This document shows, one piece after another, positions 1 through 64,000 of a stretch of 64,000 bases of DNA. Each line of letters begins with the position of its first letter. Within the stretch, counting starts at the first letter, position 1. The notes beneath the pieces were generated by a model. It had not been told where the DNA came from and made no database searches. It saw only the letters and a program-made list of their open reading frames with translations. This stretch comes from an uncultured Methanobrevibacter sp. Lineage in GTDB: Archaea; Methanobacteriota; Methanobacteria; Methanobacteriales; Methanobacteriaceae. Made by a program: the position numbers and the translations under genes. The stretch is from contig NZ_CACZTX010000008.1 in assembly GCF_902784195.1 (NCBI RefSeq), positions 1 through 64,000 on the forward strand, read 5' to 3'.

Positions 1-569
1 TTATCCCCTTCTATTTCCAAAGCCTTGTCATAACATTCAATGGATTCATCAAAACGGTCGAGCCTGCTTAAATTGTCTCCTTTTTTGTTTAAGAGATAAA
101 CATCATTAGGATCAATCTTTAAAGCGGCATTGTAGCACAAGACAGACTTGTCATATTTGCCTGTATCAAATAAAATGTCTGCCCTTTGGGTAATCATCTC
201 TTTTTGGTCGATTTTTTCCCCTTTCCATTTATTTATGTCCAGTTTTTCAAAATAGATCACTTGGAATAAATCATCATCAGAGATTCCGTCAGGATACATT
301 TTTTTAAATTCCCTAACCATTTCCTTGGAATCTTCGTATCCTTCCTCTTGAGCTAGCTTATCATTGTTTTTTATTTCTTTAAATGGGAGTGTTTTAACAT
401 CAGTAACTTGAGCTTCGAAGATTTTCTTTTTTTCTTTAGAAGCTAAATTCCAATAACAATGAAGCCTATCTCCAACTTTTAAAGGTGTTTTCCATAACTT
501 CCTTACAGTCATAGCTTTTTTATTTGTGATTATATTTATGTTCTGACTTCCAAAGGACATGATTGGCAT
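1..569 (-). CDS. ASCH-domain protein with C-terminal TPR repeats (partial, 3' end outside window)
   Basis: The frame is open from ATG at 569 down to the window edge, giving 189 complete codons. Residues ~1-75 look like an ASCH domain, a PUA-like fold thought to bind RNA: they begin MPIMSFGSQN and include KVGDRLHCYWN and a following beta-rich stretch. After a helical linker, from about residue 120, come TPR units (YDKSVLCYNAALKIDPND, then FDESIECYDKALEIEGD) that run off the edge. ASCH suggests nucleic-acid binding and TPR suggests protein partners, but the function is unknown. An upstream ATG at 580 is in another frame. The C-terminus and total length cannot be seen. Confidence 0.75.
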   Translation of the reverse strand, partial: MPIMSFGSQNINIITNKKAMTVRKLWKTPLKVGDRLHCYWNLASKEKKKIFEAQVTDVKTLPFKEIKNNDKLAQEEGYEDSKEMVREFKKMYPDGISDDDLFQVIYFEKLDINKWKGEKIDQKEMITQRADILFDTGKYDKSVLCYNAALKIDPNDVYLLNKKGDNLSRLDRFDESIECYDKALEIEGD

Positions 570-726
570 TTTATCACCATTTTTTGGAGACTTTTAATAA
601 AAAATAGTCTTTAAGAATATTAAGCAAATTTAATTTAATTAACTTAATACATATTATTATCTTTATTGAAAAATTAATAAACTTATCTATTTATTTTTTT
701 TAATTTCAAGTTTATTAAATAACTAT

Positions 727-1437
727 TTAAATGCTTTTTTGACCAAATTCTGCAGTTTTTACATTTATTTTTTGATTAGGATATGCTTCTTTAATCCTTT
801 TAGCGATATCTTCCATGTCATGAGGGTTTGGCTCTTCTGCCTCTGCCAATGATTCATCTAAAACGCATCTGTTTCTAAATTGCTGAATGGTGTATAAATC
901 ACATTCCACTTCATCCACTATTGTAAAAAGGTCTTCTTCTGTGAGCAATTTAGGGCAATAAGTGGTTCTGCATTCTAAAGTGATATCCTCATAGCTATTT
1001 ACAATTTCCATGGATTCCTTTACCTTTTGCCCAATATCTGCATTGATGACTTCATTGTATTTATCGAATGGTGCCTTAACATCCATAGCCACATAATCCA
1101 CTAATCCTAAATCAAGTATTTTTTGAAGTCTATCTGGGTAAACTCCGCTTGTATCCAATTTGGTTTTAAGGCCGATTTCCCTAACATATTTGAAGATTTC
1201 AATAACATCTTCATATTGGACTAAAGGTTCTCCACCTGAGACAACAACAGCATCCATAAACATTGCAGAATCATCAATTTTTTCATATATCTCTTCCAAG
1301 CTGATTTCAGTTCCCTCTTCCAAAATTTCACTATTACTGCAATAAGGACACCTAAGAGGGCATTTTGCTAAAAATATTACAAAAGACATATTTTTAGGAT
1401 ATTCAATTGATGATGTTACTGTAACGCTGTATTCCAT
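727..1437 (-). CDS. nrdG: Anaerobic ribonucleotide reductase activating protein-like radical SAM enzyme
   Basis: A 236-residue radical SAM protein. The cluster motif is CX3CX2C at C26, C30 and C33 (CPLRCPYC), followed by the SAM-binding GGEP motif in VVSGGEPLVQ near residue 67. Proteins of this size and pattern in methanogens are annotated as NrdG-type activases, which generate the glycyl radical on the class III reductase NrdD. No nrdD lies nearby, so the substrate assignment rests on family resemblance; another glycyl-radical or small radical SAM role is possible. It is a single gene facing the same way as hisC, 68 bp from it. Confidence 0.72.
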   Translation of the reverse strand: MEYSVTVTSSIEYPKNMSFVIFLAKCPLRCPYCSNSEILEEGTEISLEEIYEKIDDSAMFMDAVVVSGGEPLVQYEDVIEIFKYVREIGLKTKLDTSGVYPDRLQKILDLGLVDYVAMDVKAPFDKYNEVINADIGQKVKESMEIVNSYEDITLECRTTYCPKLLTEEDLFTIVDEVECDLYTIQQFRNRCVLDESLAEAEEPNPHDMEDIAKRIKEAYPNQKINVKTAEFGQKSI

Positions 1438-1505
1438 TTTATCAAACCTTTAATCTTATTTTAGTTTTTTTAATTTCAGTAAGTATTATTTATTCATTTA
1501 TCTTT

Positions 1506-2633
1506 TTAATCTTCGTTTAAAATTTCTCGCATGACATTTAAGAATTTTTTATCTTCTTCCAATGTACAAATGCTTATTCTAAAGTAATATTCATCCAATC
1601 CTTTAAATGAAGTGCAGTCTCTTACAATCATTCCTCTTTTCATGAATTCTCTTGTAATCTCTGCAGCTGTGTAACCTGTATTGTGAATGTCAATTAACAT
1701 GAAATTTGAATATGATTTATAGACTTTAACTGATTTCATTTTAGATATCTCATCATATAAGAAGTCTCTGCTTTCTATTCCATCCTTAATGGATTTTTCA
1801 ATGTATTCAGTGTCTTTTATTGTAGTGAGAGCAGCTATGTATGAAAGTTTTGTAAGTGAGAAGACAGGTTTGATTCTGTGCATGAATTCAATTATCTCCT
1901 TGCTTGAAATACCATAGCCTATTCTCATTCCTGCAAGTCCCATTACCTTAGACATTGTTCTAAGAATGAAAATATTGTCATACTCATCTAAAAGGTTTAC
2001 ATTAGTGGTTTCTGAGTATTCAAAGTATGCTTCATCTATTACAACCACTGCATCACACAGTCCGCCTTTGGATTTATTGGTTTTATCTAGAATCGCTCTT
2101 AATTCCTCTTGTGAAATCAGTGCTCCAGTTGGGTTATTTGGTGTGCATAAAAATAGCATTTTTGTTTTTTCGTTTATTGCATTGAGTACAGAATCCAAAT
2201 CAAGAGTATTTGTTTCCAAATTCCATTTTGCATAATTTGGAATGGCGCCATATGGCTTGAATAAGAATTCATAATACATGTAAGAAGGTAAAGGGACTAT
2301 AAATTCGTCACCAGGTTCAATGAAGGTTTTTGCTAAAGTATCAATAAGTTCATCTGCACCATCCCCTCCAACGATTATCTGTTCTGGCTTTACATTGGAG
2401 TATCTTGCAAATTCCTTTTTAAGTTCTTCCAAATCAGATTCAGGGTATCTGTTAATGTTTGTAAGTTCTTTTTCAATAGCTTCCTTTACTTTTGGAGATG
2501 GTCCCCATGGATTTTCATTAGATCCCAATTTGATGATATCTTCTTTTTTAACTCCAAATTCCTGTGCGATTTCCTCTTTTGATCTTCCAGGAACATAAGG
2601 GTCTAATTCCTCTACTTCTTTACGTACTTTCAT
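1506..2633 (-). CDS. hisC: Histidinol-phosphate aminotransferase
   Basis: A 375-residue fold-type I PLP aminotransferase of usual HisC length. It shows the N-terminal [12 protein letters not shown] signature of His[21 protein letters not shown] for the cofactor ring-binding Asp/Tyr, and the Schiff-base lysine in [16 protein letters not shown]. It converts imidazole-acetol phosphate to histidinol phosphate in histidine biosynthesis. No other his genes are adjacent, which is common in Methanobacteriales. Family members can also act on aromatic keto acids. Confidence 0.9.
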
Positions 2634-2740
2634 TATTTTACCTTCTAAATATAATTTTTAATCTTTTATAGCCAGTATTTAATTAGCATTATGATAAGAT
2701 GATTTTGAATTTCAATAATCTATAAAAAAAGTTATGAATA

Positions 2741-2756
2741 GATGAATTTATTCATC
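2741..2756 (-). terminator. Stop-codon hairpin at the end of the gamma-CA gene
   Basis: Arms GATGAA and TTCATC enclose a 4-nt loop that holds the stop codon (2748-2750). On the minus strand a run of seven T follows about 10 nt further on. It is one of a recurrent class in this window. Confidence 0.55.
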
Positions 2757-3224
2757 GTATTCATTTGCAAGTTCAACATAGTGTGATGCATTCCAAATAA
2801 TATGGTCTCTTTGTTCTTGTGTAGTTTCCTTAATAAGCTTTCCAGGAACACCTAATATTAAACTGTTTTCCGGAAATACCTTATTTTCGCTAACCACTGC
2901 TCCAGCACCTACAATTGAGTTCTTTCCAATTTTAGCGCCATTTAAAACAGTAGCGTTCATTCCTATAAGAACATTGTCATCAATTTCACATCCATGAACT
3001 ACAGCACCATGTCCGATAGAGACATTGTCTCCAATTCTAAGAGTCAAGTTTGCTGAAGTGTGAAGAACACAGTTGTCCTGCACATTGGAGTTTTTACCAA
3101 TTCTTATAGGTCCTACATCTCCCCGAATAACTGCGCCATGCCAAATGGAACAGTTTTCACCAATTTCAACATCACCGATTACTTGTGCACCAGGGAATAT
3201 TTTTACGGGTTCATTGAGTTTCAT
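2748..3224 (-). CDS. Gamma-carbonic anhydrase-like hexapeptide-repeat protein
   Basis: A 158-residue left-handed beta-helix protein made of hexapeptide repeats (for example IGENCSIWHGAVIRGD, IGKNSNVQDNCVLH, IGDNVSIGHGAVVHG). The three metal-ligand histidines of the Cam/CamH and PaaY/YrdA family are recognisable as H55, H72 and H77, with the conserved R34 and D36. Such trimers are Zn or Fe carbonic anhydrases or CoA-linked acyltransferase relatives. Methanogens use CO2 heavily, so hydration of CO2 is plausible, but activity cannot be read from sequence. The C-terminal helix (QEQRDHIIWNASHYVELANEY) is typical of the family. Confidence 0.82.
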   Translation of the reverse strand: MKLNEPVKIFPGAQVIGDVEIGENCSIWHGAVIRGDVGPIRIGKNSNVQDNCVLHTSANLTLRIGDNVSIGHGAVVHGCEIDDNVLIGMNATVLNGAKIGKNSIVGAGAVVSENKVFPENSLILGVPGKLIKETTQEQRDHIIWNASHYVELANEYDE

Positions 3225-3382
3225 AATATACTCCTCTTTTAGTTTTTTTATTAATTAGATAAATTAATAAATTTAAATTGCATTAATTTTTTATTAAATT
3301 TTTAATAATTAGAAAAATTAATTATAAATTCTAATTAAGTTATTATTTTCTAATTAATTAATATAAATTTTAGTTAAATTTT

Positions 3383-4702
3383 TTATTCTTCTTTATTATC
3401 TTCTGCTTCTTCTAGAGAGATTTGCCCAGTTTCTTTTTTGTTCTGGTAAATGTGTTCTTGTTTTACCAAGACTCTCATGTCAGACTCTAGGTCTTCATAT
3501 AATAAAACACCTGAACCAATTGTAGCTCTGACTCCTATTTTAACTCCAGGGCTTAAACTTGAGTTGATACCTGTTTTTACAGAGTCCCCTACAATTGCAC
3601 CTAATTTACGTCTTCCAGTGTCTGTCTTTTTATTTTTAATTGTGGTTTTCACAGTCTTATTGTCAAAACGTAAGTTAGCAATGTTTGTTCCAGCTGCAAT
3701 ATTACAATTGGAACCTAAAATGGAGTCACCTACATAACTTAAATGGCTTACATTGGTGTTTTCCATAATGATAGAGTTTTTAATCTCCACTGCATTACCT
3801 ATGTGGACATTATCCCCAAAGTATGAATTTCCTCTAATGTATGAGTTTGGTCCAATGTCACAGTTTTTACCAATGTAAACAGGACCTTTAATGTAAACTC
3901 CAGAACGAAGAAGGCTTCCTTCATCTAAAAATACTTCCCCATGGATAGTTACTCCTTCTTCAACAGTTCCTTTGATTTCTCCTTCAATATTGTTGAGCAA
4001 TTCTTCGTTGATTTCAATCAATTCCCATGGTTTTCCAATGTCCATCCATTCTTTTGTGGTTTTATGTCCTTTAACCACTTTCCCATCAGCTATCTGGAGG
4101 GATAATGAATCTGTGATTTCATATTCTCCTCTTGGGGAAACTTCAGTTTTAGCAATTTTATCAAAAATGTCCTTATTGAAAATATAGATTCCAGTGTTTA
4201 TCAAATTACTTGGAGCTTCCTCTTTTTTAGGCTTTTCAACAATATTTATGATGTTGTCCCCATCCAATTCAACAACACCGAATGCGCTTGGATCTTCAAC
4301 TTCTGTAAGTACCATTAATGTGTCTGGCTTGGATTTTTCATAATCTTCAATGATTTCAGTAAGGATATCCACATCTAATATGATGTCTCCATTAAGAGTG
4401 ATTAAACTGTCTTCAATGAAGTCTTTTCCGTATCCTATTGCATCTGCAGTTCCTTCCAATTTGCTTTGTGTAGCATAACTGATATTCACTCCAAGATGGG
4501 AACCATCCTTAAAGTAATTTCTAACGATCTCCTCTTTATATCCTACAATAAGGAGAATATCTTTCACACCGCAGTCTCGCAGTGCCTCTATATTATATTG
4601 AATAATAGGTTTTCCAGCAACAGGCAACATTGTTTTAGGCTTTGTGAGAGTCAAAGGTCTCATTCTTGTTCCTTCGCCTGCACTTAAAATTATAGCTTTC
4701 AC
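3383..4702 (-). CDS. glmU: Bifunctional sugar-1-phosphate nucleotidylyltransferase/acetyltransferase (GlmU-like)
   Basis: 439 residues. The N-terminal ~230 residues form a nucleotidyltransferase starting with ILSAGEGTRMRPLTLTKPK, with the metal-binding LNGDIILD. The C-terminal ~200 residues form a left-handed beta-helix (for example IGPNSYIRGNSYFGDNVHIG). Archaeal relatives such as the Sulfolobus ST0452 and M. jannaschii MJ1101 type make UDP-GlcNAc from GlcN-1-P by acetylation and uridylylation. The GlmM-like mutase lies ~0.7 kb away, supporting a UDP-GlcNAc role (pseudomurein, N-glycans). Nucleotide and sugar specificity could be glucose/dTDP instead. The acidic tail is unremarkable. Confidence 0.85.
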   Translation of the reverse strand: MKAIILSAGEGTRMRPLTLTKPKTMLPVAGKPIIQYNIEALRDCGVKDILLIVGYKEEIVRNYFKDGSHLGVNISYATQSKLEGTADAIGYGKDFIEDSLITLNGDIILDVDILTEIIEDYEKSKPDTLMVLTEVEDPSAFGVVELDGDNIINIVEKPKKEEAPSNLINTGIYIFNKDIFDKIAKTEVSPRGEYEITDSLSLQIADGKVVKGHKTTKEWMDIGKPWELIEINEELLNNIEGEIKGTVEEGVTIHGEVFLDEGSLLRSGVYIKGPVYIGKNCDIGPNSYIRGNSYFGDNVHIGNAVEIKNSIIMENTNVSHLSYVGDSILGSNCNIAAGTNIANLRFDNKTVKTTIKNKKTDTGRRKLGAIVGDSVKTGINSSLSPGVKIGVRATIGSGVLLYEDLESDMRVLVKQEHIYQNKKETGQISLEEAEDNKEE

Positions 4703-5037
4703 CTAATTCCTCCTATTCTGCTATTTCATTATTTTTTTAATTTTTAATAGTTCTGTTTAAAATTTTCCATTTTTGTTAAAAAATATTTTTTGCTTACCTT
4801 TTTAATATTTTTTAATCAAAATTAGATACCTTATTTTTATATTACTTTTTATTCATTTAAATAATTATTTAAATTCTTTTAATTTTTATATAATTTATTA
4901 TAAGTTTTTATAAAATTTATGTTCGCTAACTTCAGAACCATATTAATTAAAAAAGTTTTTTATATAAGTTTGTACATATTAAAATTATAGTTAATTAACT
5001 AATTATTTGATTAATTAAATTATAAAAAGGTGATTAT
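4703..5037. promoter_or_regulatory. Divergent promoter region with rubredoxin TATA box at 4959-4966
   Basis: This 335-bp AT-rich gap separates the GlmU-like gene (minus) and rubredoxin (plus). A good archaeal TATA box, TTTATATA, lies at 4959-4966 with A-rich sequence upstream. Initiation would be expected near 4985-4990, leaving a ~50-nt leader. No ORF or RNA gene is visible here. Confidence 0.55.
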
Positions 5038-5199
5038 ATGGTAAAATATGTATGTATGCATTGTGAATACACTTGGGACTCTGAAACTGGAGATGAAACT
5101 TACAAAGTACCAGCAGGACCTATCGAAGACTTCCCTGATGACTGGGTATGCCCTCAATGTGCTGCAGGTATTGAAGGAATTATTACTGAAGATGAATAA
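5038..5199 (+). CDS. rub: Rubredoxin
   Basis: A 53-residue protein with the rubredoxin Fe(Cys)4 site: CMHC at residues 6-9 and CPQC at 38-41. It has the typical YTWDSETGDE and PIEDFPDDWVCP segments. The second knuckle reads CPQCA where CPxCG is usual. It is a cytoplasmic one-electron carrier, in methanogens probably serving oxygen and peroxide detoxification (flavodiiron protein, rubrerythrin). AAAAGGTGAT sits 5 nt before the ATG as ribosome binding site. Gene and terminator make a monocistronic unit. Confidence 0.95.
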   Translation: MVKYVCMHCEYTWDSETGDETYKVPAGPIEDFPDDWVCPQCAAGIEGIITEDE

Positions 5200-5216
5200 A
5201 TTTTCGTATAATTCTA

Positions 5217-5260
5217 CAAACTTTTAAAAGTTTGATCAAAACTTTTTCTTTTTTATTTTT
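5217..5260 (+). terminator. Rubredoxin terminator
   Basis: A perfect 18-bp palindrome (arms CAAACTTTT and AAAAGTTTG, 5217-5234) is followed by ATCAAAAC and T-rich runs to ~5260. The sequence after the stem weakly resembles the GACCAAAAT linker found 3' of ftsZ and EF-1beta. Confidence 0.75.
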
Positions 5261-5396
5261 TAACTATTTTTTCTTATTATTATATTATTTCATTATTATA
5301 GCTATTTTTTACAAGATTTTATTTTTTAAAAAATTTAATTTATGATAATCTCATTCGTAATCATTAAAACTAATTATTTTTTCATAAAAAAAATTT

Positions 5397-5418
5397 AGAG
5401 AATAATTAAATATTCTCT
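5397..5418 (-). terminator. Stop-codon hairpin at the end of glmM
   Basis: Perfect arms AGAGAATA and TATTCTCT enclose a 6-nt loop holding the stop codon (5406-5408). On the minus strand AAA then a run of eight T follows. Confidence 0.65.
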
Positions 5419-6752
5419 TTAATAATCTTAATGCAAGTGTCTTTGATTTGTTCAGCTTTCTCTTCTGTTTTTGCCTCTAAAGTTATTCTAACATAATCTT
5501 CAGTTCCAGAAGGTCTAACTAGAACCCAACTTCCATCATTGAAACTTAATCTGATTCCATCAATTGTATTGATGTCCTTTATGTCATCAAATGCACCTTT
5601 CAAAAGGTCTTCCATGTTTTCCATGACTTTGAATTTCTCTTCTTTGGAACAGATTACCTTTTCTCTCATATGAGGGTATTGATGGAATTTTTCAAGAAGT
5701 TCAGATAATTTTCCTTCTTTGGAAACGATTTCAGCCATTCTAAGACCAGATAAAATTCCATCTGGACACATGCAGAAGTCTGGATGCAACCAGGTACCTG
5801 ATGGTTCTCCACCAAAGTTCGCATCTTCTTCAATCATCACTTCAGCAACGTTTACGTCACCTACTTTGGTTCTTAGAACTTTTCCTCCAACTTCTTCCAT
5901 TGCTTCATCCATACATAATCCTGCATCGACAGTGGTTACAACAGTTCCGCCGAATTTCTTTGAAACAAGTGCCAAAAGTTTATCGAACTCAGAAACTCTT
6001 CCTTTTTCATCAACAGTAATCATTCTATCTGCATCACCATCGTGAGCAATTCCCAAGTCTGATCCGGTTGCAACAACAGCTTTCATCAAGCTTGAAAGGT
6101 TTGCTTCATTTGGTTCAGGGTTTCTGCCTGGGAAGAATCCATCAACTTGTGAATTTAATGTAATGACTTCACATCCTGCCTTTCTGAATATAAGTGGGGA
6201 AAGCTCTGATCCTGCGCCGCATGCACAGTCAATTACAACTTTAAGCCCAGGCTTAATGTCTACAATGTCCAACAAGTCATCGATGTACTGCTTTTTGATT
6301 TCATCGTTATGGCTTATGGTACCTATTTTATCCCATTCCACTTTGCCGAAGTCTTCATTATAATAAATCTCTTCGATTTTTTCTTCCTGTTCTGGAGTGT
6401 AAGCCATTCCATTTTTATTCCAAAGCTTAATTCCATTGTATTGTGATGGATTGTGAGAAGCAGTAAGCATAATTCCTGCATCTCCGTCAAGTTTTAAAGT
6501 TGCATATCCTACAAGAGGTGTTGGCACCATACCTATTTTAACAACATCCACACCATGTTCAATGAGTCCAGCAGTAATTGCCTGTTCCAACATTCTATTT
6601 GTGGTTCTAGTATCGTAACCAATAACAACTTTTCCAGTATTGTTTAAGTATTTAGCAAGTGATTTACCTATTTTCAATGCTAATTCTGAGTTAATTTCTG
6701 AACCGATTTTTCCTCTGATTCCAGAAGTTCCAAATAGTTTTTTATTTGTCAT
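5406..6752 (-). CDS. glmM: Phosphoglucosamine mutase (alpha-D-phosphohexomutase family)
   Basis: A 448-residue phosphohexomutase. The phosphoserine loop is TASHNP with Ser99; the Mg-binding loop DGDADR appears in AHDGDADRMITVD; the sugar loop is GGEPSGT; and the C-terminal phosphate loop is RPSGTEDYVRI. The archaeal GlmM type interconverts GlcN-6-P and GlcN-1-P; phosphomannomutase activity is the main alternative. It lies in the same neighbourhood and orientation as the GlmU-like enzyme, which would use its product. It is followed 59 bp upstream by apgM, probably one transcript. Confidence 0.87.
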   Translation of the reverse strand: MTNKKLFGTSGIRGKIGSEINSELALKIGKSLAKYLNNTGKVVIGYDTRTTNRMLEQAITAGLIEHGVDVVKIGMVPTPLVGYATLKLDGDAGIMLTASHNPSQYNGIKLWNKNGMAYTPEQEEKIEEIYYNEDFGKVEWDKIGTISHNDEIKKQYIDDLLDIVDIKPGLKVVIDCACGAGSELSPLIFRKAGCEVITLNSQVDGFFPGRNPEPNEANLSSLMKAVVATGSDLGIAHDGDADRMITVDEKGRVSEFDKLLALVSKKFGGTVVTTVDAGLCMDEAMEEVGGKVLRTKVGDVNVAEVMIEEDANFGGEPSGTWLHPDFCMCPDGILSGLRMAEIVSKEGKLSELLEKFHQYPHMREKVICSKEEKFKVMENMEDLLKGAFDDIKDINTIDGIRLSFNDGSWVLVRPSGTEDYVRITLEAKTEEKAEQIKDTCIKIIKENI

Positions 6753-6811
6753 GATTTAACTCCTTTTTTGAATAAAATTGTGAAAGATAATATTGATTAG
6801 TTTTTATTAAT

Positions 6812-8050
6812 TTAAGCTCCAAATTTATGTGCATAACCCATTAAGTCAGTAATGATGTTCATTACATCTGCACCTCTGATTCTGCACATTCCACCTTTAG
6901 CCACTGCAAATTCATTGTATTCCTTTACATCATCCACTCTTACTTCAGGACCATTGATTAAGATAGGAACTGGATCTCCTGAATGGTTTTTAACTGAAAT
7001 AGGAGTTGAATGGTCTGCAGTTAAGAAGATATAGCAATCTTCCAATTTAAGGAGTTCGCTCATTACAACTTCATCAACTTTTTCAATGAATTTCAATTTT
7101 TCCTCTGCATTACCGTCGTGGCCTGCTTCATCTGCACCATCAATATTTATTAGGAAGAAGTCATGCTCACTATTGTTTACTTGGTCGATAATTGTGTCTC
7201 TAATGTTTTCAAGGTTTGTATCAGTTCCACCAGTAACGCCTTCCATTTCGATGATATCCATTCCTGCAAAGCGACCAATACCCATAATCAAACCGGTTTC
7301 TGCAATGCATGCGGAATTTACTTCATATTTGTCATTGATTGATTCCACTTCAGGCACTTCACCAGCACCACGAGGAATGATTATGTTTGCAGGAGCTTCA
7401 CCTTCTTCTATTCTTTTAATATTTACTGGATGGTCTTTAGTCATTTCATAAGATTTAACTACTAATTTGTTTAATATGTCTGCAGTTCTTTCTGCTTCTG
7501 GACTTCCATCAAGAGCTTTAACTACTTTAGGTTTGTTTCCTTCCACTTTAGGATCTGCATCGCTTACTTTGCCAGATAATCCTTCGCCTCTAAGCACTAA
7601 AACTGCTCTGTGTCCGGTTGATTCCTTAAAGATGATTTCAATGTCTTCATATCCTTCAATTTTCATGGTGTTTAAGGTTGCTATGATTTCATCGGTTCCA
7701 TCTCTAATTCTTCCTGCACGTCTATCTGTAATGATTCCATCTTCATCGGATGTTGAAAAATTGCATCTGAATGCAATGTCTCCAGGAATAACATCTACAC
7801 CAACTCCAACTGCTTCAAATGGGCCTCTTCCAGTGTATACTTCATAAGGGTTGTAACCTAAAATGGATAAGTGTGCTGTATCACTTCCTGGAATGATTCC
7901 AGGTGCAATTGAATCCATCAATCCAGTTATTCCCCTTTCTGCCATTTTGTCCATATTTGGAGTTTTAGCTGCTTGTAGTGTAGTTTGATTGTTAAGCTCT
8001 TTTAAAGGACGGCCTGCCATCCCATCCATAACCAATATTAATCCTTTCAT
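6812..8050 (-). CDS. apgM: 2,3-bisphosphoglycerate-independent phosphoglycerate mutase, archaeal type
   Basis: 412 residues of the alkaline-phosphatase superfamily ApgM type. The metal site begins with ILVMDGMAGRP, continues with the nucleophile region GSDTAHLSILGYNP, and closes with FLTADHSTP and NHSGDPVPI near the C-terminus. It interconverts 3- and 2-phosphoglycerate in glycolysis and gluconeogenesis. It lies upstream of glmM on the minus strand, with 59 bp between the genes. Confidence 0.92.
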   Translation of the reverse strand: MKGLILVMDGMAGRPLKELNNQTTLQAAKTPNMDKMAERGITGLMDSIAPGIIPGSDTAHLSILGYNPYEVYTGRGPFEAVGVGVDVIPGDIAFRCNFSTSDEDGIITDRRAGRIRDGTDEIIATLNTMKIEGYEDIEIIFKESTGHRAVLVLRGEGLSGKVSDADPKVEGNKPKVVKALDGSPEAERTADILNKLVVKSYEMTKDHPVNIKRIEEGEAPANIIIPRGAGEVPEVESINDKYEVNSACIAETGLIMGIGRFAGMDIIEMEGVTGGTDTNLENIRDTIIDQVNNSEHDFFLINIDGADEAGHDGNAEEKLKFIEKVDEVVMSELLKLEDCYIFLTADHSTPISVKNHSGDPVPILINGPEVRVDDVKEYNEFAVAKGGMCRIRGADVMNIITDLMGYAHKFGA

Positions 8051-8431
8051 ATTTTCACCATCACAATAAATTGAAATAGAAATAAAGTTATTTATTTAAT
8101 TTTTAATTTTTTATTAAAATTCTAATTTTTATTAAAATTTCTATTTTCGATTTGAATAAATATCTGAATATTTAAAAAGTAATATTAATTCAATTAATAT
8201 TTACTATTAATAAAATATATGAATTTATATGCTTATAAAATTTGTTTTTATTTTAGTGGATATTTTTTTAAAAAACTTGAAAAAGTAGTTGAAATTTTAT
8301 TTGTATTAAGTAAAATTGAGAAAAATCTTAAAATATTAAACATTACTTTAGAAAATATTTTTTAAAATAAAAATTAAAAAAAAGTTTTGAAAAAAAGAGT
8401 TAAATGTTAAAAAAATGAAAAATTAAAGTTT
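8051..8431. other. AT-rich intergenic region with a 21-bp inverted repeat
   Basis: 381 bp without a convincing ORF. It contains a perfect inverted repeat at 8181-8201 (arms AATATTAATT and AATTAATATT around a single C) about 130 bp upstream of apgM. The rest is low-complexity A/T sequence holding the apgM promoter and the 3' end of nothing else, since the next gene is upstream on the same strand. Confidence 0.4.
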
Positions 8432-9130
8432 TTACATTACAGAAACGATACCAATTATTGCTCCACATATGGTAGCAAGCAAGTTGACATGTTCATTGTT
8501 TATGTAATGTCTTCTTTCAAGAACTGCTCCAAGGATACTGTCAATAAAGCAACCTAAAGTTCCGGAAATTACTGAAATCTTTATAGCTATTAAAGGATCT
8601 GGAAGGATTCCCAATAAGAATGAAGCAATTCCAATTATTCCTGCACCTACAATTGCTGCGGAAGTTCCTAAAATTGATATTGCACCATCAGTTCCAGCAG
8701 GCACTTTCTTGAAAGTGGTTATTAAACGAGGCTCTTGAAGAACTCCTATTTCACTAGCCAATGTATCTGCTGTAGCTGTAGCAATTGCCCCAATGAAACC
8801 TCCTGCCAAAGGAAGATAATAGCTTCCAAATGCTGCCATTAAAAAAGCAACCAATCCATTTGAGATTACATTTTTTGCAGTTCTTGTCTTTTCATATTGT
8901 CCGATTTCCTCTTTGTATGGTTTTGAAAAGCGTGTAGCGAATATGCTCAAACCAAAGAACAATACGATTAAAATGAACCAACGCACTCCTGCTGAAAAGA
9001 TGATTGTAATTCCCATAAAAATCATTATAAGGGAACCTAATAAGTCTAAGCTTTTTCGTTTATAGCTTATTCCACCTAAAATAAACAGAAGTATGACATA
9101 TCCCCAATTTATTACAAAAGCTTCATGCAT
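8432..9130 (-). CDS. DUF92 (TIGR00297) integral membrane protein
   Basis: 232 residues with about six or seven hydrophobic segments. The family signature region TRTAKNVISNGLVAFLMAA is followed by ATADTLASEIGVL and PAGTDGAISILGTSAA. Plant VTE6, a phytyl-phosphate kinase, belongs to this family, so a role in isoprenoid phosphate handling for archaeal lipids is a possible inference. No substrate can be deduced here. The gene is isolated, with gaps of over 370 bp on both sides. Confidence 0.8.
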   Translation of the reverse strand: MHEAFVINWGYVILLFILGGISYKRKSLDLLGSLIMIFMGITIIFSAGVRWFILIVLFFGLSIFATRFSKPYKEEIGQYEKTRTAKNVISNGLVAFLMAAFGSYYLPLAGGFIGAIATATADTLASEIGVLQEPRLITTFKKVPAGTDGAISILGTSAAIVGAGIIGIASFLLGILPDPLIAIKISVISGTLGCFIDSILGAVLERRHYINNEHVNLLATICGAIIGIVSVM

Positions 9131-9502
9131 AGAATCACTTTTATTAAGTATTAGTAAATTTTTAATTGTCTAAATTAGTATTTAACAATATTATTAATCC
9201 TAATTATTATTAGTCTTAATAATTATTCTCTAATTATTATTTAGTCTCTAATTATTATTTAGTCTCTAATTCTTATTAAATGTTATTTTTTATTTATTAC
9301 TTTTACAAACTTATTTAAATAGTTTACTAATTGTTTTAATTAATTGTATACAAAAAAGAAATTTATTTTATAAAAATATGGAGTTAAAAGTAATAGTGTC
9401 GAAATTAATAGAATTAAAAATAGTATATGATTAAAAAAATTTGATAAAAAATTTAAAGAATAAAAATAGTAAAAAAAGAAAAGAAATAAAATATTAGAAA
9501 AT
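9131..9502. other. Intergenic region between DUF92 gene and eS1
   Basis: 372 bp of A/T-rich sequence. It contains an 18-bp tandem repeat (9227-9277) and the T-tract side of the eS1 terminator. No ORF or RNA gene is seen. Confidence 0.4.
9227..9277. repeat. 18-bp tandem repeat, ~2.8 copies
   Basis: The unit TCTCTAATTATTATTTAG occurs at 9227-9244 and 9245-9262 exactly, then as a partial, altered third copy to 9277. It lies upstream of the DUF92 gene. Confidence 0.8.
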
Positions 9503-9513
9503 TTATTCTAATA
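9492..9513 (-). terminator. Stop-codon hairpin at the end of eS1
   Basis: Perfect arms TATTAGAA and TTCTAATA enclose a 6-nt loop that contains the stop codon (9503-9505). On the minus strand TTTTATTTCTTTTCTTTTTT follows. Confidence 0.65.
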
Positions 9514-10081
9514 CTTTACTTTTGATGATTTCCACTCTTTTAAGAGGATAGATTTTTTTAGCTTTGTGGTAAATTTCAGAAGCTAATCTACCGTTTACAG
9601 AGTTTTCTACAAGTTCATCAAAGGTTTTTTCTGAAGCTACTTTAGTAACTAACTCGTTAATGGTTTCTCTCATGTATTTTTGTTGGGAAGATTTAGCTCT
9701 TCTGGTAGTTACAGCTAATACATGGAGTTTTAATTTACGTTCATCTTGGGTAGTTACGATAACAGGAGCATCGATTCTACTGGTTCCTCTTCTGATCATA
9801 CTTCTTACGTAATCAGTAGTGGTTTTGTGTCCAGTGAATTTAGTGTTTGCAATGTTTCCGTTAACATCATTTACTTCAAATTGTAATTTGATGTATTGTT
9901 TGGAGAAGTCACCGGTTAATTCTCTCATGGTTACTTCTACAGTTCTTCCGTATACAAGTTCAGGGTCTCTTGCAGGGGTGGTACCGATTTCTTTGTCTCC
10001 GAATGCTACAGGAGTTTTAATGGTGTACCAAGATTTTTCTTTCCAAGTGTCACGTACTCTACGTCTTTGTTTCTTTGCCAT
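9503..10081 (-). CDS. rps1e: 30S ribosomal protein eS1 (S3Ae family)
   Basis: A 192-residue archaeal/eukaryotic eS1. It begins MAKKQRRRVRDTWKEKSWYTI and has the family blocks RTVEVTMRELTGDFSKQYIKL and KFTGHKTTTDYVRSMIRRGTSRID. It is a component of the small-subunit platform near the mRNA exit site. It is monocistronic with a strong-looking terminator and a 778-bp upstream region. Confidence 0.95.
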   Translation of the reverse strand: MAKKQRRRVRDTWKEKSWYTIKTPVAFGDKEIGTTPARDPELVYGRTVEVTMRELTGDFSKQYIKLQFEVNDVNGNIANTKFTGHKTTTDYVRSMIRRGTSRIDAPVIVTTQDERKLKLHVLAVTTRRAKSSQQKYMRETINELVTKVASEKTFDELVENSVNGRLASEIYHKAKKIYPLKRVEIIKSKVLE

Positions 10082-10859
10082 TTATATCATTCCTCTCTAT
10101 ATTTTTGACGTAATTATTATTTAGAATAATTGTATTTTGTTTTTATTTAAGATAAAACATAGCTATGGCTAAACTAAATATAATATAAAATAGGATAGAA
10201 ATCTAGCTATGATATAAGTTTTTTTAAATCCAATGCTTATTGATCTTATGATGAATAATCATTAGATGAAATAAAAAATATAATATTAAAATCACAGGTT
10301 AATGGGCTAATGTCACTTTAGATATCTGAAGTGGCCTTATATCAAAAATAGATACAAAAATAGTTATAAAATTTGATTATAAGCTAAATAATTTTTATAA
10401 TCTATAATTTACCTGCTCTGGAATCAATCCATTTAAATTAAAATAATATCATAAAAGTTTTAAATAAGTTTAAAACCCGCCCATAAAGGTTATTGTTAGT
10501 TATGATTTTTATAGTATATAAATATTTTTGATATTATAATTTTTATCTGATAATTATTTTAGTATATTTAGCAGTACATTTAGTTAATTTTTTAAGCTAT
10601 ATTTAACATATCTCTATTATACTCTAAAATATTTTTAGATATATCTTTAAGATATTTTTAAATGTCTTTATATATTTTTGAAAATATTTCAATATTCCAA
10701 TATGTTTCCAGTATATTTCTAGAAAATGTTTAAAATTTTCTTATTTTTTCTGGTTTGCTACTAAAACATTTAAATAATATAAAAAATATAACAATTGTTA
10801 TAAAACTTTTAATGCTTTAGGAATTTGTTTTATTAAAAAAATGAAAGGAGGTAAAAATA
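10082..10859. other. 778-bp divergent intergenic region with a structured segment
   Basis: No ORF of note. It holds the eS1 promoter (minus) and the promoter of the gamma-glutamyl cluster (plus). Positions 10312-10335 form an inverted repeat: core arms CACTTTAGAT and ATCTGAAGTG with one G-T pair, extended outward by a further wobble and a G-C pair. The octamer TAGCTATG occurs twice about 44 bp apart near the eS1 side. A more GC-rich patch (AAAACCCGCCCATAAAGG) lies at about 10471-10488. Confidence 0.45.
10787..10802. promoter_or_regulatory. 16-bp palindrome, candidate operator of the gamma-glutamyl cluster
   Basis: A perfect palindrome, TATAACAATTGTTATA, follows directly on a TATA-like stretch (TTTAAATAATATAAA) and lies ~58 bp before the ATG at 10860. 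That places it near the expected transcription start. A copy with one changed base lies upstream of thiI at 44235-44250. Binding by a repressor is inferred. Confidence 0.5.
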
Positions 10860-11663
10860 ATGTGTGAGATCTTTGGATTTAGTTCATCAAAGGAAGAAGA
10901 ACTTAATGATTATCTTAAAGAGTTCTATAGTCATTGTGAAGAGCATCCTCACGGTTGGGGATTAGCTATTTTAGATTCAGATAAATTCAGCGTATTCAAA
11001 GAGCCTGTTAAAGCTCGAAGCAGTGTAATGCTAGGAAATATCCTATTGAATCCTATCGTTTCTAAAAATGCTTTAGCACACATTCGTTTAGGCACTATTG
11101 GTGTGAAGGACTTTTATAATTGCCATCCTTTCGTTAAAAAAGATAATGCTGGTAGAAGATGGACTCTTATTCATAATGGCACTGTTTTTGACTGTCCTGA
11201 TTTATGTAAGTACAGCACTGAGGAAGAGGGGGAAACAGATTCTGAAAGAATTCTTCTAGCTATTGTTGATTTAATAAACAAATTTGAAGCTTTTAAAGGT
11301 GAGCCTTTAAGCTTAAAGGAGAGATTTGATGTAGTTTCTGACTTAATAAGCTTCATGGCTTTATCAAATAAGTTAAATCTGATTATCTATGATGGAGAAC
11401 AGATGTATGTTCACACAAATTATAGAAATTCATTATGCTATTTGAAAACTGAAAATAGCATTTTCTTTTCAACTCAAGCTTTGGATTCAAATGAGTGGAA
11501 TGAAGTGCCGTTAAATACTGTGCTCTCCTTTTCAAATGGTGAATTGCTATTTGAAGCAAAACCTCATTCATTTGAATATGTTGAAACTGAAGAGCAGCTT
11601 ATGTTCATTGAAAAATTTGCAAGCACTTTAAATAGTGATGTTGAAGAGGAAAATGTGTGGTAA
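10860..11663 (+). CDS. Class II glutamine amidotransferase-like Ntn hydrolase (EgtC/YafJ family)
   Basis: 267 residues. It starts MCEIFGF, so Cys2 becomes the N-terminal nucleophile after Met removal. Family blocks follow in order: HPHGWGLAI, AHIRLGTIG, NCHPF and LIHNGTVFD. There is no synthetase domain, so it is a stand-alone amidohydrolase like YafJ or EgtC. EgtC removes a gamma-glutamyl group during ergothioneine synthesis. The next two genes are gamma-glutamyl ligases, so cleavage of a gamma-glutamyl amide is the natural guess, but the substrate is unknown. A strong ribosome binding site GAAAGGAGGT precedes the ATG. Confidence 0.85.
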   Translation: MCEIFGFSSSKEEELNDYLKEFYSHCEEHPHGWGLAILDSDKFSVFKEPVKARSSVMLGNILLNPIVSKNALAHIRLGTIGVKDFYNCHPFVKKDNAGRRWTLIHNGTVFDCPDLCKYSTEEEGETDSERILLAIVDLINKFEAFKGEPLSLKERFDVVSDLISFMALSNKLNLIIYDGEQMYVHTNYRNSLCYLKTENSIFFSTQALDSNEWNEVPLNTVLSFSNGELLFEAKPHSFEYVETEEQLMFIEKFASTLNSDVEEENVW

Positions 11664-11800
11664 TCCCTCTTATGGTTTTTAAAGTTATGTATGTTTTAGA
11701 AGATATTTTTGAGATTTATTAGAATTCATTAGAAATTTATTAAATATTTATTAGAAAATTTAGAAAAGAAATTTAGAAGTTTAGAAATATGGAAATAAAG

Positions 11801-11815
11801 TCCTTTTTTAAAGGA
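11801..11815 (+). other. Small hairpin between the amidohydrolase and GCS2-like genes
   Basis: Arms TCCTTT and AAAGGA enclose TTT, 30 nt before the next start codon. It lacks a T-tract, so it is more likely an intercistronic or processing hairpin than a terminator. Confidence 0.35.
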
Positions 11816-11844
11816 TAATTTAAATTGGAATTGGAGTTGATTAA

Positions 11845-13245
11845 ATGGCAGATGATACAATTACAGATGAGAGGATAAAGGAAAAGATCTGTCAAATGTT
11901 TTTGGAATCTACTAAAAAATCTAAAAAAGAGTATATTGGGATTGAGATTGAGATTCCAATAATCAACCTTAATAAGGAAGCGGTGGATTTTGACATTGTT
12001 CATCTTGTAACTGAATCATTTAAGAATCATTTTAATTCATTTGAAGTTGAAGGCATAGATTATGATGGCAATGTCTATGCTTTAAGAAATCGTGAAAACG
12101 ATGATATTGTATGTTATGACTGCTCCTATAACAATATTGAATTTGCAATGGGCAAGGAAGAGGACTTATTCACTATCAATGAAAGATTTGAGAAGTATTA
12201 CAGTTTCATTAAGGAAGAGTTCGAAAGGCATAATCATACCTTAAGCGGTATGGGGATAAATCCTTATAGAAAATACAATAATGAAATTCCAATTCCAAAT
12301 GAAAGATACCTGATGCTTTATAATCATTTGAAGTCAACTGAAAATTATTCCGATTCCTTGATGTATTTCCATGATTACCCTGGATATGGCATGTTTTCAA
12401 GTGCTTCTCAAGTCCAATTGGATGTTCCATATGATGATTTGATTGAAAACATAAATGTGTTTTCTAAATTGGAGCCAATCAAAGCATTGATTTTTTCCAA
12501 TTCAGTCCTTTTGGAGGATAATGAGGATTACGTTTGCTTTAGGGATAACCTCTGGGAGTATAGCACTCATGGAATCAATCCTCATAATATTGGAATGTAT
12601 GATATTGAATTTAACAATATTAAAGAATTGGTTTCATATCTTGAATCCTTAAACATTTACTGTGTAATGCGTGATGGAATTTACATTAATTTCCCTTCCA
12701 TGCCTTTAAAGGACTATTTCAATAGCGATTCCATTGTAGGGGAATGCTATTGCAAAGGATCTTATAGGGGCATTGAGTTTAAACCTTCTTTAGATGATAT
12801 TGAATATTTGAGGGCATTTAAATTTATTAATTTAACATTCAGAGGAACTATTGAATATAGAAGTGTTTGCACTCAACCTATCAAGGATTCAATGGCTGTT
12901 GCAGCTTTTCATGTAGGCTTAAAACATAAAACAAAGGAACTTGAAAGGCTATTTTTTTACGCCCCTATATTTCACGATTGTTATAACAGTACAGAACTTA
13001 GAAAATTATTAATAAAAACCGAAATTCCAAGTTCAATTGATCAAGATTCCTTGTATAATCTTGCAAGGGATGTTTTAGATTTGGCAAAAGAGGGTTTGAA
13101 AGAAAGAAATCTTGGTGAGGAAATATTTTTAGAACCATTATACAGAAATGTGGATGAAAGAACAAATCCCGGAAAAAGGATGTTGGATTCATTGAAAGAA
13201 GGAATAAGTTTGGAAAAAATCATTAAAGATTACGGTGATTTATGA
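11845..13245 (+). CDS. Glutamate-cysteine ligase family 2 (GCS2)-like carboxylate-amine ligase
   Basis: 466 residues. Matches to the GCS2/EgtA/YbdK type include the acidic metal/ATP strand EYIGIEIEIPI near residue 32, SSASQVQLDVPYDD mid-protein, the RDNLWEYSTHG segment and RGTIEYRSVCTQP near residue 335. Enzymes of this family join the gamma-carboxyl of glutamate to an amine using ATP. It sits between an EgtC-like hydrolase and a GshA-type ligase. Its stop codon overlaps an in-frame ATG of the next reading frame (ATGA), indicating tight translational coupling. The amine substrate is unknown; it need not be cysteine. Confidence 0.75.
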   Translation: MADDTITDERIKEKICQMFLESTKKSKKEYIGIEIEIPIINLNKEAVDFDIVHLVTESFKNHFNSFEVEGIDYDGNVYALRNRENDDIVCYDCSYNNIEFAMGKEEDLFTINERFEKYYSFIKEEFERHNHTLSGMGINPYRKYNNEIPIPNERYLMLYNHLKSTENYSDSLMYFHDYPGYGMFSSASQVQLDVPYDDLIENINVFSKLEPIKALIFSNSVLLEDNEDYVCFRDNLWEYSTHGINPHNIGMYDIEFNNIKELVSYLESLNIYCVMRDGIYINFPSMPLKDYFNSDSIVGECYCKGSYRGIEFKPSLDDIEYLRAFKFINLTFRGTIEYRSVCTQPIKDSMAVAAFHVGLKHKTKELERLFFYAPIFHDCYNSTELRKLLIKTEIPSSIDQDSLYNLARDVLDLAKEGLKERNLGEEIFLEPLYRNVDERTNPGKRMLDSLKEGISLEKIIKDYGDL

Positions 13246-13262
13246 TATTAAGGTGTGATAAA

Positions 13263-14705
13263 ATGGATAGATTATTCAATTTATCTCAATTGCATAAGAA
13301 TGCAAGTTCAGAGGATTTAAAACAAGGCTCTTTTGGTATAGAATGGGAAGGATTAAGAGTTCGTGAAAATGGAGAGCTTTCACTTAGCCCACACCCTGAA
13401 ATATTTGGAAACAAATTATCAAATCCTTACATTACAACAGATTTCTCAGAAAGCCAGATAGAAATCATCACCCCAACATTTGATACAATTGATGAAGCGT
13501 TTTCATTTTTCTCTTTCATGTCTGATTTAGTTAACAGCTCTTTGGATGATGATGAGTTCCTATGGTTCCAATCATTGCCCTGTATACTCCCAGATTCAAG
13601 CGAAATCCCAATTGCAAAATATAAAGGCAGAGAATTGGCAGAAGAGTCAATGGAATATAGAAAAGGATTAGCTAAGAAATATGGTCTTAGAAAGCAATTG
13701 ATTTCAGGCATTCATTTTAACTTTTCATTCAAGGAGGAACTCTTAGAAAAATTATATGAGAATTTGGATATCAGTGAGATTGAGAGTGATGAGGATTCAA
13801 GGATTTCCTATAAGGAATTCAAGAATATGCTTTATTTGAAAATATCAAGAAATTACATTCGATATGTTTGGCTTATAATCTATCTTACAGGCTGTTCCGT
13901 TGCAGCTCACGATACATTCACTCCAGAATGTACCAAATTGATGGAGCATAGCGATAATCGTGGAGGGGTTTATAGTGAAAGAGGTCCTTCATTCAGGAAT
14001 GCATCTTGTGGATATAAAAATCTAGTGCATTTATATCCTAGTTATCATTCAGTGGAGGAATTTACAAGAGATGTTCAATCTTTCATTGATGAAGGTCACT
14101 TATCACAAGCTAAGGAATTGTACACTCAAATCAGATTAAAGCCTAAAGACCCAAGTGATGTTCTTTCATCTTTAAGAAATGATGGAATTCAATATCTTGA
14201 AGTGAGAACTTTAGACATAAATCCATTTTATAAATGTGGTTTAATAAAAAAAGATATGGATTTTCTCCATTTATTCCTCATTTATACATTGATTGCTGAA
14301 GAGTCAGACTATGAAAATTGGCAAGAGGAAGCTCTTTACAATGAGGAAATGGCTGCTGAGGCAGCATATGACTTTAATATGAAATTGCTTAAAGATGGTG
14401 AGGAAATCAGCTTGGAAGAATGGGGATTAAGAATTCTTGATGAAATTGATGACATGTGCAGAACCTTAGGTATTGGCAGCAGATCCCTTATAGATTCAAT
14501 GAGACAAAGAATTGCAGATCCATCATTGACATATGGAAAAGGTCTCATTAGATTGATTAAAGAAGAAGGTTATATCAACAGTCAAATAAAATTGTCTAAA
14601 ATAAATAAGATAACAAGCAAGTATCTTTTGGAAAATACAGACTTGTTGGATGATGAAAGATTTAAGGAATATGTTCCTATTGCCCTTCAAGGGGCTGAAA
14701 AATAG
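13263..14705 (+). CDS. gshA: Glutamate-cysteine ligase, GshA/GshF N-terminal type
   Basis: 480 residues from ATG 13263, chosen because AAGGTG lies 7 nt upstream; an ATG at 13242 overlaps the preceding stop and lacks a site. Strong family signatures are GIEWEGLRV (25-33), PHPEIFG (43-49), TTDFSESQIEIITP (58-71), YRKGLAKKYG, then ISGIHFNFSF and LEVRTLDINPF. This is the E. coli/GshF-type gamma-glutamylcysteine ligase, without the ATP-grasp glutathione synthetase half of GshF, so the expected product is gamma-Glu-Cys. It closely resembles Firmicutes GshF, suggesting bacterial origin. It is the last gene of the trio. Confidence 0.88.
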   Translation: MDRLFNLSQLHKNASSEDLKQGSFGIEWEGLRVRENGELSLSPHPEIFGNKLSNPYITTDFSESQIEIITPTFDTIDEAFSFFSFMSDLVNSSLDDDEFLWFQSLPCILPDSSEIPIAKYKGRELAEESMEYRKGLAKKYGLRKQLISGIHFNFSFKEELLEKLYENLDISEIESDEDSRISYKEFKNMLYLKISRNYIRYVWLIIYLTGCSVAAHDTFTPECTKLMEHSDNRGGVYSERGPSFRNASCGYKNLVHLYPSYHSVEEFTRDVQSFIDEGHLSQAKELYTQIRLKPKDPSDVLSSLRNDGIQYLEVRTLDINPFYKCGLIKKDMDFLHLFLIYTLIAEESDYENWQEEALYNEEMAAEAAYDFNMKLLKDGEEISLEEWGLRILDEIDDMCRTLGIGSRSLIDSMRQRIADPSLTYGKGLIRLIKEEGYINSQIKLSKINKITSKYLLENTDLLDDERFKEYVPIALQGAEK

Positions 14706-14831
14706 TTCTTTCATCTTTAATTTTTATTTTTTTTAATAAGAATTTAAATTTCTATTTTTAATCTTTACCTTTAATTTTTATTTTAACTGAATTTTTTATT
14801 TTTTTAATTTTCCTCTTAATTTCTTTTTAAT

Positions 14832-15416
14832 TTATTTTCTAAACTTAACTCCAACATTGAATGCATCAGCTATTTTGTCTCCAACTTCAAGGTAGTCATA
14901 TAAAACATCATCGTAGACTATTGGATTAAGCAATTTTAAATCAACTTTTCCTTTTTTGCCTAAAACATCTTCATCTGCTTGAATGTTTACAATCTCTCCA
15001 GTAATCTGAGTATGGCTACCTACTTCAACAATGTTCATGACTTTGCATTCAACAGATACTTTCATTTCATTTATGATAGGTGCGTTTACCTCTTTAGCTT
15101 TAGTGGTGGTGAAACCTACCTTTTCAAGTTTATCCACATCGTATCCTGATGCCATTCCAATGTAATCTGTCTCTGCAACTTGATCTACTGTTGGAAAACC
15201 TAAAACAAACTCCCCTTTTTCCAATATGCTTTTAAGTGTTTTTCGTTTAGCTGTTGAATTGATTGCAATCATCACTGCCGGAGGTTGATGGCTGCACATT
15301 GCAGCAAATGCAAGTGTACATGCATCTGCTTTTCCATCTTCATCATAAGCGGAAGCAATTACTGCAGGAGAGGGATACATCATTGCCCTTGGTTTCAAAT
15401 AGACTTTTTTTGACAT
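14832..15416 (-). CDS. Flavin reductase-like / flavoredoxin family protein
   Basis: 194 residues of the FMN-binding split-barrel flavin reductase family. It opens KVYLKPRAMMYPSPAVIASAY and contains CTLAFAAMCSHQPPAVMIAIN and a central FVLGFPTVDQVAETDYIGMASG block. Relatives such as flavoredoxin carry electrons or reduce flavins in anaerobes. It is 19 bp downstream of the NifX-like gene on the same strand, so the two are probably co-transcribed. Confidence 0.85.
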   Translation of the reverse strand: MSKKVYLKPRAMMYPSPAVIASAYDEDGKADACTLAFAAMCSHQPPAVMIAINSTAKRKTLKSILEKGEFVLGFPTVDQVAETDYIGMASGYDVDKLEKVGFTTTKAKEVNAPIINEMKVSVECKVMNIVEVGSHTQITGEIVNIQADEDVLGKKGKVDLKLLNPIVYDDVLYDYLEVGDKIADAFNVGVKFRK

Positions 15417-15435
15417 TTTTACACCAGTTAAAGTT

Positions 15436-15774
15436 TTAGATTTTAATGTTTTTCATGAAATTCACATGGTCTATGTATTTTCTTAAAACCTCTTCAACGG
15501 TTCCTTCATCCTTTACCAATTTCAATCCAGCATCTTCTGCATAGATTGCTGCTTTAGGGCCGAATTGCTCACATATTGCCACTTCACAATCTCCAATGGC
15601 TTCAATGATCTTTGGATTTTGATGTTTCATATCTGCTTCAATTTCAACATTTCTTTGCTCTATAAAGTTGAATTTATCCTCTTCCTCATCGTATTCATAA
15701 ACATATAATGATTTTGCTTTTCCAAAGTGCAAATCTACATTTTCTCCATTAGTTGAAGCAACAGCTATTCTCAT
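15436..15774 (-). CDS. Dinitrogenase iron-molybdenum cofactor biosynthesis (NifX/NafY-like) family protein
   Basis: 112 residues from the second ATG (15774), chosen because GGTGA lies 4 nt upstream. It has the NifX-fold pattern IAVASTNGENVDLHFGKAKSLYVYE, IEAIGDCEVAICEQFGPKAAIYAEDAGL and a short C-terminal helix. Many non-diazotrophic methanogens carry such proteins near iron-sulfur or hydrogenase genes. A metal-cluster carrier role is plausible but unproven; no nif genes are nearby. Confidence 0.82.
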   Translation of the reverse strand: MRIAVASTNGENVDLHFGKAKSLYVYEYDEEEDKFNFIEQRNVEIEADMKHQNPKIIEAIGDCEVAICEQFGPKAAIYAEDAGLKLVKDEGTVEEVLRKYIDHVNFMKNIKI

Positions 15775-15820
15775 ATTAGTCACCATTTTACTTTTTTTTT
15801 TTTTAATTTGAATAAAAAAT

Positions 15821-15836
15821 AAGAGTTATTCCTCTT
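15821..15836 (-). terminator. Stop-codon hairpin at the end of the ClC gene
   Basis: Arms AAGAG and CTCTT enclose a 6-nt loop containing the stop (15826-15828). Minus-strand T runs follow immediately. Confidence 0.5.
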
Positions 15837-17397
15837 TCCAGTTGTTGTAAATCAAGGATTCTATTTTCTGGTTATCCTCAGGGTATGTGTTCTGATTCAT
15901 AATGATGAACAATTCATCAGCATATTTCAATTTCAAATCCTCATCTGGAATCAATGTATTTCCGCTTCTTACAACAGATACAACCATCGCGGATTTTGGG
16001 ATAGGAAGCTCCCAGATTTTTGTCCCTATCAAAGCGCAGTCCATTGGAACAACATACTCTTCCAATACGCTTTTTGTCTTATCGAAGTCAATTCCCTTAT
16101 TCTTCTTCAATAGTCTCATAAGCAATGTTTCATAGATTGGTTCATTTCCAAGGATTGTTGGAATTATATATGCAAGTATTGTCACAACAATCATTGCAAC
16201 AAGAGAGTTTGTAACTCCAGTCATCTCAGCAATCAATACAACTGCAGTTATTGGAGTTCTGACAGAACTTGCAAACATTGCAGCCATTGAAATCATGATG
16301 AACTTATATGCAATCATTGGATTCAATCCAAAAATTGGAATGACAATTGCACTGAATATTGCACCGATATATGCTCCAATAACAAGAACTGGGTAGAATA
16401 TTCCTCCAGGGGCACTTGAACCGAAACAGAATATTAAAAGCAGGTATTTTCCAATTAAAAGGACGATTAAAACAGATAATGGAGGCAAGGTATATTCTAT
16501 TAAATGCATCATGGAGTATCCTCCACCAAGCACATTAGGTAAAATTAGACCAACCGCTCCTGTTATGAGAAATACAATGACATATTTAACTTCCAATGGA
16601 AGAAAACTCAATCTTTCCCACATTTCAGAAGCCTTAATCATTCCCACATTATATATGTATCCTAAGATTCCAACGATAATTCCTAAAATAATCAAAAGGT
16701 AGAAGTATTTTAAAGGAAGATTCAATGATGTGAATGGGAATATTGGGCTTTGTCCAAAGAATATTTTTGATACCAGGTCAGCTACAACTGCTGAAACCAA
16801 CCCTACAATAACGATGGATCTGTCAAATCCCTTATTGATTTCCTCTAAGGTGAAAATGAATCCTGCAAGTGGGGCACTGAATGTTGCTGCAAGCCCAGCT
16901 CCGCTTCCACATACCAAAAGACGTTTTTCATCTGTCTTGCTGTTTGGCAAGTATTTTGAAACACCTTTTGCAGCCATTGCTCCTAACTGTACAGATGGCC
17001 CTTCTCTTCCCAAGGAAAGACCTCCAAGGGATGTAAGGGTTCCTCCAAGAAACTTTGCAATCAATGTTTTCCACCAGCATACATCAAAGTATCCCTTAAC
17101 TTCACCCATCACTATAGGTATTCCGCTCCCTAAGCTATCTGGATCCCATTTCATTAGAAGTGCAGTGATGAATCCCATTAGTGCAAGTATTGCAAACCAT
17201 GCAATTGTTAATAGGAAGTCTCCTTGAATGTATTTTAATGTGGAAAATAGGATGTTTTCGCTATTGTCCAATCCGAATCTGTATAATGATACAACCAATC
17301 CTGAGAATAAACCTATTAAAATAGCTTCTATAATCAGTTTGATGTAATATTTTGAATCATCTACATTCAAACCCAATGTTTGCTTAATCATCTTCAT
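15826..17397 (-). CDS. ClC-family chloride channel or H+/Cl- antiporter with C-terminal TrkA-C domain
   Basis: 523 residues. Residues ~20-425 are the ClC membrane domain with the selectivity motifs GSGIP (90-94), GREGP (130-134, gating Glu132) and GGIFYP. Residues ~440-515 form a TrkA-C/RCK-C-like ligand domain, including IGTKIWELPIPKSAMVVSVVR and LKLKYADELFIIM. Retention of Glu132 fits either a channel or an exchanger. TrkA-C domains usually sense nucleotides or ions, so transport is probably ligand-gated. GAGG precedes the ATG. Confidence 0.9.
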   Translation of the reverse strand: MKMIKQTLGLNVDDSKYYIKLIIEAILIGLFSGLVVSLYRFGLDNSENILFSTLKYIQGDFLLTIAWFAILALMGFITALLMKWDPDSLGSGIPIVMGEVKGYFDVCWWKTLIAKFLGGTLTSLGGLSLGREGPSVQLGAMAAKGVSKYLPNSKTDEKRLLVCGSGAGLAATFSAPLAGFIFTLEEINKGFDRSIVIVGLVSAVVADLVSKIFFGQSPIFPFTSLNLPLKYFYLLIILGIIVGILGYIYNVGMIKASEMWERLSFLPLEVKYVIVFLITGAVGLILPNVLGGGYSMMHLIEYTLPPLSVLIVLLIGKYLLLIFCFGSSAPGGIFYPVLVIGAYIGAIFSAIVIPIFGLNPMIAYKFIMISMAAMFASSVRTPITAVVLIAEMTGVTNSLVAMIVVTILAYIIPTILGNEPIYETLLMRLLKKNKGIDFDKTKSVLEEYVVPMDCALIGTKIWELPIPKSAMVVSVVRSGNTLIPDEDLKLKYADELFIIMNQNTYPEDNQKIESLIYNNWKEE

Positions 17398-17475
17398 GGT
17401 TTAACCTCAGTTTCATTATTTTGCTTATTCTGTTTAGTTAAATGTTCGCAGTGTCATGAAAAATAAAATTAATAA

Positions 17476-18783
17476 TTATCTTGTGATTCCGCCAAATCCT
17501 TTTATAAGTTTTTCACATTCTTCAATGGATTCTTTGCTTAATGATTGAATTGAAAAGGTGTAACTGATTTCATCTTCTTTTATAGGTTCACCTTTGTAGA
17601 TGTCAATTATTTCCACATCAACAACATCATCAATTCTTTTTAAAGCATCTTTGATGATGTGGGGATTTGATTTTCTCCTGAAGAGTGCACTAAGGTCTCT
17701 TGTGTGTATTTTCTGATTCTTGACCTTCCAATTGAAGAGTTCCTCTTCATCCAGCATTTCAGCATTGGATATCTTTAGCTTTTTGACCTTGCCGTTTTCA
17801 TCTTCCAAATATACGAAATCAATACCAATTTCCTTGATTTTTCCAACATGGATTTTATCTGAATAAATATGCTTAAGTCCCACTTCCTGCCCAATGGATT
17901 GCATTAATATATTATATTCTTGGGTAAGGGCATTTATTGCCTTGTCACTTCTACCTAAAGCCGCTTGAATGTCCCCCATATGTCTTGTTGCTTTAAGAGC
18001 GATTTCAACAAACTCTTCCTCATCCTCATTTGTCAATGCTTCCTTCAATTCGCTTATGGAATCAAAAAGAGCTTGTCTGATTTTTTCTCCACGTTTATTC
18101 TCATGTTGGATAGAGTAAGTGAGATAAGGATTTTGAGATACTATCCTGGCTATTGTATCAATCATTAGATTGTAAATTGGACTTTCATAGTTTTCAGTAT
18201 CCTTTATATCAACTTGAAGCTTTTCAATAGCTGAAGCTGTAGAGATGTATGAAAAGTGGGTTAAGACCTGTACAATTCCCATCATGTCATCATGATGCTC
18301 TGGAGTTGTTTCCACTATTCTCATTCCCTTGTCTTCAAGGAACTTGTAGATTTTAGGATACCATTCTCCCTTTTCAATTGGTGTAAGAACTATAATCTGC
18401 CCTTTCAAATCAGTGGTTCTTGGACCAAAGACTGGGTGAGTAGGGATGAATTCAACTCCTTCTCCAATGCATTCCTTCATTTTGAGGCTAGGTCCTTCTT
18501 TCACTGAAGTTACATCAAGCATTAAGGAACCTTCTTTCATGAATGGTCCCAATTCCTCTATAACAGATTCAGTGCTTGAAATAGGGACGGAAATAATCAC
18601 GATGTCGCTATCTTGAACAATCTTCTTATTATTGTCGCTATATTTTATTCCAAGTTCTTCGCTGACTTGCTTACCGACAATGGAATCTCTTCCTGTAATT
18701 GTAACATCGAAGTTAAAGTCTTTCATATACCATGCAATGGTTCTTCCTAAACCTCGTGTTCCTCCAATAATTCCAATTTTCAT
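17476..18783 (-). CDS. tyrA: Prephenate dehydrogenase with C-terminal extension
   Basis: 435 residues. Residues 1-~170 are a Rossmann NAD(P) domain starting GIIGGTRGLGRTIAWY, with LDVTSVKEGP and FIPTHPVFGPR. Residues ~170-285 form the helical TyrA dimer domain. The remaining ~150 residues are an extension; its end (about 370-435) resembles the FDX-ACB domain of phenylalanyl-tRNA synthetase beta, with NPHIIKDALKRI then VVDVEIIDIYKGEPI. It oxidises prephenate toward 4-hydroxyphenylpyruvate for tyrosine. The extension may sense an aromatic amino acid; that is inference. Confidence 0.87.
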   Translation of the reverse strand: MKIGIIGGTRGLGRTIAWYMKDFNFDVTITGRDSIVGKQVSEELGIKYSDNNKKIVQDSDIVIISVPISSTESVIEELGPFMKEGSLMLDVTSVKEGPSLKMKECIGEGVEFIPTHPVFGPRTTDLKGQIIVLTPIEKGEWYPKIYKFLEDKGMRIVETTPEHHDDMMGIVQVLTHFSYISTASAIEKLQVDIKDTENYESPIYNLMIDTIARIVSQNPYLTYSIQHENKRGEKIRQALFDSISELKEALTNEDEEEFVEIALKATRHMGDIQAALGRSDKAINALTQEYNILMQSIGQEVGLKHIYSDKIHVGKIKEIGIDFVYLEDENGKVKKLKISNAEMLDEEELFNWKVKNQKIHTRDLSALFRRKSNPHIIKDALKRIDDVVDVEIIDIYKGEPIKEDEISYTFSIQSLSKESIEECEKLIKGFGGITR

Positions 18784-18848
18784 TTTATTAGCTCTATTAG
18801 TTTTGTTTTAGAAATTGATAAAAATCATTTAAATTGATTTTGATAATT

Positions 18849-18914
18849 ATTATTTTTGAAAATCTTATTTAAAAATTATTTTTGAAAACCTTATTTAAAA
18901 AACCTTATTTAAAA
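18849..18914. repeat. 26-bp tandem repeat, two copies plus a partial third
   Basis: A 26-bp unit beginning ATTATTTTTGAAAA occurs at 18849-18874 and 18875-18900, differing at one base. A partial copy (ACCTTATTTAAAA) follows. It lies between divergent tyrA and pelA, probably within their promoter region. Confidence 0.75.
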
Positions 18915-19074
18915 ATTACTTAATTTTATATATTATCAATAATCATATTTTATATTGTTTTATAATAATTATATAAATATTGAGTTTTTTATAATTTTTG
19001 ATATGTTTTTGATTAATTCTATTTGGAATTATCACTAAATTTAAAATTTTTTATGCTTTAATTGAGGTTTATTC

Positions 19075-20136
19075 ATGAAAATAACTTATCAAGATAGAAA
19101 GAAAGGAATTATCGAACTTCTTCCTGAAACTTTAGATGACTTATGGCATTTATCTCACATAATTGCTGAGGGGGATACTGTATACTCTAAGACAACAAGA
19201 AGGATTCAGGACAATACTGGAGATAAGTTAAGAAGTGATAGGGGGGTTAAGAAGACCTTTACTTTAGGTGTTTCAGTGGAGGATGTAAGCTTTCACATAT
19301 TCACTGGAAAGCTTAGGATAATCGGTTCAATCATTAAAGGTCCTGAAGACCTGATTCCTCTCGGATCTCACCATACAATTGAAGCAAAACTGAACACTCC
19401 AATCAAAATATTTAAGGAACATTGGTCCGGATATGCATTAAAGAGAATCAAGCAAGCTATTGAAGCTTCCAAGAAATTATCTGCAATCATTGTTGTATTG
19501 GAAGATGATGTTGCAGACTTTGGTTTGATGAGACAATTTGGAATTGAATATTATGGGCCAGTTATGGGAAATGTTTCCGGAAAAAGGATAGTTGATAAGA
19601 ACAGGGCTAAGAATATTGAAAAATTCTATCAAAAGATTGTGGATTATATCCTCAAGTTTGACAATATCCAAACCATAGTCTTGGCGGGTCCCGGATTCTT
19701 TAAAAATGATTTCTTAAAGTATCTTGAGTTGAAGCATAAGGATTTGGCTAAAAAGTCCATAGTTGAAGCAACCGGTTCAGGTGGAAGAGTGGGCATCAAC
19801 GAGGTTCTTAAGAAGGGAACCGTTGAAAAATTGGCTGCAGAGAATAGGGTTGCATTTGAAATTTCAGCTATAAATGAAATCCTTCAGGAAATAGCAAAAT
19901 CTTCTAATTTGGTTGTTTATGGTAAAAAGCAAGTGAAAGAGGCTATCAATTTGGGAGCTATTGAAAAGCTATTGGTTTTGGATAATCTAATCAGAAGTGA
20001 AGACCTTGAGGAATCCATGGATATGGTTGAAAACATGTCTGGTGAAGTCTTAGTCATAAGTAGCCAGCACGAAGGTGGAAAACAGCTTGAAGGATTAGGT
20101 GGAATGGCTGCTACCTTAAGGTATTCCATTAATTAA
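19075..20136 (+). CDS. pelA: Pelota (Dom34-like) mRNA surveillance factor
   Basis: 353 residues, the usual archaeal Pelota length. The N-terminal Sm-like domain starts MKITYQDRKKGIIELLPETLDDLWHLSHII, with the family RRIQDNTGDKLRSDRG block. The central and C-terminal domains resemble eRF1 without its GGQ motif (for example VLAGPGFFKNDF). Together with aEF1A it rescues stalled ribosomes, and Rli1, encoded later in this window, splits the subunits. GAGGTTTATTC precedes the ATG. Confidence 0.94.
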   Translation: MKITYQDRKKGIIELLPETLDDLWHLSHIIAEGDTVYSKTTRRIQDNTGDKLRSDRGVKKTFTLGVSVEDVSFHIFTGKLRIIGSIIKGPEDLIPLGSHHTIEAKLNTPIKIFKEHWSGYALKRIKQAIEASKKLSAIIVVLEDDVADFGLMRQFGIEYYGPVMGNVSGKRIVDKNRAKNIEKFYQKIVDYILKFDNIQTIVLAGPGFFKNDFLKYLELKHKDLAKKSIVEATGSGGRVGINEVLKKGTVEKLAAENRVAFEISAINEILQEIAKSSNLVVYGKKQVKEAINLGAIEKLLVLDNLIRSEDLEESMDMVENMSGEVLVISSQHEGGKQLEGLGGMAATLRYSIN

Positions 20137-20160
20137 TTTATTATTTTTAACAACTATTTT

Positions 20161-20256
20161 TAGACTTAATTATTAATTATTTTAAAACTTAATATTATAT
20201 TTAGACTTATCTATTTTAGACTTATTTATTAATTATTCTAAAACTTAATATTATAT
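20161..20256. repeat. 40-bp direct repeat, two copies 38/40 identical
   Basis: Copies at 20161-20200 and 20217-20256 both begin TAGACTTA and end AACTTAATATTATAT. They differ at two positions and are separated by 16 bp that include another partial TAGACTTAT. They fill the gap between pelA and the GT4 gene. Confidence 0.85.
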
Positions 20257-20312
20257 ATAATAAAAATTATAAAAATATTAATATTACATTAAAAAATTAA
20301 AGGATTTTAAAC

Positions 20313-21269
20313 ATGTTTTTAGAATTATTATTTGTATTTATTGCAACATTTTTAGGAACTGGGGCATTGAATATAATATTCCGTTTCTTAGGTAAAAGAG
20401 GTTATATGGGAAATCTATATGAACCTGTACGCGGAGGCACTCCTCGTGGGATTGGTATAATTCCATTTATTGTAATTAGCCTATTCTTGCCTGCAGGATT
20501 TAACAATCTTGTTCTAGTGATGGGATTATGTGCTCTAGTTGATGATGTGATAGGTAGAAGAAGAATCGCTAACTTGCCTATTGAAATAGGTCAGCTTGCC
20601 AGAGGAATAGGTATGTTATGCGTTATCGGATTAGGTTATCCTCTTATGGGCATTTCTTCTATTTTAGTTGCTTTAATGATTCAGCCTATGAACATTGCAG
20701 ATATGCAACCTGGATCCGCAGTAAGCGTAGTTATTATAATGAGCTTCTTTACAATTCTTGCAACTCTCATTATAGGTGCAGCCCCTGTTGCACAGATTCC
20801 TGCATATTATGTTCCATTGTTGACTTTAGTAACATGTATTGCTTATGCTCCTTTAGACTATTCCGGAAAAATCATGTTAGGTGAAGTGGGAAACCATACC
20901 TTCGCTTTAGCTTTGGGAATAGGATTTTACATTCTTGGAGGATTTGTAGGAACATTAATATTGTTCATTGTAACCACTGCATTGATTGCATACATTAGAA
21001 GAAGAAAGTTATCTAGATTCCTTATTAATAAATTGCATATAAACAATCCAACTTTCGGTGATTTGTTTATGGATGTCTTAACTGGTGGAGGTTTAGGTGA
21101 TTTATTCAGAAAGATCATTCTTGGTGAGCGTCAGCAAGTTGTAACAGATAATTTATTAATTCCCCTCGGATTTAGAAGATTGCTTTACAATCCACATTCC
21201 CCTAATCTTGAAAGAGTAATTGAAAAGGATGTTAGGACAAAACCGACTGATTTAAGAAAGTTAAGTTAA
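20313..21269 (+). CDS. Glycosyltransferase family 4 (MraY/WecA-like) membrane phosphoglycosyltransferase
   Basis: 318 residues with about nine or ten membrane segments. Recognisable loops are VRGGTPRGIGIIP (like the TPxMGG loop), ALVDDVIG with the catalytic Asp pair, NIADMQPGSAVS (like the N..D..PGRA loop of archaeal relatives) and MLGEVGNHTFALALG (like GDxGsxxLG). It would transfer a sugar phosphate from a nucleotide sugar to a polyprenyl phosphate for pseudomurein, S-layer glycans or other polymers. Which sugar is unknown. It is monocistronic. Confidence 0.8.
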   Translation: MFLELLFVFIATFLGTGALNIIFRFLGKRGYMGNLYEPVRGGTPRGIGIIPFIVISLFLPAGFNNLVLVMGLCALVDDVIGRRRIANLPIEIGQLARGIGMLCVIGLGYPLMGISSILVALMIQPMNIADMQPGSAVSVVIIMSFFTILATLIIGAAPVAQIPAYYVPLLTLVTCIAYAPLDYSGKIMLGEVGNHTFALALGIGFYILGGFVGTLILFIVTTALIAYIRRRKLSRFLINKLHINNPTFGDLFMDVLTGGGLGDLFRKIILGERQQVVTDNLLIPLGFRRLLYNPHSPNLERVIEKDVRTKPTDLRKLS

Positions 21270-21362
21270 TCGTAAAGTTCTAGTAAATTATAAAAATCAA
21301 ATATTTAATCAAGTATTTAATCAAATTTTAAATTAATTTTTTATATTTATTATGGTGATTTT

Positions 21363-21908
21363 ATGAGTGATATTTTTGAAGTCATTAAAAATCGTAGAAG
21401 CGTAAGAGCTTACAAAGATGAACAGATTGAAGATGAACAAATTGAACAAATTTTAGAAGCAGCTATTATGGCTCCTACTGCAAGAGGAGAAGCTCCATGG
21501 CATTTCACTGTAGTTCAAAACAAGGAAACCCTTGCAGATATAAATGATTCTGTACTCAAGATATTATCCAATTCCGGTGATGAATTCCTTGAAGCAATTG
21601 CTGAATCTGGTGTTAATGTTATGCACAATGCTCCAACTGTTGTATTTGTTTCCGCTAAATCAGATGCAACCAATATGCAGGCAGACTGTTCAGCAGCTAT
21701 TGAAAACATGCTTCTTGCAGCAGAAGGATTGGATATCGGGTCCTGTTGGTTAGGTCTTGTAGCTATTTACTTCAGTGTTGAAGAAAACTTGAAAAAGCTT
21801 CACATTCCTGAAGGATACACTCCATTGTATGGTGTTGCTTTAGGTTATAAAGTTGAACCAAATGAACCAAACCCACGTAAGGATATTTTTGTCAATTGGG
21901 TAAAATAA
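21363..21908 (+). CDS. Nitroreductase family FMN oxidoreductase
   Basis: 181 residues. The N-terminal FMN-phosphate signature is FEVIKNRRSVRAYKDEQI, followed by APTARGEAPWHFTVV and the C-terminal GSCWLGLVAIYF and YGVALGYKVEPNEPNPRK. Such proteins are NAD(P)H-dependent reductases with varied substrates. The ribosome binding site is GGTGATTTT. It converges with the disulfide-reductase gene, and the two share a terminator. Confidence 0.9.
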   Translation: MSDIFEVIKNRRSVRAYKDEQIEDEQIEQILEAAIMAPTARGEAPWHFTVVQNKETLADINDSVLKILSNSGDEFLEAIAESGVNVMHNAPTVVFVSAKSDATNMQADCSAAIENMLLAAEGLDIGSCWLGLVAIYFSVEENLKKLHIPEGYTPLYGVALGYKVEPNEPNPRKDIFVNWVK

Positions 21909-21970
21909 GATTAAAAATTTTTATTATTTTTTATTAATTTTCTTTAAACTATTTTTTAAAAAAAGAAGCA

Positions 21971-21995
21971 TTGATAAGATAGATTATCTTATCAA
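21971..21995. terminator. Bidirectional terminator between convergent genes
   Basis: Perfect 11-bp arms TTGATAAGATA and TATCTTATCAA enclose GAT. T-rich sequence follows on both strands, so it can serve the nitroreductase (+) and the disulfide reductase (-). Confidence 0.75.
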
Positions 21996-22059
21996 CTTTA
22001 ATTTTTATACTAATTTTATATTTTTATATTATTATTTCTATTTCTATTTATATTTCTAT

Positions 22060-23436
22060 TCACATGATTTTTAAGATTTTATAATAAGCATCTGTAGATG
22101 GATGGACTTCCAAGAAATCATCGAAATCCTCTTTTGTAATTCCCATATTCATTAGGAATGCAAGATATGCCGTATCATCAATTGATGATGGAGATATTTG
22201 ACTTGCTCTCACTATCTCTTCTGTTTCAGTATTGAGTGAAATCTTTGTAAGTCCAGTTTCTCCTCTTAAGATTCTCCAGAATGCATGTGGGCCTCCAAGA
22301 CCAGGAATTATGACATCTTCAACATTGTCGCTATCCTCATCAGATTTTGATGCTTTTTGAGTGAAGCTCACATCCAAATCCAATGTCAATGACTGTGGAA
22401 CGTTTATATCATCAAACTTATTCAAGTATCCTGCCATGCTTCTTGCTGCTGAAATCCCTTCTTTTCTTGCATAAGGAGTGAGGGTGATTCCTCCTGTAAC
22501 GTCTCCTGCAGCATAGATGTTTGGATTTGAGGTTTGGAAGAATTCATTTACCTTAATTGACCCATCCTCGTTCAAGTCCACTATGTCAGCAACTATTTCT
22601 GAATTTGGAACTCTTCCAGTGGCTATCAATGTTTTTCCTTCAAACTCTCCCTTGTCTGTTATGATGGAGTTTTCAGTGATTTCCAAAACATTGGTGTTTT
22701 CATGGATATCCACTTCATCAATGAGTTTGTTAACTACATAAGATTTGATTTCCGGTTCCAAATCCTTTAGGATTTCACTTCTTGCAATGATTTTCACTTC
22801 ACTTCCAAAGCTTGAGAATAGGTTTGACAATTCTGTAGCAATAATCCCTCCACCAACTATATTTAATTTGCTTGGAACTTCCTCTAAGGAAAGCACATCG
22901 CTACTTGTTAAAGCATATTTTACTCCATCGATATTTGGAATAAATGGTCTTGCACCAGTAGCTATCAAAAGATTTTCCGCTTCATATATCTTGCAATCCT
23001 CATTTTTCACATTTTCTCTTTGAAGCTCATTGTCATTGTCCAATTTCACCTTAACTATGATTTTATCATCATCACTTATTTCCACACTCGCTTCACCATA
23101 GATGACATTATTGTTCACGCTTTCATTTTCTTCCTGGTTAAGTCTGCGGAGCATGAGTTGAGTCTTTTTAATGTTGTCACATGCAGATTTATAATCCAAG
23201 CTTATGTTTCCATCGATGAATCCGATTTCAGTGAATCTTTTGAAGTTTCTTATGAAACGGCTAATGTCAGTAAGCGCACATACAACCATGCATCCTTCAT
23301 TAAGACAGGTTCCTGCAATGTATTTCTTTTCAATAAGCAAGGTTTCCTCTCCCAATTTGCCAAGTTCGAATGATCCAAGTCTTCCAGCAGGGCCTGCTCC
23401 AATAACAATGTTTTTAAATTTTTTTATTTCTTCCAT
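22060..23436 (-). CDS. Pyridine nucleotide-disulfide oxidoreductase (dihydrolipoamide dehydrogenase-like)
   Basis: 458 residues. FAD site VIGAGPAGRLGSFELGK (11-27); redox disulfide C44-LNEG-C49; NAD(P) site VGGGIIATELSNLF; second FAD site NIYAAGDVTGG; C-terminal interface domain ending EVHPSTDAYY with His445. After C49 the usual PSK is replaced by VVC, and the Glu normally five residues after the catalytic His is absent, with Asp449 one position earlier. Methanogens lack classical 2-oxoacid dehydrogenase complexes, so a low-molecular-weight disulfide is a possible substrate. Given gshA nearby, bis-gamma-glutamylcystine is an attractive guess. Confidence 0.85.
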   Translation of the reverse strand: MEEIKKFKNIVIGAGPAGRLGSFELGKLGEETLLIEKKYIAGTCLNEGCMVVCALTDISRFIRNFKRFTEIGFIDGNISLDYKSACDNIKKTQLMLRRLNQEENESVNNNVIYGEASVEISDDDKIIVKVKLDNDNELQRENVKNEDCKIYEAENLLIATGARPFIPNIDGVKYALTSSDVLSLEEVPSKLNIVGGGIIATELSNLFSSFGSEVKIIARSEILKDLEPEIKSYVVNKLIDEVDIHENTNVLEITENSIITDKGEFEGKTLIATGRVPNSEIVADIVDLNEDGSIKVNEFFQTSNPNIYAAGDVTGGITLTPYARKEGISAARSMAGYLNKFDDINVPQSLTLDLDVSFTQKASKSDEDSDNVEDVIIPGLGGPHAFWRILRGETGLTKISLNTETEEIVRASQISPSSIDDTAYLAFLMNMGITKEDFDDFLEVHPSTDAYYKILKIM

Positions 23437-23717
23437 GCTATCCCTTGATTTTTTTTAAATTATTTGGTTTTATTAAGTCAGTACTAATTATTAAAATTAA
23501 TAAATTAATAAATTAATTAATTTTAGTATGTTTATTTTATTATAAAAATTTATTAATTATTTTTAAAAATAGCTGTTTCAAATGAGTGATAATTGTTCTA
23601 ATAAAAATAATTTTATGTAAAAATAGTGAAAAGTATTATTAATCTCTTCTGAAAGTAATACTTTATTGTATTAAGTTATGAATAATTTTATGATTTAAAA
23701 AAAATTAGTTTTAAGAA

Positions 23718-24512
23718 TTAGTTTTTATTTAATAATTCCAAGAACTTCTCTTTAGCTTCATCAATTGTTAAAGGATAATCGTTGTTCATGTCAAATCCTT
23801 CTTTTTCAAGATTTTGGAAAAGCTCTGTAACAATAGGCACTTCCAAGTTTGCCTTATCAAGAATTTCAGGTTGTGCAAAAATCTCTTTAGGTGTTCCTTC
23901 CGCAACCAATAATCCGTCAACCATAACGAACACTTTTTTTGCATAATTCGGAACCAAGTCAACTTCGTGAGTTGAAATGATGATTGTGATTCCCTCTTCA
24001 TTAAGTTCCTTCAATAATTTGCTCAAACCTCTTACACCTTGAGGGTCTAATCCTGCAGTTGGTTCGTCTAAAACCATGATTTCCGGTTTCATTGCAAGAA
24101 TTCCTGCAATAGCAACTCTCTTCTTTTGACCTCCACTTAAATGATGAGGTGCCTTTTTCTCGAAACCGCTCATTCCTACACGAGCTAAACTTTCAGTAAC
24201 CCTTTTTTGAACCTCTTCCATAGGTAACTTCAAGTTTAAAGGGTGGTCATCAGGGTTTTGGAATACGATTCCAACTTTCTGTCTAAATTTTAGCAAAGAT
24301 TTTTTATCATACTTCAATTCTTCGCCATCGATGAAAACTTGACCTTCATCAGGTTCATAGATACCATTCAAATGAAGGAACAAAGTAGATTTTCCAGCAC
24401 CGTTTTTTCCCAAAAGAGCAACCATTTCTCCTTTCTCAACTTTTAAGCTAACTCCTTTAAGTGCTTGATAATCCTTAGTATAAGAATATTTGATATTTTT
24501 CACTTCTAACAT
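23718..24512 (-). CDS. cbiO: Cobalt ECF transporter ATPase CbiO
   Basis: 264 residues from ATG 24512, chosen for GGAGG 6 nt upstream; a longer frame would start inside cbiQ without a site. Walker A is LLGKNGAGKST, the Q-loop is VGIVFQNPDDH, the signature is HLSGGQKKRVAIA and Walker B is IMVLDEPTAGLDP. It powers cobalt uptake with CbiQ and the CbiMN substrate module. Its ribosome binding site lies within the end of cbiQ, so translation is coupled. Confidence 0.95.
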   Translation of the reverse strand: MLEVKNIKYSYTKDYQALKGVSLKVEKGEMVALLGKNGAGKSTLFLHLNGIYEPDEGQVFIDGEELKYDKKSLLKFRQKVGIVFQNPDDHPLNLKLPMEEVQKRVTESLARVGMSGFEKKAPHHLSGGQKKRVAIAGILAMKPEIMVLDEPTAGLDPQGVRGLSKLLKELNEEGITIIISTHEVDLVPNYAKKVFVMVDGLLVAEGTPKEIFAQPEILDKANLEVPIVTELFQNLEKEGFDMNNDYPLTIDEAKEKFLELLNKN

Positions 24513-24513
24513 T

Positions 24514-25206
24514 TTATTCCTCCTTTGGCGGTACATAAACCGGAAGTTCTCCGTAATAACCTCTTGAATCTAAACTATGTTGTAATGTTTCACTTTTATC
24601 TAATGATCTTAAAAAGATATTACTTATTAAATCTGCTAAGCATTTCATTGAATTCATATAAGAATGATATCCCATTCTTGTTTTCTGTGCTTTTTGCATT
24701 GTATCGATTTCATTTAGGAATATGAATATTGTATTGTACATTAAAAGCCCGATTTCAGTAATGATTTTTGGTACTTTCAAGGTATCCAAACAATGGAAAA
24801 TCTTTGAAATTGGTGTTGTCAATGCAAGAAAACCTAATAAAGGGAAACATCCTAATACTCTAAAGAATGTGTATAACCCATAATGCCATGAGTCATCAGT
24901 AACTACAATGCCGAATATTCCTGTTTCATAGATGACTTCTCCATTTCCAAAGAAGAATATTAAGAATAGACATGTTATGACAAGAAATGCCATAGGTATT
25001 GTTAAAAATTTCAAATAGGATCTTATGCTGATTTTTGCTACTCCAAGTATTATGATGGAGAATAAAATGAAAATAAAGACATCAAAATATAGATTATCCA
25101 ATGCTAAAGTAACTATCAATAATATTGCTGTTAAAAACAACTTTAAATAGGGGTTTGTTTCACTTAATTCATTATTGTGAGCAATATAATCCATATCAAA
25201 TTTCAT
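24514..25206 (-). CDS. cbiQ: Cobalt ECF transporter transmembrane protein CbiQ
   Basis: 230 residues with about five membrane helices. The two coupling-helix motifs of ECF T components are recognisable toward the C-terminus (KAQKTRMGYHS and SLDSRGYYG). It couples CbiO hydrolysis to movement of CbiM. It lies 91 bp after cbiN and 1 bp before cbiO. Confidence 0.93.
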   Translation of the reverse strand: MKFDMDYIAHNNELSETNPYLKLFLTAILLIVTLALDNLYFDVFIFILFSIIILGVAKISIRSYLKFLTIPMAFLVITCLFLIFFFGNGEVIYETGIFGIVVTDDSWHYGLYTFFRVLGCFPLLGFLALTTPISKIFHCLDTLKVPKIITEIGLLMYNTIFIFLNEIDTMQKAQKTRMGYHSYMNSMKCLADLISNIFLRSLDKSETLQHSLDSRGYYGELPVYVPPKEE

Positions 25207-25287
25207 AAAATCACTAAAAATTCGTCAATTTAAAAAATTTTTAAGATTTTTGTTTTTTAAAAAATCTCTAAAAAAAGAAAAAATGGA

Positions 25288-25310
25288 TAAAGAAGATTTA
25301 TTCTTCTTTA
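25288..25310 (-). terminator. Intra-operon stop-codon hairpin at the end of cbiN
   Basis: Perfect 9-bp arms TAAAGAAGA and TCTTCTTTA enclose a 5-nt loop with the stop codon (25298-25300). The minus strand continues CCATTTTTTCTTTTTTT. The hairpin lies between cbiN and cbiQ and may let part of the transcripts end after cbiMN. Confidence 0.65.
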
Positions 25311-25585
25311 CCTTGTCCTCTCCAGTAACCGAAGAAGTAACCGATAATGATTGCTCCTATAGCTGCTTGAAGAGCGAATAATAAACTTTCTATTTCACCA
25401 CTAGGTGGTTCCCAAATTGATGAAAACCATGGTTCAAAGTGAGTTGCTTCAATTTGTTCACTTGCTGCATCGTCAGAACCACCAAAGTATCCATCATCTT
25501 CCCCATGACCATTGTACATTGCTAATGGTGCAATGAAGATAATTGCACAGATTACTGCTAAAATAATTAATGTTGATGTTTTCAT
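25298..25585 (-). CDS. cbiN: Cobalt transport protein CbiN
   Basis: 95 residues from ATG 25585, chosen for AAGGTGATTAAC just upstream; the longer frame overlaps the end of cbiM. An N-terminal membrane helix (LIILAVICAIIFIAPLAMYNG) leads to an external loop with GEDDGYFGGSDDAA and a second helix near residues 70-88. The two-helix CbiN layout, rather than the larger NikN, supports cobalt as the ion. Confidence 0.93.
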   Translation of the reverse strand: MKTSTLIILAVICAIIFIAPLAMYNGHGEDDGYFGGSDDAASEQIEATHFEPWFSSIWEPPSGEIESLLFALQAAIGAIIIGYFFGYWRGQGKEE

Positions 25586-25595
25586 GTTAATCACC

Positions 25596-26261
25596 TTATG
25601 CTTCATTAGGAGCTAATGCACCTAATTTGTCTAATAATTTTGGTTTGTAAGCTTTTAATCTGTCCCATATGATTACGGTTAAGATACCTTCACCAATAGC
25701 TAATGGTACTTGGGTTACTGCAAAGATAGTTAAGAAAGCAGTTAATGCTGCGCCGAAAGTAGGTGCAGGGAATGCGAAAGCTAATTGGAATGAAGTAGCT
25801 ACGTAAGTTAATAAGTCACCTAAGAATGCTGCAAAGAAGATTGCAATGGTTGATGAGATATTAGCTTTAGTTAAACCTTTGTATACTAACCAAGCGATGA
25901 ATGGACCTACAATACCCATTGAGAAAATGTTTGCACCTAAAGTGGTTAATCCACCGTGTGCGAGTAATAAAGCTTGGAAAATAAGTACGATAGTTGCGAG
26001 TACAGCAGTTACAGCAGGGCCGAATAATGCTGCACCTAATCCGTTACCACAAGGGTGAGAACAACTTCCAGTAACAGAAGGTAATTTTAAAGATGATAAG
26101 ATGAACATGAATGCTCCACTTACAGCAAGTAATGCTTTGGATTCAGGGGTTTCATCTACGATTTTTTTAATTTGATAAATACCAAATGCAACGATGATGA
26201 ATGATATGACGAACCATACAATACACCATGTTAATGGTAAATATCCTTCCATAATATGCAT
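25596..26261 (-). CDS. cbiM: Cobalt ECF transporter substrate-binding membrane protein CbiM
   Basis: 221 residues from ATG 26261, giving the classic N-terminus [13 protein letters not shown], whose amino terminus and His2 help bind the metal. Further signatures are [30 protein letters not shown] and [29 protein letters not shown] is 8 nt upstream. It takes up Co(II) for corrinoids, essential here for methyl transfer. It heads the operon cbiM-cbiN-cbiQ-cbiO. Confidence 0.96.
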
Positions 26262-26693
26262 AAATAATTTCCTCCAAATTAATATCAATATAATTTGATA
26301 TTTTAATAAAGTTAAATTAAGTTTACTTTTATTAAAGTTATATTGATAAAGTAATTTATATTCTTTATTATATATAAACTTTTTAGTAATACTTCAAACT
26401 ATTTTATCAAAAACTAATTATTTTCTAAAAAATAAAAGGATTGCATTTAAATTTCATGTTCCTTGATTTTTGTTTTTTGTTTCAATTTTTTTCATGGTTT
26501 GAATTTTATTTGTCTTATATTGGATTTTTATGAATTTTTTAATACTTTCACTTATTTTTTGGAAATTAGTTTGATAAAATAAAAATATTTATATAATCTA
26601 AAAACTAATAATTAAAATATCAAATATAAGTGATTTTAATTTAAGATTTTAAATTAATCAATTCATTTAAATAAATAAAAGGAGATGTTGCTA
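26262..26693. promoter_or_regulatory. Divergent control region of cbiMNQO and hypC
   Basis: Facing promoters are visible: TTTATATA on the minus strand (26371-26378) for cbi and TTTATATA on the plus strand (26588-26595) for hypC. A perfect inverted repeat (arms AATATCAA and TTGATATT, 6-nt spacer, 26281-26302) lies in the cbiM leader just before its Shine-Dalgarno sequence. It is a candidate operator or RNA hairpin. I see nothing resembling a cobalamin riboswitch. Confidence 0.5.
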
Positions 26694-26963
26694 ATGTGTA
26701 TTGCTGCACCAGCTAAAATTGTAGAAATTGACACTGAATCTAACATTTGCGCTGCAGACTTTGGAGGAGTAAGACAAAACGCAAAATTGGATCTTCTTCC
26801 AGATGTGGAAATTGGTGATTATGTATTGATTCATGCAGGATATGCAATTGAAAAATTATCTGAAGAAGCTGCAAAAGAATCTTTAGAATCCTGGGATGAA
26901 TTATTGGAAATGTTAGAAGAAGAAGACAAAGAACGTGAAAAAATGATGAAAGACATGTTATAG
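26694..26963 (+). CDS. hypC: Hydrogenase assembly chaperone HypC/HupF
   Basis: 89 residues starting MCIAAPAKIVEID, the HypC signature with the essential Cys2. The start is the third codon after an upstream alternative because HypC needs Cys2 and AAAAGGAGATG lies upstream. ICAADFGGVRQNAKLDLL and IGDYVLIHAGYAIEKL follow. It binds HypD and the hydrogenase large subunit during delivery of the Fe(CN)2CO group. The acidic, Met-rich C-terminal helix is usual. No other hyp genes are adjacent. Confidence 0.95.
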   Translation: MCIAAPAKIVEIDTESNICAADFGGVRQNAKLDLLPDVEIGDYVLIHAGYAIEKLSEEAAKESLESWDELLEMLEEEDKEREKMMKDML

Positions 26964-27104
26964 TCTTTTTCATTTTCTTTCTATTTTTTAATTTTATTTG
27001 ACAATCGATATTTAATTGATTTTAATGTTTATAAAGTTTTTAAACTAATTTCTTTACTATTTTTAATTGATTTTTAAAGGATTTTTATCTTAAATCGTGA
27101 TTAT

Positions 27105-27599
27105 ATGGATGAGGAAATAAGATTACTGAAGGAATTGAATTGCCCTGAATGGGTAATTGAGCATTCCAAGGGAGTTTCAAGAAAGGCATGTGAAATTGCA
27201 TCCAATTTTGATGATGTGGATATGGAACTTGTAAGGGTTGGCGGATTATTGCATGATGTTGGCAGATCCAAAACCAATTCCATTGAACATGCAGTGATTG
27301 GCGCTCAGATACTTAAGGAAAGGGGATATCCTCAAGAGATAATCAATATTGTTGAAAGGCATATCGGAACTGGCCTCACTGAAGATGATGCAAGGCAGTT
27401 AGGATTGCCTATAAAGGATTACACTCCTCAAATATTGGAGGAAAAGATAGTTTCCCATGCAGATAATCTATTCAATGGTGCTGATGAGGTGGATGTTGAG
27501 TTCACTATTGAAAAGTGGAAAAGGAAATTAGGTGAAAATCATCCATCAATAGAAAAAATCAAGAAGATACATGAAGAGCTTGTCTTAAGATTTGAGTAA
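27105..27599 (+). CDS. HD-domain phosphohydrolase family protein (TIGR00295-like)
   Basis: 164 residues. The HD metal site is readable as H20, H50-D51 ([11 protein letters not shown]), H62, H86 and D120 (SHAD). Families of this type are metal-dependent phosphohydrolases acting on nucleotides or related compounds; the substrate of this archaeal group is unknown. It stands alone, with no clear operon partner. Confidence 0.82.
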
Positions 27600-27718
27600 T
27601 TTATAAATTTCTTAAAAAAACTATTTTATTAATGAAGTTTATATATTAAATTGATATTAATATTAAAATGTCGATTTTTTATCTATTTTTAATTTTATAA
27701 TTTTACACGAGGAAAAGA

Positions 27719-28630
27719 ATGAAAGTTATTTGTTCAAGTGATGAGTCATTATATAGGCCTGAAGTAGTCAGATGGAGAGAGAGGATGGCTATGATGGAAC
27801 CTTTAGGGGATGTTGTAGTAGCACTTCCATGCAGTATGAAAAAGCCATACTCAAATTCTCAGTCTCACCAAAAGTTCAGAAGGGCTACCAAAGGTTATCA
27901 GGAAGTAATCGTAACTTCTCCATTTGGAATATGTCCAAGGGAATTGGAAAACACCTTCCCAATCCAATCCTATGATGTGGCTGTTTCAGGTGATTGGAAT
28001 GATGATGAGATAAGGTTAGCTGGAGAGCTACTTAGGGATTATGTTGGAGACAAGCCTGTAATCGCAAATGTTGAAGGAGGTTACGAAGAGGTTTGTCGTG
28101 AGTATTTGGATAACTGTACTTATGTATGTGACAGTGGCAGACCTACCTCTCCGCAATCCATTTTCAACTTAAGGGAAGAGCTTAAGAAATATCCTAAAAC
28201 AAAACATAGGGATAGGGTGTTGAATGAGCTCAGATCTGTTGCTAAATATCAGTTTGGTGCGGAAGCTGAAGCAATGATCACTGATGATGTTGTTGCTAAA
28301 GGAAGGTATCATAGAACCCTTTATTCCAATGGAAAGACAGTGGCTCTTCTCAATAGGGATGTTGGCTTATACACCCTTAACCTTGAAGGTGGAAGAAGAC
28401 TTGCTGAACTTGGCATTCATGTGGTTGAAATAGACTTTGACCTAAAGACAAACTCATTGTTCGCTCCAGGAATTGTTAATGCAGATCCAAGCATTCTTCC
28501 AAAGGACGAAGTCGTTGTCGTTAGAAATGATGAAGTCGTTGGTGTTGGAAAAGCTGTCTTGACTGGTCGTGAAATGACTGAGTTAAGAAATGGTATTGGA
28601 GTAAAGATCAGACACAGAAAGAAAAACTAA
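27719..28630 (+). CDS. arcS: Archaeosine synthase (ArcS), short form
   Basis: 303 residues. The ArcS-specific motif PC-x3-KPY-x2-S-x2-H is intact near residues 37-50 (PCSMKKPYSNSQSH). A core domain (DUF5591-like) follows, and residues ~225-303 look like a C-terminal PUA RNA-binding domain ending GREMTELRNGIGVKIRHR. ArcS amidates preQ0 in tRNA to archaeosine. Many ArcS proteins carry an additional N-terminal TGT-like domain of several hundred residues, which is missing here. It may be encoded elsewhere or be dispensable. Confidence 0.82.
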   Translation: MKVICSSDESLYRPEVVRWRERMAMMEPLGDVVVALPCSMKKPYSNSQSHQKFRRATKGYQEVIVTSPFGICPRELENTFPIQSYDVAVSGDWNDDEIRLAGELLRDYVGDKPVIANVEGGYEEVCREYLDNCTYVCDSGRPTSPQSIFNLREELKKYPKTKHRDRVLNELRSVAKYQFGAEAEAMITDDVVAKGRYHRTLYSNGKTVALLNRDVGLYTLNLEGGRRLAELGIHVVEIDFDLKTNSLFAPGIVNADPSILPKDEVVVVRNDEVVGVGKAVLTGREMTELRNGIGVKIRHRKKN

Positions 28631-28641
28631 TTATTCTTTCT
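28616..28641 (+). terminator. Stop-codon hairpin at the end of arcS
   Basis: Perfect arms AGAAAGAA and TTCTTTCT enclose a 10-nt loop containing the stop codon (28628-28630). The T-rich sequence following is short. Confidence 0.5.
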
Positions 28642-28662
28642 TTCATTTACTTGAAAAAAAGT

Positions 28663-28725
28663 AAAATAATAAAATAAAATAATGAAAATAAAATAATAAA
28701 ATAAAAAATAAAATAAAATATTTAA
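28663..28725. repeat. Low-complexity AATAAAATAA-type repeat
   Basis: Irregular repetition of AAAATAATAAAATAAAAT-like units. It looks like slippage-prone low-complexity DNA upstream of the MIP18-like gene. Confidence 0.7.
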
Positions 28726-28918
28726 ATAAATTAAGTTATATTTATTTAATATTTATATACATATTTTTATTATTATTGATAAGTTTAAATATAATTAAAA
28801 CAATAGTTATATTATTAACTTTTTGTTAGGAAATAAAATTTTAAATTTTATTCTTATCACTAATTTAATTAAAAAATTATTAAAAAACATTTATTTAAAA
28901 AAATATTGAGGAGATAAC

Positions 28919-29209
28919 ATGTCTGAAGAATTAGCACTTGCTGTAAAAGATGCAGTTTCTGTAGTAAACGACCCTCACATGGGCGTAAGTATTGTAGAAA
29001 TGGGTATTGTACAATCTATTGCAATTGAAGGTTCAACTGCTGAGATCGTAATTAAACCTACAAACCCAGGTTGTATGAGTGTTACCCGTATTGCTGCTCA
29101 AGCTAAAGCTGAAGCTTTAAAAGTTGAAGGAATCGATAAAGTTAAACTCATCATTGAAGGTCACGTAATGGCTGACTCTCTTAATGAGATGCTTAACAAA
29201 GATAATTAA
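28919..29209 (+). CDS. MIP18 family (DUF59) iron-sulfur assembly-type protein
   Basis: 96 residues. Family pattern: VNDPHMGVSIVEMGIVQSI near the N-terminus and the Cys-containing loop PTNPGCMSVTRIAAQAKAEAL. MIP18/SufT-like proteins assist Fe-S cluster delivery to target proteins; the conserved Cys in the NPGC loop fits this. GAGGAGATAAC precedes the ATG. It is probably monocistronic and well expressed, with a strong terminator. A weak match to the thiI/gsh palindrome lies 108 bp upstream. Confidence 0.88.
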   Translation: MSEELALAVKDAVSVVNDPHMGVSIVEMGIVQSIAIEGSTAEIVIKPTNPGCMSVTRIAAQAKAEALKVEGIDKVKLIIEGHVMADSLNEMLNKDN

Positions 29210-29226
29210 GTTTTTTAAACTTAATT
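29204..29226 (+). terminator. Stop-codon hairpin terminator of the MIP18-like gene
   Basis: Perfect 10-bp arms AATTAAGTTT and AAACTTAATT enclose TTT. The stop codon (29207-29209) lies in the left arm. ACTCTATTTTTTTA follows. Confidence 0.75.
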
Positions 29227-29310
29227 ACTCTATTTTTTTATTGAAATTTTCTTAATTTTCTTTGAATTTTAAAGATTTCAGTTATATTCAAAATCTTTTT
29301 CAACAAAAGA

Positions 29311-29318
29311 TTTATATA
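29311..29318 (+). promoter_or_regulatory. TATA box of tRNA-Ile
   Basis: TTTATATA, ending 39 bp before the mature tRNA 5' end, with AAAAGA directly upstream as a purine-rich BRE. The spacing fits archaeal initiation with a short 5' leader. Confidence 0.65.
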
Positions 29319-29357
29319 TTAGATAACATATAGTTAATAATACTTGTATTTGTTAAT

Positions 29358-29432
<75 letters not shown>

Positions 29433-29610
29433 CTTCTAATTTTACTTATTTTTTCAATACACTTACTGTCAATTCTATCGTCTTTTTTTAAGGCTCTTTT
29501 TTCAATTCTTTTCCAATTTTTTTCCGATTCTTTTTTCAGTTTCTTTTTTTAGATATTCTTTATTTTTCATAATGCTAATCTTATCAAAACTATTTTCAAT
29601 GTACATTTTT

Positions 29611-29626
29611 ATGTATTATTATACAT
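29611..29626. promoter_or_regulatory. Inverted repeat beside the promoter of the ACT regulator
   Basis: ATGTAT and ATACAT flank TATT, immediately upstream of a TATA-like TTTATATAC. It lies ~50 bp before the regulator gene and is possibly an autoregulatory operator. Confidence 0.35.
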
Positions 29627-29677
29627 TTATATACTTGAAAGTACAATATATTATTAGAGAAAAATCTTGGTGATACC

Positions 29678-30049
29678 ATGTGGGAAAGTTTAAACTTAAA
29701 ATTTAGCAAATATCCTGCAAGAATGGCTGTAGCTCAGAAAATGTTTGAGTTAGGATTAAGAATAAGTGAAGATGGTAAGATATATTGTGGCGATTTAAAG
29801 ATAAGTGACTCTGCATTGGCTGCTGCTGCAAATGTTGATCGTAGAGTAATTAAATCCACTGTTGATGTCATTATTGCTGATGAAGGATTATATGAAATAT
29901 TTTCAAATATCATTCCAGCAGGAACCTTGATAAAAAACATTGCAAAAAGCTTGAATTTAGGGGTTATCGAAATAGAAGCTGGTGAAAAAAGCGATGGTGT
30001 TTTAGCTGAAGTGGCTTGGATCATGAGCAAGCAGGAGACACCCAATTGA
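29678..30049 (+). CDS. ACT-domain amino-acid metabolism regulator (COG2150-like), prematurely ended
   Basis: 123 residues. The N-terminal part matches the archaeal family of predicted regulators: KFSKYPARMAVAQKMFELGLRI, then an HTH-like DSALAAAANVDRRVIKSTVDVI, then PAGTLIKNIAKSLNLGVIEIEAG, the start of the ACT domain. Relatives run on for ~40-45 further residues through an ISIRQ-like strand to PVLTIITE and a terminal hairpin. Here the frame stops at TGA 30047-30049, while the expected tail is encoded in another frame just downstream. Either the gene is broken or the parts are made separately. Confidence 0.7.
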   Translation: MWESLNLKFSKYPARMAVAQKMFELGLRISEDGKIYCGDLKISDSALAAAANVDRRVIKSTVDVIIADEGLYEIFSNIIPAGTLIKNIAKSLNLGVIEIEAGEKSDGVLAEVAWIMSKQETPN

Positions 30050-30153
30050 ATACAAACCCTGTTTTGACAATCATTACAGAAGATCCAATTCCTGGTGAAC
30101 TTTTAAATGAATTCATTAAAGTGGAAGGTGTCTTAAAGGTTTCAATGTTATAA
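30031..30153 (+). pseudogene. Out-of-frame C-terminal ACT fragment of the preceding regulator
   Basis: This frame, shifted +2 relative to the upstream CDS, reads AGDTQLNTNPVLTIITEDP and continues IPGELLNEFIKVEGVLKVSML before TAA. It is the family's normal C-terminus. About six residues of the middle strand seem to be lost as well, consistent with a short out-of-frame deletion near the AGCA-rich stretch at 30026-30034. A TTG at 30046 overlaps the upstream TGA and could start a 35-residue piece by coupling, but I see no independent ribosome binding site. Confidence 0.65.
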
Positions 30154-30358
30154 TTCTTCTAACTTTTTTTTATTTTTTTAATTTTTTATTTATTTTTTGC
30201 TATTTTTTATATAAAAACATTAAATTTATAATATAGTGTGTATATAAATATAAACATAATGTAATTTATTAAATCATTTACTATAATATTAACCATTAAG
30301 TAATTTTTTAATTTAGTTTTGATTTAAAATTTAAATATTTATAAGGAAGACTATTATT

Positions 30359-31474
30359 ATGTTAAGAGATCCAATTATTCAAAATTTATATCCGGAAATT
30401 TTTGAATTCGAAGAAGCTGTAGATGTTATCGGATGTCTTAAAGAATGGCCTAAGAGCAGATTATGTGATGATAAGGCTATTGCTAGAAAAACTAAAATAG
30501 ATATTAAAACAGTTAAAGATATTCTTAAATTGCTTGAAACAAATAACTTCGTATACAATGTAAAAGTAAACGAGGTTTGTATAAAAATCATTAAACACTT
30601 TAGATCTGGAAAGCTTAGCCATGAAGAGATAGCTAAAAAAGTCAAATTGGATTTGGAAATTGTAGACCAATTCATTGAAGAAAATGAATCTCTTCTTTTG
30701 GAAACTAAAAAAACATATTCCCAACAAACCTTAAAAACATTAAATGATAATTTAAATGCTATAATTAAGGGAGAGAAAAAGGAAGAAAATGATGAAGAGG
30801 CAGAGGATAAGAAAGAAGAAGCTAATGCTGAAGAAGTCAAAGATGAATCCTCTGATGATGATAAAAAGGTCATGAATGAAGATAAGGAGTCTGATGAAGT
30901 AGTCGTTAAGGAAGCTGTTGAAGAGACTTCCGAAGATGATGAAAAAGCTGCTAAGAAATCTAAAGCTAAAAAGCCTAAAAAGGAAAAAGCTAAAAAAAGA
31001 GCAGTTAATCAGAAATTCTGGTATCTTACATTTGATGAAATCATTGATTGCCTTAAGAATGGATACACAACAGATGAGGAGATTTCTGAAAAGACCAACT
31101 GTAAGTTAAACATTGTAAGAAAAATCCTTTACAAGTTATATGATATGCGTTTAGCAAGCTATAAAAGGGATAAGGATAAGGAAACCCAATGGTACACTTA
31201 CGATTGGAGATTCAATGAAAATGAGTACAAAAAGTTAGAATTTAATTTAGCAAGTTCTGAGCTTAAAAGATTAAATTCTGAATTGGAATATGAAGAAAAC
31301 AATATGTTCTTCGTTTGTCCAAACGGACATTACCGTCTTGACTTTGAGGATGCTTCAACTGTTGAATTCCTTTGTCCGGAATGTGATCTTGATTTGGAAT
31401 ATGAAGACAATCAAGAAAAAATTGATAGGAAAAAAGAGGAAATTAAAGTTCTTGAAGATATAATTTCAGGATAA
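30359..31474 (+). CDS. tfe: Transcription factor E (TFE alpha) with a ~200-residue insertion
   Basis: 371 residues against ~170-180 for ordinary archaeal TFE. The winged helix is at ~221-285 (DEIIDCLKNGYTTDEEI, then LNIVRKILYKLYDMRLASYKR and ETQWYTYDW). A zinc-ribbon-like end lies at 316-350 with C320, C339 and C342; the expected second Cys is replaced by GH (CPNGH, His324). The N-terminus MLRDPIIQNL also looks TFE-like. Between them lie an HTH-like region (20-115) and a charged linker (137-215), first acidic then Lys-rich. TFE helps TBP/TFB open promoters; the insertion is unexplained. Confidence 0.82.
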   Translation: MLRDPIIQNLYPEIFEFEEAVDVIGCLKEWPKSRLCDDKAIARKTKIDIKTVKDILKLLETNNFVYNVKVNEVCIKIIKHFRSGKLSHEEIAKKVKLDLEIVDQFIEENESLLLETKKTYSQQTLKTLNDNLNAIIKGEKKEENDEEAEDKKEEANAEEVKDESSDDDKKVMNEDKESDEVVVKEAVEETSEDDEKAAKKSKAKKPKKEKAKKRAVNQKFWYLTFDEIIDCLKNGYTTDEEISEKTNCKLNIVRKILYKLYDMRLASYKRDKDKETQWYTYDWRFNENEYKKLEFNLASSELKRLNSELEYEENNMFFVCPNGHYRLDFEDASTVEFLCPECDLDLEYEDNQEKIDRKKEEIKVLEDIISG

Positions 31475-31647
31475 TTATATTTTTTCATTTTTTCATTTTT
31501 TTATCTTATTTTTCTATTTTTTAACTTATTTTCTATTTTTTTATTATTTTTAACTATTTTTCCTATTTTTAGAATTTATTAAATTTTATTTTTAAAAAAA
31601 GATTAATCATTATCTTATTAACCATTTTCTCATTATCTTATTAACAA

Positions 31648-32565
31648 TTATTCTATTTTTCTAATTAGAACTGCTGGAGTATGAATAATTGAATCCAAGG
31701 ATTCTACAGTGACTTCATGAGTATCGGAATCCAACACGTCTTTTACACTGTAGATGGTTTCCATTGCAGTGGATAATGACTTTTGATAATCTTCAGCAAC
31801 ATTTGCTATTTCAATTGCTTCATCAACATCTATCTCTCTTGAACAGCCTAATGGAGTTGATCCCAAGTTTTCAGAAAGCTGTCCTAAGGTGTATCCGAAA
31901 ACTCCTTTATCTGCTTCGATTCCAGGAATAGCTATTGGAAGCCCTGTGAAGTATTTGTTTCCTCTTCTATAAGTTGCATCTGTGTCTATGATCAATGTTG
32001 TAATTGTGTTGCTTGTTTTATTTTTTATCTCTTCGCTAATTTCTTTCGCTACCTTTTCAGGGTTTTCTGGAAGGAGTGATACACATGTTCCAGGAGCATT
32101 GCTTAAATCGATTCCCGCTTCTGAAGCTGGTTTCAATGCATGTTTCCAACCGTATAGCTGTAAAACTACCTCTTTATGTCTTTTGGATTCCTCTGGGAGC
32201 TTTCTTAAATTTTTAATTGTTCTTTCCTTGATTCCAAGAATAGGTCCAAGAACATATCCCCAGAAGTACTTGCTCCAATATGTTGCCAAGAATGTGGCCT
32301 TTAATGATGGTGTGTAGTCCGCTTCATCAACCAATCTTCCTTGAGATACAGAGATAGGAGTTTCTGCAATGACTAAGTAATCTCCTTCATTTGCCAATTT
32401 GGAGATGTCCTCTATCATAAAGTCTATGCTTTCATTAGGTTTGATGTAATGTGTTTCAATAGGGATGACCTTATATCCCCTGATTTCAACATACTTATAT
32501 TTTTGACCTTTCTCTGTTTCTGCTTCTTTATAACTTGGATTAGTTGTGTTTGGATTATTTGTCAT
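31648..32565 (-). CDS. CofE-like F420-0:gamma-glutamyl ligase family protein
   Basis: 305 residues. Family features: GYKVIPIETHYIKPNE near the start, DYLVIAETPISVSQGR, LIIDTDATYRRGNKYFTGLPIAIPG and GVFGYTLGQLSENLGSTPLG. True CofE adds glutamates to coenzyme F420 through gamma-glutamyl bonds. This longer form with a hydrophilic N-terminus looks like the second, uncharacterised CofE-like paralog of methanogens. Which of F420 or another acceptor it uses cannot be told. It is divergent from the pyruvate-kinase-C-like gene. Confidence 0.75.
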   Translation of the reverse strand: MTNNPNTTNPSYKEAETEKGQKYKYVEIRGYKVIPIETHYIKPNESIDFMIEDISKLANEGDYLVIAETPISVSQGRLVDEADYTPSLKATFLATYWSKYFWGYVLGPILGIKERTIKNLRKLPEESKRHKEVVLQLYGWKHALKPASEAGIDLSNAPGTCVSLLPENPEKVAKEISEEIKNKTSNTITTLIIDTDATYRRGNKYFTGLPIAIPGIEADKGVFGYTLGQLSENLGSTPLGCSREIDVDEAIEIANVAEDYQKSLSTAMETIYSVKDVLDSDTHEVTVESLDSIIHTPAVLIRKIE

Positions 32566-32680
32566 GGTATCTCAATAATTAATTCAATTAATAGTATAAT
32601 TTTATATTAGTAAATATATAATTATTATTGTATAACCTTATATAATTTTTAATTATCAATTTTCTTTAGGAGATTTTATT

Positions 32681-33247
32681 ATGGAAAAAACAATTACCTA
32701 TTTTGAAAAACCAGGTATTGAAAATACCGATGCACTTATTGAACTTGTTAAAGAAAGATTGGAAGGCTCTGATATTAAATATGTAGCTATTGCATCATCT
32801 ACTGGTGCAAGTGCATTAAAACTTAATGAAGCATTGAAAGACTTGGATGTAACTATTGTAAACTGTTCCCATCATGTAGGTTTTAAGGAAGCAAACAAGG
32901 CGCAAATGGATGATGAAACCAGAGCAAAGCTTGAAGCTGAAGGAATTGTAACATTTATGGGATCACATGCATTAAGTGGTGTTGGAAAAAGCATTTCCAA
33001 AAAATTTGGAGGGGTTACTCCTGTAGAAATCATTGCAGCAACCTACAGGACAATCTGTCAAGGGTTTAAGGTTTGTGCAGAAATCTCCATCATGCTTGCA
33101 GATGCAGGTTTGATTCCAGTAGGTGAAGAGATAATAGCTATTGGTGGAACAGGTCATGGAGTTGACACTGCTGTTGTCATGACTGCAGCTAATATGACTA
33201 ATGTATTTGACATGAAATTCCATGAAGTCATAGCTATGCCAAGATAA
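32681..33247 (+). CDS. Pyruvate kinase alpha/beta-domain-like protein
   Basis: 188 residues resembling the free-standing C-terminal (alpha/beta) domain of pyruvate kinase: YVAIASSTGASALKLNEAL, NCSHHVGF, and a long second half ending IAIGGTGHGVDTAVVMTAAN. It has no catalytic barrel, so it is not a kinase. Such proteins are conserved in methanogens with unknown function, possibly sensing a phosphorylated effector. AGGAGATTTT precedes the ATG. Confidence 0.8.
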   Translation: MEKTITYFEKPGIENTDALIELVKERLEGSDIKYVAIASSTGASALKLNEALKDLDVTIVNCSHHVGFKEANKAQMDDETRAKLEAEGIVTFMGSHALSGVGKSISKKFGGVTPVEIIAATYRTICQGFKVCAEISIMLADAGLIPVGEEIIAIGGTGHGVDTAVVMTAANMTNVFDMKFHEVIAMPR

Positions 33248-33258
33248 GACTTGATTTT

Positions 33259-33278
33259 AGTTTTAATTTATTAAAACT
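33259..33278 (+). terminator. Terminator after the PK-C-like gene
   Basis: Perfect arms AGTTTTAA and TTAAAACT around TTTA are followed directly by TTTTTTCTTAC. Confidence 0.75.
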
Positions 33279-33544
33279 TTTTTTCTTACTTTTTCCTTTA
33301 TTTATTATAAGATTGATGGGTAATGGTTATATAGTATAAAATTAATAATAAAAATACTATTAAAAATACTAATTTAAAAATTAAATTTAAAAATCAATAA
33401 ATACAAATTAGAAATTTTGTAGATTTTTTGGTAATATTTCATTTACATTTAAATATTACTTTAAACATATTTAATAAATAATAGGAAATAATTTATACTT
33501 ATTATAAATAATTTTTAAATTAATAAAATTTGTGGGGTTTACTC

Positions 33545-34711
33545 GTGAAATTTATAGATGATGCAATTAAAGGATCAGAAGAAACCATTGAAAATTCTGC
33601 TCCTAAAAAATCAAACGATGATTTAGATGAAGAATTGTTAAAAATCATTGAAGGAAGCCGTGCTAACATTATTGTAGTTGGTACTGGTGGTGCAGGAAAC
33701 AATACCATTTCCAGATTAAATGAAATTGGTATTGAAGGTGCAAAAACTATTACTGTAAATACTGATGCTCAAGATTTATTCTACAGTACTGCAGATAAAA
33801 AATTACTTTTAGGCAGACAAACCTGTGGTGGTCTCGGTGCTGGTGGAGAACCTACCGTTGGTGAAGAATCTGCTGAAGAAAGTGAAGAAGACATTAGAGA
33901 AGAATTAGAAGGCGCTGACATGGTATTTGTTACTTGCGGTCTTGGTGGAGGAACCGGTACAGGTTCTGCACCTGTAATTTCCAAAGTAGCTAAAAAAGCT
34001 GGTGCTTTAACTGTTGCTGTAGCAACTATGCCATTCTCTGCTGAAGGTGTAAAAAGAAGAGAAAATGCAGAAATCGGTTTAGAAAAACTTCAAGAAAATG
34101 CAGATACTGTAATTGTAATTCCTAATGATAAATTATTAGAAGTTGCTCCTAACCTTCCTTTAAACAAAGCTTTCATGGCTTCAGATGAAATTTTAGGAAG
34201 AGCTGTTAAAGGAATTACCGAACTCATTACCAAACCTGGACTCATTAGTCTGGACTTCGCTGATATCAGCTCAATCATGAAAGGTTCCGGTATGGCTATG
34301 ATTGGTATGGGTGAATCTGAATCTGGTGACAGAGCTATTGAATCTGTACATGAAGCATTAAGCAGCCCATTATTAGACATTGACATTTCCAATGCTAAAG
34401 GCGCTTTAATTAACATTTCAGGTAGTTCTGACTTAACCTTGAATGAAGCTGAAAAAATCGTTCAAATTGTCGGTGACAGATTAGATCCAGAAGCTAACAT
34501 CATTTGGGGAGCTCAAATCGATGAAGACTTACAAAACATGATAAGAACTACCATTGTTGTTTCTGGTGTAAAATCCCAATATACCATCGAACCTAAAAAC
34601 GATGATTTCGAAGAAATAGACATCGATGATGAGTTTGAAGGAACTGCTTTAGGACAAACTGATGATGCTCCTGCAGACCCTTTAGATGAGTTCTTAGATG
34701 GCATATTCTAA
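33545..34711 (+). CDS. ftsZ: Cell division GTPase FtsZ
   Basis: 388 residues from GTG 33545 ([10 protein letters not shown]), preferred over a TTG at 33530 because GGGG lies at 33534-33537. Tubulin signature [14 protein letters not shown], nucleotide-binding [13 protein letters not shown], synergy loop region [18 protein letters not shown]. It polymerises at the division site with GTP. The acidic C-terminal tail ends [16 protein letters not shown], the peptide that usually binds partners such as SepF. It heads the ftsZ-secE-spt5 region common in Euryarchaeota. Confidence 0.95.
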
Positions 34712-34714
34712 ATC

Positions 34715-34790
34715 CCAGCTTTTCCGCTCCTACGGAGCGCAAAACCTGGACCAAAATTCTTTTCACTCTTATGAGTGAAACTCTTTTTTT
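34715..34790 (+). terminator. Two-hairpin 3' element downstream of ftsZ
   Basis: Stem 1 (34715-34749) pairs CCAG/CTGG, TTTT/AAAA and CGCTCC/GGAGCG around TAC, with C-C mismatches between the segments. GACCAAAAT-containing linker follows. Stem 2 (34761-34780) has arms TTTCACTC and GAGTGAAA around TTAT, then CTCTTTTTTT. The same layout occurs after EF-1beta. Confidence 0.8.
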
Positions 34791-35012
34791 CTTTTTTTAG
34801 ATTAATTTTAAATTTTTTTAATTTTTTACAATTTTATTTTTGCTATTTTTTTTAAATTTTTATCATGATTTTTTAATATTTTCATGCAAAACTTTATTAA
34901 TGTAATAAAATAAAACATATAATATTATTATAAATTAAGATTAAATTAAATCAAAGTTAAATTAGTTTTAATTAAGATTTCGATTAATTTAACTTTTATG
35001 TAGGGATTTTCT

Positions 35013-35192
35013 ATGAATATTAAGGAAACTACTAGTGATTTTATAAAGCAAAGTAAAAGAGTATTAAAAGTAGCTAGAAAACCAGATCGTGAAGAATACT
35101 TTAATTTTTCCAAAGTTACTGCAATAGGCATTGCAATTATTGGAGTAATTGGTTTTGTCATTGTTTTATTAGGCCAATTATTAGGATTATAA
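35013..35192 (+). CDS. secE: Protein translocase subunit SecE (Sec61 gamma)
   Basis: 59 residues, MNIKETTSDFIKQSKRVLKV, then ARKPDREEYFNFSKVTAIGI and one membrane helix to the end (IAIIGVIGFVIVLLGQLLGL). The amphipathic helix with KPxxEE before a single tail-anchored helix is diagnostic of archaeal SecE. It clamps the SecY channel. Position just before spt5 and the L11-L1-L10-L12 genes is the conserved order. Ribosome binding site is TAGGGATTTTCT, weak. Confidence 0.93.
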   Translation: MNIKETTSDFIKQSKRVLKVARKPDREEYFNFSKVTAIGIAIIGVIGFVIVLLGQLLGL

Positions 35193-35685
35193 TTTTAGAT
35201 TTTTATTTTATTATAATTTCTAAAATTTCAAAAATTTCCATATTTTTATAATTTTTTTATAAAATTAATTAGCTATTTTTTAATCATTTTTTTTTAATAA
35301 CTGGCTCCAGTTATTAAGATTCTTATTTTTGTAATTTTTTTCTTTTGGAAAGTACAAAAATTGAAACATTTATATATTATAAATAATATATATATTTTTA
35401 TTATATGAATCTAATTTTATTTATTTTACTTTAAAATTCATATTTTCTTAAATTTAAATTGTAGATTTTAATCTATAAATTATTTAATTTTGTTAGTTTT
35501 ATCAAAATTCAAATAATTGCTGCTGTTTTGTAATTTTACAAAAATAGATTGGAATTGAAAGAAAGTGCTTCTATATGGATATTTAAATTAAGGGAAATAA
35601 TTAAATTTTATTTGTATAACTCAATTTAATCTATAAATTTATTATAAATTATTAAATTATAAATATTAATTATAGGTGAATTTAG
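35193..35685. promoter_or_regulatory. secE-spt5 intergenic region with terminator at 35294-35317
   Basis: 493 bp. A perfect 11-bp-arm hairpin (TTAATAACTGG and CCAGTTATTAA, 2-nt loop) followed by TTCTTATTTTT ends secE. Downstream are alternating TATA-like stretches near 35370-35410 and an inverted repeat TTTTGTAA-TT-TTACAAAA (35526-35543), so spt5 has its own promoter and a leader. No ORF seen. Confidence 0.6.
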
Positions 35686-36177
35686 ATGGAAGATAATAAA
35701 AATTCCATATTTGCTCTTAAAACATCAGCAGGTCAAGAAAGAAATGTTGCAAGACTTTTAGCGATGAAAGCGGACAAGCCGGGAGTAGATATTAAATCAA
35801 TCGTGGTGCCGGAATCATTAAAAGGTTATATTATAGTCGAATCTGCAACTAACCTTGATATGAAGAACCCAGATATGAAGGTTCGTCATTTAAGAGGTAT
35901 TGTAGGTGCCAAAAAAGATGGAACTATAGATGCAAACAGTCAAATAACCTTGGAAGAAGTTAAAAAATTCTTGAAACCACAACCTATCATTTCTTCAATA
36001 CAAAAAGGAAGTATTGTTGAACTTGTTTCAGGTCCTTTCAAAGGCGAAAAATCTAAAGTTGTTCGTTTAGATGAATCTCGTGAAGAAGTAGTTCTCGAGT
36101 TAATTGAAGCAGCAGTTCCTATTCCTGTTACTGTTAAAGCTGATCAAATTAGAATTATTAAAAAGGAGGCTGACTAA
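35686..36177 (+). CDS. spt5: Transcription elongation factor Spt5 (NusG)
   Basis: 163 residues: NGN domain ([22 protein letters not shown] to HLRGIVGAK, ~1-90) and KOW domain ([25 protein letters not shown], ~105-160). With Spt4 it closes the RNA polymerase clamp for processive elongation. The stop codon overlaps the rpl11 start (TAATGG), so the two genes are translationally coupled; AAGGAGG at its end is the rpl11 ribosome binding site. Confidence 0.95.
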
Positions 36178-36659
36178 TGGCTAAAGATACAGTTGAAGTT
36201 CTTCTCGAAGGTGGAACAGCTACTCCTGGACCACCATTAGGCCCTGCAATTGGACCTTTCGGTGTTAATATGATGCAAGTAGTTGAAGAGATCAATAAAA
36301 AAAGTGCTGATTTCGCTGGTATGAAAGTACCTGTAATAATCACTATTGACAGCAGCACTAAAGAATTTGAAATTGAGATTGGTACTCCTCCAACAACTGC
36401 ACTTATTATGGATGAACTTAGCATTGAAAAAGGTGCTCATGAACCTGGTGCTGAAGTTGCAGCAGATTTATCTGTAGAGCAAGCATTCAAAATTGCAAGA
36501 ATGAAATTCGATTCATTACTCGCAAATGATTACAAAGCAGCAACCAAAGAAATTATGGGTACTTGTGTAAGTATGGGTATTACCGTTGATGGTAAAGATC
36601 CTAGAGATGCTCAAAAAGCAGTTGATGCTGGAGAGTACGATGACATTTTAGTAGAATAG
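36177..36659 (+). CDS. rpl11: 50S ribosomal protein uL11
   Basis: 160 residues: N-terminal [29 protein letters not shown] and C-terminal rRNA-binding half with [18 protein letters not shown]. It forms the base of the ribosomal stalk at the GTPase centre. It overlaps spt5 by one base. The stop codon sits in a hairpin, and 390 bp separate it from rpl1. Confidence 0.96.
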
Positions 36660-36686
36660 ATTTGCTATTCTAGTAAGATACTTACT
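36652..36686 (+). other. Double hairpin at the rpl11 stop codon
   Basis: First hairpin TAGAATAG-ATTTG-CTATTCTA (36652-36672) contains the stop; the second, AGTAAG-ATA-CTTACT (36672-36686), follows at once. Only scattered T's follow, so this may be a partial terminator or RNA processing site. Confidence 0.55.
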
Positions 36687-37049
36687 TATGCTTAAAATTC
36701 AATTAAAATTTAATTCAAAATATTATACTTAATATATTATTTATTTAAGTGATTAATTTGCATGATTGAATTTAATTATAAATTAGATTATTAAAATTTA
36801 TGTTTATAACTTTCTTAATCTATCTTCTTAATTTAATATCAACAGCTAATTATGATAAATAGATAATATTTATTCACTTAAATGTAAATGATATTAAAAT
36901 TGTATTGTCCTACTTGTTCTAGGGTAATATGGTTTTAATTGATATATTAAAAGGAATCTAAAGATTTTATAAATGCTTTTTAAAGATTTTATTTAATTTT
37001 AAGATTTCTCGTAAAAATTCCAAATGAACAAAGTTCATGGAGGATATAT
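36660..37049. other. rpl11-rpl1 intergenic region
   Basis: 390 bp, unusually long for this conserved gene order. After the double hairpin it holds AT-rich sequence with possible promoter elements and, just before rpl1, a hairpin ATGAAC-AAA-GTTCAT (37024-37038) directly abutting the GGAGG ribosome binding site. No ORF is seen. It suggests that L1-L10(-L12) form a separate transcription unit. Confidence 0.5.
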
Positions 37050-37688
37050 ATGACACAAGAGATTATTGATGCGGTGAAGGAGGCAAAAGAACAAGCTAAG
37101 CCGAGAAACTTCACTCAATCCATTGATGTTATCATTAACCTCAAGGATTTAGATGTCAGAAAACCAGAAAACAGATTTAGCGAAGAAGTAGCTCTTCCTA
37201 ATGGCCGTGGCAAAGAGATCAAAATCGGAGTCATTGCTGATGGGGAATTAGCTCTTGCTGCTAAAAACGCTGGTGTAGATGTCGTGATTTCCAAAGAAGA
37301 TTTACAAGAATTTGGTAAAGACATTAAAGCTGCTAAAAAAGTAGTTAATTCTGTCGATTCATTTATCGCACAAGCTGATATGATGCCACTTGTAGGTAGA
37401 TTCTTAGGTCGTATTTTAGGACCTCGTAATAAGATGCCTAAACCGGTACCAGCTAGTGCAAGAATTGAACCATTGCTTGAAAGAACTCAAGCTACCATTA
37501 AAGTAGGTGTTAAACAACAACCTTCTATTCAAATCTTAGTTGGAACTCAAGATATGGATGACGAGAAGTTAGCTGAAAATATTGAAGCTGTTCTTGCAGT
37601 ATTAGACCGCAATTTAGAAAAAGGAAGAAACCAAATAAAATCCATGTATATTAAAGCGACAATGGGTTCAGTAGTGAGGGTGATCTAA
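37050..37688 (+). CDS. rpl1: 50S ribosomal protein uL1
   Basis: 212 residues with [38 protein letters not shown] and the conserved [23 protein letters not shown]. It forms the mobile L1 stalk at the E site and represses its own mRNA in methanogens through a mimic of its rRNA site, which is visible within this gene. It ends 1 bp before rpl10. Confidence 0.96.
37074..37114 (+). promoter_or_regulatory. L1-binding autoregulatory stem-loop in the rpl1 coding region
   Basis: GTGAAG (37074-37079) pairs with CTTCAC (37109-37114) and GGC (37082-37084) with GCC (37100-37102); the asymmetric internal loop is GA opposite GAGAAA. This matches, base for base in the protein-contacting part, the Methanococcus vannielii L1 mRNA site as I remember it from the L1-mRNA crystal structures. 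It begins 24 nt after the start codon, so bound L1 would block translation. Confidence 0.85.
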
Positions 37689-37689
37689 G

Positions 37690-38694
37690 ATGGCTCACGT
37701 TGCTGAATGGAAAAAAGAAGAAGTTAATGAACTTAAAGGTTTAATCGAATCTGCAGAAGTTGTAGGTGTTGTTAACTTATTAAACATTCCTGCTAGACAA
37801 TTACAAGAAATGAGAAAAACTCTCGCAGGAAAAGCAACTATCAGATTATCTAAAATTAACCTTATGAAATTAGCTTTAGAAGATTGTGATAATGAGAAAG
37901 CTAACATTACTGGGCTTTCTGATTTTATGGAAGGTCAACCTGCACTTGTATGTACTGACATGAATCCTTTCAGATTGTACAAAATATTAGAAGACAGTAA
38001 AACATCTGCTCCTGCAAAAGCTGGCGCAACTGCTCCTGATGATATTGTTGTACCTGCTGGAGACACTGGATTCCCACCAGGTCCGTTCCTTGGGGACTTA
38101 CAACAAATAGGTGTACCTGCTAAAATCGACAAAGGAAAAATTGTAGTTTCTAAAGATACTGTTGTAGTAGAAGCTGGAGAAGAAGTTTCTAAACAAGTAG
38201 CAGCTGCTTTAACCAGAATGGATATCAAACCTATGGAAGTAGGTATGGATCTTAAAGCTGTATATGAAGACGGTTCTATCTTTAAAGCAGACGTATTAGC
38301 TATTGACGAAGAAGAAACTATTGCAGATATTCAAACTGCATTTACCAAAGCATTTAACTTATCTGTATTTAGTGCTTTCCCAACTAGCCAAACTATTTCA
38401 ACTATTATCAGTACTGCTCATACCAAAGCATACAATGTTGCTATCGAAGCAGCTATTCCTACAGACAAAACTTCTGATATGTTAATTGCACTTGCAAACG
38501 CTAAGATGTTAGCATTAGCTGGTGAATTATCTTCTGACGCTATCGATGACGAAATTGCTAATAAATTAGCAAATGTTGCAGTAGCAGCTCCTGTCGTTGA
38601 AGAAGCAGCAGAAGAAGAGGAAGTTGAAGAAGAGGAAGAAGAAGATAAAAGTGAAGAAACTGCAGCACTTGGATTAGGTGCTTTGTTCGGTTAG
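37690..38694 (+). CDS. rpl10: 50S ribosomal protein uL10 (P0)
   Basis: 334 residues: rRNA-binding N-terminal domain ([20 protein letters not shown] and the [11 protein letters not shown] region), the archaeal extension, helices that bind L12 dimers, and an acidic C-terminus ending [10 protein letters not shown] shared with L12. It is the stalk base that recruits translational GTPases. It starts 1 bp after rpl1 and is presumably under the same L1 control. Confidence 0.96.
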
Positions 38695-38809
38695 ATAAAA
38701 TTTAAAATTTATACTTTTTAATTTAAAAAAAACACAAGATTCAATATAAAAAACTAATATGTATTGGATTTCTAAAAAATAAATTATTATAACAAAAAAC
38801 GGTGATAAC

Positions 38810-39121
38810 ATGGAATATATTTATGCGGCAATGATTTTGCACACCACAGAACAAGATATTAATGAAGAAAATGTAACTAAAATCTTAGAAGCAGCTGGCG
38901 CTGATGTAGATGAATCCAGAGTAAAAGCTTTAATCGCAGCATTAGAAGATGTTGATATTGAAGAAGCTATGGAAACTACCGCTATGGCAGCAGCTCCTGC
39001 AGCAGCAGCTCCTGCAGCTGAAGCAGCAGCAGAAGAAGAGGAAGAAGAAGAGGAAGAAGAAGAAGACGAAGAACAAGCAGCTGCAGCAGCAACCGCTGGT
39101 TTAGGTGCTTTATTCGGATAG
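38810..39121 (+). CDS. rpl12: 50S ribosomal protein P1/L12
   Basis: 103 residues: helical dimerisation domain ([20 protein letters not shown]), a hinge very rich in Ala and Glu (~65-90), and the conserved GLGALFG tip that binds elongation factors. Multiple dimers sit on L10. GGTGATAAC precedes the ATG. Last gene of the ribosomal stalk unit. Confidence 0.95.
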
Positions 39122-39135
39122 ATTCTTTTCTATCC
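39116..39135 (+). terminator. Stop-codon hairpin terminator of rpl12
   Basis: Perfect arms GGATAGA and TCTATCC enclose 6 nt; the TAG stop (39119-39121) is in the left arm. A long T-rich stretch (TTTATTTTTTCTTTTTTTT) follows. Confidence 0.8.
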
Positions 39136-39376
39136 TTTATTTTTTCTTTTTTTTAAACAATTTTTAATGTTCGTATATTATTTAACTATTTTTTTTACTA
39201 TACTTTTTTTAAACAATTTATCATTTAACCATTATTTTTTTTCTATACTTTTTTTAAACATTTTTTTAAAACATTTTTTCATTGTTTTTAATTGCCACAT
39301 CCCTATAAACTTTTTTTCAAAATCTATATATGCTTATATGAATAAAGTATTACTTAGTAAATAGGGAGGTGTAATT

Positions 39377-40084
39377 GTGGTATTTTGTCCTGATTGTGGA
39401 GCGGAAAATGCAGATTCCGCAAAGTTCTGCAAGAATTGTGGTCATTCATTAAATGCAAATAGGCCAATTAAAGACAATTATGTAAATACTGGGATTGATC
39501 CATCTGCTAGAGTAAATGATAATTCAAATTCAAGTAATTCTAATATTAATTCAAATTCAAAATCAGATAATAAGAACCTAATTATAATCTGTTTAACCAT
39601 TGTTATTTGTGCACTTCTGATTGCAGGGGCTATGGTAATGCTTTCAAATAACAATGCAAATGATAGTGATTCTGATGCTCTTTCAGATTCTGCATCATTA
39701 AATTCAGGTTCTGTTGAAAATGTTTCCAGTTCTGAAACAAGCGCTCAAGCTACTCAAGAGAACTCTCCACAAATTTATAGAGGTAGTTTCTCAACAGGAA
39801 GTTCGGCGTCAGATAAGACACATTGTACTGTTTATGTAGGTTCTGAACATGCTGGTGAGAAAATAAAAATCAGTGTATTATATCTCAATAATGGAGATGC
39901 ACTAAATCAAGGAAAAGTTGTAACCAAGACAGTAAGCGGTGACGGTTATGTCAAGGTTGCAAGTGCAAGCGCATTTGATTACTATCCTGATGAAGCACAC
40001 ATCTCATTATATGATAGCAATGGAGACATTCTTGACACAAAAACTGTATACCTATATGAGAGCAGTGGAAAGCAAACATTCTGA
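39377..40084 (+). CDS. Zinc-ribbon single-pass membrane protein
   Basis: 235 residues from GTG 39377, chosen for GGGAGGTG upstream. A zinc ribbon (C4, C7, C18, C21) is followed by an Asn/Ser-rich linker, one membrane helix (~68-90) and an extracytoplasmic half: a Ser-rich stretch, then ~100 residues of beta-strand character (HCTVYVGSEHAGEKIKISVLY). The ribbon faces the cytoplasm, the beta domain outside. I do not recognise the outer domain. First gene of a probable three-gene operon. Confidence 0.75.
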   Translation: MVFCPDCGAENADSAKFCKNCGHSLNANRPIKDNYVNTGIDPSARVNDNSNSSNSNINSNSKSDNKNLIIICLTIVICALLIAGAMVMLSNNNANDSDSDALSDSASLNSGSVENVSSSETSAQATQENSPQIYRGSFSTGSSASDKTHCTVYVGSEHAGEKIKISVLYLNNGDALNQGKVVTKTVSGDGYVKVASASAFDYYPDEAHISLYDSNGDILDTKTVYLYESSGKQTF

Positions 40085-40101
40085 AGGATTTAGGGGAAAA
40101 T

Positions 40102-40476
40102 ATGAAATGTCCAATTTGCGGGTGTGAAAATCCCGATGACTATAAGTTTTGTCATGATTGTGGAAGTCCTTTGAACTTTACAGAATCAATTGATGACTTA
40201 ACTAGTGAATTGAATAATTTAGATGATTTTCCATCTTTTGATAGCAAAAAACTAATAATTATAGGTTATATTATAGCTATTCTATTCGGTTGGGGCAGTT
40301 TCATCCTTAGCTTCTTCTTGGGCTCATATGGATTTATAGGATTCATAGGATTATTTTTCCCAGGATTCATGTTAAACAGCAAAGATCCGAGTATCAGGAA
40401 GCATGCATACATCCAATTGGCAATCATGTTGATTGGAATTATTTTCACTGTTATGTTTTTATTTAGATTATTTTAA
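40102..40476 (+). CDS. Zinc-ribbon membrane protein, small
   Basis: 124 residues. Zinc ribbon at C3, C6, C17, C20 (MKCPICGCENPDDYKFCHDCGSPL is split here only by description), an acidic linker, then two or three membrane helices (~50-122). It is 17 bp after the preceding gene with a similar N-terminal ribbon, suggesting paired function. No known family beyond the zinc_ribbon_2-type N-terminus is recognised. Confidence 0.7.
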   Translation: MKCPICGCENPDDYKFCHDCGSPLNFTESIDDLTSELNNLDDFPSFDSKKLIIIGYIIAILFGWGSFILSFFLGSYGFIGFIGLFFPGFMLNSKDPSIRKHAYIQLAIMLIGIIFTVMFLFRLF

Positions 40477-40488
40477 GAACTGATTGAT

Positions 40489-41208
40489 ATGAATAAAAAA
40501 ATTAAAATGGCTTTATACATTGTTTTGGCTTTGATAATAATCATGGCATGCTTAAGCGTATGGTATGTAAATGATTATTCTCATGCAGACGCCAGCGTGA
40601 ATGCCTACTTAAATGGAACAGAGAATGTATCAGTTGAAAAAGTGGAAAATGGATTATTCTTGGATGGTCCGGGAAATGATAGTGCATTGATCTTTTATCC
40701 AGGTGCTAAGATTGAATATGTCTCTTATCTTCCTTTGTTTATGGAGTTGGCCAATGATGGAGTTGATTGCTTTATTGTTGAAATGCCATGTAATTTAGCA
40801 TTTTTAGGTGCTGATAGTGCAGATGCTATTATAGGTGATGGCAAGTATTCTTATGATGAATGGTACATTTCAGGACATTCCTTAGGAGGGGTTGCAGCTT
40901 CTTCCTATGCGATTAATCATAAGGATAAGATCAGTGGATTGATACTTCTTGCATCTTATCCAGTAGATGATTTGGGAAATATGTCTGTTCTGTCAATTTA
41001 CGGTTCAAATGATAAGACATTAAATAAGGAAACATATGACAAATCCAAGGAATTGATGGATTATAATTTAACAGAGTATGTTATTGATGGTGGAAATCAT
41101 GCCCAATTTGGATCATATGGCAAGCAATCCGGTGATGGGGTGGCGACTATCTCTCCAGAAAATCAAAGAATCCAAACTGAAATGGAGATTTTGGAATTCA
41201 TTTATTAA
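40489..41208 (+). CDS. Membrane-anchored alpha/beta hydrolase
   Basis: 239 residues. An N-terminal signal anchor (~7-26) precedes an alpha/beta hydrolase domain with nucleophile Ser131 in GHSLGG, acid Asp175 in YGSNDK and His204 in DGGNHAQFG. Oxyanion region is near FYPGAKIEY. The domain faces outside the membrane. It resembles the Abhydrolase_5 group; esterase or lipase-like activity is likely, substrate unknown. It lies 12 bp after the small zinc-ribbon gene. Confidence 0.82.
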   Translation: MNKKIKMALYIVLALIIIMACLSVWYVNDYSHADASVNAYLNGTENVSVEKVENGLFLDGPGNDSALIFYPGAKIEYVSYLPLFMELANDGVDCFIVEMPCNLAFLGADSADAIIGDGKYSYDEWYISGHSLGGVAASSYAINHKDKISGLILLASYPVDDLGNMSVLSIYGSNDKTLNKETYDKSKELMDYNLTEYVIDGGNHAQFGSYGKQSGDGVATISPENQRIQTEMEILEFIY

Positions 41209-41464
41209 TTTTTAATTTGTTTGAACTCTTTTTCTTTTTATTTTTTATTTAAATTTTTTTATTATATTTTTTATTTTTTTAATTTTTATTAAAATTTTTT
41301 TCATTGATTTCTATTTTTATACAAACTATTTAATAGATTAAAAACATATATAATTTTATTATGAAATAAATATTCAACTATTTATTAAACTAATACATTA
41401 ATAATGCAATTAACTTATTAAAACAAAAAATATTTTTAAAAAACAAGGATTAAAACTGATTATT

Positions 41465-44191
41465 ATGCTTAAAATATTTGAAGATTTAGGATATAAAAAA
41501 CAAATCTGTAAAACATGTGGCAATGAGTTTTACTCTCAAGTTGATAGAGACACTTGTGGGGATGCTCCATGTGATGAATATGGATTTATCGGAAATCCTG
41601 CAACTGACAAGCCATATGATTTATATGAAATTCAGGAAACTTTTAGAAATTTCTTAAAAGATGAAGGCCACACTCCTATACCTCGTTATCCTACTTTAGC
41701 TAAAAGATGGAGAGATGATGTATTTTTAGTAGGAGCTTCAATATTTTGTTTCCAACCATGGATTACCTCTGGTTTAGTTGAACCTCCAGCCAATCCTCTT
41801 GAAGTTGAACAGCCTTCTATCCGTCTTAATGATGTAGACAATGTAGGAAGAACCGGAAGGCACATGACTTGCTTTACCATGGGTTCACATACTGTAATAA
41901 ATAAGCCGGATAACTTCATCTACTGGGAAGATGAAACAATTCGCCTTTGTCATGAGTTCTTCAAGTCAATTGGAATCAATACCGAAGAGATAACTTTCAT
42001 CAAATCCTGGTGGAAAGGTGGAGGTAACGAAGGTCCATGCTATGAAGTGTGCTGTCGTGGTGTAGAGCTTGCTACACTCGTTTTCATGCAATACAAAACC
42101 CTTGAAAATGGGGAAAGGGAAGAGATTCCAATTAAAGTGGTGGATACAGGTTATGGTTTGGAAAGAATCGCATGGATTTCACAAGGGACTCCTACTGCTT
42201 ATGATGCATGTTTTGCTCCTGTAGTGGACAAGCTTAAGGAAATAACCAATGTTGAAGTCAATGAGGATATATTGGCTAGGAATGCAGAAATTGCTGGTAT
42301 GATGGATATTGAGGATATTGGTGATATCAGAGAGCTCCGTCAACAAGTAGCAGACAGTTTAGACATTACTCTTGAGGAATACTTGAAAAATGCAGAACCT
42401 ATGGAAGCTATTTATATCATTGCAGACCATACAAGATGTTTGGCATTCATGTTAGCTGATGGAATCATTCCATCAAATGTAAAGGAAGGTTATCTTGCAA
42501 GGCTTGTCTTAAGAAGAACCATCCGTTTCATGAAAGAGTTGAAGATGGAGGAATCATTATCTGATATAATGGAAATTCAATTGGATTTCTTAAGAAAATT
42601 CTATCCTGAAATCGATGAATCTCAAGAGCACATCATGAATATTATCAATCTTGAAGAGGAAAGATATGCTAAAACCATTGAAAAAGGTAAGAAGACTGTT
42701 AAAAGAACAATCAAACGTCTTAAGAAAGAAGGAAAAACTTCCATGCCTTTAGAAACATTAATAGACTTATACGATGCTCAAGGTATGCCTCCTGAAACCG
42801 TTGAAGAAATGGCAAGCGGAGATAAGGACTTTGAAGTCTTTGTACCAGATAACTTCTTCACAATTGTTGCAGATATGCATGAAGAGGATAAGGTTGCTAA
42901 AAAAGAGACTTTGGATATTGATGTTCCTGAAACTGAACTTGACTTCTACAAGGACATTTATCAAAAGGAATCTGACGGCAAGATCATTGAAGTCATTGAA
43001 AAAGGAGATACAGTTAATGTTATCCTTGATAGGACAATCTTCTACCCTGAAGGAGGAGGTCAACCATCAGATATTGGTATAATGTCCATTGATGGTAAAA
43101 TCTATGAAGTCACTTATGCTGAAAAATTGAATAACATAGTCTTGCATCACATTGCTGTTCCTAAAGATGGTGATAAGGAAAGCCTACTTGCTGATCTTAA
43201 AGGATATATTGGAACCGAGGTCCATATGGCTATCAACTGGAACAGAAGAATAACTTTAGCAAGACATCACACAGGTACTCACTTGGTAATTGCAGCTGCA
43301 AGAAAAGTTTTAGGCCAACACATTTGGCAAGCAGGTGCACAAAAAGGTCTTGCACGTTCACGTATAGACTTATCCCATTACAAACGTATCACACAGGAAG
43401 AGCTTAATGAAATTGAAAAATTGGCAAATGAATATGTGATGATGAATATTGATTTGGATATCAATTGGTTAAGCCGTGATGATGCAGAGAAGGAATATGG
43501 ATTCACCTTATACCAAGGTGGTGTGGTTCCAGGATCTCAAATTAGAGTTGTAAAGATTCCTGGAATTGATGTACAGGCTTGTGCAGGTACTCACCTTGAC
43601 AGAACCGGTGAAGTCGGTCCAATTAAGATCAATAAGACTGAAAGGGTTCAAGATGGTGTGGAAAGAATTGATTTCTCAGCAGGGCTTGCAGCTATTGATT
43701 CAATCCAAGAGGATAAGGAAATCCTAAGGGAAAGTGCAGGCATATTTAGTGTAACCAATGAGCAATTGCCTAAAACCTGTGATAGGTTCTTTAGCGAATG
43801 GAAAGCTCAAAAGAATGAAATCGCTAAATTGCAAAAGGAAATTGCTAACTTGAAAGTCAGCACCTTAGCGGATAATGCAATTGAAATCAATGGATTGAAA
43901 GTTCTAAAGGAAATCATTGATGGGGATATCAAAGAGCTTCAAAAGATCGCTACTGATTTCACTGACAATGATAAGGCAGATGTTGTCTTCATCGGTAATA
44001 ATGAAGGTAAGATTGTTGGAGCAGCTACTAAGGACTGTGGAATTCAAGTTAATGCTATCATTAAGGAAGCAGCTTCCTTGCTTGGAGGTGGCGGTGGTGG
44101 CCGTCCTAACTTAGCTCAAGGGGCTGGTCCAAATGCAGATAAAATGCCAGAAGCTTTAGATTTGGCAATTGAACTTTTAAATAAAAATTAA
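41465..44191 (+). CDS. alaS: Alanyl-tRNA synthetase
   Basis: 908 residues, archaeal type with an N-terminal zinc-ribbon-like extension (CKTCGNEFYSQVDRDTCGDAPC). Class II catalytic core around RYPTLAKRWRDDVFLVGASIFCFQPW; editing domain metal site ARHHTGTHLV and CAGTHLD; C-terminal domain with GGGGGGRPNLAQGAG. It charges tRNA-Ala and hydrolyses mischarged Ser/Gly. Monocistronic. Confidence 0.97.
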   Translation: MLKIFEDLGYKKQICKTCGNEFYSQVDRDTCGDAPCDEYGFIGNPATDKPYDLYEIQETFRNFLKDEGHTPIPRYPTLAKRWRDDVFLVGASIFCFQPWITSGLVEPPANPLEVEQPSIRLNDVDNVGRTGRHMTCFTMGSHTVINKPDNFIYWEDETIRLCHEFFKSIGINTEEITFIKSWWKGGGNEGPCYEVCCRGVELATLVFMQYKTLENGEREEIPIKVVDTGYGLERIAWISQGTPTAYDACFAPVVDKLKEITNVEVNEDILARNAEIAGMMDIEDIGDIRELRQQVADSLDITLEEYLKNAEPMEAIYIIADHTRCLAFMLADGIIPSNVKEGYLARLVLRRTIRFMKELKMEESLSDIMEIQLDFLRKFYPEIDESQEHIMNIINLEEERYAKTIEKGKKTVKRTIKRLKKEGKTSMPLETLIDLYDAQGMPPETVEEMASGDKDFEVFVPDNFFTIVADMHEEDKVAKKETLDIDVPETELDFYKDIYQKESDGKIIEVIEKGDTVNVILDRTIFYPEGGGQPSDIGIMSIDGKIYEVTYAEKLNNIVLHHIAVPKDGDKESLLADLKGYIGTEVHMAINWNRRITLARHHTGTHLVIAAARKVLGQHIWQAGAQKGLARSRIDLSHYKRITQEELNEIEKLANEYVMMNIDLDINWLSRDDAEKEYGFTLYQGGVVPGSQIRVVKIPGIDVQACAGTHLDRTGEVGPIKINKTERVQDGVERIDFSAGLAAIDSIQEDKEILRESAGIFSVTNEQLPKTCDRFFSEWKAQKNEIAKLQKEIANLKVSTLADNAIEINGLKVLKEIIDGDIKELQKIATDFTDNDKADVVFIGNNEGKIVGAATKDCGIQVNAIIKEAASLLGGGGGGRPNLAQGAGPNADKMPEALDLAIELLNKN

Positions 44192-44215
44192 TTAATTCTT
44201 TAATTATTTTTTATT
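44180..44215 (+). terminator. Stop-codon hairpin terminator of alaS
   Basis: A long stem pairs AATAAAAA with TTTTTATT and TAATTAA with TTAATTA, with one T-T mismatch and loop TTCT. The stop (44189-44191) lies in the left arm. TTATTTTTTT follows. Confidence 0.65.
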
Positions 44216-44234
44216 TTATTTTTTTGATTATTTT

Positions 44235-44250
44235 TATAACAATCGTTATA
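44235..44250. promoter_or_regulatory. Near-palindrome upstream of thiI, matching the gamma-glutamyl cluster site
   Basis: TATAACAATCGTTATA, 15/16 identical to the palindrome at 10787-10802. It sits directly before a TATA-like TTTATAAAC and 139 bp ahead of thiI. Candidate binding site of the same regulator. Confidence 0.45.
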
Positions 44251-44388
44251 TTTATAAACTATAAATTAAATATATAGAAAGATAAAGATATAATAAGAGA
44301 AAATATTTTATTGACTAACCTATCATATTTTACGAATTATTCTTTATTTCAGTGTATTTTATGAAATTTTTAATTATTGAGGTATTTT

Positions 44389-45537
44389 ATGAAACATGAT
44401 TTAATCATTGCCCGTTATGGTGAATTGGCTTTAAAAAGTGACGGGGTTAGAAAAAGATTTGAAAATCGTTTAGCAAATAATATAAGAGCATCAATTGATG
44501 CAGAAGTTAAAGTAAGACAAGCAAGAATATATATTTCTCCAAAGGATTTTAATGATGCAATTGAAAAGCTTGAGAGAATATTTGGTATTGTATCTTACTC
44601 TCCAGTTGTTACAACAAAATCCACTTTTGAGGATATAGAAGAATCCGTTTCTTCATATGCAGAAAAGCTCCATGATGAAGGGCTTTTAGATGAAAATACT
44701 AAATTTGCAATCAGTTGCAGAAGAGTGGGAAATCATGAATTCTCATCACAGGAAATGGCAGCATTTGCAGGTGCAGTAGTAGTGAAAAAATATTCATCTC
44801 CTGTTGATTTGACAAATCCTGAACTAACTATCTATCTTGAAGTAAGGGATAATGACACTTATATTTTTCATGAGAAAATTCCAGGTCCTGGAGGATTGCC
44901 TCTTGGAACTCAAGGAAAGGTTGTTGCACTTGTTTCAAGCGGTATAGATTCTCCTGTAGCTACCTATTTAATGATGAAAAGAGGCTGTCAAGTAATTGCA
45001 TTATTCTGTGATAATGACCCTTATACAACCCCGGAGGCACTTAAGAACTTCAATGATTTGATAGATCAGTTAAATCTTTATGCAAGTGGTGCACCTATTA
45101 AGAGAAGGGTAGTCAAATATGGAGATTATCTCTCTACCTGCAAATCAGATGCCCCAGATAAGATGACTTGTGTATTATGCAAATCAGGAATGTATAAGCT
45201 TGCAGGAAAACTTGCCAAGAAAATGCATGCTGAAGCGGTAATTGATGGAAGCAGTTTAGGTCAAGTGGCTTCTCAAACCCTCCCAAACATCCTTGCTACA
45301 AGAGAGGATCTTGATGTTCCTGTTTTAAGTCCACTTATTGGTCTTGATAAGGTGGAGATTACAAGAATTGCTGAAAAGATTGGAACCTTTGAAATCTCTA
45401 AAAGAGATGATGGGGGCTGTAAGGCAGTTCCGAAATATCCTGAAACTAAGGCGGATTTGGAATTGGTGAAAGAAATTAAAGAAGCCATAAATCAAGAAGA
45501 GGAACTTAAAAAGGCTTTTGAAACTATTGAACATTAA
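44389..45537 (+). CDS. thiI: tRNA 4-thiouridine synthetase / sulfurtransferase ThiI
   Basis: 382 residues from ATG 44389; TTGAGG upstream is the ribosome binding site rather than a TTG start. N-terminal ferredoxin-like and THUMP domains (to ~165) precede the PP-loop VSSGIDSPVATYLMMKRG. CVLCKSGMY provides nearby cysteines; no rhodanese domain is fused, as is normal in archaea. It adenylates tRNA U8 for sulfur transfer and may act in thiazole synthesis. Confidence 0.94.
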   Translation: MKHDLIIARYGELALKSDGVRKRFENRLANNIRASIDAEVKVRQARIYISPKDFNDAIEKLERIFGIVSYSPVVTTKSTFEDIEESVSSYAEKLHDEGLLDENTKFAISCRRVGNHEFSSQEMAAFAGAVVVKKYSSPVDLTNPELTIYLEVRDNDTYIFHEKIPGPGGLPLGTQGKVVALVSSGIDSPVATYLMMKRGCQVIALFCDNDPYTTPEALKNFNDLIDQLNLYASGAPIKRRVVKYGDYLSTCKSDAPDKMTCVLCKSGMYKLAGKLAKKMHAEAVIDGSSLGQVASQTLPNILATREDLDVPVLSPLIGLDKVEITRIAEKIGTFEISKRDDGGCKAVPKYPETKADLELVKEIKEAINQEEELKKAFETIEH

Positions 45538-45583
45538 TTAATTATTCAATGTTTTATTTTATGTTATGTTTGGAGATAAAAAA

Positions 45584-46180
45584 ATGAAATCTAAAATTGC
45601 AGGAATAGTTTTTATTTTAGGCAGTTTATACTACTTGATAGCTGAGGCAATCAGTGCATTTTCTTTTAATGACACTTTGATAAACACTTATCTGTTCTAT
45701 ACAATTTCAGAGTTAGGGATTCCTAATGCTAATTCTCCATTATCCTTTTTAATGAATTCTGCATTTGTTATAATTGGTTTGACTTTCATATTTGGCAATT
45801 TCTATAAATTCAAAGATTTTATAATAAAAAACAAGGCTGTTTTTTATATTTTAACACTAATTGCAGCTATTGGAGTAATAATTGTAGCATTTATTCATGC
45901 AGGAAACCCTGTAACTGATGGTTATCATAGCTTAGGTGCCATAATGGCTATTCTTGGAGGTAACATATTACTCATCAGCATATCAAGATCTATGGATAAG
46001 TTTGAAACCTATCAAAAGATAACTTTAGTCTTAGGGGTCATTGGATTAATTGCATTTTGGATAATGTTCTTTAATATGCAAAGCATTTACATGCCAGTAT
46101 TTGAAAGATTATCTGTTTATACCCTAATTATTTGGAGCTTTATTAGTGGAATTTATTTATTAAAAAATACAAAGGTATAA
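45584..46180 (+). CDS. DUF998-type membrane protein
   Basis: 198 residues from ATG 45584, chosen for TTTGGAGATAAAAA upstream. Six hydrophobic segments fill the protein, with the DUF998-like pattern SELGIPNANSPLSFLMNSAFVIIG and HAGNPVTDGYHSLGAIMAILGG. Function unknown. The stop is 2 bp from the next gene, so the pair is one operon. Confidence 0.75.
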   Translation: MKSKIAGIVFILGSLYYLIAEAISAFSFNDTLINTYLFYTISELGIPNANSPLSFLMNSAFVIIGLTFIFGNFYKFKDFIIKNKAVFYILTLIAAIGVIIVAFIHAGNPVTDGYHSLGAIMAILGGNILLISISRSMDKFETYQKITLVLGVIGLIAFWIMFFNMQSIYMPVFERLSVYTLIIWSFISGIYLLKNTKV

Positions 46181-46182
46181 TC

Positions 46183-47322
46183 ATGAATACAAACAGATTT
46201 GAAACATTTTTTGATGCGATTCTAGCGATTATCATAACAGTTTTAGTGTTGAAATTAACACAACCTGTATCTCCTACATTTGGTGCTGTTTTAGCATTGA
46301 ATGCTAGATTTATCACTTATGCAATCTGTTTTTTAGTAATATTTATCATTTGGTATGATAACCATAATCTGTTTCAGGTCGTTGAAGAGATTGACAACAA
46401 AGTTGTAATTATATATGCGCTTCAGATATTTGCAATTTCTCTTCTCCCTTATTTTGCATCATGGATGGCATTTAACGTTAATTCAGTTGCTGCAGAAACA
46501 ATGTTTGGAATTGATTTTCTTGCAATAGATCTGTTGTATATCCTATCTATTTATGCAATATATAGAGCTAATCCTTATAGCTGTGGCTTATGCCAAAATA
46601 ATTTTAGAAGCGTTTACAGTTACATTCCAATAGCGATTATGGTTTTGGGTTTTATTCTCACTTATACAATCTACACTCCTGGAATCTATATTTGCGTTTT
46701 GATTTCTCTTATCTGCTGGTTAATATTTTCAAGGCTTAGAAGGCCAGATGATGGTAGCACTGATAGATTTGAAGCGTTTATTGATGCAATCATTGCCATT
46801 ATAATTACAATTATTGTGCTTGAGATCCCTATGGTGGCAAATGGGTCTTGGGATGCATTTTTTGACATTAAATTTGAGTTTATAGTCTATGCAGTAAGTT
46901 TCATTGTCTGTTTTAATTTCTGGAATTATAACAATAACCTATTCAATATTGTCAATAAGATTAATCCGAAGGTAATTTGGTCAATTGGGCTAGCATTATT
47001 CTTCTTGTCACTAATTCCATATTTGACTACATTCGTTGCATTGAATCCTAATTCATTTGTGCCTTGCTTTTTATATGGTTTGGATTTCATTCTAGTTGCT
47101 TTTTCATCAATCATCACAGCAAATGCTTTGAAAAATTCAGATAAGGCAAACATTGCATTGCAATTGGCATTGGCAGACAATAAGCCATTCATAACAACAA
47201 TTGTTCTTGTTATTATGGGTATGGTAATCGGTTATTTTGTTTATCCATTGGCTATAGTAATTGCCTGTTTGGTTTCAATAATTGCAATATGGATAATATC
47301 ATATTATAGAAACAATTTTTGA
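46183..47322 (+). CDS. Two-repeat TMEM175 (DUF1211)-like membrane protein
   Basis: 379 residues in two homologous halves. Each begins with the TMEM175 helix-1 pattern: NRFETFFDAILAIIITVLVL (~4-23) and DRFEAFIDAIIAIIITIIVLEI (~191-212). The family's RxxxFSD motif appears as RFETFFD and RFEAFID. Each half has about six helices. TMEM175 proteins are K+ channels; bacterial ones usually have a single repeat and assemble as tetramers. Altered pore-helix residues make ion selectivity uncertain. Immediately downstream of the DUF998 gene. Confidence 0.78.
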   Translation: MNTNRFETFFDAILAIIITVLVLKLTQPVSPTFGAVLALNARFITYAICFLVIFIIWYDNHNLFQVVEEIDNKVVIIYALQIFAISLLPYFASWMAFNVNSVAAETMFGIDFLAIDLLYILSIYAIYRANPYSCGLCQNNFRSVYSYIPIAIMVLGFILTYTIYTPGIYICVLISLICWLIFSRLRRPDDGSTDRFEAFIDAIIAIIITIIVLEIPMVANGSWDAFFDIKFEFIVYAVSFIVCFNFWNYNNNLFNIVNKINPKVIWSIGLALFFLSLIPYLTTFVALNPNSFVPCFLYGLDFILVAFSSIITANALKNSDKANIALQLALADNKPFITTIVLVIMGMVIGYFVYPLAIVIACLVSIIAIWIISYYRNNF

Positions 47323-47695
47323 TTCCAAAATAATTTTTTATTTTTTTATTAATTTTTTAAATTTATTTATAAAACTCTTTTTTTTAAATCATAATTATTA
47401 TATATAATATAAATCAAAAATAATAATGTATATTAAATAACTTAAGAAATTATTTTTAATTTCCAGTTATTTGAAAGTATTTAGTTTGATTAATAATTTA
47501 ATTATTTTATATTAGCTATTAATTCAAGTAATTAATTATTATAACGATTAGTTATTAATGAATAATTATTTTTTAATAGTTAATTGCTATAATAGTTAAT
47601 TATTGTTCTTATATTATGAATTAAAGCTAAATATGTACTGCTATTTAACTAAAATGGTTAAAAATAGTAAATTTTTATTACTGAGGTGTTTTAAG
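47323..47695. promoter_or_regulatory. Upstream region of FBPA/P
   Basis: 373 bp, very AT-rich. TAATAGTTAATT occurs twice (47574-47585 and 47590-47601), and a TATAACGATTAGTTATTA stretch lies at ~47540. A leftward extension of the fbp reading frame exists but lacks a ribosome binding site. No other ORF seen. Confidence 0.4.
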
Positions 47696-48796
47696 ATGAA
47701 AACTACTGTTAGTGTAATCAAAGCGGATATTGGAAGTGTTTCTGGACACTGTGTATCACATCCTGCATTAATGGAAAAATGTGATGAAGTATTATCTGGT
47801 GCTTTAGAAACTGGTATTCTTGAAGATTATTATATAACCCGTTGTGGTGACGACATTGATTTAATCATGACTCACAGAAACGGTGAATTAAACGAAGAAG
47901 TTCACAAAACTGCATATGATGCTTTCCTTCAAGCAACTGAAATCGCAAGAGACTTAAAATTATATGGTGCAGGTCAAGACTTATTAACTGACACTTTCTC
48001 TGGAAACGTAAAAGGTATGGGTCCAGGTTGTGCAGAAATGGAATTCAAAGAAAGAGGAAGTGACCCTGTAATTGTTTACTGTATGGACAAAACCGAACCA
48101 GGTGCTTTCAACTTACCTATCTTTAGAATCTTTGCAGATCCATTCAACACTGCTGGTCTTGTAATTGACCCAAGCTTACACGATGGATTCAGTTTTGAAG
48201 TGTTCGATGTAATGGAACACAAAAAAGTAATTTTAGACTGTCCTGAAGAAATGTACGACTTACTTGCTTTAATCGGTTCTACCGGCAGATACGTAATTAA
48301 AAGAGTATTCAAGAAAAACGGTGAAATCGCAGCTGCAGTAAGTACTGACAAATTGAACATGTTAGCTGGTGAATATGTAGGTAAAGATGACCCTGTAGCT
48401 ATTGTAAGGGCTCAATCAGGATTCCCTGCAAACGGTGAATGTGTAGAACCATTTGCATTCCCACACATGGTAAGTGGATGGATGAGAGGATCCCACAATG
48501 GTCCTATGATGCCTACCAGCCAAGAAGAAGCTAACCCAATCAGATTCGACGGACCTCCTAGAGTTGTAGGTTTAGGTTTCCAAGTAACTGATGCTAAATT
48601 AATCGGACCTGTAGACTTATTCGATGACCCTGCATTTGATGAAACCAGAAGACAATCCGCAAACATTGCTTCTTACATCAGAAGACATGGTCCATTCGAA
48701 CCACACCGATTACCAGCTGAAGAAATGGAATACACTTCTTTACCTGGCGTAATGGAAAAATTAGAACCTAGATTCGAAGACATGGATGATGACTAA
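47696..48796 (+). CDS. fbp: Bifunctional fructose-1,6-bisphosphate aldolase/phosphatase
   Basis: 366 residues from ATG 47696, chosen for GAGGTG upstream and because FBPA/P proteins begin at this point (KTTVSVIKADIGSVSGHC). Family blocks: KGMGPGCAEMEF, DKTEPGAFNLPIFRIFADPFNTAGLVID, and GPPRVVGLGFQ. It condenses triose phosphates and dephosphorylates the product in one protein, ensuring one-way gluconeogenesis. Low-GC codons but regular, highly expressed style. Confidence 0.97.
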   Translation: MKTTVSVIKADIGSVSGHCVSHPALMEKCDEVLSGALETGILEDYYITRCGDDIDLIMTHRNGELNEEVHKTAYDAFLQATEIARDLKLYGAGQDLLTDTFSGNVKGMGPGCAEMEFKERGSDPVIVYCMDKTEPGAFNLPIFRIFADPFNTAGLVIDPSLHDGFSFEVFDVMEHKKVILDCPEEMYDLLALIGSTGRYVIKRVFKKNGEIAAAVSTDKLNMLAGEYVGKDDPVAIVRAQSGFPANGECVEPFAFPHMVSGWMRGSHNGPMMPTSQEEANPIRFDGPPRVVGLGFQVTDAKLIGPVDLFDDPAFDETRRQSANIASYIRRHGPFEPHRLPAEEMEYTSLPGVMEKLEPRFEDMDDD

Positions 48797-48805
48797 ATCA
48801 TCTAT
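48782..48805 (+). terminator. Stop-codon hairpin terminator of FBPA/P
   Basis: Arms ATGGATGAT and ATCATCTAT (one G-T pair) enclose GACTAA, so the stop (48794-48796) is in the loop. CTCTTTTTCTTTTTTT follows. Confidence 0.7.
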
Positions 48806-48876
48806 CTCTTTTTCTTTTTTTATTTAATTTTTATTAGTTTTATTATATTAAAACAATTTAATGTAGGGGGAAAATT

Positions 48877-49218
48877 ATGACTTTTTGTCCAAGTTGTGGA
48901 GCAGAAAGAAAAGAAGGAAGTAAATACTGTCATAACTGCGGATATGATTTTGGAAATGTAAGTGCTGAACTGAATTCAAATTCCAATTCCAACACACAAG
49001 CAACTCAAAATCCCATTCCTAATGTTCAATCTGAGAACTCTCATACTATTTCTAAGATTTTAGGTTATATATGTGCAATCTTAATACCCTTATTCGGAGT
49101 TATTTTTGGTATCTACTTAATTACTCGTGATGAAGAGGATGCTAAAAAACATGGAAAGTTAATTATTGGGCTTTCTATAGTAATATGGTTCCTTTCTTTT
49201 ATTGCTATGGGCATGTAA
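48877..49218 (+). CDS. Zinc-ribbon two-helix membrane protein
   Basis: 113 residues. Zinc ribbon C4, C7, C18, C21, an Asn/Ser/Thr linker (~33-55), then two membrane helices (~58-80 and ~92-112) separated by TRDEEDAKKHGK, reminiscent of DUF4870-like proteins. Third gene of this ribbon-plus-membrane type in 10 kb. Function unknown. TAGGGGGAAAATT precedes the ATG. Confidence 0.72.
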   Translation: MTFCPSCGAERKEGSKYCHNCGYDFGNVSAELNSNSNSNTQATQNPIPNVQSENSHTISKILGYICAILIPLFGVIFGIYLITRDEEDAKKHGKLIIGLSIVIWFLSFIAMGM

Positions 49219-49275
49219 ACTCTTTATTTAACATTTTTCTTTTTTAATTTTTCACTATTTTTAGTATCTTTTAAA

Positions 49276-49794
49276 TTATTTTTCTTGTTTTTCTAAAAAC
49301 ATAGCCATTTCTCGTGTTTCATTTCCTAAAAGATCTGTGTTTTTCATATCACAATAATACTTGAATCCCAATTTTTCCAAGACTCTTTTTGATTGGTGGT
49401 TTTCATATCTGCAGCTTGCATGGATTTTACTAATCTTCAAATCTTCAAAAGCATGTCTGATAAGTTCTTTACATGCTTCAGCCACTAATCCTTGGCCCCA
49501 ATATTCCTCTCCAATCCAATAGCCCAATTCAACTCCTTCATCTCCCCAGTAGTGATTGGTGTTTGGATAGAATAGAAGTCCTACACATCCTATTGCATTG
49601 TCATCAATTGTTATTGCATAAGTTTCCCTTTTAGAAAAAACAGTTTTTATAATTTCCAAGCTTTCATCAACGCTTTTATGTGTGGGCCAACCTGCAATAG
49701 GTCCAATTTTAGGATTCTTTGCAAAATGGTATAGGCATTCTGCATCACTTTCCTTCCATGGTCTTAGGATAAGCCGTTCTGTTTTTAGAATCAT
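49276..49794 (-). CDS. GNAT acetyltransferase, RimJ/RimL type
   Basis: 172 residues from ATG 49794. A longer frame exists but its upstream part is a Phe/Tyr-rich translation of AT-rich DNA. Family pattern: MILKTERLILRPWKESDAE, GVELGYWIGEEYWGQGLVAEA (acetyl-CoA loop) and SKRVLEKLGFKYY. It probably acetylates an N-terminal or side-chain amine; substrate unknown. It is convergent with the zinc-ribbon gene. Confidence 0.87.
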   Translation of the reverse strand: MILKTERLILRPWKESDAECLYHFAKNPKIGPIAGWPTHKSVDESLEIIKTVFSKRETYAITIDDNAIGCVGLLFYPNTNHYWGDEGVELGYWIGEEYWGQGLVAEACKELIRHAFEDLKISKIHASCRYENHQSKRVLEKLGFKYYCDMKNTDLLGNETREMAMFLEKQEK

Positions 49795-49933
49795 ATTAAA
49801 AATTTTATTCAATAAATTATTTATTTTTATGCTAAAAATCAGTAAAAAAGTGATTAGATAATTGTAAGTAATAAAATATAAAAAAGTAGTGAATTTGTAA
49901 AAGAAAGAAGTAAAAAAATAAAAAAAGTTTTGA

Positions 49934-50122
49934 TTATATTGCACCAAGTTCATCTAATTCTTGGATAACAATATCATGAGAAATTTTAGTCATGATTTCT
50001 CTAATCAATACATTTTTTTTACCTTTATTAGTGTAACCGTTTTTTTCCAAGATATTAATTAATTGTTCTTCAGTGAGATCCTCTAAGATAATTCTAATTT
50101 CAGTAACATCAATATCTGTCAT
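49934..50122 (-). CDS. Small SAP-like protein
   Basis: 62 residues from ATG 50122, preferred over ATG 50131 because GGGAG abuts the latter and is 9 nt from the former. LTEEQLINILEKNGYTNKGKK then NVLIREI resembles a SAP/LEM-like helix-extended-helix for DNA or RNA binding. Acidic overall. No family is recognised with certainty. It has its own AT-rich promoter region. Confidence 0.6.
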   Translation of the reverse strand: MTDIDVTEIRIILEDLTEEQLINILEKNGYTNKGKKNVLIREIMTKISHDIVIQELDELGAI

Positions 50123-50453
50123 AATAGACATCTCCCATTTTTAATCCAAATATTTTTTAAATTTAATTTTTAAAATTTTTATCCTCATTTACAATTTTTA
50201 AAATTAAAAATTGTTCTTATTATGTTGAATAAATATTTATTGTTGAAAGTATTTAAATTTTTAGTTTTTATTATATCAAATAGTTTGTATATTTATGAAT
50301 AATTTTTTTCATTTTCTTGTAAATTTTCTAAAATTTCAATCAAAAAATCATTCAAATTTTTGAAATTTCAATTTGATAAATATTTTAGATACAAACTTTA
50401 ATTATTTTATAGTTTACGATATAAACTTATCATTTAATCAATCGAATATTTAA
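50123..50453. other. Intergenic region with an 11-bp-arm inverted repeat
   Basis: 331 bp without ORFs. ACAATTTTTAA and TTAAAAATTGT flank AA at 50191-50214, about 70 bp upstream of the SAP-like gene. It may be an operator or the terminator of the DUF357 gene. Confidence 0.4.
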
Positions 50454-50696
50454 TTAAATTAATCCATGAATCATTCTTAGTGCATCGAGTAAACCGTGGC
50501 TATATTCAATACAACCAAAAGCAGTTCTTGTGTCTTTTTTCTCAAGGTAATATTTTGAGTCATTCCAATAATCGATGGCCCTATCAAAAACTTCTTTCTC
50601 TTTTCCTTTGAACTTGATGTCTTCAACTTGTTTCAAGTTTCTCTCAAGTTTTGCAATATCAATTGCAATTTTCTCTTCACTTTCAAGATCTTTCAT
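50454..50696 (-). CDS. DUF357 family protein
   Basis: 80 residues from ATG 50696, chosen for GGAG 8 nt upstream. Entirely helical: KIAIDIAKLERNLKQVEDIK, then AIDYWNDSKYYLEKKDTRTA and a final IEYSHGLLDALRMIHGLI. DUF357 is a conserved archaeal helical hairpin family of unknown function, often next to the CDP-alcohol phosphotransferase gene, as here (85 bp). Confidence 0.85.
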   Translation of the reverse strand: MKDLESEEKIAIDIAKLERNLKQVEDIKFKGKEKEVFDRAIDYWNDSKYYLEKKDTRTAFGCIEYSHGLLDALRMIHGLI

Positions 50697-50781
50697 TTCA
50701 TATGCTCCGAACAATTCTAATTTTTATTTTTTTAAAATTTATTTTTAAATTTATTTTTTAAAATATTAATATAGAAAAATT

Positions 50782-51384
50782 TTATCTTAATCTTTTTTGC
50801 CTATATTTTTTAGGTCCATTCAATTCTTTCCATACATGGAATATTCTTTGGCCAACTGTGAAGTATGAAAGGATTACAAGTATGTAAATGAAATATGTAA
50901 ATATTACGTTTGAATGGAATATTGCTGCAATCACTGCACCTAACATTAAGATTATCATTCTGACTGCACGTTCAGCTATTCCTATATTGCACTCAACCCC
51001 TTGGGATTCCGCTCTTGCTCTTACATAACTGACTGTAATTGCTGAATGAATAGCTAAAACACCTACAAACCAGTGACAATATCCTCCAAATATTATTCCA
51101 ATGAATATTATTGCATCTGCAAAACGATCCATTGTTGAATCCAGGAATGCTCCAAATGGGCTTGCCCTGTCATGATATCTTGCAACTGCTCCATCAACAA
51201 CATCTAAAAATCCACTGAGAAGGATAAATATTGCTCCTCCTATCAGATTTCCACTAGCAAAGAAAATAGCTGAGATGATTGCCAAAAATGGAGAAATCAC
51301 AGTTACAATATTTGGATTAATATTCAATCGACTAGCTAAGGGTTCTAAAAATTTTGTAAGATATGGTCGTAAACTATTAAGCAT
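50782..51384 (-). CDS. CDP-alcohol phosphatidyltransferase (archaetidylinositol phosphate synthase-like)
   Basis: 200 residues with about six membrane helices. The catalytic motif DGx2ARx8Gx3Dx3D is intact as DGAVARYHDRASPFGAFLD then STMD. In methanogens the closest type, AIP synthase, makes archaetidylinositol phosphate from CDP-archaeol and inositol phosphate. The alternative is another archaetidyl head-group transferase. Next to DUF357, same strand. Confidence 0.85.
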   Translation of the reverse strand: MLNSLRPYLTKFLEPLASRLNINPNIVTVISPFLAIISAIFFASGNLIGGAIFILLSGFLDVVDGAVARYHDRASPFGAFLDSTMDRFADAIIFIGIIFGGYCHWFVGVLAIHSAITVSYVRARAESQGVECNIGIAERAVRMIILMLGAVIAAIFHSNVIFTYFIYILVILSYFTVGQRIFHVWKELNGPKKYRQKRLR

Positions 51385-51514
51385 AATTTTATTATATTGA
51401 TTAACTAATATATATTTAATTAGATTATCTCAGTAAAGTTTAAAATTGAAGTTAAAAAATAATAGTTTTAAAATTGTATAAATCTATTTTGTGTATTGAT
51501 TGTGGTGTATTATT

Positions 51515-52147
51515 ATGAAAATATTTAAAATGAGTAGCGAAAATCCAGATATGGATCTAATCGGTGAAGCCATTGACATTATGGCGGATGGGGGAATCAT
51601 TCTCTATCCTACAGATACCGTTTATGGATTGGGAGCAAATATTTTCAATAATGATGCAGTTAAGAAAATCTATGAAATTAAAAAAAGAGAACAATCAAAG
51701 CCATTGTCTGTATTGGTTCAAGATACAAATAGCTTGGAATTGATTGCAGACTTAAATAAAGATTCAAGAGCTATTGTCGATAAGTGGCTCCCAGGACCAT
51801 TTACCTTTATTCTAAACAAGAAAAAGATTGTGTCTCCATATGTCAGTGCAAGTTCTAAAGTTGGAGTAAGAATTCCGGATTATAAGATTGCCAGATTGCT
51901 TGCAAGTCTCTTTCCAATAACAACCACAAGTGCAAACATTACAAATGAATGCACATTATCCAATCCTCAGGATATTCTAAAGCAGATTGGAAATGATATT
52001 GATTTGGTTATTGATGTTGGTGATTTGGGAAAGGCAAAGCCATCTACTGTAATTGACTTAAGCTCATCCAAACCAACTTTGCTTAGAAACGGATTTGATT
52101 CCAATGATATGGATTCAATAAAAGATGATTTGGAGAAACTGATTTAG
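51515..52147 (+). CDS. Threonylcarbamoyl-AMP synthase (Sua5/YrdC)
   Basis: 210 residues from ATG 51515 (GGTG upstream). YrdC domain with GGIILYPTDTVYGLGANIFN, KKREQSKPLSVLV, WLPGPFTFIL and VGVRIPDYKIA, then TTTSANITNE. It makes threonylcarbamoyl-AMP for tRNA t6A37 together with the KEOPS complex. Length fits the single-domain form plus a short tail, lacking the full Sua5 C-terminal domain. Confidence 0.92.
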   Translation: MKIFKMSSENPDMDLIGEAIDIMADGGIILYPTDTVYGLGANIFNNDAVKKIYEIKKREQSKPLSVLVQDTNSLELIADLNKDSRAIVDKWLPGPFTFILNKKKIVSPYVSASSKVGVRIPDYKIARLLASLFPITTTSANITNECTLSNPQDILKQIGNDIDLVIDVGDLGKAKPSTVIDLSSSKPTLLRNGFDSNDMDSIKDDLEKLI

Positions 52148-52349
52148 ATAAATGTCATTTTTACAATTGGATTATGCAATTTGAATTAACTTGTAAAATG
52201 AAATCGCTAAAAAAATTAACTTTAAATATATCTAATTAAATATTATGTTTACTGAATGAAATTAATTATCAGTTATTATTAAAAATTATTAGTTAATAAA
52301 ATTATTAAATTTAATTATAAAATTATTTTATTATTATGAAGGGAAAGAC

Positions 52350-53048
52350 ATGAAAATATTATCAAATATGAGCAATCAGGAAAAGATTTCCACTAACTCT
52401 CCTTTAGATGAATTATTGGATGGAGGAATTGAAAAAAGGACAATTACACAGATATATGGTCCTCCAGGTGTAGGTAAAACCAATATTTGTCTAAATATAG
52501 CTATTGGTGTAGCTAAAAGAGGAAAAAAAGTAGTTTACATTGATACTGAAGGTGGGATATCCGTTGATAGGATTAGACAAATCTCAAGAGAGGATTTTGA
52601 TACTGTTGCAAAGAATATCATTGTATTTGAACCTACTTCATTCAAGGAACAGGAAGAGGATCTTGGGCTTATTGAATCATGGATATCTTCCAACAGTGCA
52701 GATGTTGAACTCATAATATTGGATTCAGCTGTAGCGCTATTCAGAGTGGAAGATGATAGTACAAAATCACATCTTTTAGGAAAACAGATGCAAATGCTTT
52801 CTGCACTTGCAATCAATCATGATCTCGCTGTTCTTGTTACAAACCAAATCTATGCTTCATTTGATGAGGAAAGCGAAGAGGATTTCTCTCCTGTTGGTGG
52901 AACAATTATCCAATACAGAAGCAAAATCATCATTGAACTCAAACGTGAAGAAGGAACCAATCAAAGAATAGCTCTTTTAAAAAGGCATAAATCAAAAAGA
53001 GAAGGATTGGCTGTTCACTTCTTGATCACTAATAATGGAATTGAATAA
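52350..53048 (+). CDS. radB: DNA repair and recombination protein RadB
   Basis: 232 residues. RecA/RadA-type ATPase without the N-terminal helix-hairpin-helix domain of RadA. Walker A GPPGVGKT (37-44), Walker B VELIILDSAVALF, and GGTIIQYRSKIIIELKREEG near the end. RadB modulates homologous recombination and Hjc in euryarchaea. Monocistronic. Confidence 0.94.
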   Translation: MKILSNMSNQEKISTNSPLDELLDGGIEKRTITQIYGPPGVGKTNICLNIAIGVAKRGKKVVYIDTEGGISVDRIRQISREDFDTVAKNIIVFEPTSFKEQEEDLGLIESWISSNSADVELIILDSAVALFRVEDDSTKSHLLGKQMQMLSALAINHDLAVLVTNQIYASFDEESEEDFSPVGGTIIQYRSKIIIELKREEGTNQRIALLKRHKSKREGLAVHFLITNNGIE

Positions 53049-53057
53049 TTCAGTTCC
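53037..53057 (+). terminator. Stop-codon hairpin terminator of radB
   Basis: GGAA-T-TGAA pairs with TTCA-G-TTCC (one T-G pair); the 3-nt loop is exactly the TAA stop codon (53046-53048). TTTTTTTATTTTTTTTATTT follows. Confidence 0.8.
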
Positions 53058-53349
53058 TTTTTTTATTTTTTTTATTTTTTTACTATTTTGATTTTTTCAT
53101 CCTTCCACTAGTCTTTCTTTATTACTTTTTTTATTTTATTTATTAATTATTAATCATTTTTTTAAAAACTAAACTATTTTTTCTTGTTTTTATAAATAAT
53201 TTTATATGTTACTTTTAATAGATAATATAATGTTGTATGTTTATTTGAAAACATAATCAGTTTAATTTTTTTAAAAACTGATACTGATAAAATTATTATT
53301 TATAAAATTATTTTTAAATTTTTAATTAAGATATAGGATTTGTGATAAG
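53049..53349. other. radB-aminotransferase intergenic region
   Basis: 301 bp. The first third is T-rich (termination of radB); the rest is AT-rich promoter sequence. No ORF or RNA gene seen. Confidence 0.4.
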
Positions 53350-54510
53350 ATGATCCAAAAGAAGAAATATGCAAAAGCAGCTAAGATTATTCCAGATGGT
53401 TATGAATCTGCAAACCACTTTTTTGAAGCTGTTTTTAAGGATAAAGAAATGATTTGGATGGGTCAGAATACAAATGAATTGCATATTGGTCACAACGATG
53501 ATGTACACAAGGCAATGATTGACTGCATTGGAAGTGACGAATACTGCAAGTACCCACCTCCAGAAGGTTTTACAGAACTGCAATCTTTGATTTTAAAAGA
53601 TTTGGACTTGGAAGACTTAAGTATATATGTTAACGCCGGTGCAACCGAATCATTATACTTAGCCATGAATGCGGTTTTATCTCCTGAGGACAATGTTATC
53701 ACACCAGATCCAGGATATCTCATTATTGATAACTTTGCAAGCAGATTTGCAAATGAAGTAAGACAAGTCAAGATTTACAGTGAAGAAAACAACTATAAGT
53801 TAACTCCAAAATTAGTAAGGGAAAATATGGATGAGAACACCAGAGTCATTCTCTTAATCGATCCGTTAAATCCACTTGGAAGCTCTTACACTGAAGAGGA
53901 AATCAAGGAATTTGCAGAAATAGCTATTGAAAATGACATATTCCTATTGCATGATATAACTTATAGGGACTTTGCTTACAATCACACTCTCTGTGCTAAA
54001 TATGCTCCAGATAACACTATTACTTGCTACAGTTTCTCCAAGATATTTGGTATGGCAGGTTTAAGGTTAGGGGCTATCATTTCAACCCAAGAGGTTATTG
54101 ATGTCGTAAAAAGTATTATCATTAACGATGTAGGTACAAATATGATTGCACAGGCTGGTGCACTAGCTGCCTTGAAATCCAAACCAGAATGGATTGATAG
54201 GGTCAGAGATACCACTTTTGAAAATCAAAAGATTATCAAGGAAGCTGTTGACCAATGTGAAGGAGTCTTTTTGCCTGTTTATCCATCAAGTGCAAACATG
54301 ATGGGAATTGACTTATCCGGTGCAGGAATCGATCCTGAAGACATGTCTTCCTATTTGATTGAGAAAAAAGTGTTCACCAGGCAAGGTTCATATACCAGTA
54401 ATACCTTTGGTCATAATTACTTGAGAGTAAGCTATTCAATCGACCCAGAAAAAGTCAAGGTATTTGCTCGTGAATTTGTACTTGCTGTTGAAGCCTTAAG
54501 AACTAAATAA
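53350..54510 (+). CDS. Pyridoxal-phosphate-dependent aminotransferase, class I/II
   Basis: 386 residues. VNAGATESLYLAMNAVLSPEDNV, PDPGYLIIDNFA, IDPLNPLGSSY, LHDITYRDFAY and the Schiff-base lysine in SFSKIFGMAGLRLGAI define fold type I aminotransferases. LDPLNPLG replaces the usual PxNPTG. Likely acts on aspartate, aromatic or branched amino acids; the substrate cannot be fixed. GGATTTGTGATAAG precedes the ATG. Confidence 0.88.
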   Translation: MIQKKKYAKAAKIIPDGYESANHFFEAVFKDKEMIWMGQNTNELHIGHNDDVHKAMIDCIGSDEYCKYPPPEGFTELQSLILKDLDLEDLSIYVNAGATESLYLAMNAVLSPEDNVITPDPGYLIIDNFASRFANEVRQVKIYSEENNYKLTPKLVRENMDENTRVILLIDPLNPLGSSYTEEEIKEFAEIAIENDIFLLHDITYRDFAYNHTLCAKYAPDNTITCYSFSKIFGMAGLRLGAIISTQEVIDVVKSIIINDVGTNMIAQAGALAALKSKPEWIDRVRDTTFENQKIIKEAVDQCEGVFLPVYPSSANMMGIDLSGAGIDPEDMSSYLIEKKVFTRQGSYTSNTFGHNYLRVSYSIDPEKVKVFAREFVLAVEALRTK

Positions 54511-54525
54511 TTTTATTATTTAGTT
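54501..54525 (+). terminator. Stop-codon hairpin terminator of the aminotransferase
   Basis: Perfect 10-bp arms AACTAAATAA and TTATTTAGTT around TTTTA; the stop (54508-54510) closes the left arm. TATTTTTTCTTTTTTT follows. Confidence 0.8.
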
Positions 54526-54732
54526 TATTTTTTCTTTTTTTATTAATTTTTTATAATATTTTTAATTGTTCATTTTCGCTTATTTTTTAATTTAATCAAT
54601 TTTAAACTATTTTTTATATTTTTTCATGTAATTTCATGTAATATAATTCGTATGTTATGAAACTTTAAAATTGATAAAAATAGTCATAGTTTAAGAATAG
54701 TTTTTGAATAAATTTTTAAAAAAAAGTAAAAT

Positions 54733-54756
54733 AGTTTTTAGAAAAATCTAAAAACT
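54733..54756. terminator. Second hairpin between convergent aminotransferase and rli1
   Basis: Perfect arms AGTTTTTAGA and TCTAAAAACT around AAAA, with minus-strand T runs beyond. Probably ends rli1 transcripts. Confidence 0.6.
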
Positions 54757-54774
54757 TTAATATATTTTTATTTC

Positions 54775-54794
54775 ACTAGTTAAATTTAACTAGT
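54775..54794 (-). terminator. Palindrome over the rli1 stop codon
   Basis: A perfect 20-bp palindrome, ACTAGTTAAATTTAACTAGT, contains the stop (54790-54792). With the hairpin at 54733-54756 it gives rli1 a double 3' structure. Confidence 0.6.
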
Positions 54795-56565
54795 CTTTCA
54801 AGTAGTAATACTCCCCTTGCTCTTTCTGTTCTCTGTCAAGGTAAGAGTCATATTTATTCACTCTAGGACGTTTGGTTTCCTTATCTCTTCTAAAGGTAAT
54901 GTCCAAGTCTCCTAAGAACTGATTCATGCTTGTTCTAAGGTCTGCTGGCTTGGAAGCGATACCATTGAGTCCAGGTTCTCCACTGAATACCATAGCCCTA
55001 TCGGAAATGTAGTCAATAAATACGATATCGTGGTCTACAATCAATGATGCTGCATTTCTGCTTTCAATGATCTTTCTGATTACTCTAGCTGCTATCAACC
55101 TTTGCTCCACATCCAGGAATGCAGTAGGTTCATCGAAAAGATAAATATCTGCATCTTGTGATAATGTTACAGCAAGTGCAAGTCTTTGAAGTTCCCCACC
55201 ACTTAGTTTCTTTACCTTTTTATCAAGCAAGTTATCGAGAGCAAGAGGTCTTCCGATTTCACTATTGAAGATGTTTGATCCGTATGTTGGAGCATTTGCA
55301 TAAAGGAATTCCTGAGCGGTTCCATCGAAGTCAGATTCAATGTATTGTGGTTTGTATGCAATATCCACTTTTTCCAATATTTCTCCTTCGCTTGGCTTTT
55401 CAACACCTGCCAATATCTTAGCGAAGGTGGTCTTACCAATACCGTTTGAACCGAATGCAGTGACAATCTCGTCATGGTAGATCTTACCTGCTTCCGCCTC
55501 AAGTGTGAATCCATCATATTCCTTTTTAAGGTCGCTGTATTCACTTAAGACTTCACCATCATCCTCTGGTGTTGGCGGGCGGATGCTGAATTCAATTGGC
55601 TGTTTTCTTATCCTTACATTTTCCTCTTGCAAGAACCCATTGATGTATGCGTTGATTCCTACTCTCACACCTTTATTTCCACTTACTACCCCATATCCTC
55701 CAGGTTCACCGTAAAGAAGATGCACATTGTCACTCATAGCATCCAATGTAGCTAAGTCGTGCTCAATTACAAGAACTGATTTTCCTGCTTCAGCAAGGGA
55801 ACGGATTACCTTAACGGCATTCAATCTTTGACGTACATCCAACCAGGAGGTCGGTTCGTCGAAGTAGTAGAAATCACCTTCACGAAGAACTGTAGCAGCT
55901 ATTGCCACTCTTTGAAGTTCCCCACCACTTAAGTTTTGCATATCTCTTTCAAGAACATTCTTAAGGTCTAAATCATCAATAATCTCGTCAAGCTTGTTTC
56001 TTTCATCCACATTGGTAAGCAATGTCTTTACATTTCCCTTGACAACCTTGGAAAGTTGGTCCACCATTTGTGGCTTGTGAATGGTCTTGATTTCACCAGC
56101 TTGAAGCAATTTGAAGTAGTTTTGCAATGCTGATCCCTTGTAGTATTCAATAACTTTATCCCAACTTGCTTCCTCTTCATAGTTTCCAAGGTTAGGAATA
56201 AGCTCTCCAGATAATATTCTCATGATTGTTGACTTACCAATACCGTTTTGACCAAGCAAACCAAGAACGGTTCCATCCTTAAGGGTTGGTAAACCAAAGA
56301 GTTCAAATGCATTTTGGCCGTAACGGTGAATAGGCTCATCAAGAGCTTCAGGTAAATTGATAACACTGACTGCACCAAATGGACATCTGTTGGTACAGAT
56401 ACCGCATCCGGAACATAATTCCTCTGAAATGAGTGGCTTTTTGCTCTTCTCATCAATTACAATTGTATCTTCTTCCATACGTACACCAGGACAATAGTGC
56501 ATACATACATAGTTACATTTTTTAGGTTGGCACTTGTCCTTGTCTAAAATAGAAATTCTACTCAT
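54790..56565 (-). CDS. rli1: Ribosome recycling ATPase ABCE1/Rli1
   Basis: 591 residues. N-terminal [4Fe-4S] domain: [16 protein letters not shown] and [16 protein letters not shown]. Two ABC domains follow with Walker [10 protein letters not shown] and GSNGIGKTT, signatures [12 protein letters not shown] and [12 protein letters not shown], and Walker [12 protein letters not shown] and [11 protein letters not shown]. It splits ribosomes after termination or Pelota rescue. It is read from its own promoter, divergent from pth2. Confidence 0.97.
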
Positions 56566-56848
56566 TTTATCTCCGTTTCCTCTAAAATAATAATATAATA
56601 AGTTTAATTTATTTTAATTTTTTTATTAAATTCTTTGAATTAATTATAAATAATTTATAATAAATATAATTTGTTTTTAATAGTTTATAATAATTTTGTG
56701 TAATGCTGTAAAATCACATTTGTTAAATATTTATTAGTTGTTCTTTGGTTAAATTTAAATAATTTTGAGTTTAATATAAGAGTAATTATAGAAAAAATTT
56801 AATTTTCTTAATATAATTCTATTTTTAATTAATTTTATTGGGATTTAA

Positions 56849-57187
56849 ATGAAACAGGTAATGGTTGTAAGAACTGACATCAAGATGGGAAAAGGGAAAA
56901 TAGCTGCCCAATGCTGTCATGCTGCTATAGGTGCATATAAACAGGCTGACAAGGAAAAAATCAGAAAATGGGAAAATGAAGCCTATGCAAAAGTAGTCTT
57001 GAAAGCACCTACATTGCAAGATCTTTATAATCTAAGGGAGCTTGCAAGAGCAAAAGGAGTTGCATACTATTTGGTCACTGATGCAGGAAGAACCCAATTG
57101 CCAAAATCCACAGTAACTGTTTTAGGATTAGGTCCTGATGAAGATGATGTGCTGGATGAGATAACCGGTGATTTAAAGTTATTGTAA
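56849..57187 (+). CDS. pth2: Peptidyl-tRNA hydrolase, archaeal/eukaryotic type (Pth2)
   Basis: 112 residues. Family signature: QVMVVRTDIKMGKGKIAAQCCHAAIGAY near the start, KVVLKAPTLQDL and YLVTDAGRTQLPKSTVTVLGLGPD at the end. It releases peptides from peptidyl-tRNA dropped by ribosomes. Twenty base pairs separate it from the adhesin gene, so read-through into that gene is possible. Confidence 0.97.
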   Translation: MKQVMVVRTDIKMGKGKIAAQCCHAAIGAYKQADKEKIRKWENEAYAKVVLKAPTLQDLYNLRELARAKGVAYYLVTDAGRTQLPKSTVTVLGLGPDEDDVLDEITGDLKLL

Positions 57188-57207
57188 TATTATTTTTTGG
57201 GGAAACT

Positions 57208-60200
57208 ATGAATAAGAAAATTATTTTTACATTTTTGCTGATTTTTACGCTATGCTTATCTTTAGGTGCCGTTTTCGCTGATGATGCAAATATGGAAATG
57301 AATACTGCATCTTCAATGGATGATTCCACAGAGATTTTAAATTCAATTGACGATGGGGATGTTTTAAATCATTTGGATGAATCATCAGTTGTTGATGAGG
57401 ATACTGTAGTACAAGAGGAATCTCCATTTCTAGGGGATGCTAATGATGGGGAGGGGATATCCTCAGTTTATGAAGATGTCTTATCAGATGGTGATGGAAC
57501 ATCCTTCAAGGATTTAAGTGCTAAGATCAATTCTGTAACAGATGTTCTTGATTTGACTGACGATTATATCTTCAATAATCTCACTGATGGTAATTTCATT
57601 AATGGAATTCCAATTAACAAGAAAGATCTAATCATTAATGGTAATAACCATTTTATCGATGGAAATGGTCAATCAAGCATTTTCAGACTTTTCGATACAG
57701 GTCTTATAATCAATAATTTGACATTTAGGAATTCAAACGGTTCAGCTATTTTTGCAAACTATTCCGATATAAGTACAAACAATGTAATTTTCTCTGATTG
57801 TCTTGCTGTGAATGGTTCTGCAGTCTGTGGATATTATACCTTTTACGAGAGTTTGAATGACAGGTTCATTAATAATTATGCAAAACAGGGGGCTGCAATA
57901 TTTTTGGATGAGGATTCTGAGTTAAAATTGGTGAATGGCTCTTTTGTAAGTGAAAAGGAATTGCATTATGGTTTGATTTATTTATCCTCTTCCAAGATGT
58001 CCATTTTGAATACCACCTTTCTAAATCTTACCTCAACATATTCTCCCGCAATTTTTGGGACCAATATTCTAGGAGAAATTAAGAACTGCCGATTCATGAA
58101 TTTATATGCAAATATCACTGGTGGAGCTATTGCCTTTAAGGATATACAGAATGATATTGTCATTGATAACTGTTCCTTTATAAACATCTCTTCAAAAAGA
58201 AATGGTGGGGCAATATTTAATGAGATGGTTTCTGATCTTAATTTCTGGACATTCATAAGAAATTGTGAATTCACTGATTGTTCCTCAGAGTTTGGAGGTG
58301 CAATTCTTCACTTAGGAACTCGTTTGGATATTCGTAATTCCAATTTCACCAATAGTTCTGCCAAATATCGTGGCGGGGCTATTTATATTTCAAATGCATA
58401 TAACTTTACCGTGGCCAATTCCAGATTTTATGATAACACTTTAGAAAATATCAGTGAAGACTTAAATCATGGCTGTGCAATATTTGCTGATAGAATTGTT
58501 GAGAATTTTAAAATCACAAACTCCAATTTCACTAATAATCTGGCAGATTACGCTGGTGCCATCTATTTATATGATTCATCATATGAATTTTCAAATTCCT
58601 ATTTCAGTGGAAATGGTGAAAATATCCATTCTATATTTGATGGGGAGATTGCCATATTAAAAAACAACACATTTGGTGATGGCCGCAATAAACTCAATCA
58701 AAAGGAGTGCGATTATGTTTTCGAGGGTGATTCCATTGATATTGAATATGATTCTATAATATTCGATGAAGCTTATGCAAGCAGCCCTTACTTTAACTTG
58801 GCAGACTTTGGTATTGAAAGCCCTATTAAAAATCAATTGAGCACCGACACCTGTTGGGCTTTTGGAACTTCAACAGCTCTTGAATTGGCATTGATGAAAG
58901 CAACAAACGCTAATTTGAAGGCAAACTTCTCAAAAAATGCCATTTCATTTTATGGTAATGCCTTTTCCATTTATGGTGATGTATTCAATACCGATGGTGG
59001 AGATAGCTATATGGCAGCTTCCTACTTTTTAGCTTGGTTAGGGGGATTTTTAGATGAGGATGTATCTGACTTTGATGAGGTGGGAAGAATAGCTATTGAA
59101 CCTAAGGATGGAGTCAAATTCCACATTCATAATTTTGTTGCAATACCTACAATGGAAATTTCAAAGGATATAAATGTATATAAGAGTGCATTAGTAAAAT
59201 ATGGTGCCTTAACAGTCACTGTAAATGCTCCAAATTCCATATTGAAGGATGATTATAATCCTGAAACTGCAGGGGCATACTATTATGAGGAAGTTGATGA
59301 ATTTGAGGGCCCTCAATCCAATCATATTGTTGTCTTGGTTGGTTGGGATGACAATTATTCCAAGAATAACTTCATAAAAACACCTCCCGGGGATGGCGCA
59401 TGGATTATTCAAAACAGTTGGGGTGAGGATTGGGGAGACGATGGATATTATTACGTCTCTTATTATGACACCGCATTTGCAACAATCAACTCTCCAATAG
59501 CATTTGTTCTTGATGAAAAACATGAATATACTAAGGTTTATCAATATGATGTAATCATCAACGAATTTGATTATGAGAATTCAGAGGATGCAAAGGCCTA
59601 TGCAAATGTTTACAACGCTACAGGGGACGATTTGATTTCTGCCGTAGGAACTTATTTTAGTGAAAGCGGTGCCAGTTACAATATTATCATTAAGGTCAAT
59701 GGCAATGTGATATATTCCCAAAATGGCAAATCCTCACTTAGAGGCTATGAAACCATTAAATTGGATAAAGCCATTGCTGTTAAAAAAGGAGACACATTCC
59801 GTGTTGAGATTCAAACAAAATTCGCTCCGATTCATGATGATTCAAGATACATTATTCCAAATGGTGTATCTTTTGTAGATTATGGGGATGGATTTGAAGA
59901 TATTTCCGCAGGTAATGAATTTGCTTCAATAAAGGTTTATGCCGTTTCCAATATCATCATTACAAATAATTCAGTTAAATACTACACTGATGAGTCCCCA
60001 TTTACAGTATTGGTTGAACCAAATGAGGTCGTAACATTCGAAATCAATGGCATTAAGGCCACAGTCAAGTCTGATGAAAATGGAATTGCAGGAATTGGCC
60101 TCAATCTCAAGCCTGGAAACTACACCATTGAGGTGGGATACAATGGAACTAAAATAATTTTCCCTATAACGATTAAGAATACAATAGTTTCACAGGATGT

Positions 60201-61230
60201 AAGCAGAGGAATCAACAGCAATTATAACTATAAGGTTCAATTGCTGAATTCAACCGGAGAGGCAATAAAGAATATTAATGTAACTGTAACAGTAAATGGA
60301 AAATCAAAAACATTTACAACTGACAATAGCGGTTATATCAGCATTCCATTTACTAAATTAACCTCTAATCAGGTTGTTACTGTTCTTAATCCAATTACTA
60401 AGGAACAATCTAAAAACACCATTAGGGTGGTTTCAAGATTTTTCGGCAATAAGAACATTAGGCTGTACTATAACAATGGTACAAAGTACACCCTAAAGGT
60501 CTATGGTGATGATGCCAAGTTAGTTGGCGGAAACCAGATTGTTGTTATCAAACTCAATAAGAAAACATATGAGGTCAAAACAAATAATAAGGGTGTTGCA
60601 AGCTTAAGGATACCTAAATCACTTAAACCGGGTACTTATACAATAACAGCTACTTATAAAGGCCAAACAATCAAGAATACTGTCAAGGTCCTCTCAAGAA
60701 TCGCAGGCAATAAAAACATAAGCATGCACTACTTTGACGGATCAAAATACACCTTAAAGGTTTATGGCAAAACAGGTAAATTATTGTCTAAACAGACAGT
60801 TACAATAAAACTCAATAAAAAGACCTATAAGATTAAAAGCAATAAGAAAGGTGTCGCTATCTTTAAAATACCTAAAACAGTTAAACCTGGAACCTATACA
60901 ATCTCTGCATCATATGCCGGTTTGACAGTTAAAAATAAGCTTAAGGTGAAACAGGTAATAAGTTCTCAAAAGACAAAGACAGTTAAAAGATGGTGGAAGA
61001 AATTTACCCTTAAGGCAACCTTGAAAAATGGTAAAAAACCATTGAAAGGCAAAAAGATAATCTTTAAATTCAAGGGCAAAACCTACAAGGTAAAAACCAA
61101 CAGCAAAGGTGTTGCTAAGGTCACCATCAAGAGGAAGGTCATCAGAAAGCTTAAAAGGGGAAACTCTTATAAAGTTACCATTAGCTACCTTAAAGACACT
61201 ATAAAAAGAACTGTATATGTTAAACGTTAG
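57208..61230 (+). CDS. Secreted adhesin-like protein with papain-type (C1A) peptidase domain
   Basis: 1340 residues. Signal peptide ~1-24 (cleavage after AVFA). Acidic spacer to ~105, then a parallel beta-helix of the adhesin/Pbl type (~130-510; repeated NSNFTNNSA-like turns). Peptidase C1A ~525-790: Gln543, Cys549 (STDTCWAFG), His706 (SNHIVVLVGW) and Asn736 (NSWGEDWG) are all present. Then Ig-like domains, with two 87-residue tandem copies starting at ~1092 and ~1179, and a very Lys-rich end that may bind pseudomurein or other polyanions. Likely cell-surface; target unknown. GGGGAAAC precedes the ATG. Confidence 0.87.
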   Translation: MNKKIIFTFLLIFTLCLSLGAVFADDANMEMNTASSMDDSTEILNSIDDGDVLNHLDESSVVDEDTVVQEESPFLGDANDGEGISSVYEDVLSDGDGTSFKDLSAKINSVTDVLDLTDDYIFNNLTDGNFINGIPINKKDLIINGNNHFIDGNGQSSIFRLFDTGLIINNLTFRNSNGSAIFANYSDISTNNVIFSDCLAVNGSAVCGYYTFYESLNDRFINNYAKQGAAIFLDEDSELKLVNGSFVSEKELHYGLIYLSSSKMSILNTTFLNLTSTYSPAIFGTNILGEIKNCRFMNLYANITGGAIAFKDIQNDIVIDNCSFINISSKRNGGAIFNEMVSDLNFWTFIRNCEFTDCSSEFGGAILHLGTRLDIRNSNFTNSSAKYRGGAIYISNAYNFTVANSRFYDNTLENISEDLNHGCAIFADRIVENFKITNSNFTNNLADYAGAIYLYDSSYEFSNSYFSGNGENIHSIFDGEIAILKNNTFGDGRNKLNQKECDYVFEGDSIDIEYDSIIFDEAYASSPYFNLADFGIESPIKNQLSTDTCWAFGTSTALELALMKATNANLKANFSKNAISFYGNAFSIYGDVFNTDGGDSYMAASYFLAWLGGFLDEDVSDFDEVGRIAIEPKDGVKFHIHNFVAIPTMEISKDINVYKSALVKYGALTVTVNAPNSILKDDYNPETAGAYYYEEVDEFEGPQSNHIVVLVGWDDNYSKNNFIKTPPGDGAWIIQNSWGEDWGDDGYYYVSYYDTAFATINSPIAFVLDEKHEYTKVYQYDVIINEFDYENSEDAKAYANVYNATGDDLISAVGTYFSESGASYNIIIKVNGNVIYSQNGKSSLRGYETIKLDKAIAVKKGDTFRVEIQTKFAPIHDDSRYIIPNGVSFVDYGDGFEDISAGNEFASIKVYAVSNIIITNNSVKYYTDESPFTVLVEPNEVVTFEINGIKATVKSDENGIAGIGLNLKPGNYTIEVGYNGTKIIFPITIKNTIVSQDVSRGINSNYNYKVQLLNSTGEAIKNINVTVTVNGKSKTFTTDNSGYISIPFTKLTSNQVVTVLNPITKEQSKNTIRVVSRFFGNKNIRLYYNNGTKYTLKVYGDDAKLVGGNQIVVIKLNKKTYEVKTNNKGVASLRIPKSLKPGTYTITATYKGQTIKNTVKVLSRIAGNKNISMHYFDGSKYTLKVYGKTGKLLSKQTVTIKLNKKTYKIKSNKKGVAIFKIPKTVKPGTYTISASYAGLTVKNKLKVKQVISSQKTKTVKRWWKKFTLKATLKNGKKPLKGKKIIFKFKGKTYKVKTNSKGVAKVTIKRKVIRKLKRGNSYKVTISYLKDTIKRTVYVKR

Positions 61231-61247
61231 GGATTCAGTTCTCTAAC
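61226..61247 (+). terminator. Stop-codon hairpin terminator of the adhesin gene
   Basis: GTTAGGGA pairs with TCTCTAAC (one G-T pair) around TTCAGT; the TAG stop (61228-61230) is in the left arm. TTTTTTTATTTTTA follows. Confidence 0.75.
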
Positions 61248-61331
61248 TTTTTTATTTTTAGCTAGTTTTTTTCTTTTTTTATTTCTAATTCCTAATTTTA
61301 TTTATTTTTTTAATTTTTCATTGTTTTGAAT

Positions 61332-62120
61332 TCAATTGTTTTCTAATTCTTCATCGGCTTTTTTTTTAATTTTATAATCCTTGTAAATCATGCCGATTCC
61401 AATGAATTCGATTATGAATATTAAAAGTCCAATGATCAAATCAATTATATTGCTAAAGAATCCAAAGTAATCAATCCCATATTGCAGGTAAGCCAAAATT
61501 GTGATTGAAATCATAATCTTAGTGTAATCAACAGTATAATGTCTCCATCCTATTGTATCAATGCATTTTTTAATGGAAAGTATGTTGAATGCATCAATGA
61601 TTCTTCCTCCATCAGCAAGTCTTGCAAGTGAAATCTCCATAAAGAAAGCCACTATATAAGATATCATAATGCTGCAAATGATAAATCCAACAGTGCTGAC
61701 AGGGTCATATAGATAATACATTTTTAATGTATTCATTATATGTGATAGTGCAAACTTCAAGTGAAATTCAGGCAAAAAGAATCTTCTTGAGAGATTATTT
61801 AAAAGATACCCTTCAATGAATGTATAAGCACTAATTAAAATAAATGCTTTAATTCCATAATATGTGCATTGCTTAAGCTTAATTATAGGGAGCTTTTCCC
61901 CATTTCTTATGGTGTCTTTTGTAATTGCCATACCATATCCATATGTAAAAACAGTAATGAGAAATGCAAGGGAATAGAACAGTATTTGATATCTGATTCT
62001 ATTGTATTGGGCATATTTGTTTAAATAGCTGATAGAGAAAACTAATGCTAGAATTATTAAAAAGCCTATTGGATTTGGTTTACAATAATCAGCAGTATAC
62101 TTTAATCTTTTTAATGGCAT
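61332..62120 (-). CDS. Multi-pass membrane protein, DUF4013-like
   Basis: 262 residues from ATG 62120, chosen for GAGGGAG upstream. About six membrane helices. The second half (LARLADGGRIIDAFNILSIKKCIDTIGW) resembles DUF4013, a membrane family common in Methanobrevibacter and some bacteria. Function unknown. It is convergent with the adhesin gene and divergent from mfnE. Confidence 0.65.
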   Translation of the reverse strand: MPLKRLKYTADYCKPNPIGFLIILALVFSISYLNKYAQYNRIRYQILFYSLAFLITVFTYGYGMAITKDTIRNGEKLPIIKLKQCTYYGIKAFILISAYTFIEGYLLNNLSRRFFLPEFHLKFALSHIMNTLKMYYLYDPVSTVGFIICSIMISYIVAFFMEISLARLADGGRIIDAFNILSIKKCIDTIGWRHYTVDYTKIMISITILAYLQYGIDYFGFFSNIIDLIIGLLIFIIEFIGIGMIYKDYKIKKKADEELENN

Positions 62121-62394
62121 TTTCTCCCTCAAAAAAGCTAAATCTAAAAATAGTATATATAATAATTTTAATTTTTAATTATTTAAATTTTAAACTTATT
62201 AAATATTTTTTGCCAAGGTTTTTCTTCTGGTTTTTTATTTTAAATACTAAATTATATATAAGGTAAAAAATAAATAGTTAATAAATGCTATTTTTATAAG
62301 TATTTTATATTTTTAAATATTTTTTAATTTTTAAATATTCTATATTTTATAAGAATCAAATTTTTATTATTCATCATTCAGTTGTGATACTATT

Positions 62395-63057
62395 ATTGAA
62401 TGGGTTATTAAGATTGGTGGAAGTTTATTCCCAAAGAAGGCAATTGAACTTGCAAATGCACTCGAAGGCCAAAGCTGCCTGTTTGTTATTGGCGGTGGAG
62501 AGTTCGCTAATCTGATTAGAAAATATGATGCTCTTATAGGATTTTCAGAGGATGTAACCCATGAAACAGCTATTGATTCAATGGACATCTTGGCTAAATT
62601 GCTGAATGATAAATTAGCATTTACAGAAATCAGCTATACGATCGATGAAGCAAAGGGTATAGCCGATTCCAATAAGATACCAATTATGATTTGTTCAGAG
62701 ATTCTAAAGGAAAATGAACCTTTCAAGCATTCATGGGATGTGACAAGTGATTCAATTGCAGCTTACATTGCAAGCCTTTTAGATGCAAAGCTTTTAATAG
62801 CAACAAATGTAAATGGTATATATACAAAAGATCCATCCTTAAGTGGAGCGGAATTGATCAATGAAATTGATGTAAATAAACTACTGACTTTTGATGAATC
62901 ATCAATTGACTTGATGTTGCCTACTTTATTGATTGAGTATGGATTGGATTGTTATGTTGTAAATGGGGAGTTTCCTGAGAGAGTCTTGTCTATTATGGGC
63001 AATGAGATGAATGATGGGGATTGCTCTTTTGAATATACATTTATACATAACGAATAA
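62395..63057 (+). CDS. mfnE: MfnE-like amino-acid-kinase-family protein (methanofuran biosynthesis)
   Basis: About 220 residues. EWVIKIGGSLFPKKAIELAN, FVIGGGEFANLIRKYDALIG and HSWDVTSDSIAAYIAS identify the amino acid kinase fold, and MfnE in particular, which phosphorylates 5-(aminomethyl)-3-furanmethanol phosphate. The frame is open from an in-frame TAA at 62350 but contains no ATG, GTG or TTG before the essential GGS motif. ATT 62395 (or 62392), 6-9 nt after GTGAT, is the likeliest start. An ATG at 62581 would delete the phosphate-binding region. Confidence 0.72.
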   Translation: MEWVIKIGGSLFPKKAIELANALEGQSCLFVIGGGEFANLIRKYDALIGFSEDVTHETAIDSMDILAKLLNDKLAFTEISYTIDEAKGIADSNKIPIMICSEILKENEPFKHSWDVTSDSIAAYIASLLDAKLLIATNVNGIYTKDPSLSGAELINEIDVNKLLTFDESSIDLMLPTLLIEYGLDCYVVNGEFPERVLSIMGNEMNDGDCSFEYTFIHNE

Positions 63058-63110
63058 GCATCTTTTTTATTAATTCATTGGTGAACTTAAGATGAATTTA
63101 AGTTTTAATG

Positions 63111-63174
63111 GCTTAGATCAGTTGCTTAAATTAGTTGCTTAGATTAGTTGATTTAATCAGCCACTTAGATTCAG
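63111..63174. repeat. 13-bp degenerate tandem repeat
   Basis: Four to five units of GCTTAGATTAGTT-like sequence in a row (first three closely matching, the rest diverged) upstream of the zinc-ribbon gene. Confidence 0.75.
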
Positions 63175-63235
63175 ATTAATCATTAAGTTTATAAATTAAT
63201 AAATTGAAATATTTATAATATATTCGGTGATATAT

Positions 63236-63397
63236 ATGGAAAAAATTAACTGTCAATCTTGTAAACAAGAAATACCATTAATTGAACCTTATGTTCAATT
63301 CAACTGTCCTGTATGTGGTAAACCTATCGCAAGATGTGAAAGTTGCCGTACTTTCGGTCACTCTTACAAATGCGAATGTGGATTTGAAGGACCATAA
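63236..63397 (+). CDS. Small zinc-finger protein (COG2888-like, HVO_2753 type)
   Basis: 53 residues with four CxxC-type pairs: CQSC (6-9), CPVC (24-27), CESC (34-37) and CEC (47-49). This two-zinc layout is that of the archaeal Zn-ribbon family predicted to act in translation. It lies directly upstream of EF-1beta (97 bp), an arrangement conserved in archaea. GGTGATATAT precedes the ATG. Confidence 0.88.
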
Positions 63398-63494
63398 GTT
63401 TGATTTGGTATAAATTAAGTATTGTATTTGGATTAATTTAATTTAGATTAAATTTAGATTAATTAATTATCTAGAATTAATTGGAGGAATGATT

Positions 63495-63764
63495 ATGGGA
63501 GAAGTTGTTAACACTTTAAAAGTAATGCCTGAAAGCCCAGAAGTAGATTTAGAAGCATTAAAAGCAGCAATCACTGATGCAATGCCTGCAGATGCAGAAT
63601 TACACGAAATTACTGAAGAACCTATTGCATTCGGTTTAGTAGCTTTAAATGTTGTATTCATCGTTGAAGACGGTGAAGGTGGAACTGGACCTACTGAAGA
63701 AGCTATCATCGCTTTAGCTGATGTAGCTAGTGCAGAAATTACTGATTCTAGAAGATTAATGTAA
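63495..63764 (+). CDS. ef1b: Elongation factor 1-beta (aEF-1B)
   Basis: 89 residues from the second ATG (63495), since GGAGG is 7 nt from it but 1 nt from ATG 63489. GEVVNTLKVMPESPEVDLEAL and the C-terminal IAFGLVALNVVFIVEDGEGG are the small archaeal EF-1beta pattern. It is the nucleotide exchange factor for aEF-1A. Highly expressed style. Confidence 0.96.
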   Translation: MGEVVNTLKVMPESPEVDLEALKAAITDAMPADAELHEITEEPIAFGLVALNVVFIVEDGEGGTGPTEEAIIALADVASAEITDSRRLM

Positions 63765-63766
63765 GC

Positions 63767-63842
63767 AAGCTTTTTGGCCTTAGGTCAAAAACCTTGACCA
63801 AAATCTTATCACTTTTTGTGGTAAATTTTCTTTTTTATTTTC
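63767..63842 (+). terminator. Two-hairpin 3' element downstream of EF-1beta
   Basis: Stem 1 pairs AAG (63767-63769) with CTT and TTTTTGGCC (63771-63779) with GGTCAAAAA (63783-63791), with a C-C mismatch between. Linker carries GACCAAAAT. Stem 2 TTATCAC/GTGGTAA (63806-63824) has a T5 loop, then ATTTTCTTTTTT. Same layout as after ftsZ. Confidence 0.8.
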
Positions 63843-64000
63843 AATTTTTATTTTAATTTTACTATTTTTTTAAATTTCACTATTTTTTCAAATTCTTACT
63901 ATTTTATTTTTATATTGTGTTTTTTCAAATTTTTATTCTATTTTTGCTATTTTGTATTTCTACATTATTTTCTTCGTTTTGTTAGTTTGTCCATATTAAT
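63842..64000. other. T-rich tail with ~19-bp periodicity
   Basis: Roughly repeated units starting ACTATTTT (near 63860, 63881, 63898) follow the EF-1beta terminator. Nothing else is seen to the end of the window. Confidence 0.45.

Follow-up and report, generated by a model that had tools for sequence, protein, structure and literature searches.

Coenzyme M, coenzyme B and thioredoxins are thought to carry the thiol redox chemistry of methanogens. Haloarchaea employ a stand-alone GshA and use gamma-glutamylcysteine (gamma-Glu-Cys) as their end thiol (Haloferax volcanii HVO_1668; PMC7278568), and in yeast DUG3, a protein of the class II glutamine amidotransferase (GATase) family, is required to cleave glutathione and gamma-Glu-Met (PMC7617739). 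Here, we analysed a 64,000-nucleotide stretch of DNA from an uncultured Methanobrevibacter sp. (the window), in which three open reading frames on one strand, termed A, B and C, encode a class II hydrolase and two unlike ligases (Table 1). This gene trio is conserved across gut-dwelling relatives. Homologues of C in these archaea were already pointed out, as GshA homologues, in a 2020 review (PMC7278568); for the A-B-C association, we found no published account in the literature.

Table 1 Features of the A-B-C locus, in window positions.
Feature	Position	Strand	Length	Description
Shine-Dalgarno-like AGGAGGT	10846..10852	+		upstream of A; from sequence
Gene A	10860..11663	+	267 aa	stand-alone class II glutamine-amidotransferase-fold hydrolase (GATase_4; EgtC/YafJ/DUG3-like)
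A-B spacer	11664..11844		181 nt	
Gene B	11845..13245	+	466 aa	GCL-fold carboxylate-amine ligase, plant/alphaproteobacterial-type relative
Gene C	13263..14705 (proposed start; ORF opens 13242)	+	~480 aa	GshA/GshF-type glutamate-cysteine ligase, without GshF ATP-grasp half

The spacer between A and B recurs in close relatives, where it measures 141-147 nt, and is missing from most other relatives, in which A and B overlap instead (35 of 48 public loci). The original prediction had the last two genes overlapping, which holds for 4 nt of the reading frames as called; this overlap is probably a start-call artefact, because three near relatives (L091-L093) begin C at the equivalent of Met8, giving a protein of 480 aa that starts 17-19 nt past the end of B. 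The corresponding start in the window, preceded by AAGGTG, is the one proposed in Table 1.

Across a co-occurrence sample of 150 genomes of the order Methanobacteriales, A, B and C were found together in 71, mostly gut Methanobrevibacter and Methanosphaera, and none of the three genes was found in 60. Gene A was always accompanied by B or C (80 of 80 genomes), with four genomes containing A and B without C. Of the public loci that have B, 47 were testable, and 42 of them showed the order A-B-C; A-C pairs without B (L141, L144, L153-L156) and A-B pairs without C (L140/L142, L145, L147, L165, L167, L173, L178) also exist, showing that the conserved order is modular. Since the same trio recurs in dozens of species, the arrangement is by far beyond chance. 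A lack of conserved gene order, which would have spoken against the original prediction, was not seen. Such a gene set had been called unusual in a methanogen, which is true of methanogens generally, but about half of the sampled order has the trio, and its GshA homologues had been noted before. Searches of plasmid records returned distant relatives of A and B only. Two apparent exceptions to the distribution were set aside: a B match labelled 'Bacillales' (L126) lies on a contig whose genes are ordered as in the Methanobacteriaceae loci L131 and L150, so it was treated as coming from a misnamed bin rather than a bacterium, and the B gene of genome G080, which has its own A-C locus without B, has coordinates identical to those on a Methanosphaera contig of G037 and is probably contamination.

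Profile searches place C in the Pfam family Glu_cys_ligase (302 bits, cutoff 27). Against the GshF/GshAB model C scores 407 bits, under the equivalog cutoff of 425, and the match ends at position 415 of the 756 in the model, so that the ATP-grasp synthetase domain is absent from C. The structure of Pasteurella GshAB (3ln7) matches C with E=1e-58, and C shares 46% identity with Ligilactobacillus salivarius GshAB over 96%, upholding the earlier view of a bacterial-type ligase in a methanogen. Alignment to E. coli GshA (1v4g) shows that C keeps the equivalents of E27, E29, D60, E67, Y131, R132, Q144, H150, R235, Y241, Y300, E328 and R330, residues that we take to have roles in binding glutamate, cysteine, ATP and metal, and these are invariant in 18 C homologues. 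Because this active site is kept, synthesis of gamma-Glu-Cys by C is predicted with high confidence, as had been suggested for the trio. We found no qualifying GshB in the genome (23.5 bits against a model cutoff of 299), and with only this sub-threshold match glutathione proper was rejected as the product. Ergothioneine, already thought unlikely, was likewise rejected, as a profile search of the genome gave no match to EgtD.

Gene A encodes a protein that opens with M-C-E and belongs to the Pfam family GATase_4 by its profile score (101 bits, cutoff 23), its N-terminal cysteine and its catalytic residues. C2, R76, N106-G107 and D127, corresponding to class II catalytic and glutamyl-site residues, are invariant in 19 homologues, and the nucleophile would be Cys2, bared by removal of the initiator methionine. 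An AlphaFold model of A (pLDDT 90) has as its nearest PDB entries 1te5 (YafJ type) and 4zfk/4zfj (EgtC), with E 1e-14. A reaches 52 bits against the EgtC equivalog TIGR03442 (cutoff 219) and is thus no certified EgtC; we regard gamma-glutamyl hydrolysis as its probable activity. A plain glutaminase feeding ammonia or glutamate to the ligases, as glutaminase domains do in GlmS and PurF, would fit the class II core of A, which matches both of these proteins as well. GCS-fold ligases, however, act on amino acids or amines rather than on channelled ammonia, and A is a stand-alone domain that is nearer to YafJ and EgtC than to GlmS and that pairs with two unlike ligases, which makes a plain glutaminase very unlikely.

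The second ligase, B, has no match in Pfam and scores 65 bits against the NCBIfam plant-type glutamate-cysteine ligase (GCL) model TIGR01436, below the cutoff of 463, marking it as a homologue and not a certified member. Plant GCL structures match B by sequence (E ~1e-8), and comparison with an alphaproteobacterial GCL using hhalign gave a probability of 98% (E=2e-14). The AlphaFold model of B (pLDDT 80) adopts the GCL fold, with plant GCL 2gwc as its top PDB match (TM 0.78/0.83, E=6e-17). A relationship to YbdK-type ligases was rejected, the sequence-profile match being weak (E=0.12) and the structural score below that of plant GCL; while the enzyme classes of the original prediction stand for A, for C and for two unlike ligases, B is therefore amended to a relative of the plant and alphaproteobacterial GCLs. 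Recent duplication linking B and C was also rejected, since their profiles fail to align (hhalign probability 1%). B keeps core glutamates and arginines (R233, E337, R339), and we predict with reasonable confidence that it is an active gamma-glutamyl ligase.

The EPGG[AQ] and GADGGPW motifs of the two alphaproteobacterial GCLs compared are replaced in B, and in their places the B family has the invariant residues D92-C93-S94-Y95-N96-N97 and S340-x-C342-x-Q344-P345. Because of this replacement, a simple duplicate-GCL role for B appears doubtful, and cysteine is only tentatively put forward as its acceptor. Were B and C two glutamate-cysteine ligases set apart by their kinetics or their regulation, with A recycling their common product, the nearest relatives of B in sequence and fold would be as expected, and so would the genomes that have A with just one of the ligases, as though the two were interchangeable; set against this are the unlike substrate loops, the higher conservation of the B family (mean column identity 68%, compared with 57% for C) and the retention of both ligases in 71 genomes, and we judge such redundancy to be decidedly improbable. 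A more far-reaching possibility, which we hold to be rather unlikely, is that B is a new gamma-glutamyl ligase with a non-cysteine acceptor, found so far only in Methanobacteriaceae (mainly gut lineages), and that A trims its product, in which case gut methanogens would make a novel gamma-glutamyl compound or thiol beside gamma-Glu-Cys.

Many Methanobrevibacter loci contain genes for ThiS-like, ThiF, LarE and FdhD proteins near the trio. Together with the altered loops of B and the frequent overlap that makes A-B the tightest unit, these neighbours would suit a protection/deprotection route like that of EgtA/EgtC in ergothioneine synthesis, in which an amine gamma-glutamylated by B (or C) is elaborated by other enzymes before A strips the glutamate off, yielding a novel sulfur compound. 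The same neighbours are, however, missing at the window locus and shuffled in order between other loci, and LarE occurs in 140 of the 150 genomes, trio-less ones included, so a sulfur-carrier/LarE pathway was rejected as a fixed partner. As no tailoring enzyme is constant or specific to the trio, and A-C pairs without B exist in which C has an intact GCL active site, this route, which the original prediction had offered as its second option, is unlikely.

A possible redox link comes from a GPx-family protein adjoining A in Methanosphaera loci. A co-occurs with GPx inside three large genera (Fisher p=0.045, 1e-7 and 0.007; stratified by genus, with no species-tree correction). Thioredoxin can serve GPx-family enzymes, and GPx adjoins a thioredoxin-reductase-like gene in two loci (L201, L214), so the link is weak as evidence for a thiol. 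Pyr_redox_dim proteins, used for a disulfide reductase co-occurrence check, are present in most genomes and too widespread to discriminate, and a gamma-Glu-Cys reductase did not emerge from this check.

On balance, we lean towards the cluster being a module with which gut Methanobacteriaceae make and turn over gamma-glutamyl compounds. At the expense of ATP, C would link cysteine to the gamma-carboxyl of glutamate. The resulting gamma-Glu-Cys would be the end product, because no qualifying GshB or second GshF domain was found, and would act both as a thiol of low molecular weight and as a store of cysteine. A would split the gamma-glutamyl bond to return glutamate and cysteine, much as Dug2/Dug3 and EgtC act on their own substrates, and B, as a second ATP-dependent ligase with altered substrate loops, would form a related gamma-glutamyl compound that A may trim too. 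Against such a module, an early survey of five unidentified methanogens, as quoted in PMC7278568, detected neither glutathione nor gamma-Glu-Cys; the four genomes that pair A and B without C also count against it. Judging from these sequences, trio-bearing gut methanogens may make a glutathione-like thiol, which, if true, would add such a thiol to the physiology of the main gut and rumen methanogens, perhaps with a part in defence against peroxide inside an incompletely anoxic host. The trio would then also be a specific enzyme set for study in organisms behind much livestock methane, and in the B family a candidate ligase specificity is paired with a defined genomic neighbourhood.

Several known systems share parts of this arrangement. 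As in mycobacterial EgtA/EgtC, a predicted gamma-Glu-Cys ligase is clustered with a class II hydrolase whose model matches EgtC (4zfk), but the genome yielded no EgtD and A falls short of the EgtC cutoff. A shares its class II GATase family with Dug3 of the yeast Dug2-Dug3 complex, which degrades glutathione, and, in contrast to that system, adjoins ligases. B has the fold and the catalytic glutamates and arginines of plant and alphaproteobacterial GCLs (2gwc; Ruegeria WP_011536696), whereas its identity is ~22%, with EPGG[AQ]xELS changed to CSYNNIEF and GADGGPW to SVCTQPI. C aligns with the N-terminal GCL half of GshF (GshAB) from Firmicutes and Pasteurellaceae and differs from it in lacking the C-terminal half. 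Finally, like haloarchaeal GshA, C is an archaeal ligase expected to give gamma-Glu-Cys with no GshB; unlike it, C is of the GshF type, is closest to GshAB of gut Firmicutes, belongs to a methanogenic anaerobe and has genes for a hydrolase and another ligase linked to it.

A class II (GATase_4) hydrolase (A), a relative of plant-type glutamate-cysteine ligases (B) and a GshA/GshF-type glutamate-cysteine ligase (C) form a real, conserved cluster. The gene order, which the original prediction of a gamma-glutamyl protection/deprotection trio had singled out for checking, is kept across relatives: among the 47 public loci with B and sufficient flank, A lies directly upstream of B in 45 and C directly downstream in 42, and A and B overlap at 35 of 48 loci. 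In 150 genomes of the order Methanobacteriales, counting A by strong matches, we found A in 80, B in 77 and C in 84; 71 hold all three, four A and B without C, five A and C without B, eight C alone and two B alone. Since none has A alone, A is never present without a ligase.

Coordinates of the three genes in the window
Feature	Position	Strand	Length
A ORF	10860-11663	+	267 aa
B ORF	11845-13245	+	466 aa
C ORF	13242-14705	+	487 aa as opened; proposed start 13263

Strong B-profile matches are confined to Methanobacteriaceae (132 genomes of the phylum), and named relatives are Methanobrevibacter or Methanosphaera throughout, bar one misnamed bin and one "Methanobacteriaceae archaeon". The MAG labelled "Bacillales bacterium" (L126) has the gene order of L131 and L150; its contig is Methanobacteriaceae-type, and the MAG is likely misnamed or contaminated. 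G080:C61 and G037:C3 share coordinates and A-B genes though their genomes are classified differently, and G080:C61 is likely a contaminating Methanosphaera contig. On a contig named Methanosphaera sp. rholeuAM130 (L121), A, B and C all group with Methanobrevibacter sequences, reflecting transfer or misbinning.

C matches the Pfam Glu_cys_ligase profile at 302 bits and the ligase part of the bifunctional GshAB model at 407 bits. Aligned to E. coli GshA (1v4g), it retains the equivalents of E27, E29, D60, E67, Y131, R132, Q144, H150, R235, Y241, Y300, E328 and R330, all 13 invariant across 18 family members; from E. coli structures, we take these to bind metal, glutamate, ATP and cysteine. The nearest bacterial sequence found, Ligilactobacillus salivarius GshAB (pig gut), is 46% identical over 96% of C. 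Because these residues are kept, C lacks the second, ATP-grasp half and a profile search of the window's genome returned no GshB at cutoff, gamma-glutamylcysteine would most likely be made as an end product; its predicted synthesis by C is well supported. The overlap of B and C originally predicted is probably not real: near relatives L091-L093 have a C of 480 aa opening at the Met8 equivalent, 17-19 nt past the B stop, so C probably starts at 13263, just 3' of an AAGGTG, and the 4-nt overlap (13242-13263 region) would be a start-call artefact.

B had no match among Pfam profiles; it scores 65 bits against the plant-type glutamate-cysteine ligase model, and its AlphaFold model (pLDDT 80) matches plant ligase 2gwc (TM 0.78/0.83). 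In a profile comparison with two alphaproteobacterial ligases (98% probability, 22% identity), B retains the GxExE glutamates, R233, E337 and R339, with invariant CSYNNIEF and SVCTQPI in place of EPGG[AQ]xELS and GADGGPW. Mean column identity is highest in the B family (68%; C 57%, A 46%). B probably functions as a gamma-glutamyl ligase whose acceptor recognition has changed.

A is a hydrolase domain standing alone, and likely acts as a hydrolase. It scores 101 bits against Pfam GATase_4, with a weak EgtC match (52 bits, cutoff 219), and its AlphaFold model (pLDDT 90) best matches YafJ-type 1te5, then EgtC 4zfk and 4zfj. The residues of the class II nucleophile and glutamyl site (C2, R76, N106-G107 and D127) do not vary in 19 homologues, nor does an additional cysteine, C88, in an NCHP motif. 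The motif reads NCHPF in A and NTHPF in 1te5; C88 could matter to redox control or to thiol substrates.

At L141, L144 and L153-L156, A is paired with C and B is missing; at L140/L142, L145, L147, L165, L167, L173 and L178, A is paired with B and C is missing. In trees of the three genes, the A-B-C, A-B and A-C states have switched repeatedly. The trio is thus two hydrolase-ligase partnerships combined into one run. At L155 the A-C spacer opens like the A-B spacer of relative L093, which suggests loss of B by deletion.

Next to A in Methanosphaera-type genomes (L148/L209, L151, L165, L167, L210 and L211) lie genes of the glutathione-peroxidase (GPx) family, often two of them, together with a flavodoxin-like gene and macro-domain plus SIR2 genes. 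Across the order, 71 genomes have A and GPx, nine A only, nine GPx only and 61 neither, and the two co-occur within three large genera (p=0.045, 1e-7 and 0.007); the window's genome carries GPx elsewhere, on contig 5. As evidence on the trio this association is suggestive only, because GPx proteins can use thioredoxin, and in Methanobrevibacter loci L201 and L214 a thioredoxin-reductase-like gene adjoins the GPx-family gene, suggesting a peroxidase fed by thioredoxin. Three Methanobrevibacter genomes (G126, G035 and G014; L205, L207 and L208) encode a high-scoring glutathione-reductase/mercuric-reductase-like protein, its gene adjoining GPx in G126.

Many Methanobrevibacter loci have SsuA-like binding proteins, ThiS, ThiF, LarE and FdhD near the trio. 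At L118, L112, L103, L173 and others, a ThiS-like sulfur carrier lies directly upstream of A, divergent ThiF-LarE and FdhD are close by, and SsuA/NMT1-like sulfonate-type binding proteins flank the trio. LarE is almost universal in the order, so its proximity is not specific.

The trio would be best explained as a system that makes and turns over gamma-glutamylcysteine and includes a second ligase specific to the lineage. A protection/deprotection route to some other product is possible, but has nothing specific in its favour. A 2020 review already lists GshA homologues, with the gamma-ECL domain only, for Methanosphaera stadtmanae (Msp_0528) and Methanobrevibacter ruminantium, and reports archaeal GPx matches (PMC7278568). 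A survey, as that review relays it, detected neither GSH nor gamma-Glu-Cys in five unidentified methanogens (PMC7278568). The M. ruminantium genome paper mentions neither glutathione nor glutamate-cysteine ligase, and our searches of the open-access literature turned up no paper describing A, B and C as associated. On the Thermococcus barophilus plasmid pTBMP1 (L229:6001-7313), a class II glutamine amidotransferase adjoins a gamma-glutamylcyclotransferase. Proteins of A's type can act on gamma-glutamyl compounds, as EgtC does. Yeast DUG3 is another such protein, and gamma-Glu-Met is a further substrate of the Dug2-Dug3 complex (PMC7617739).
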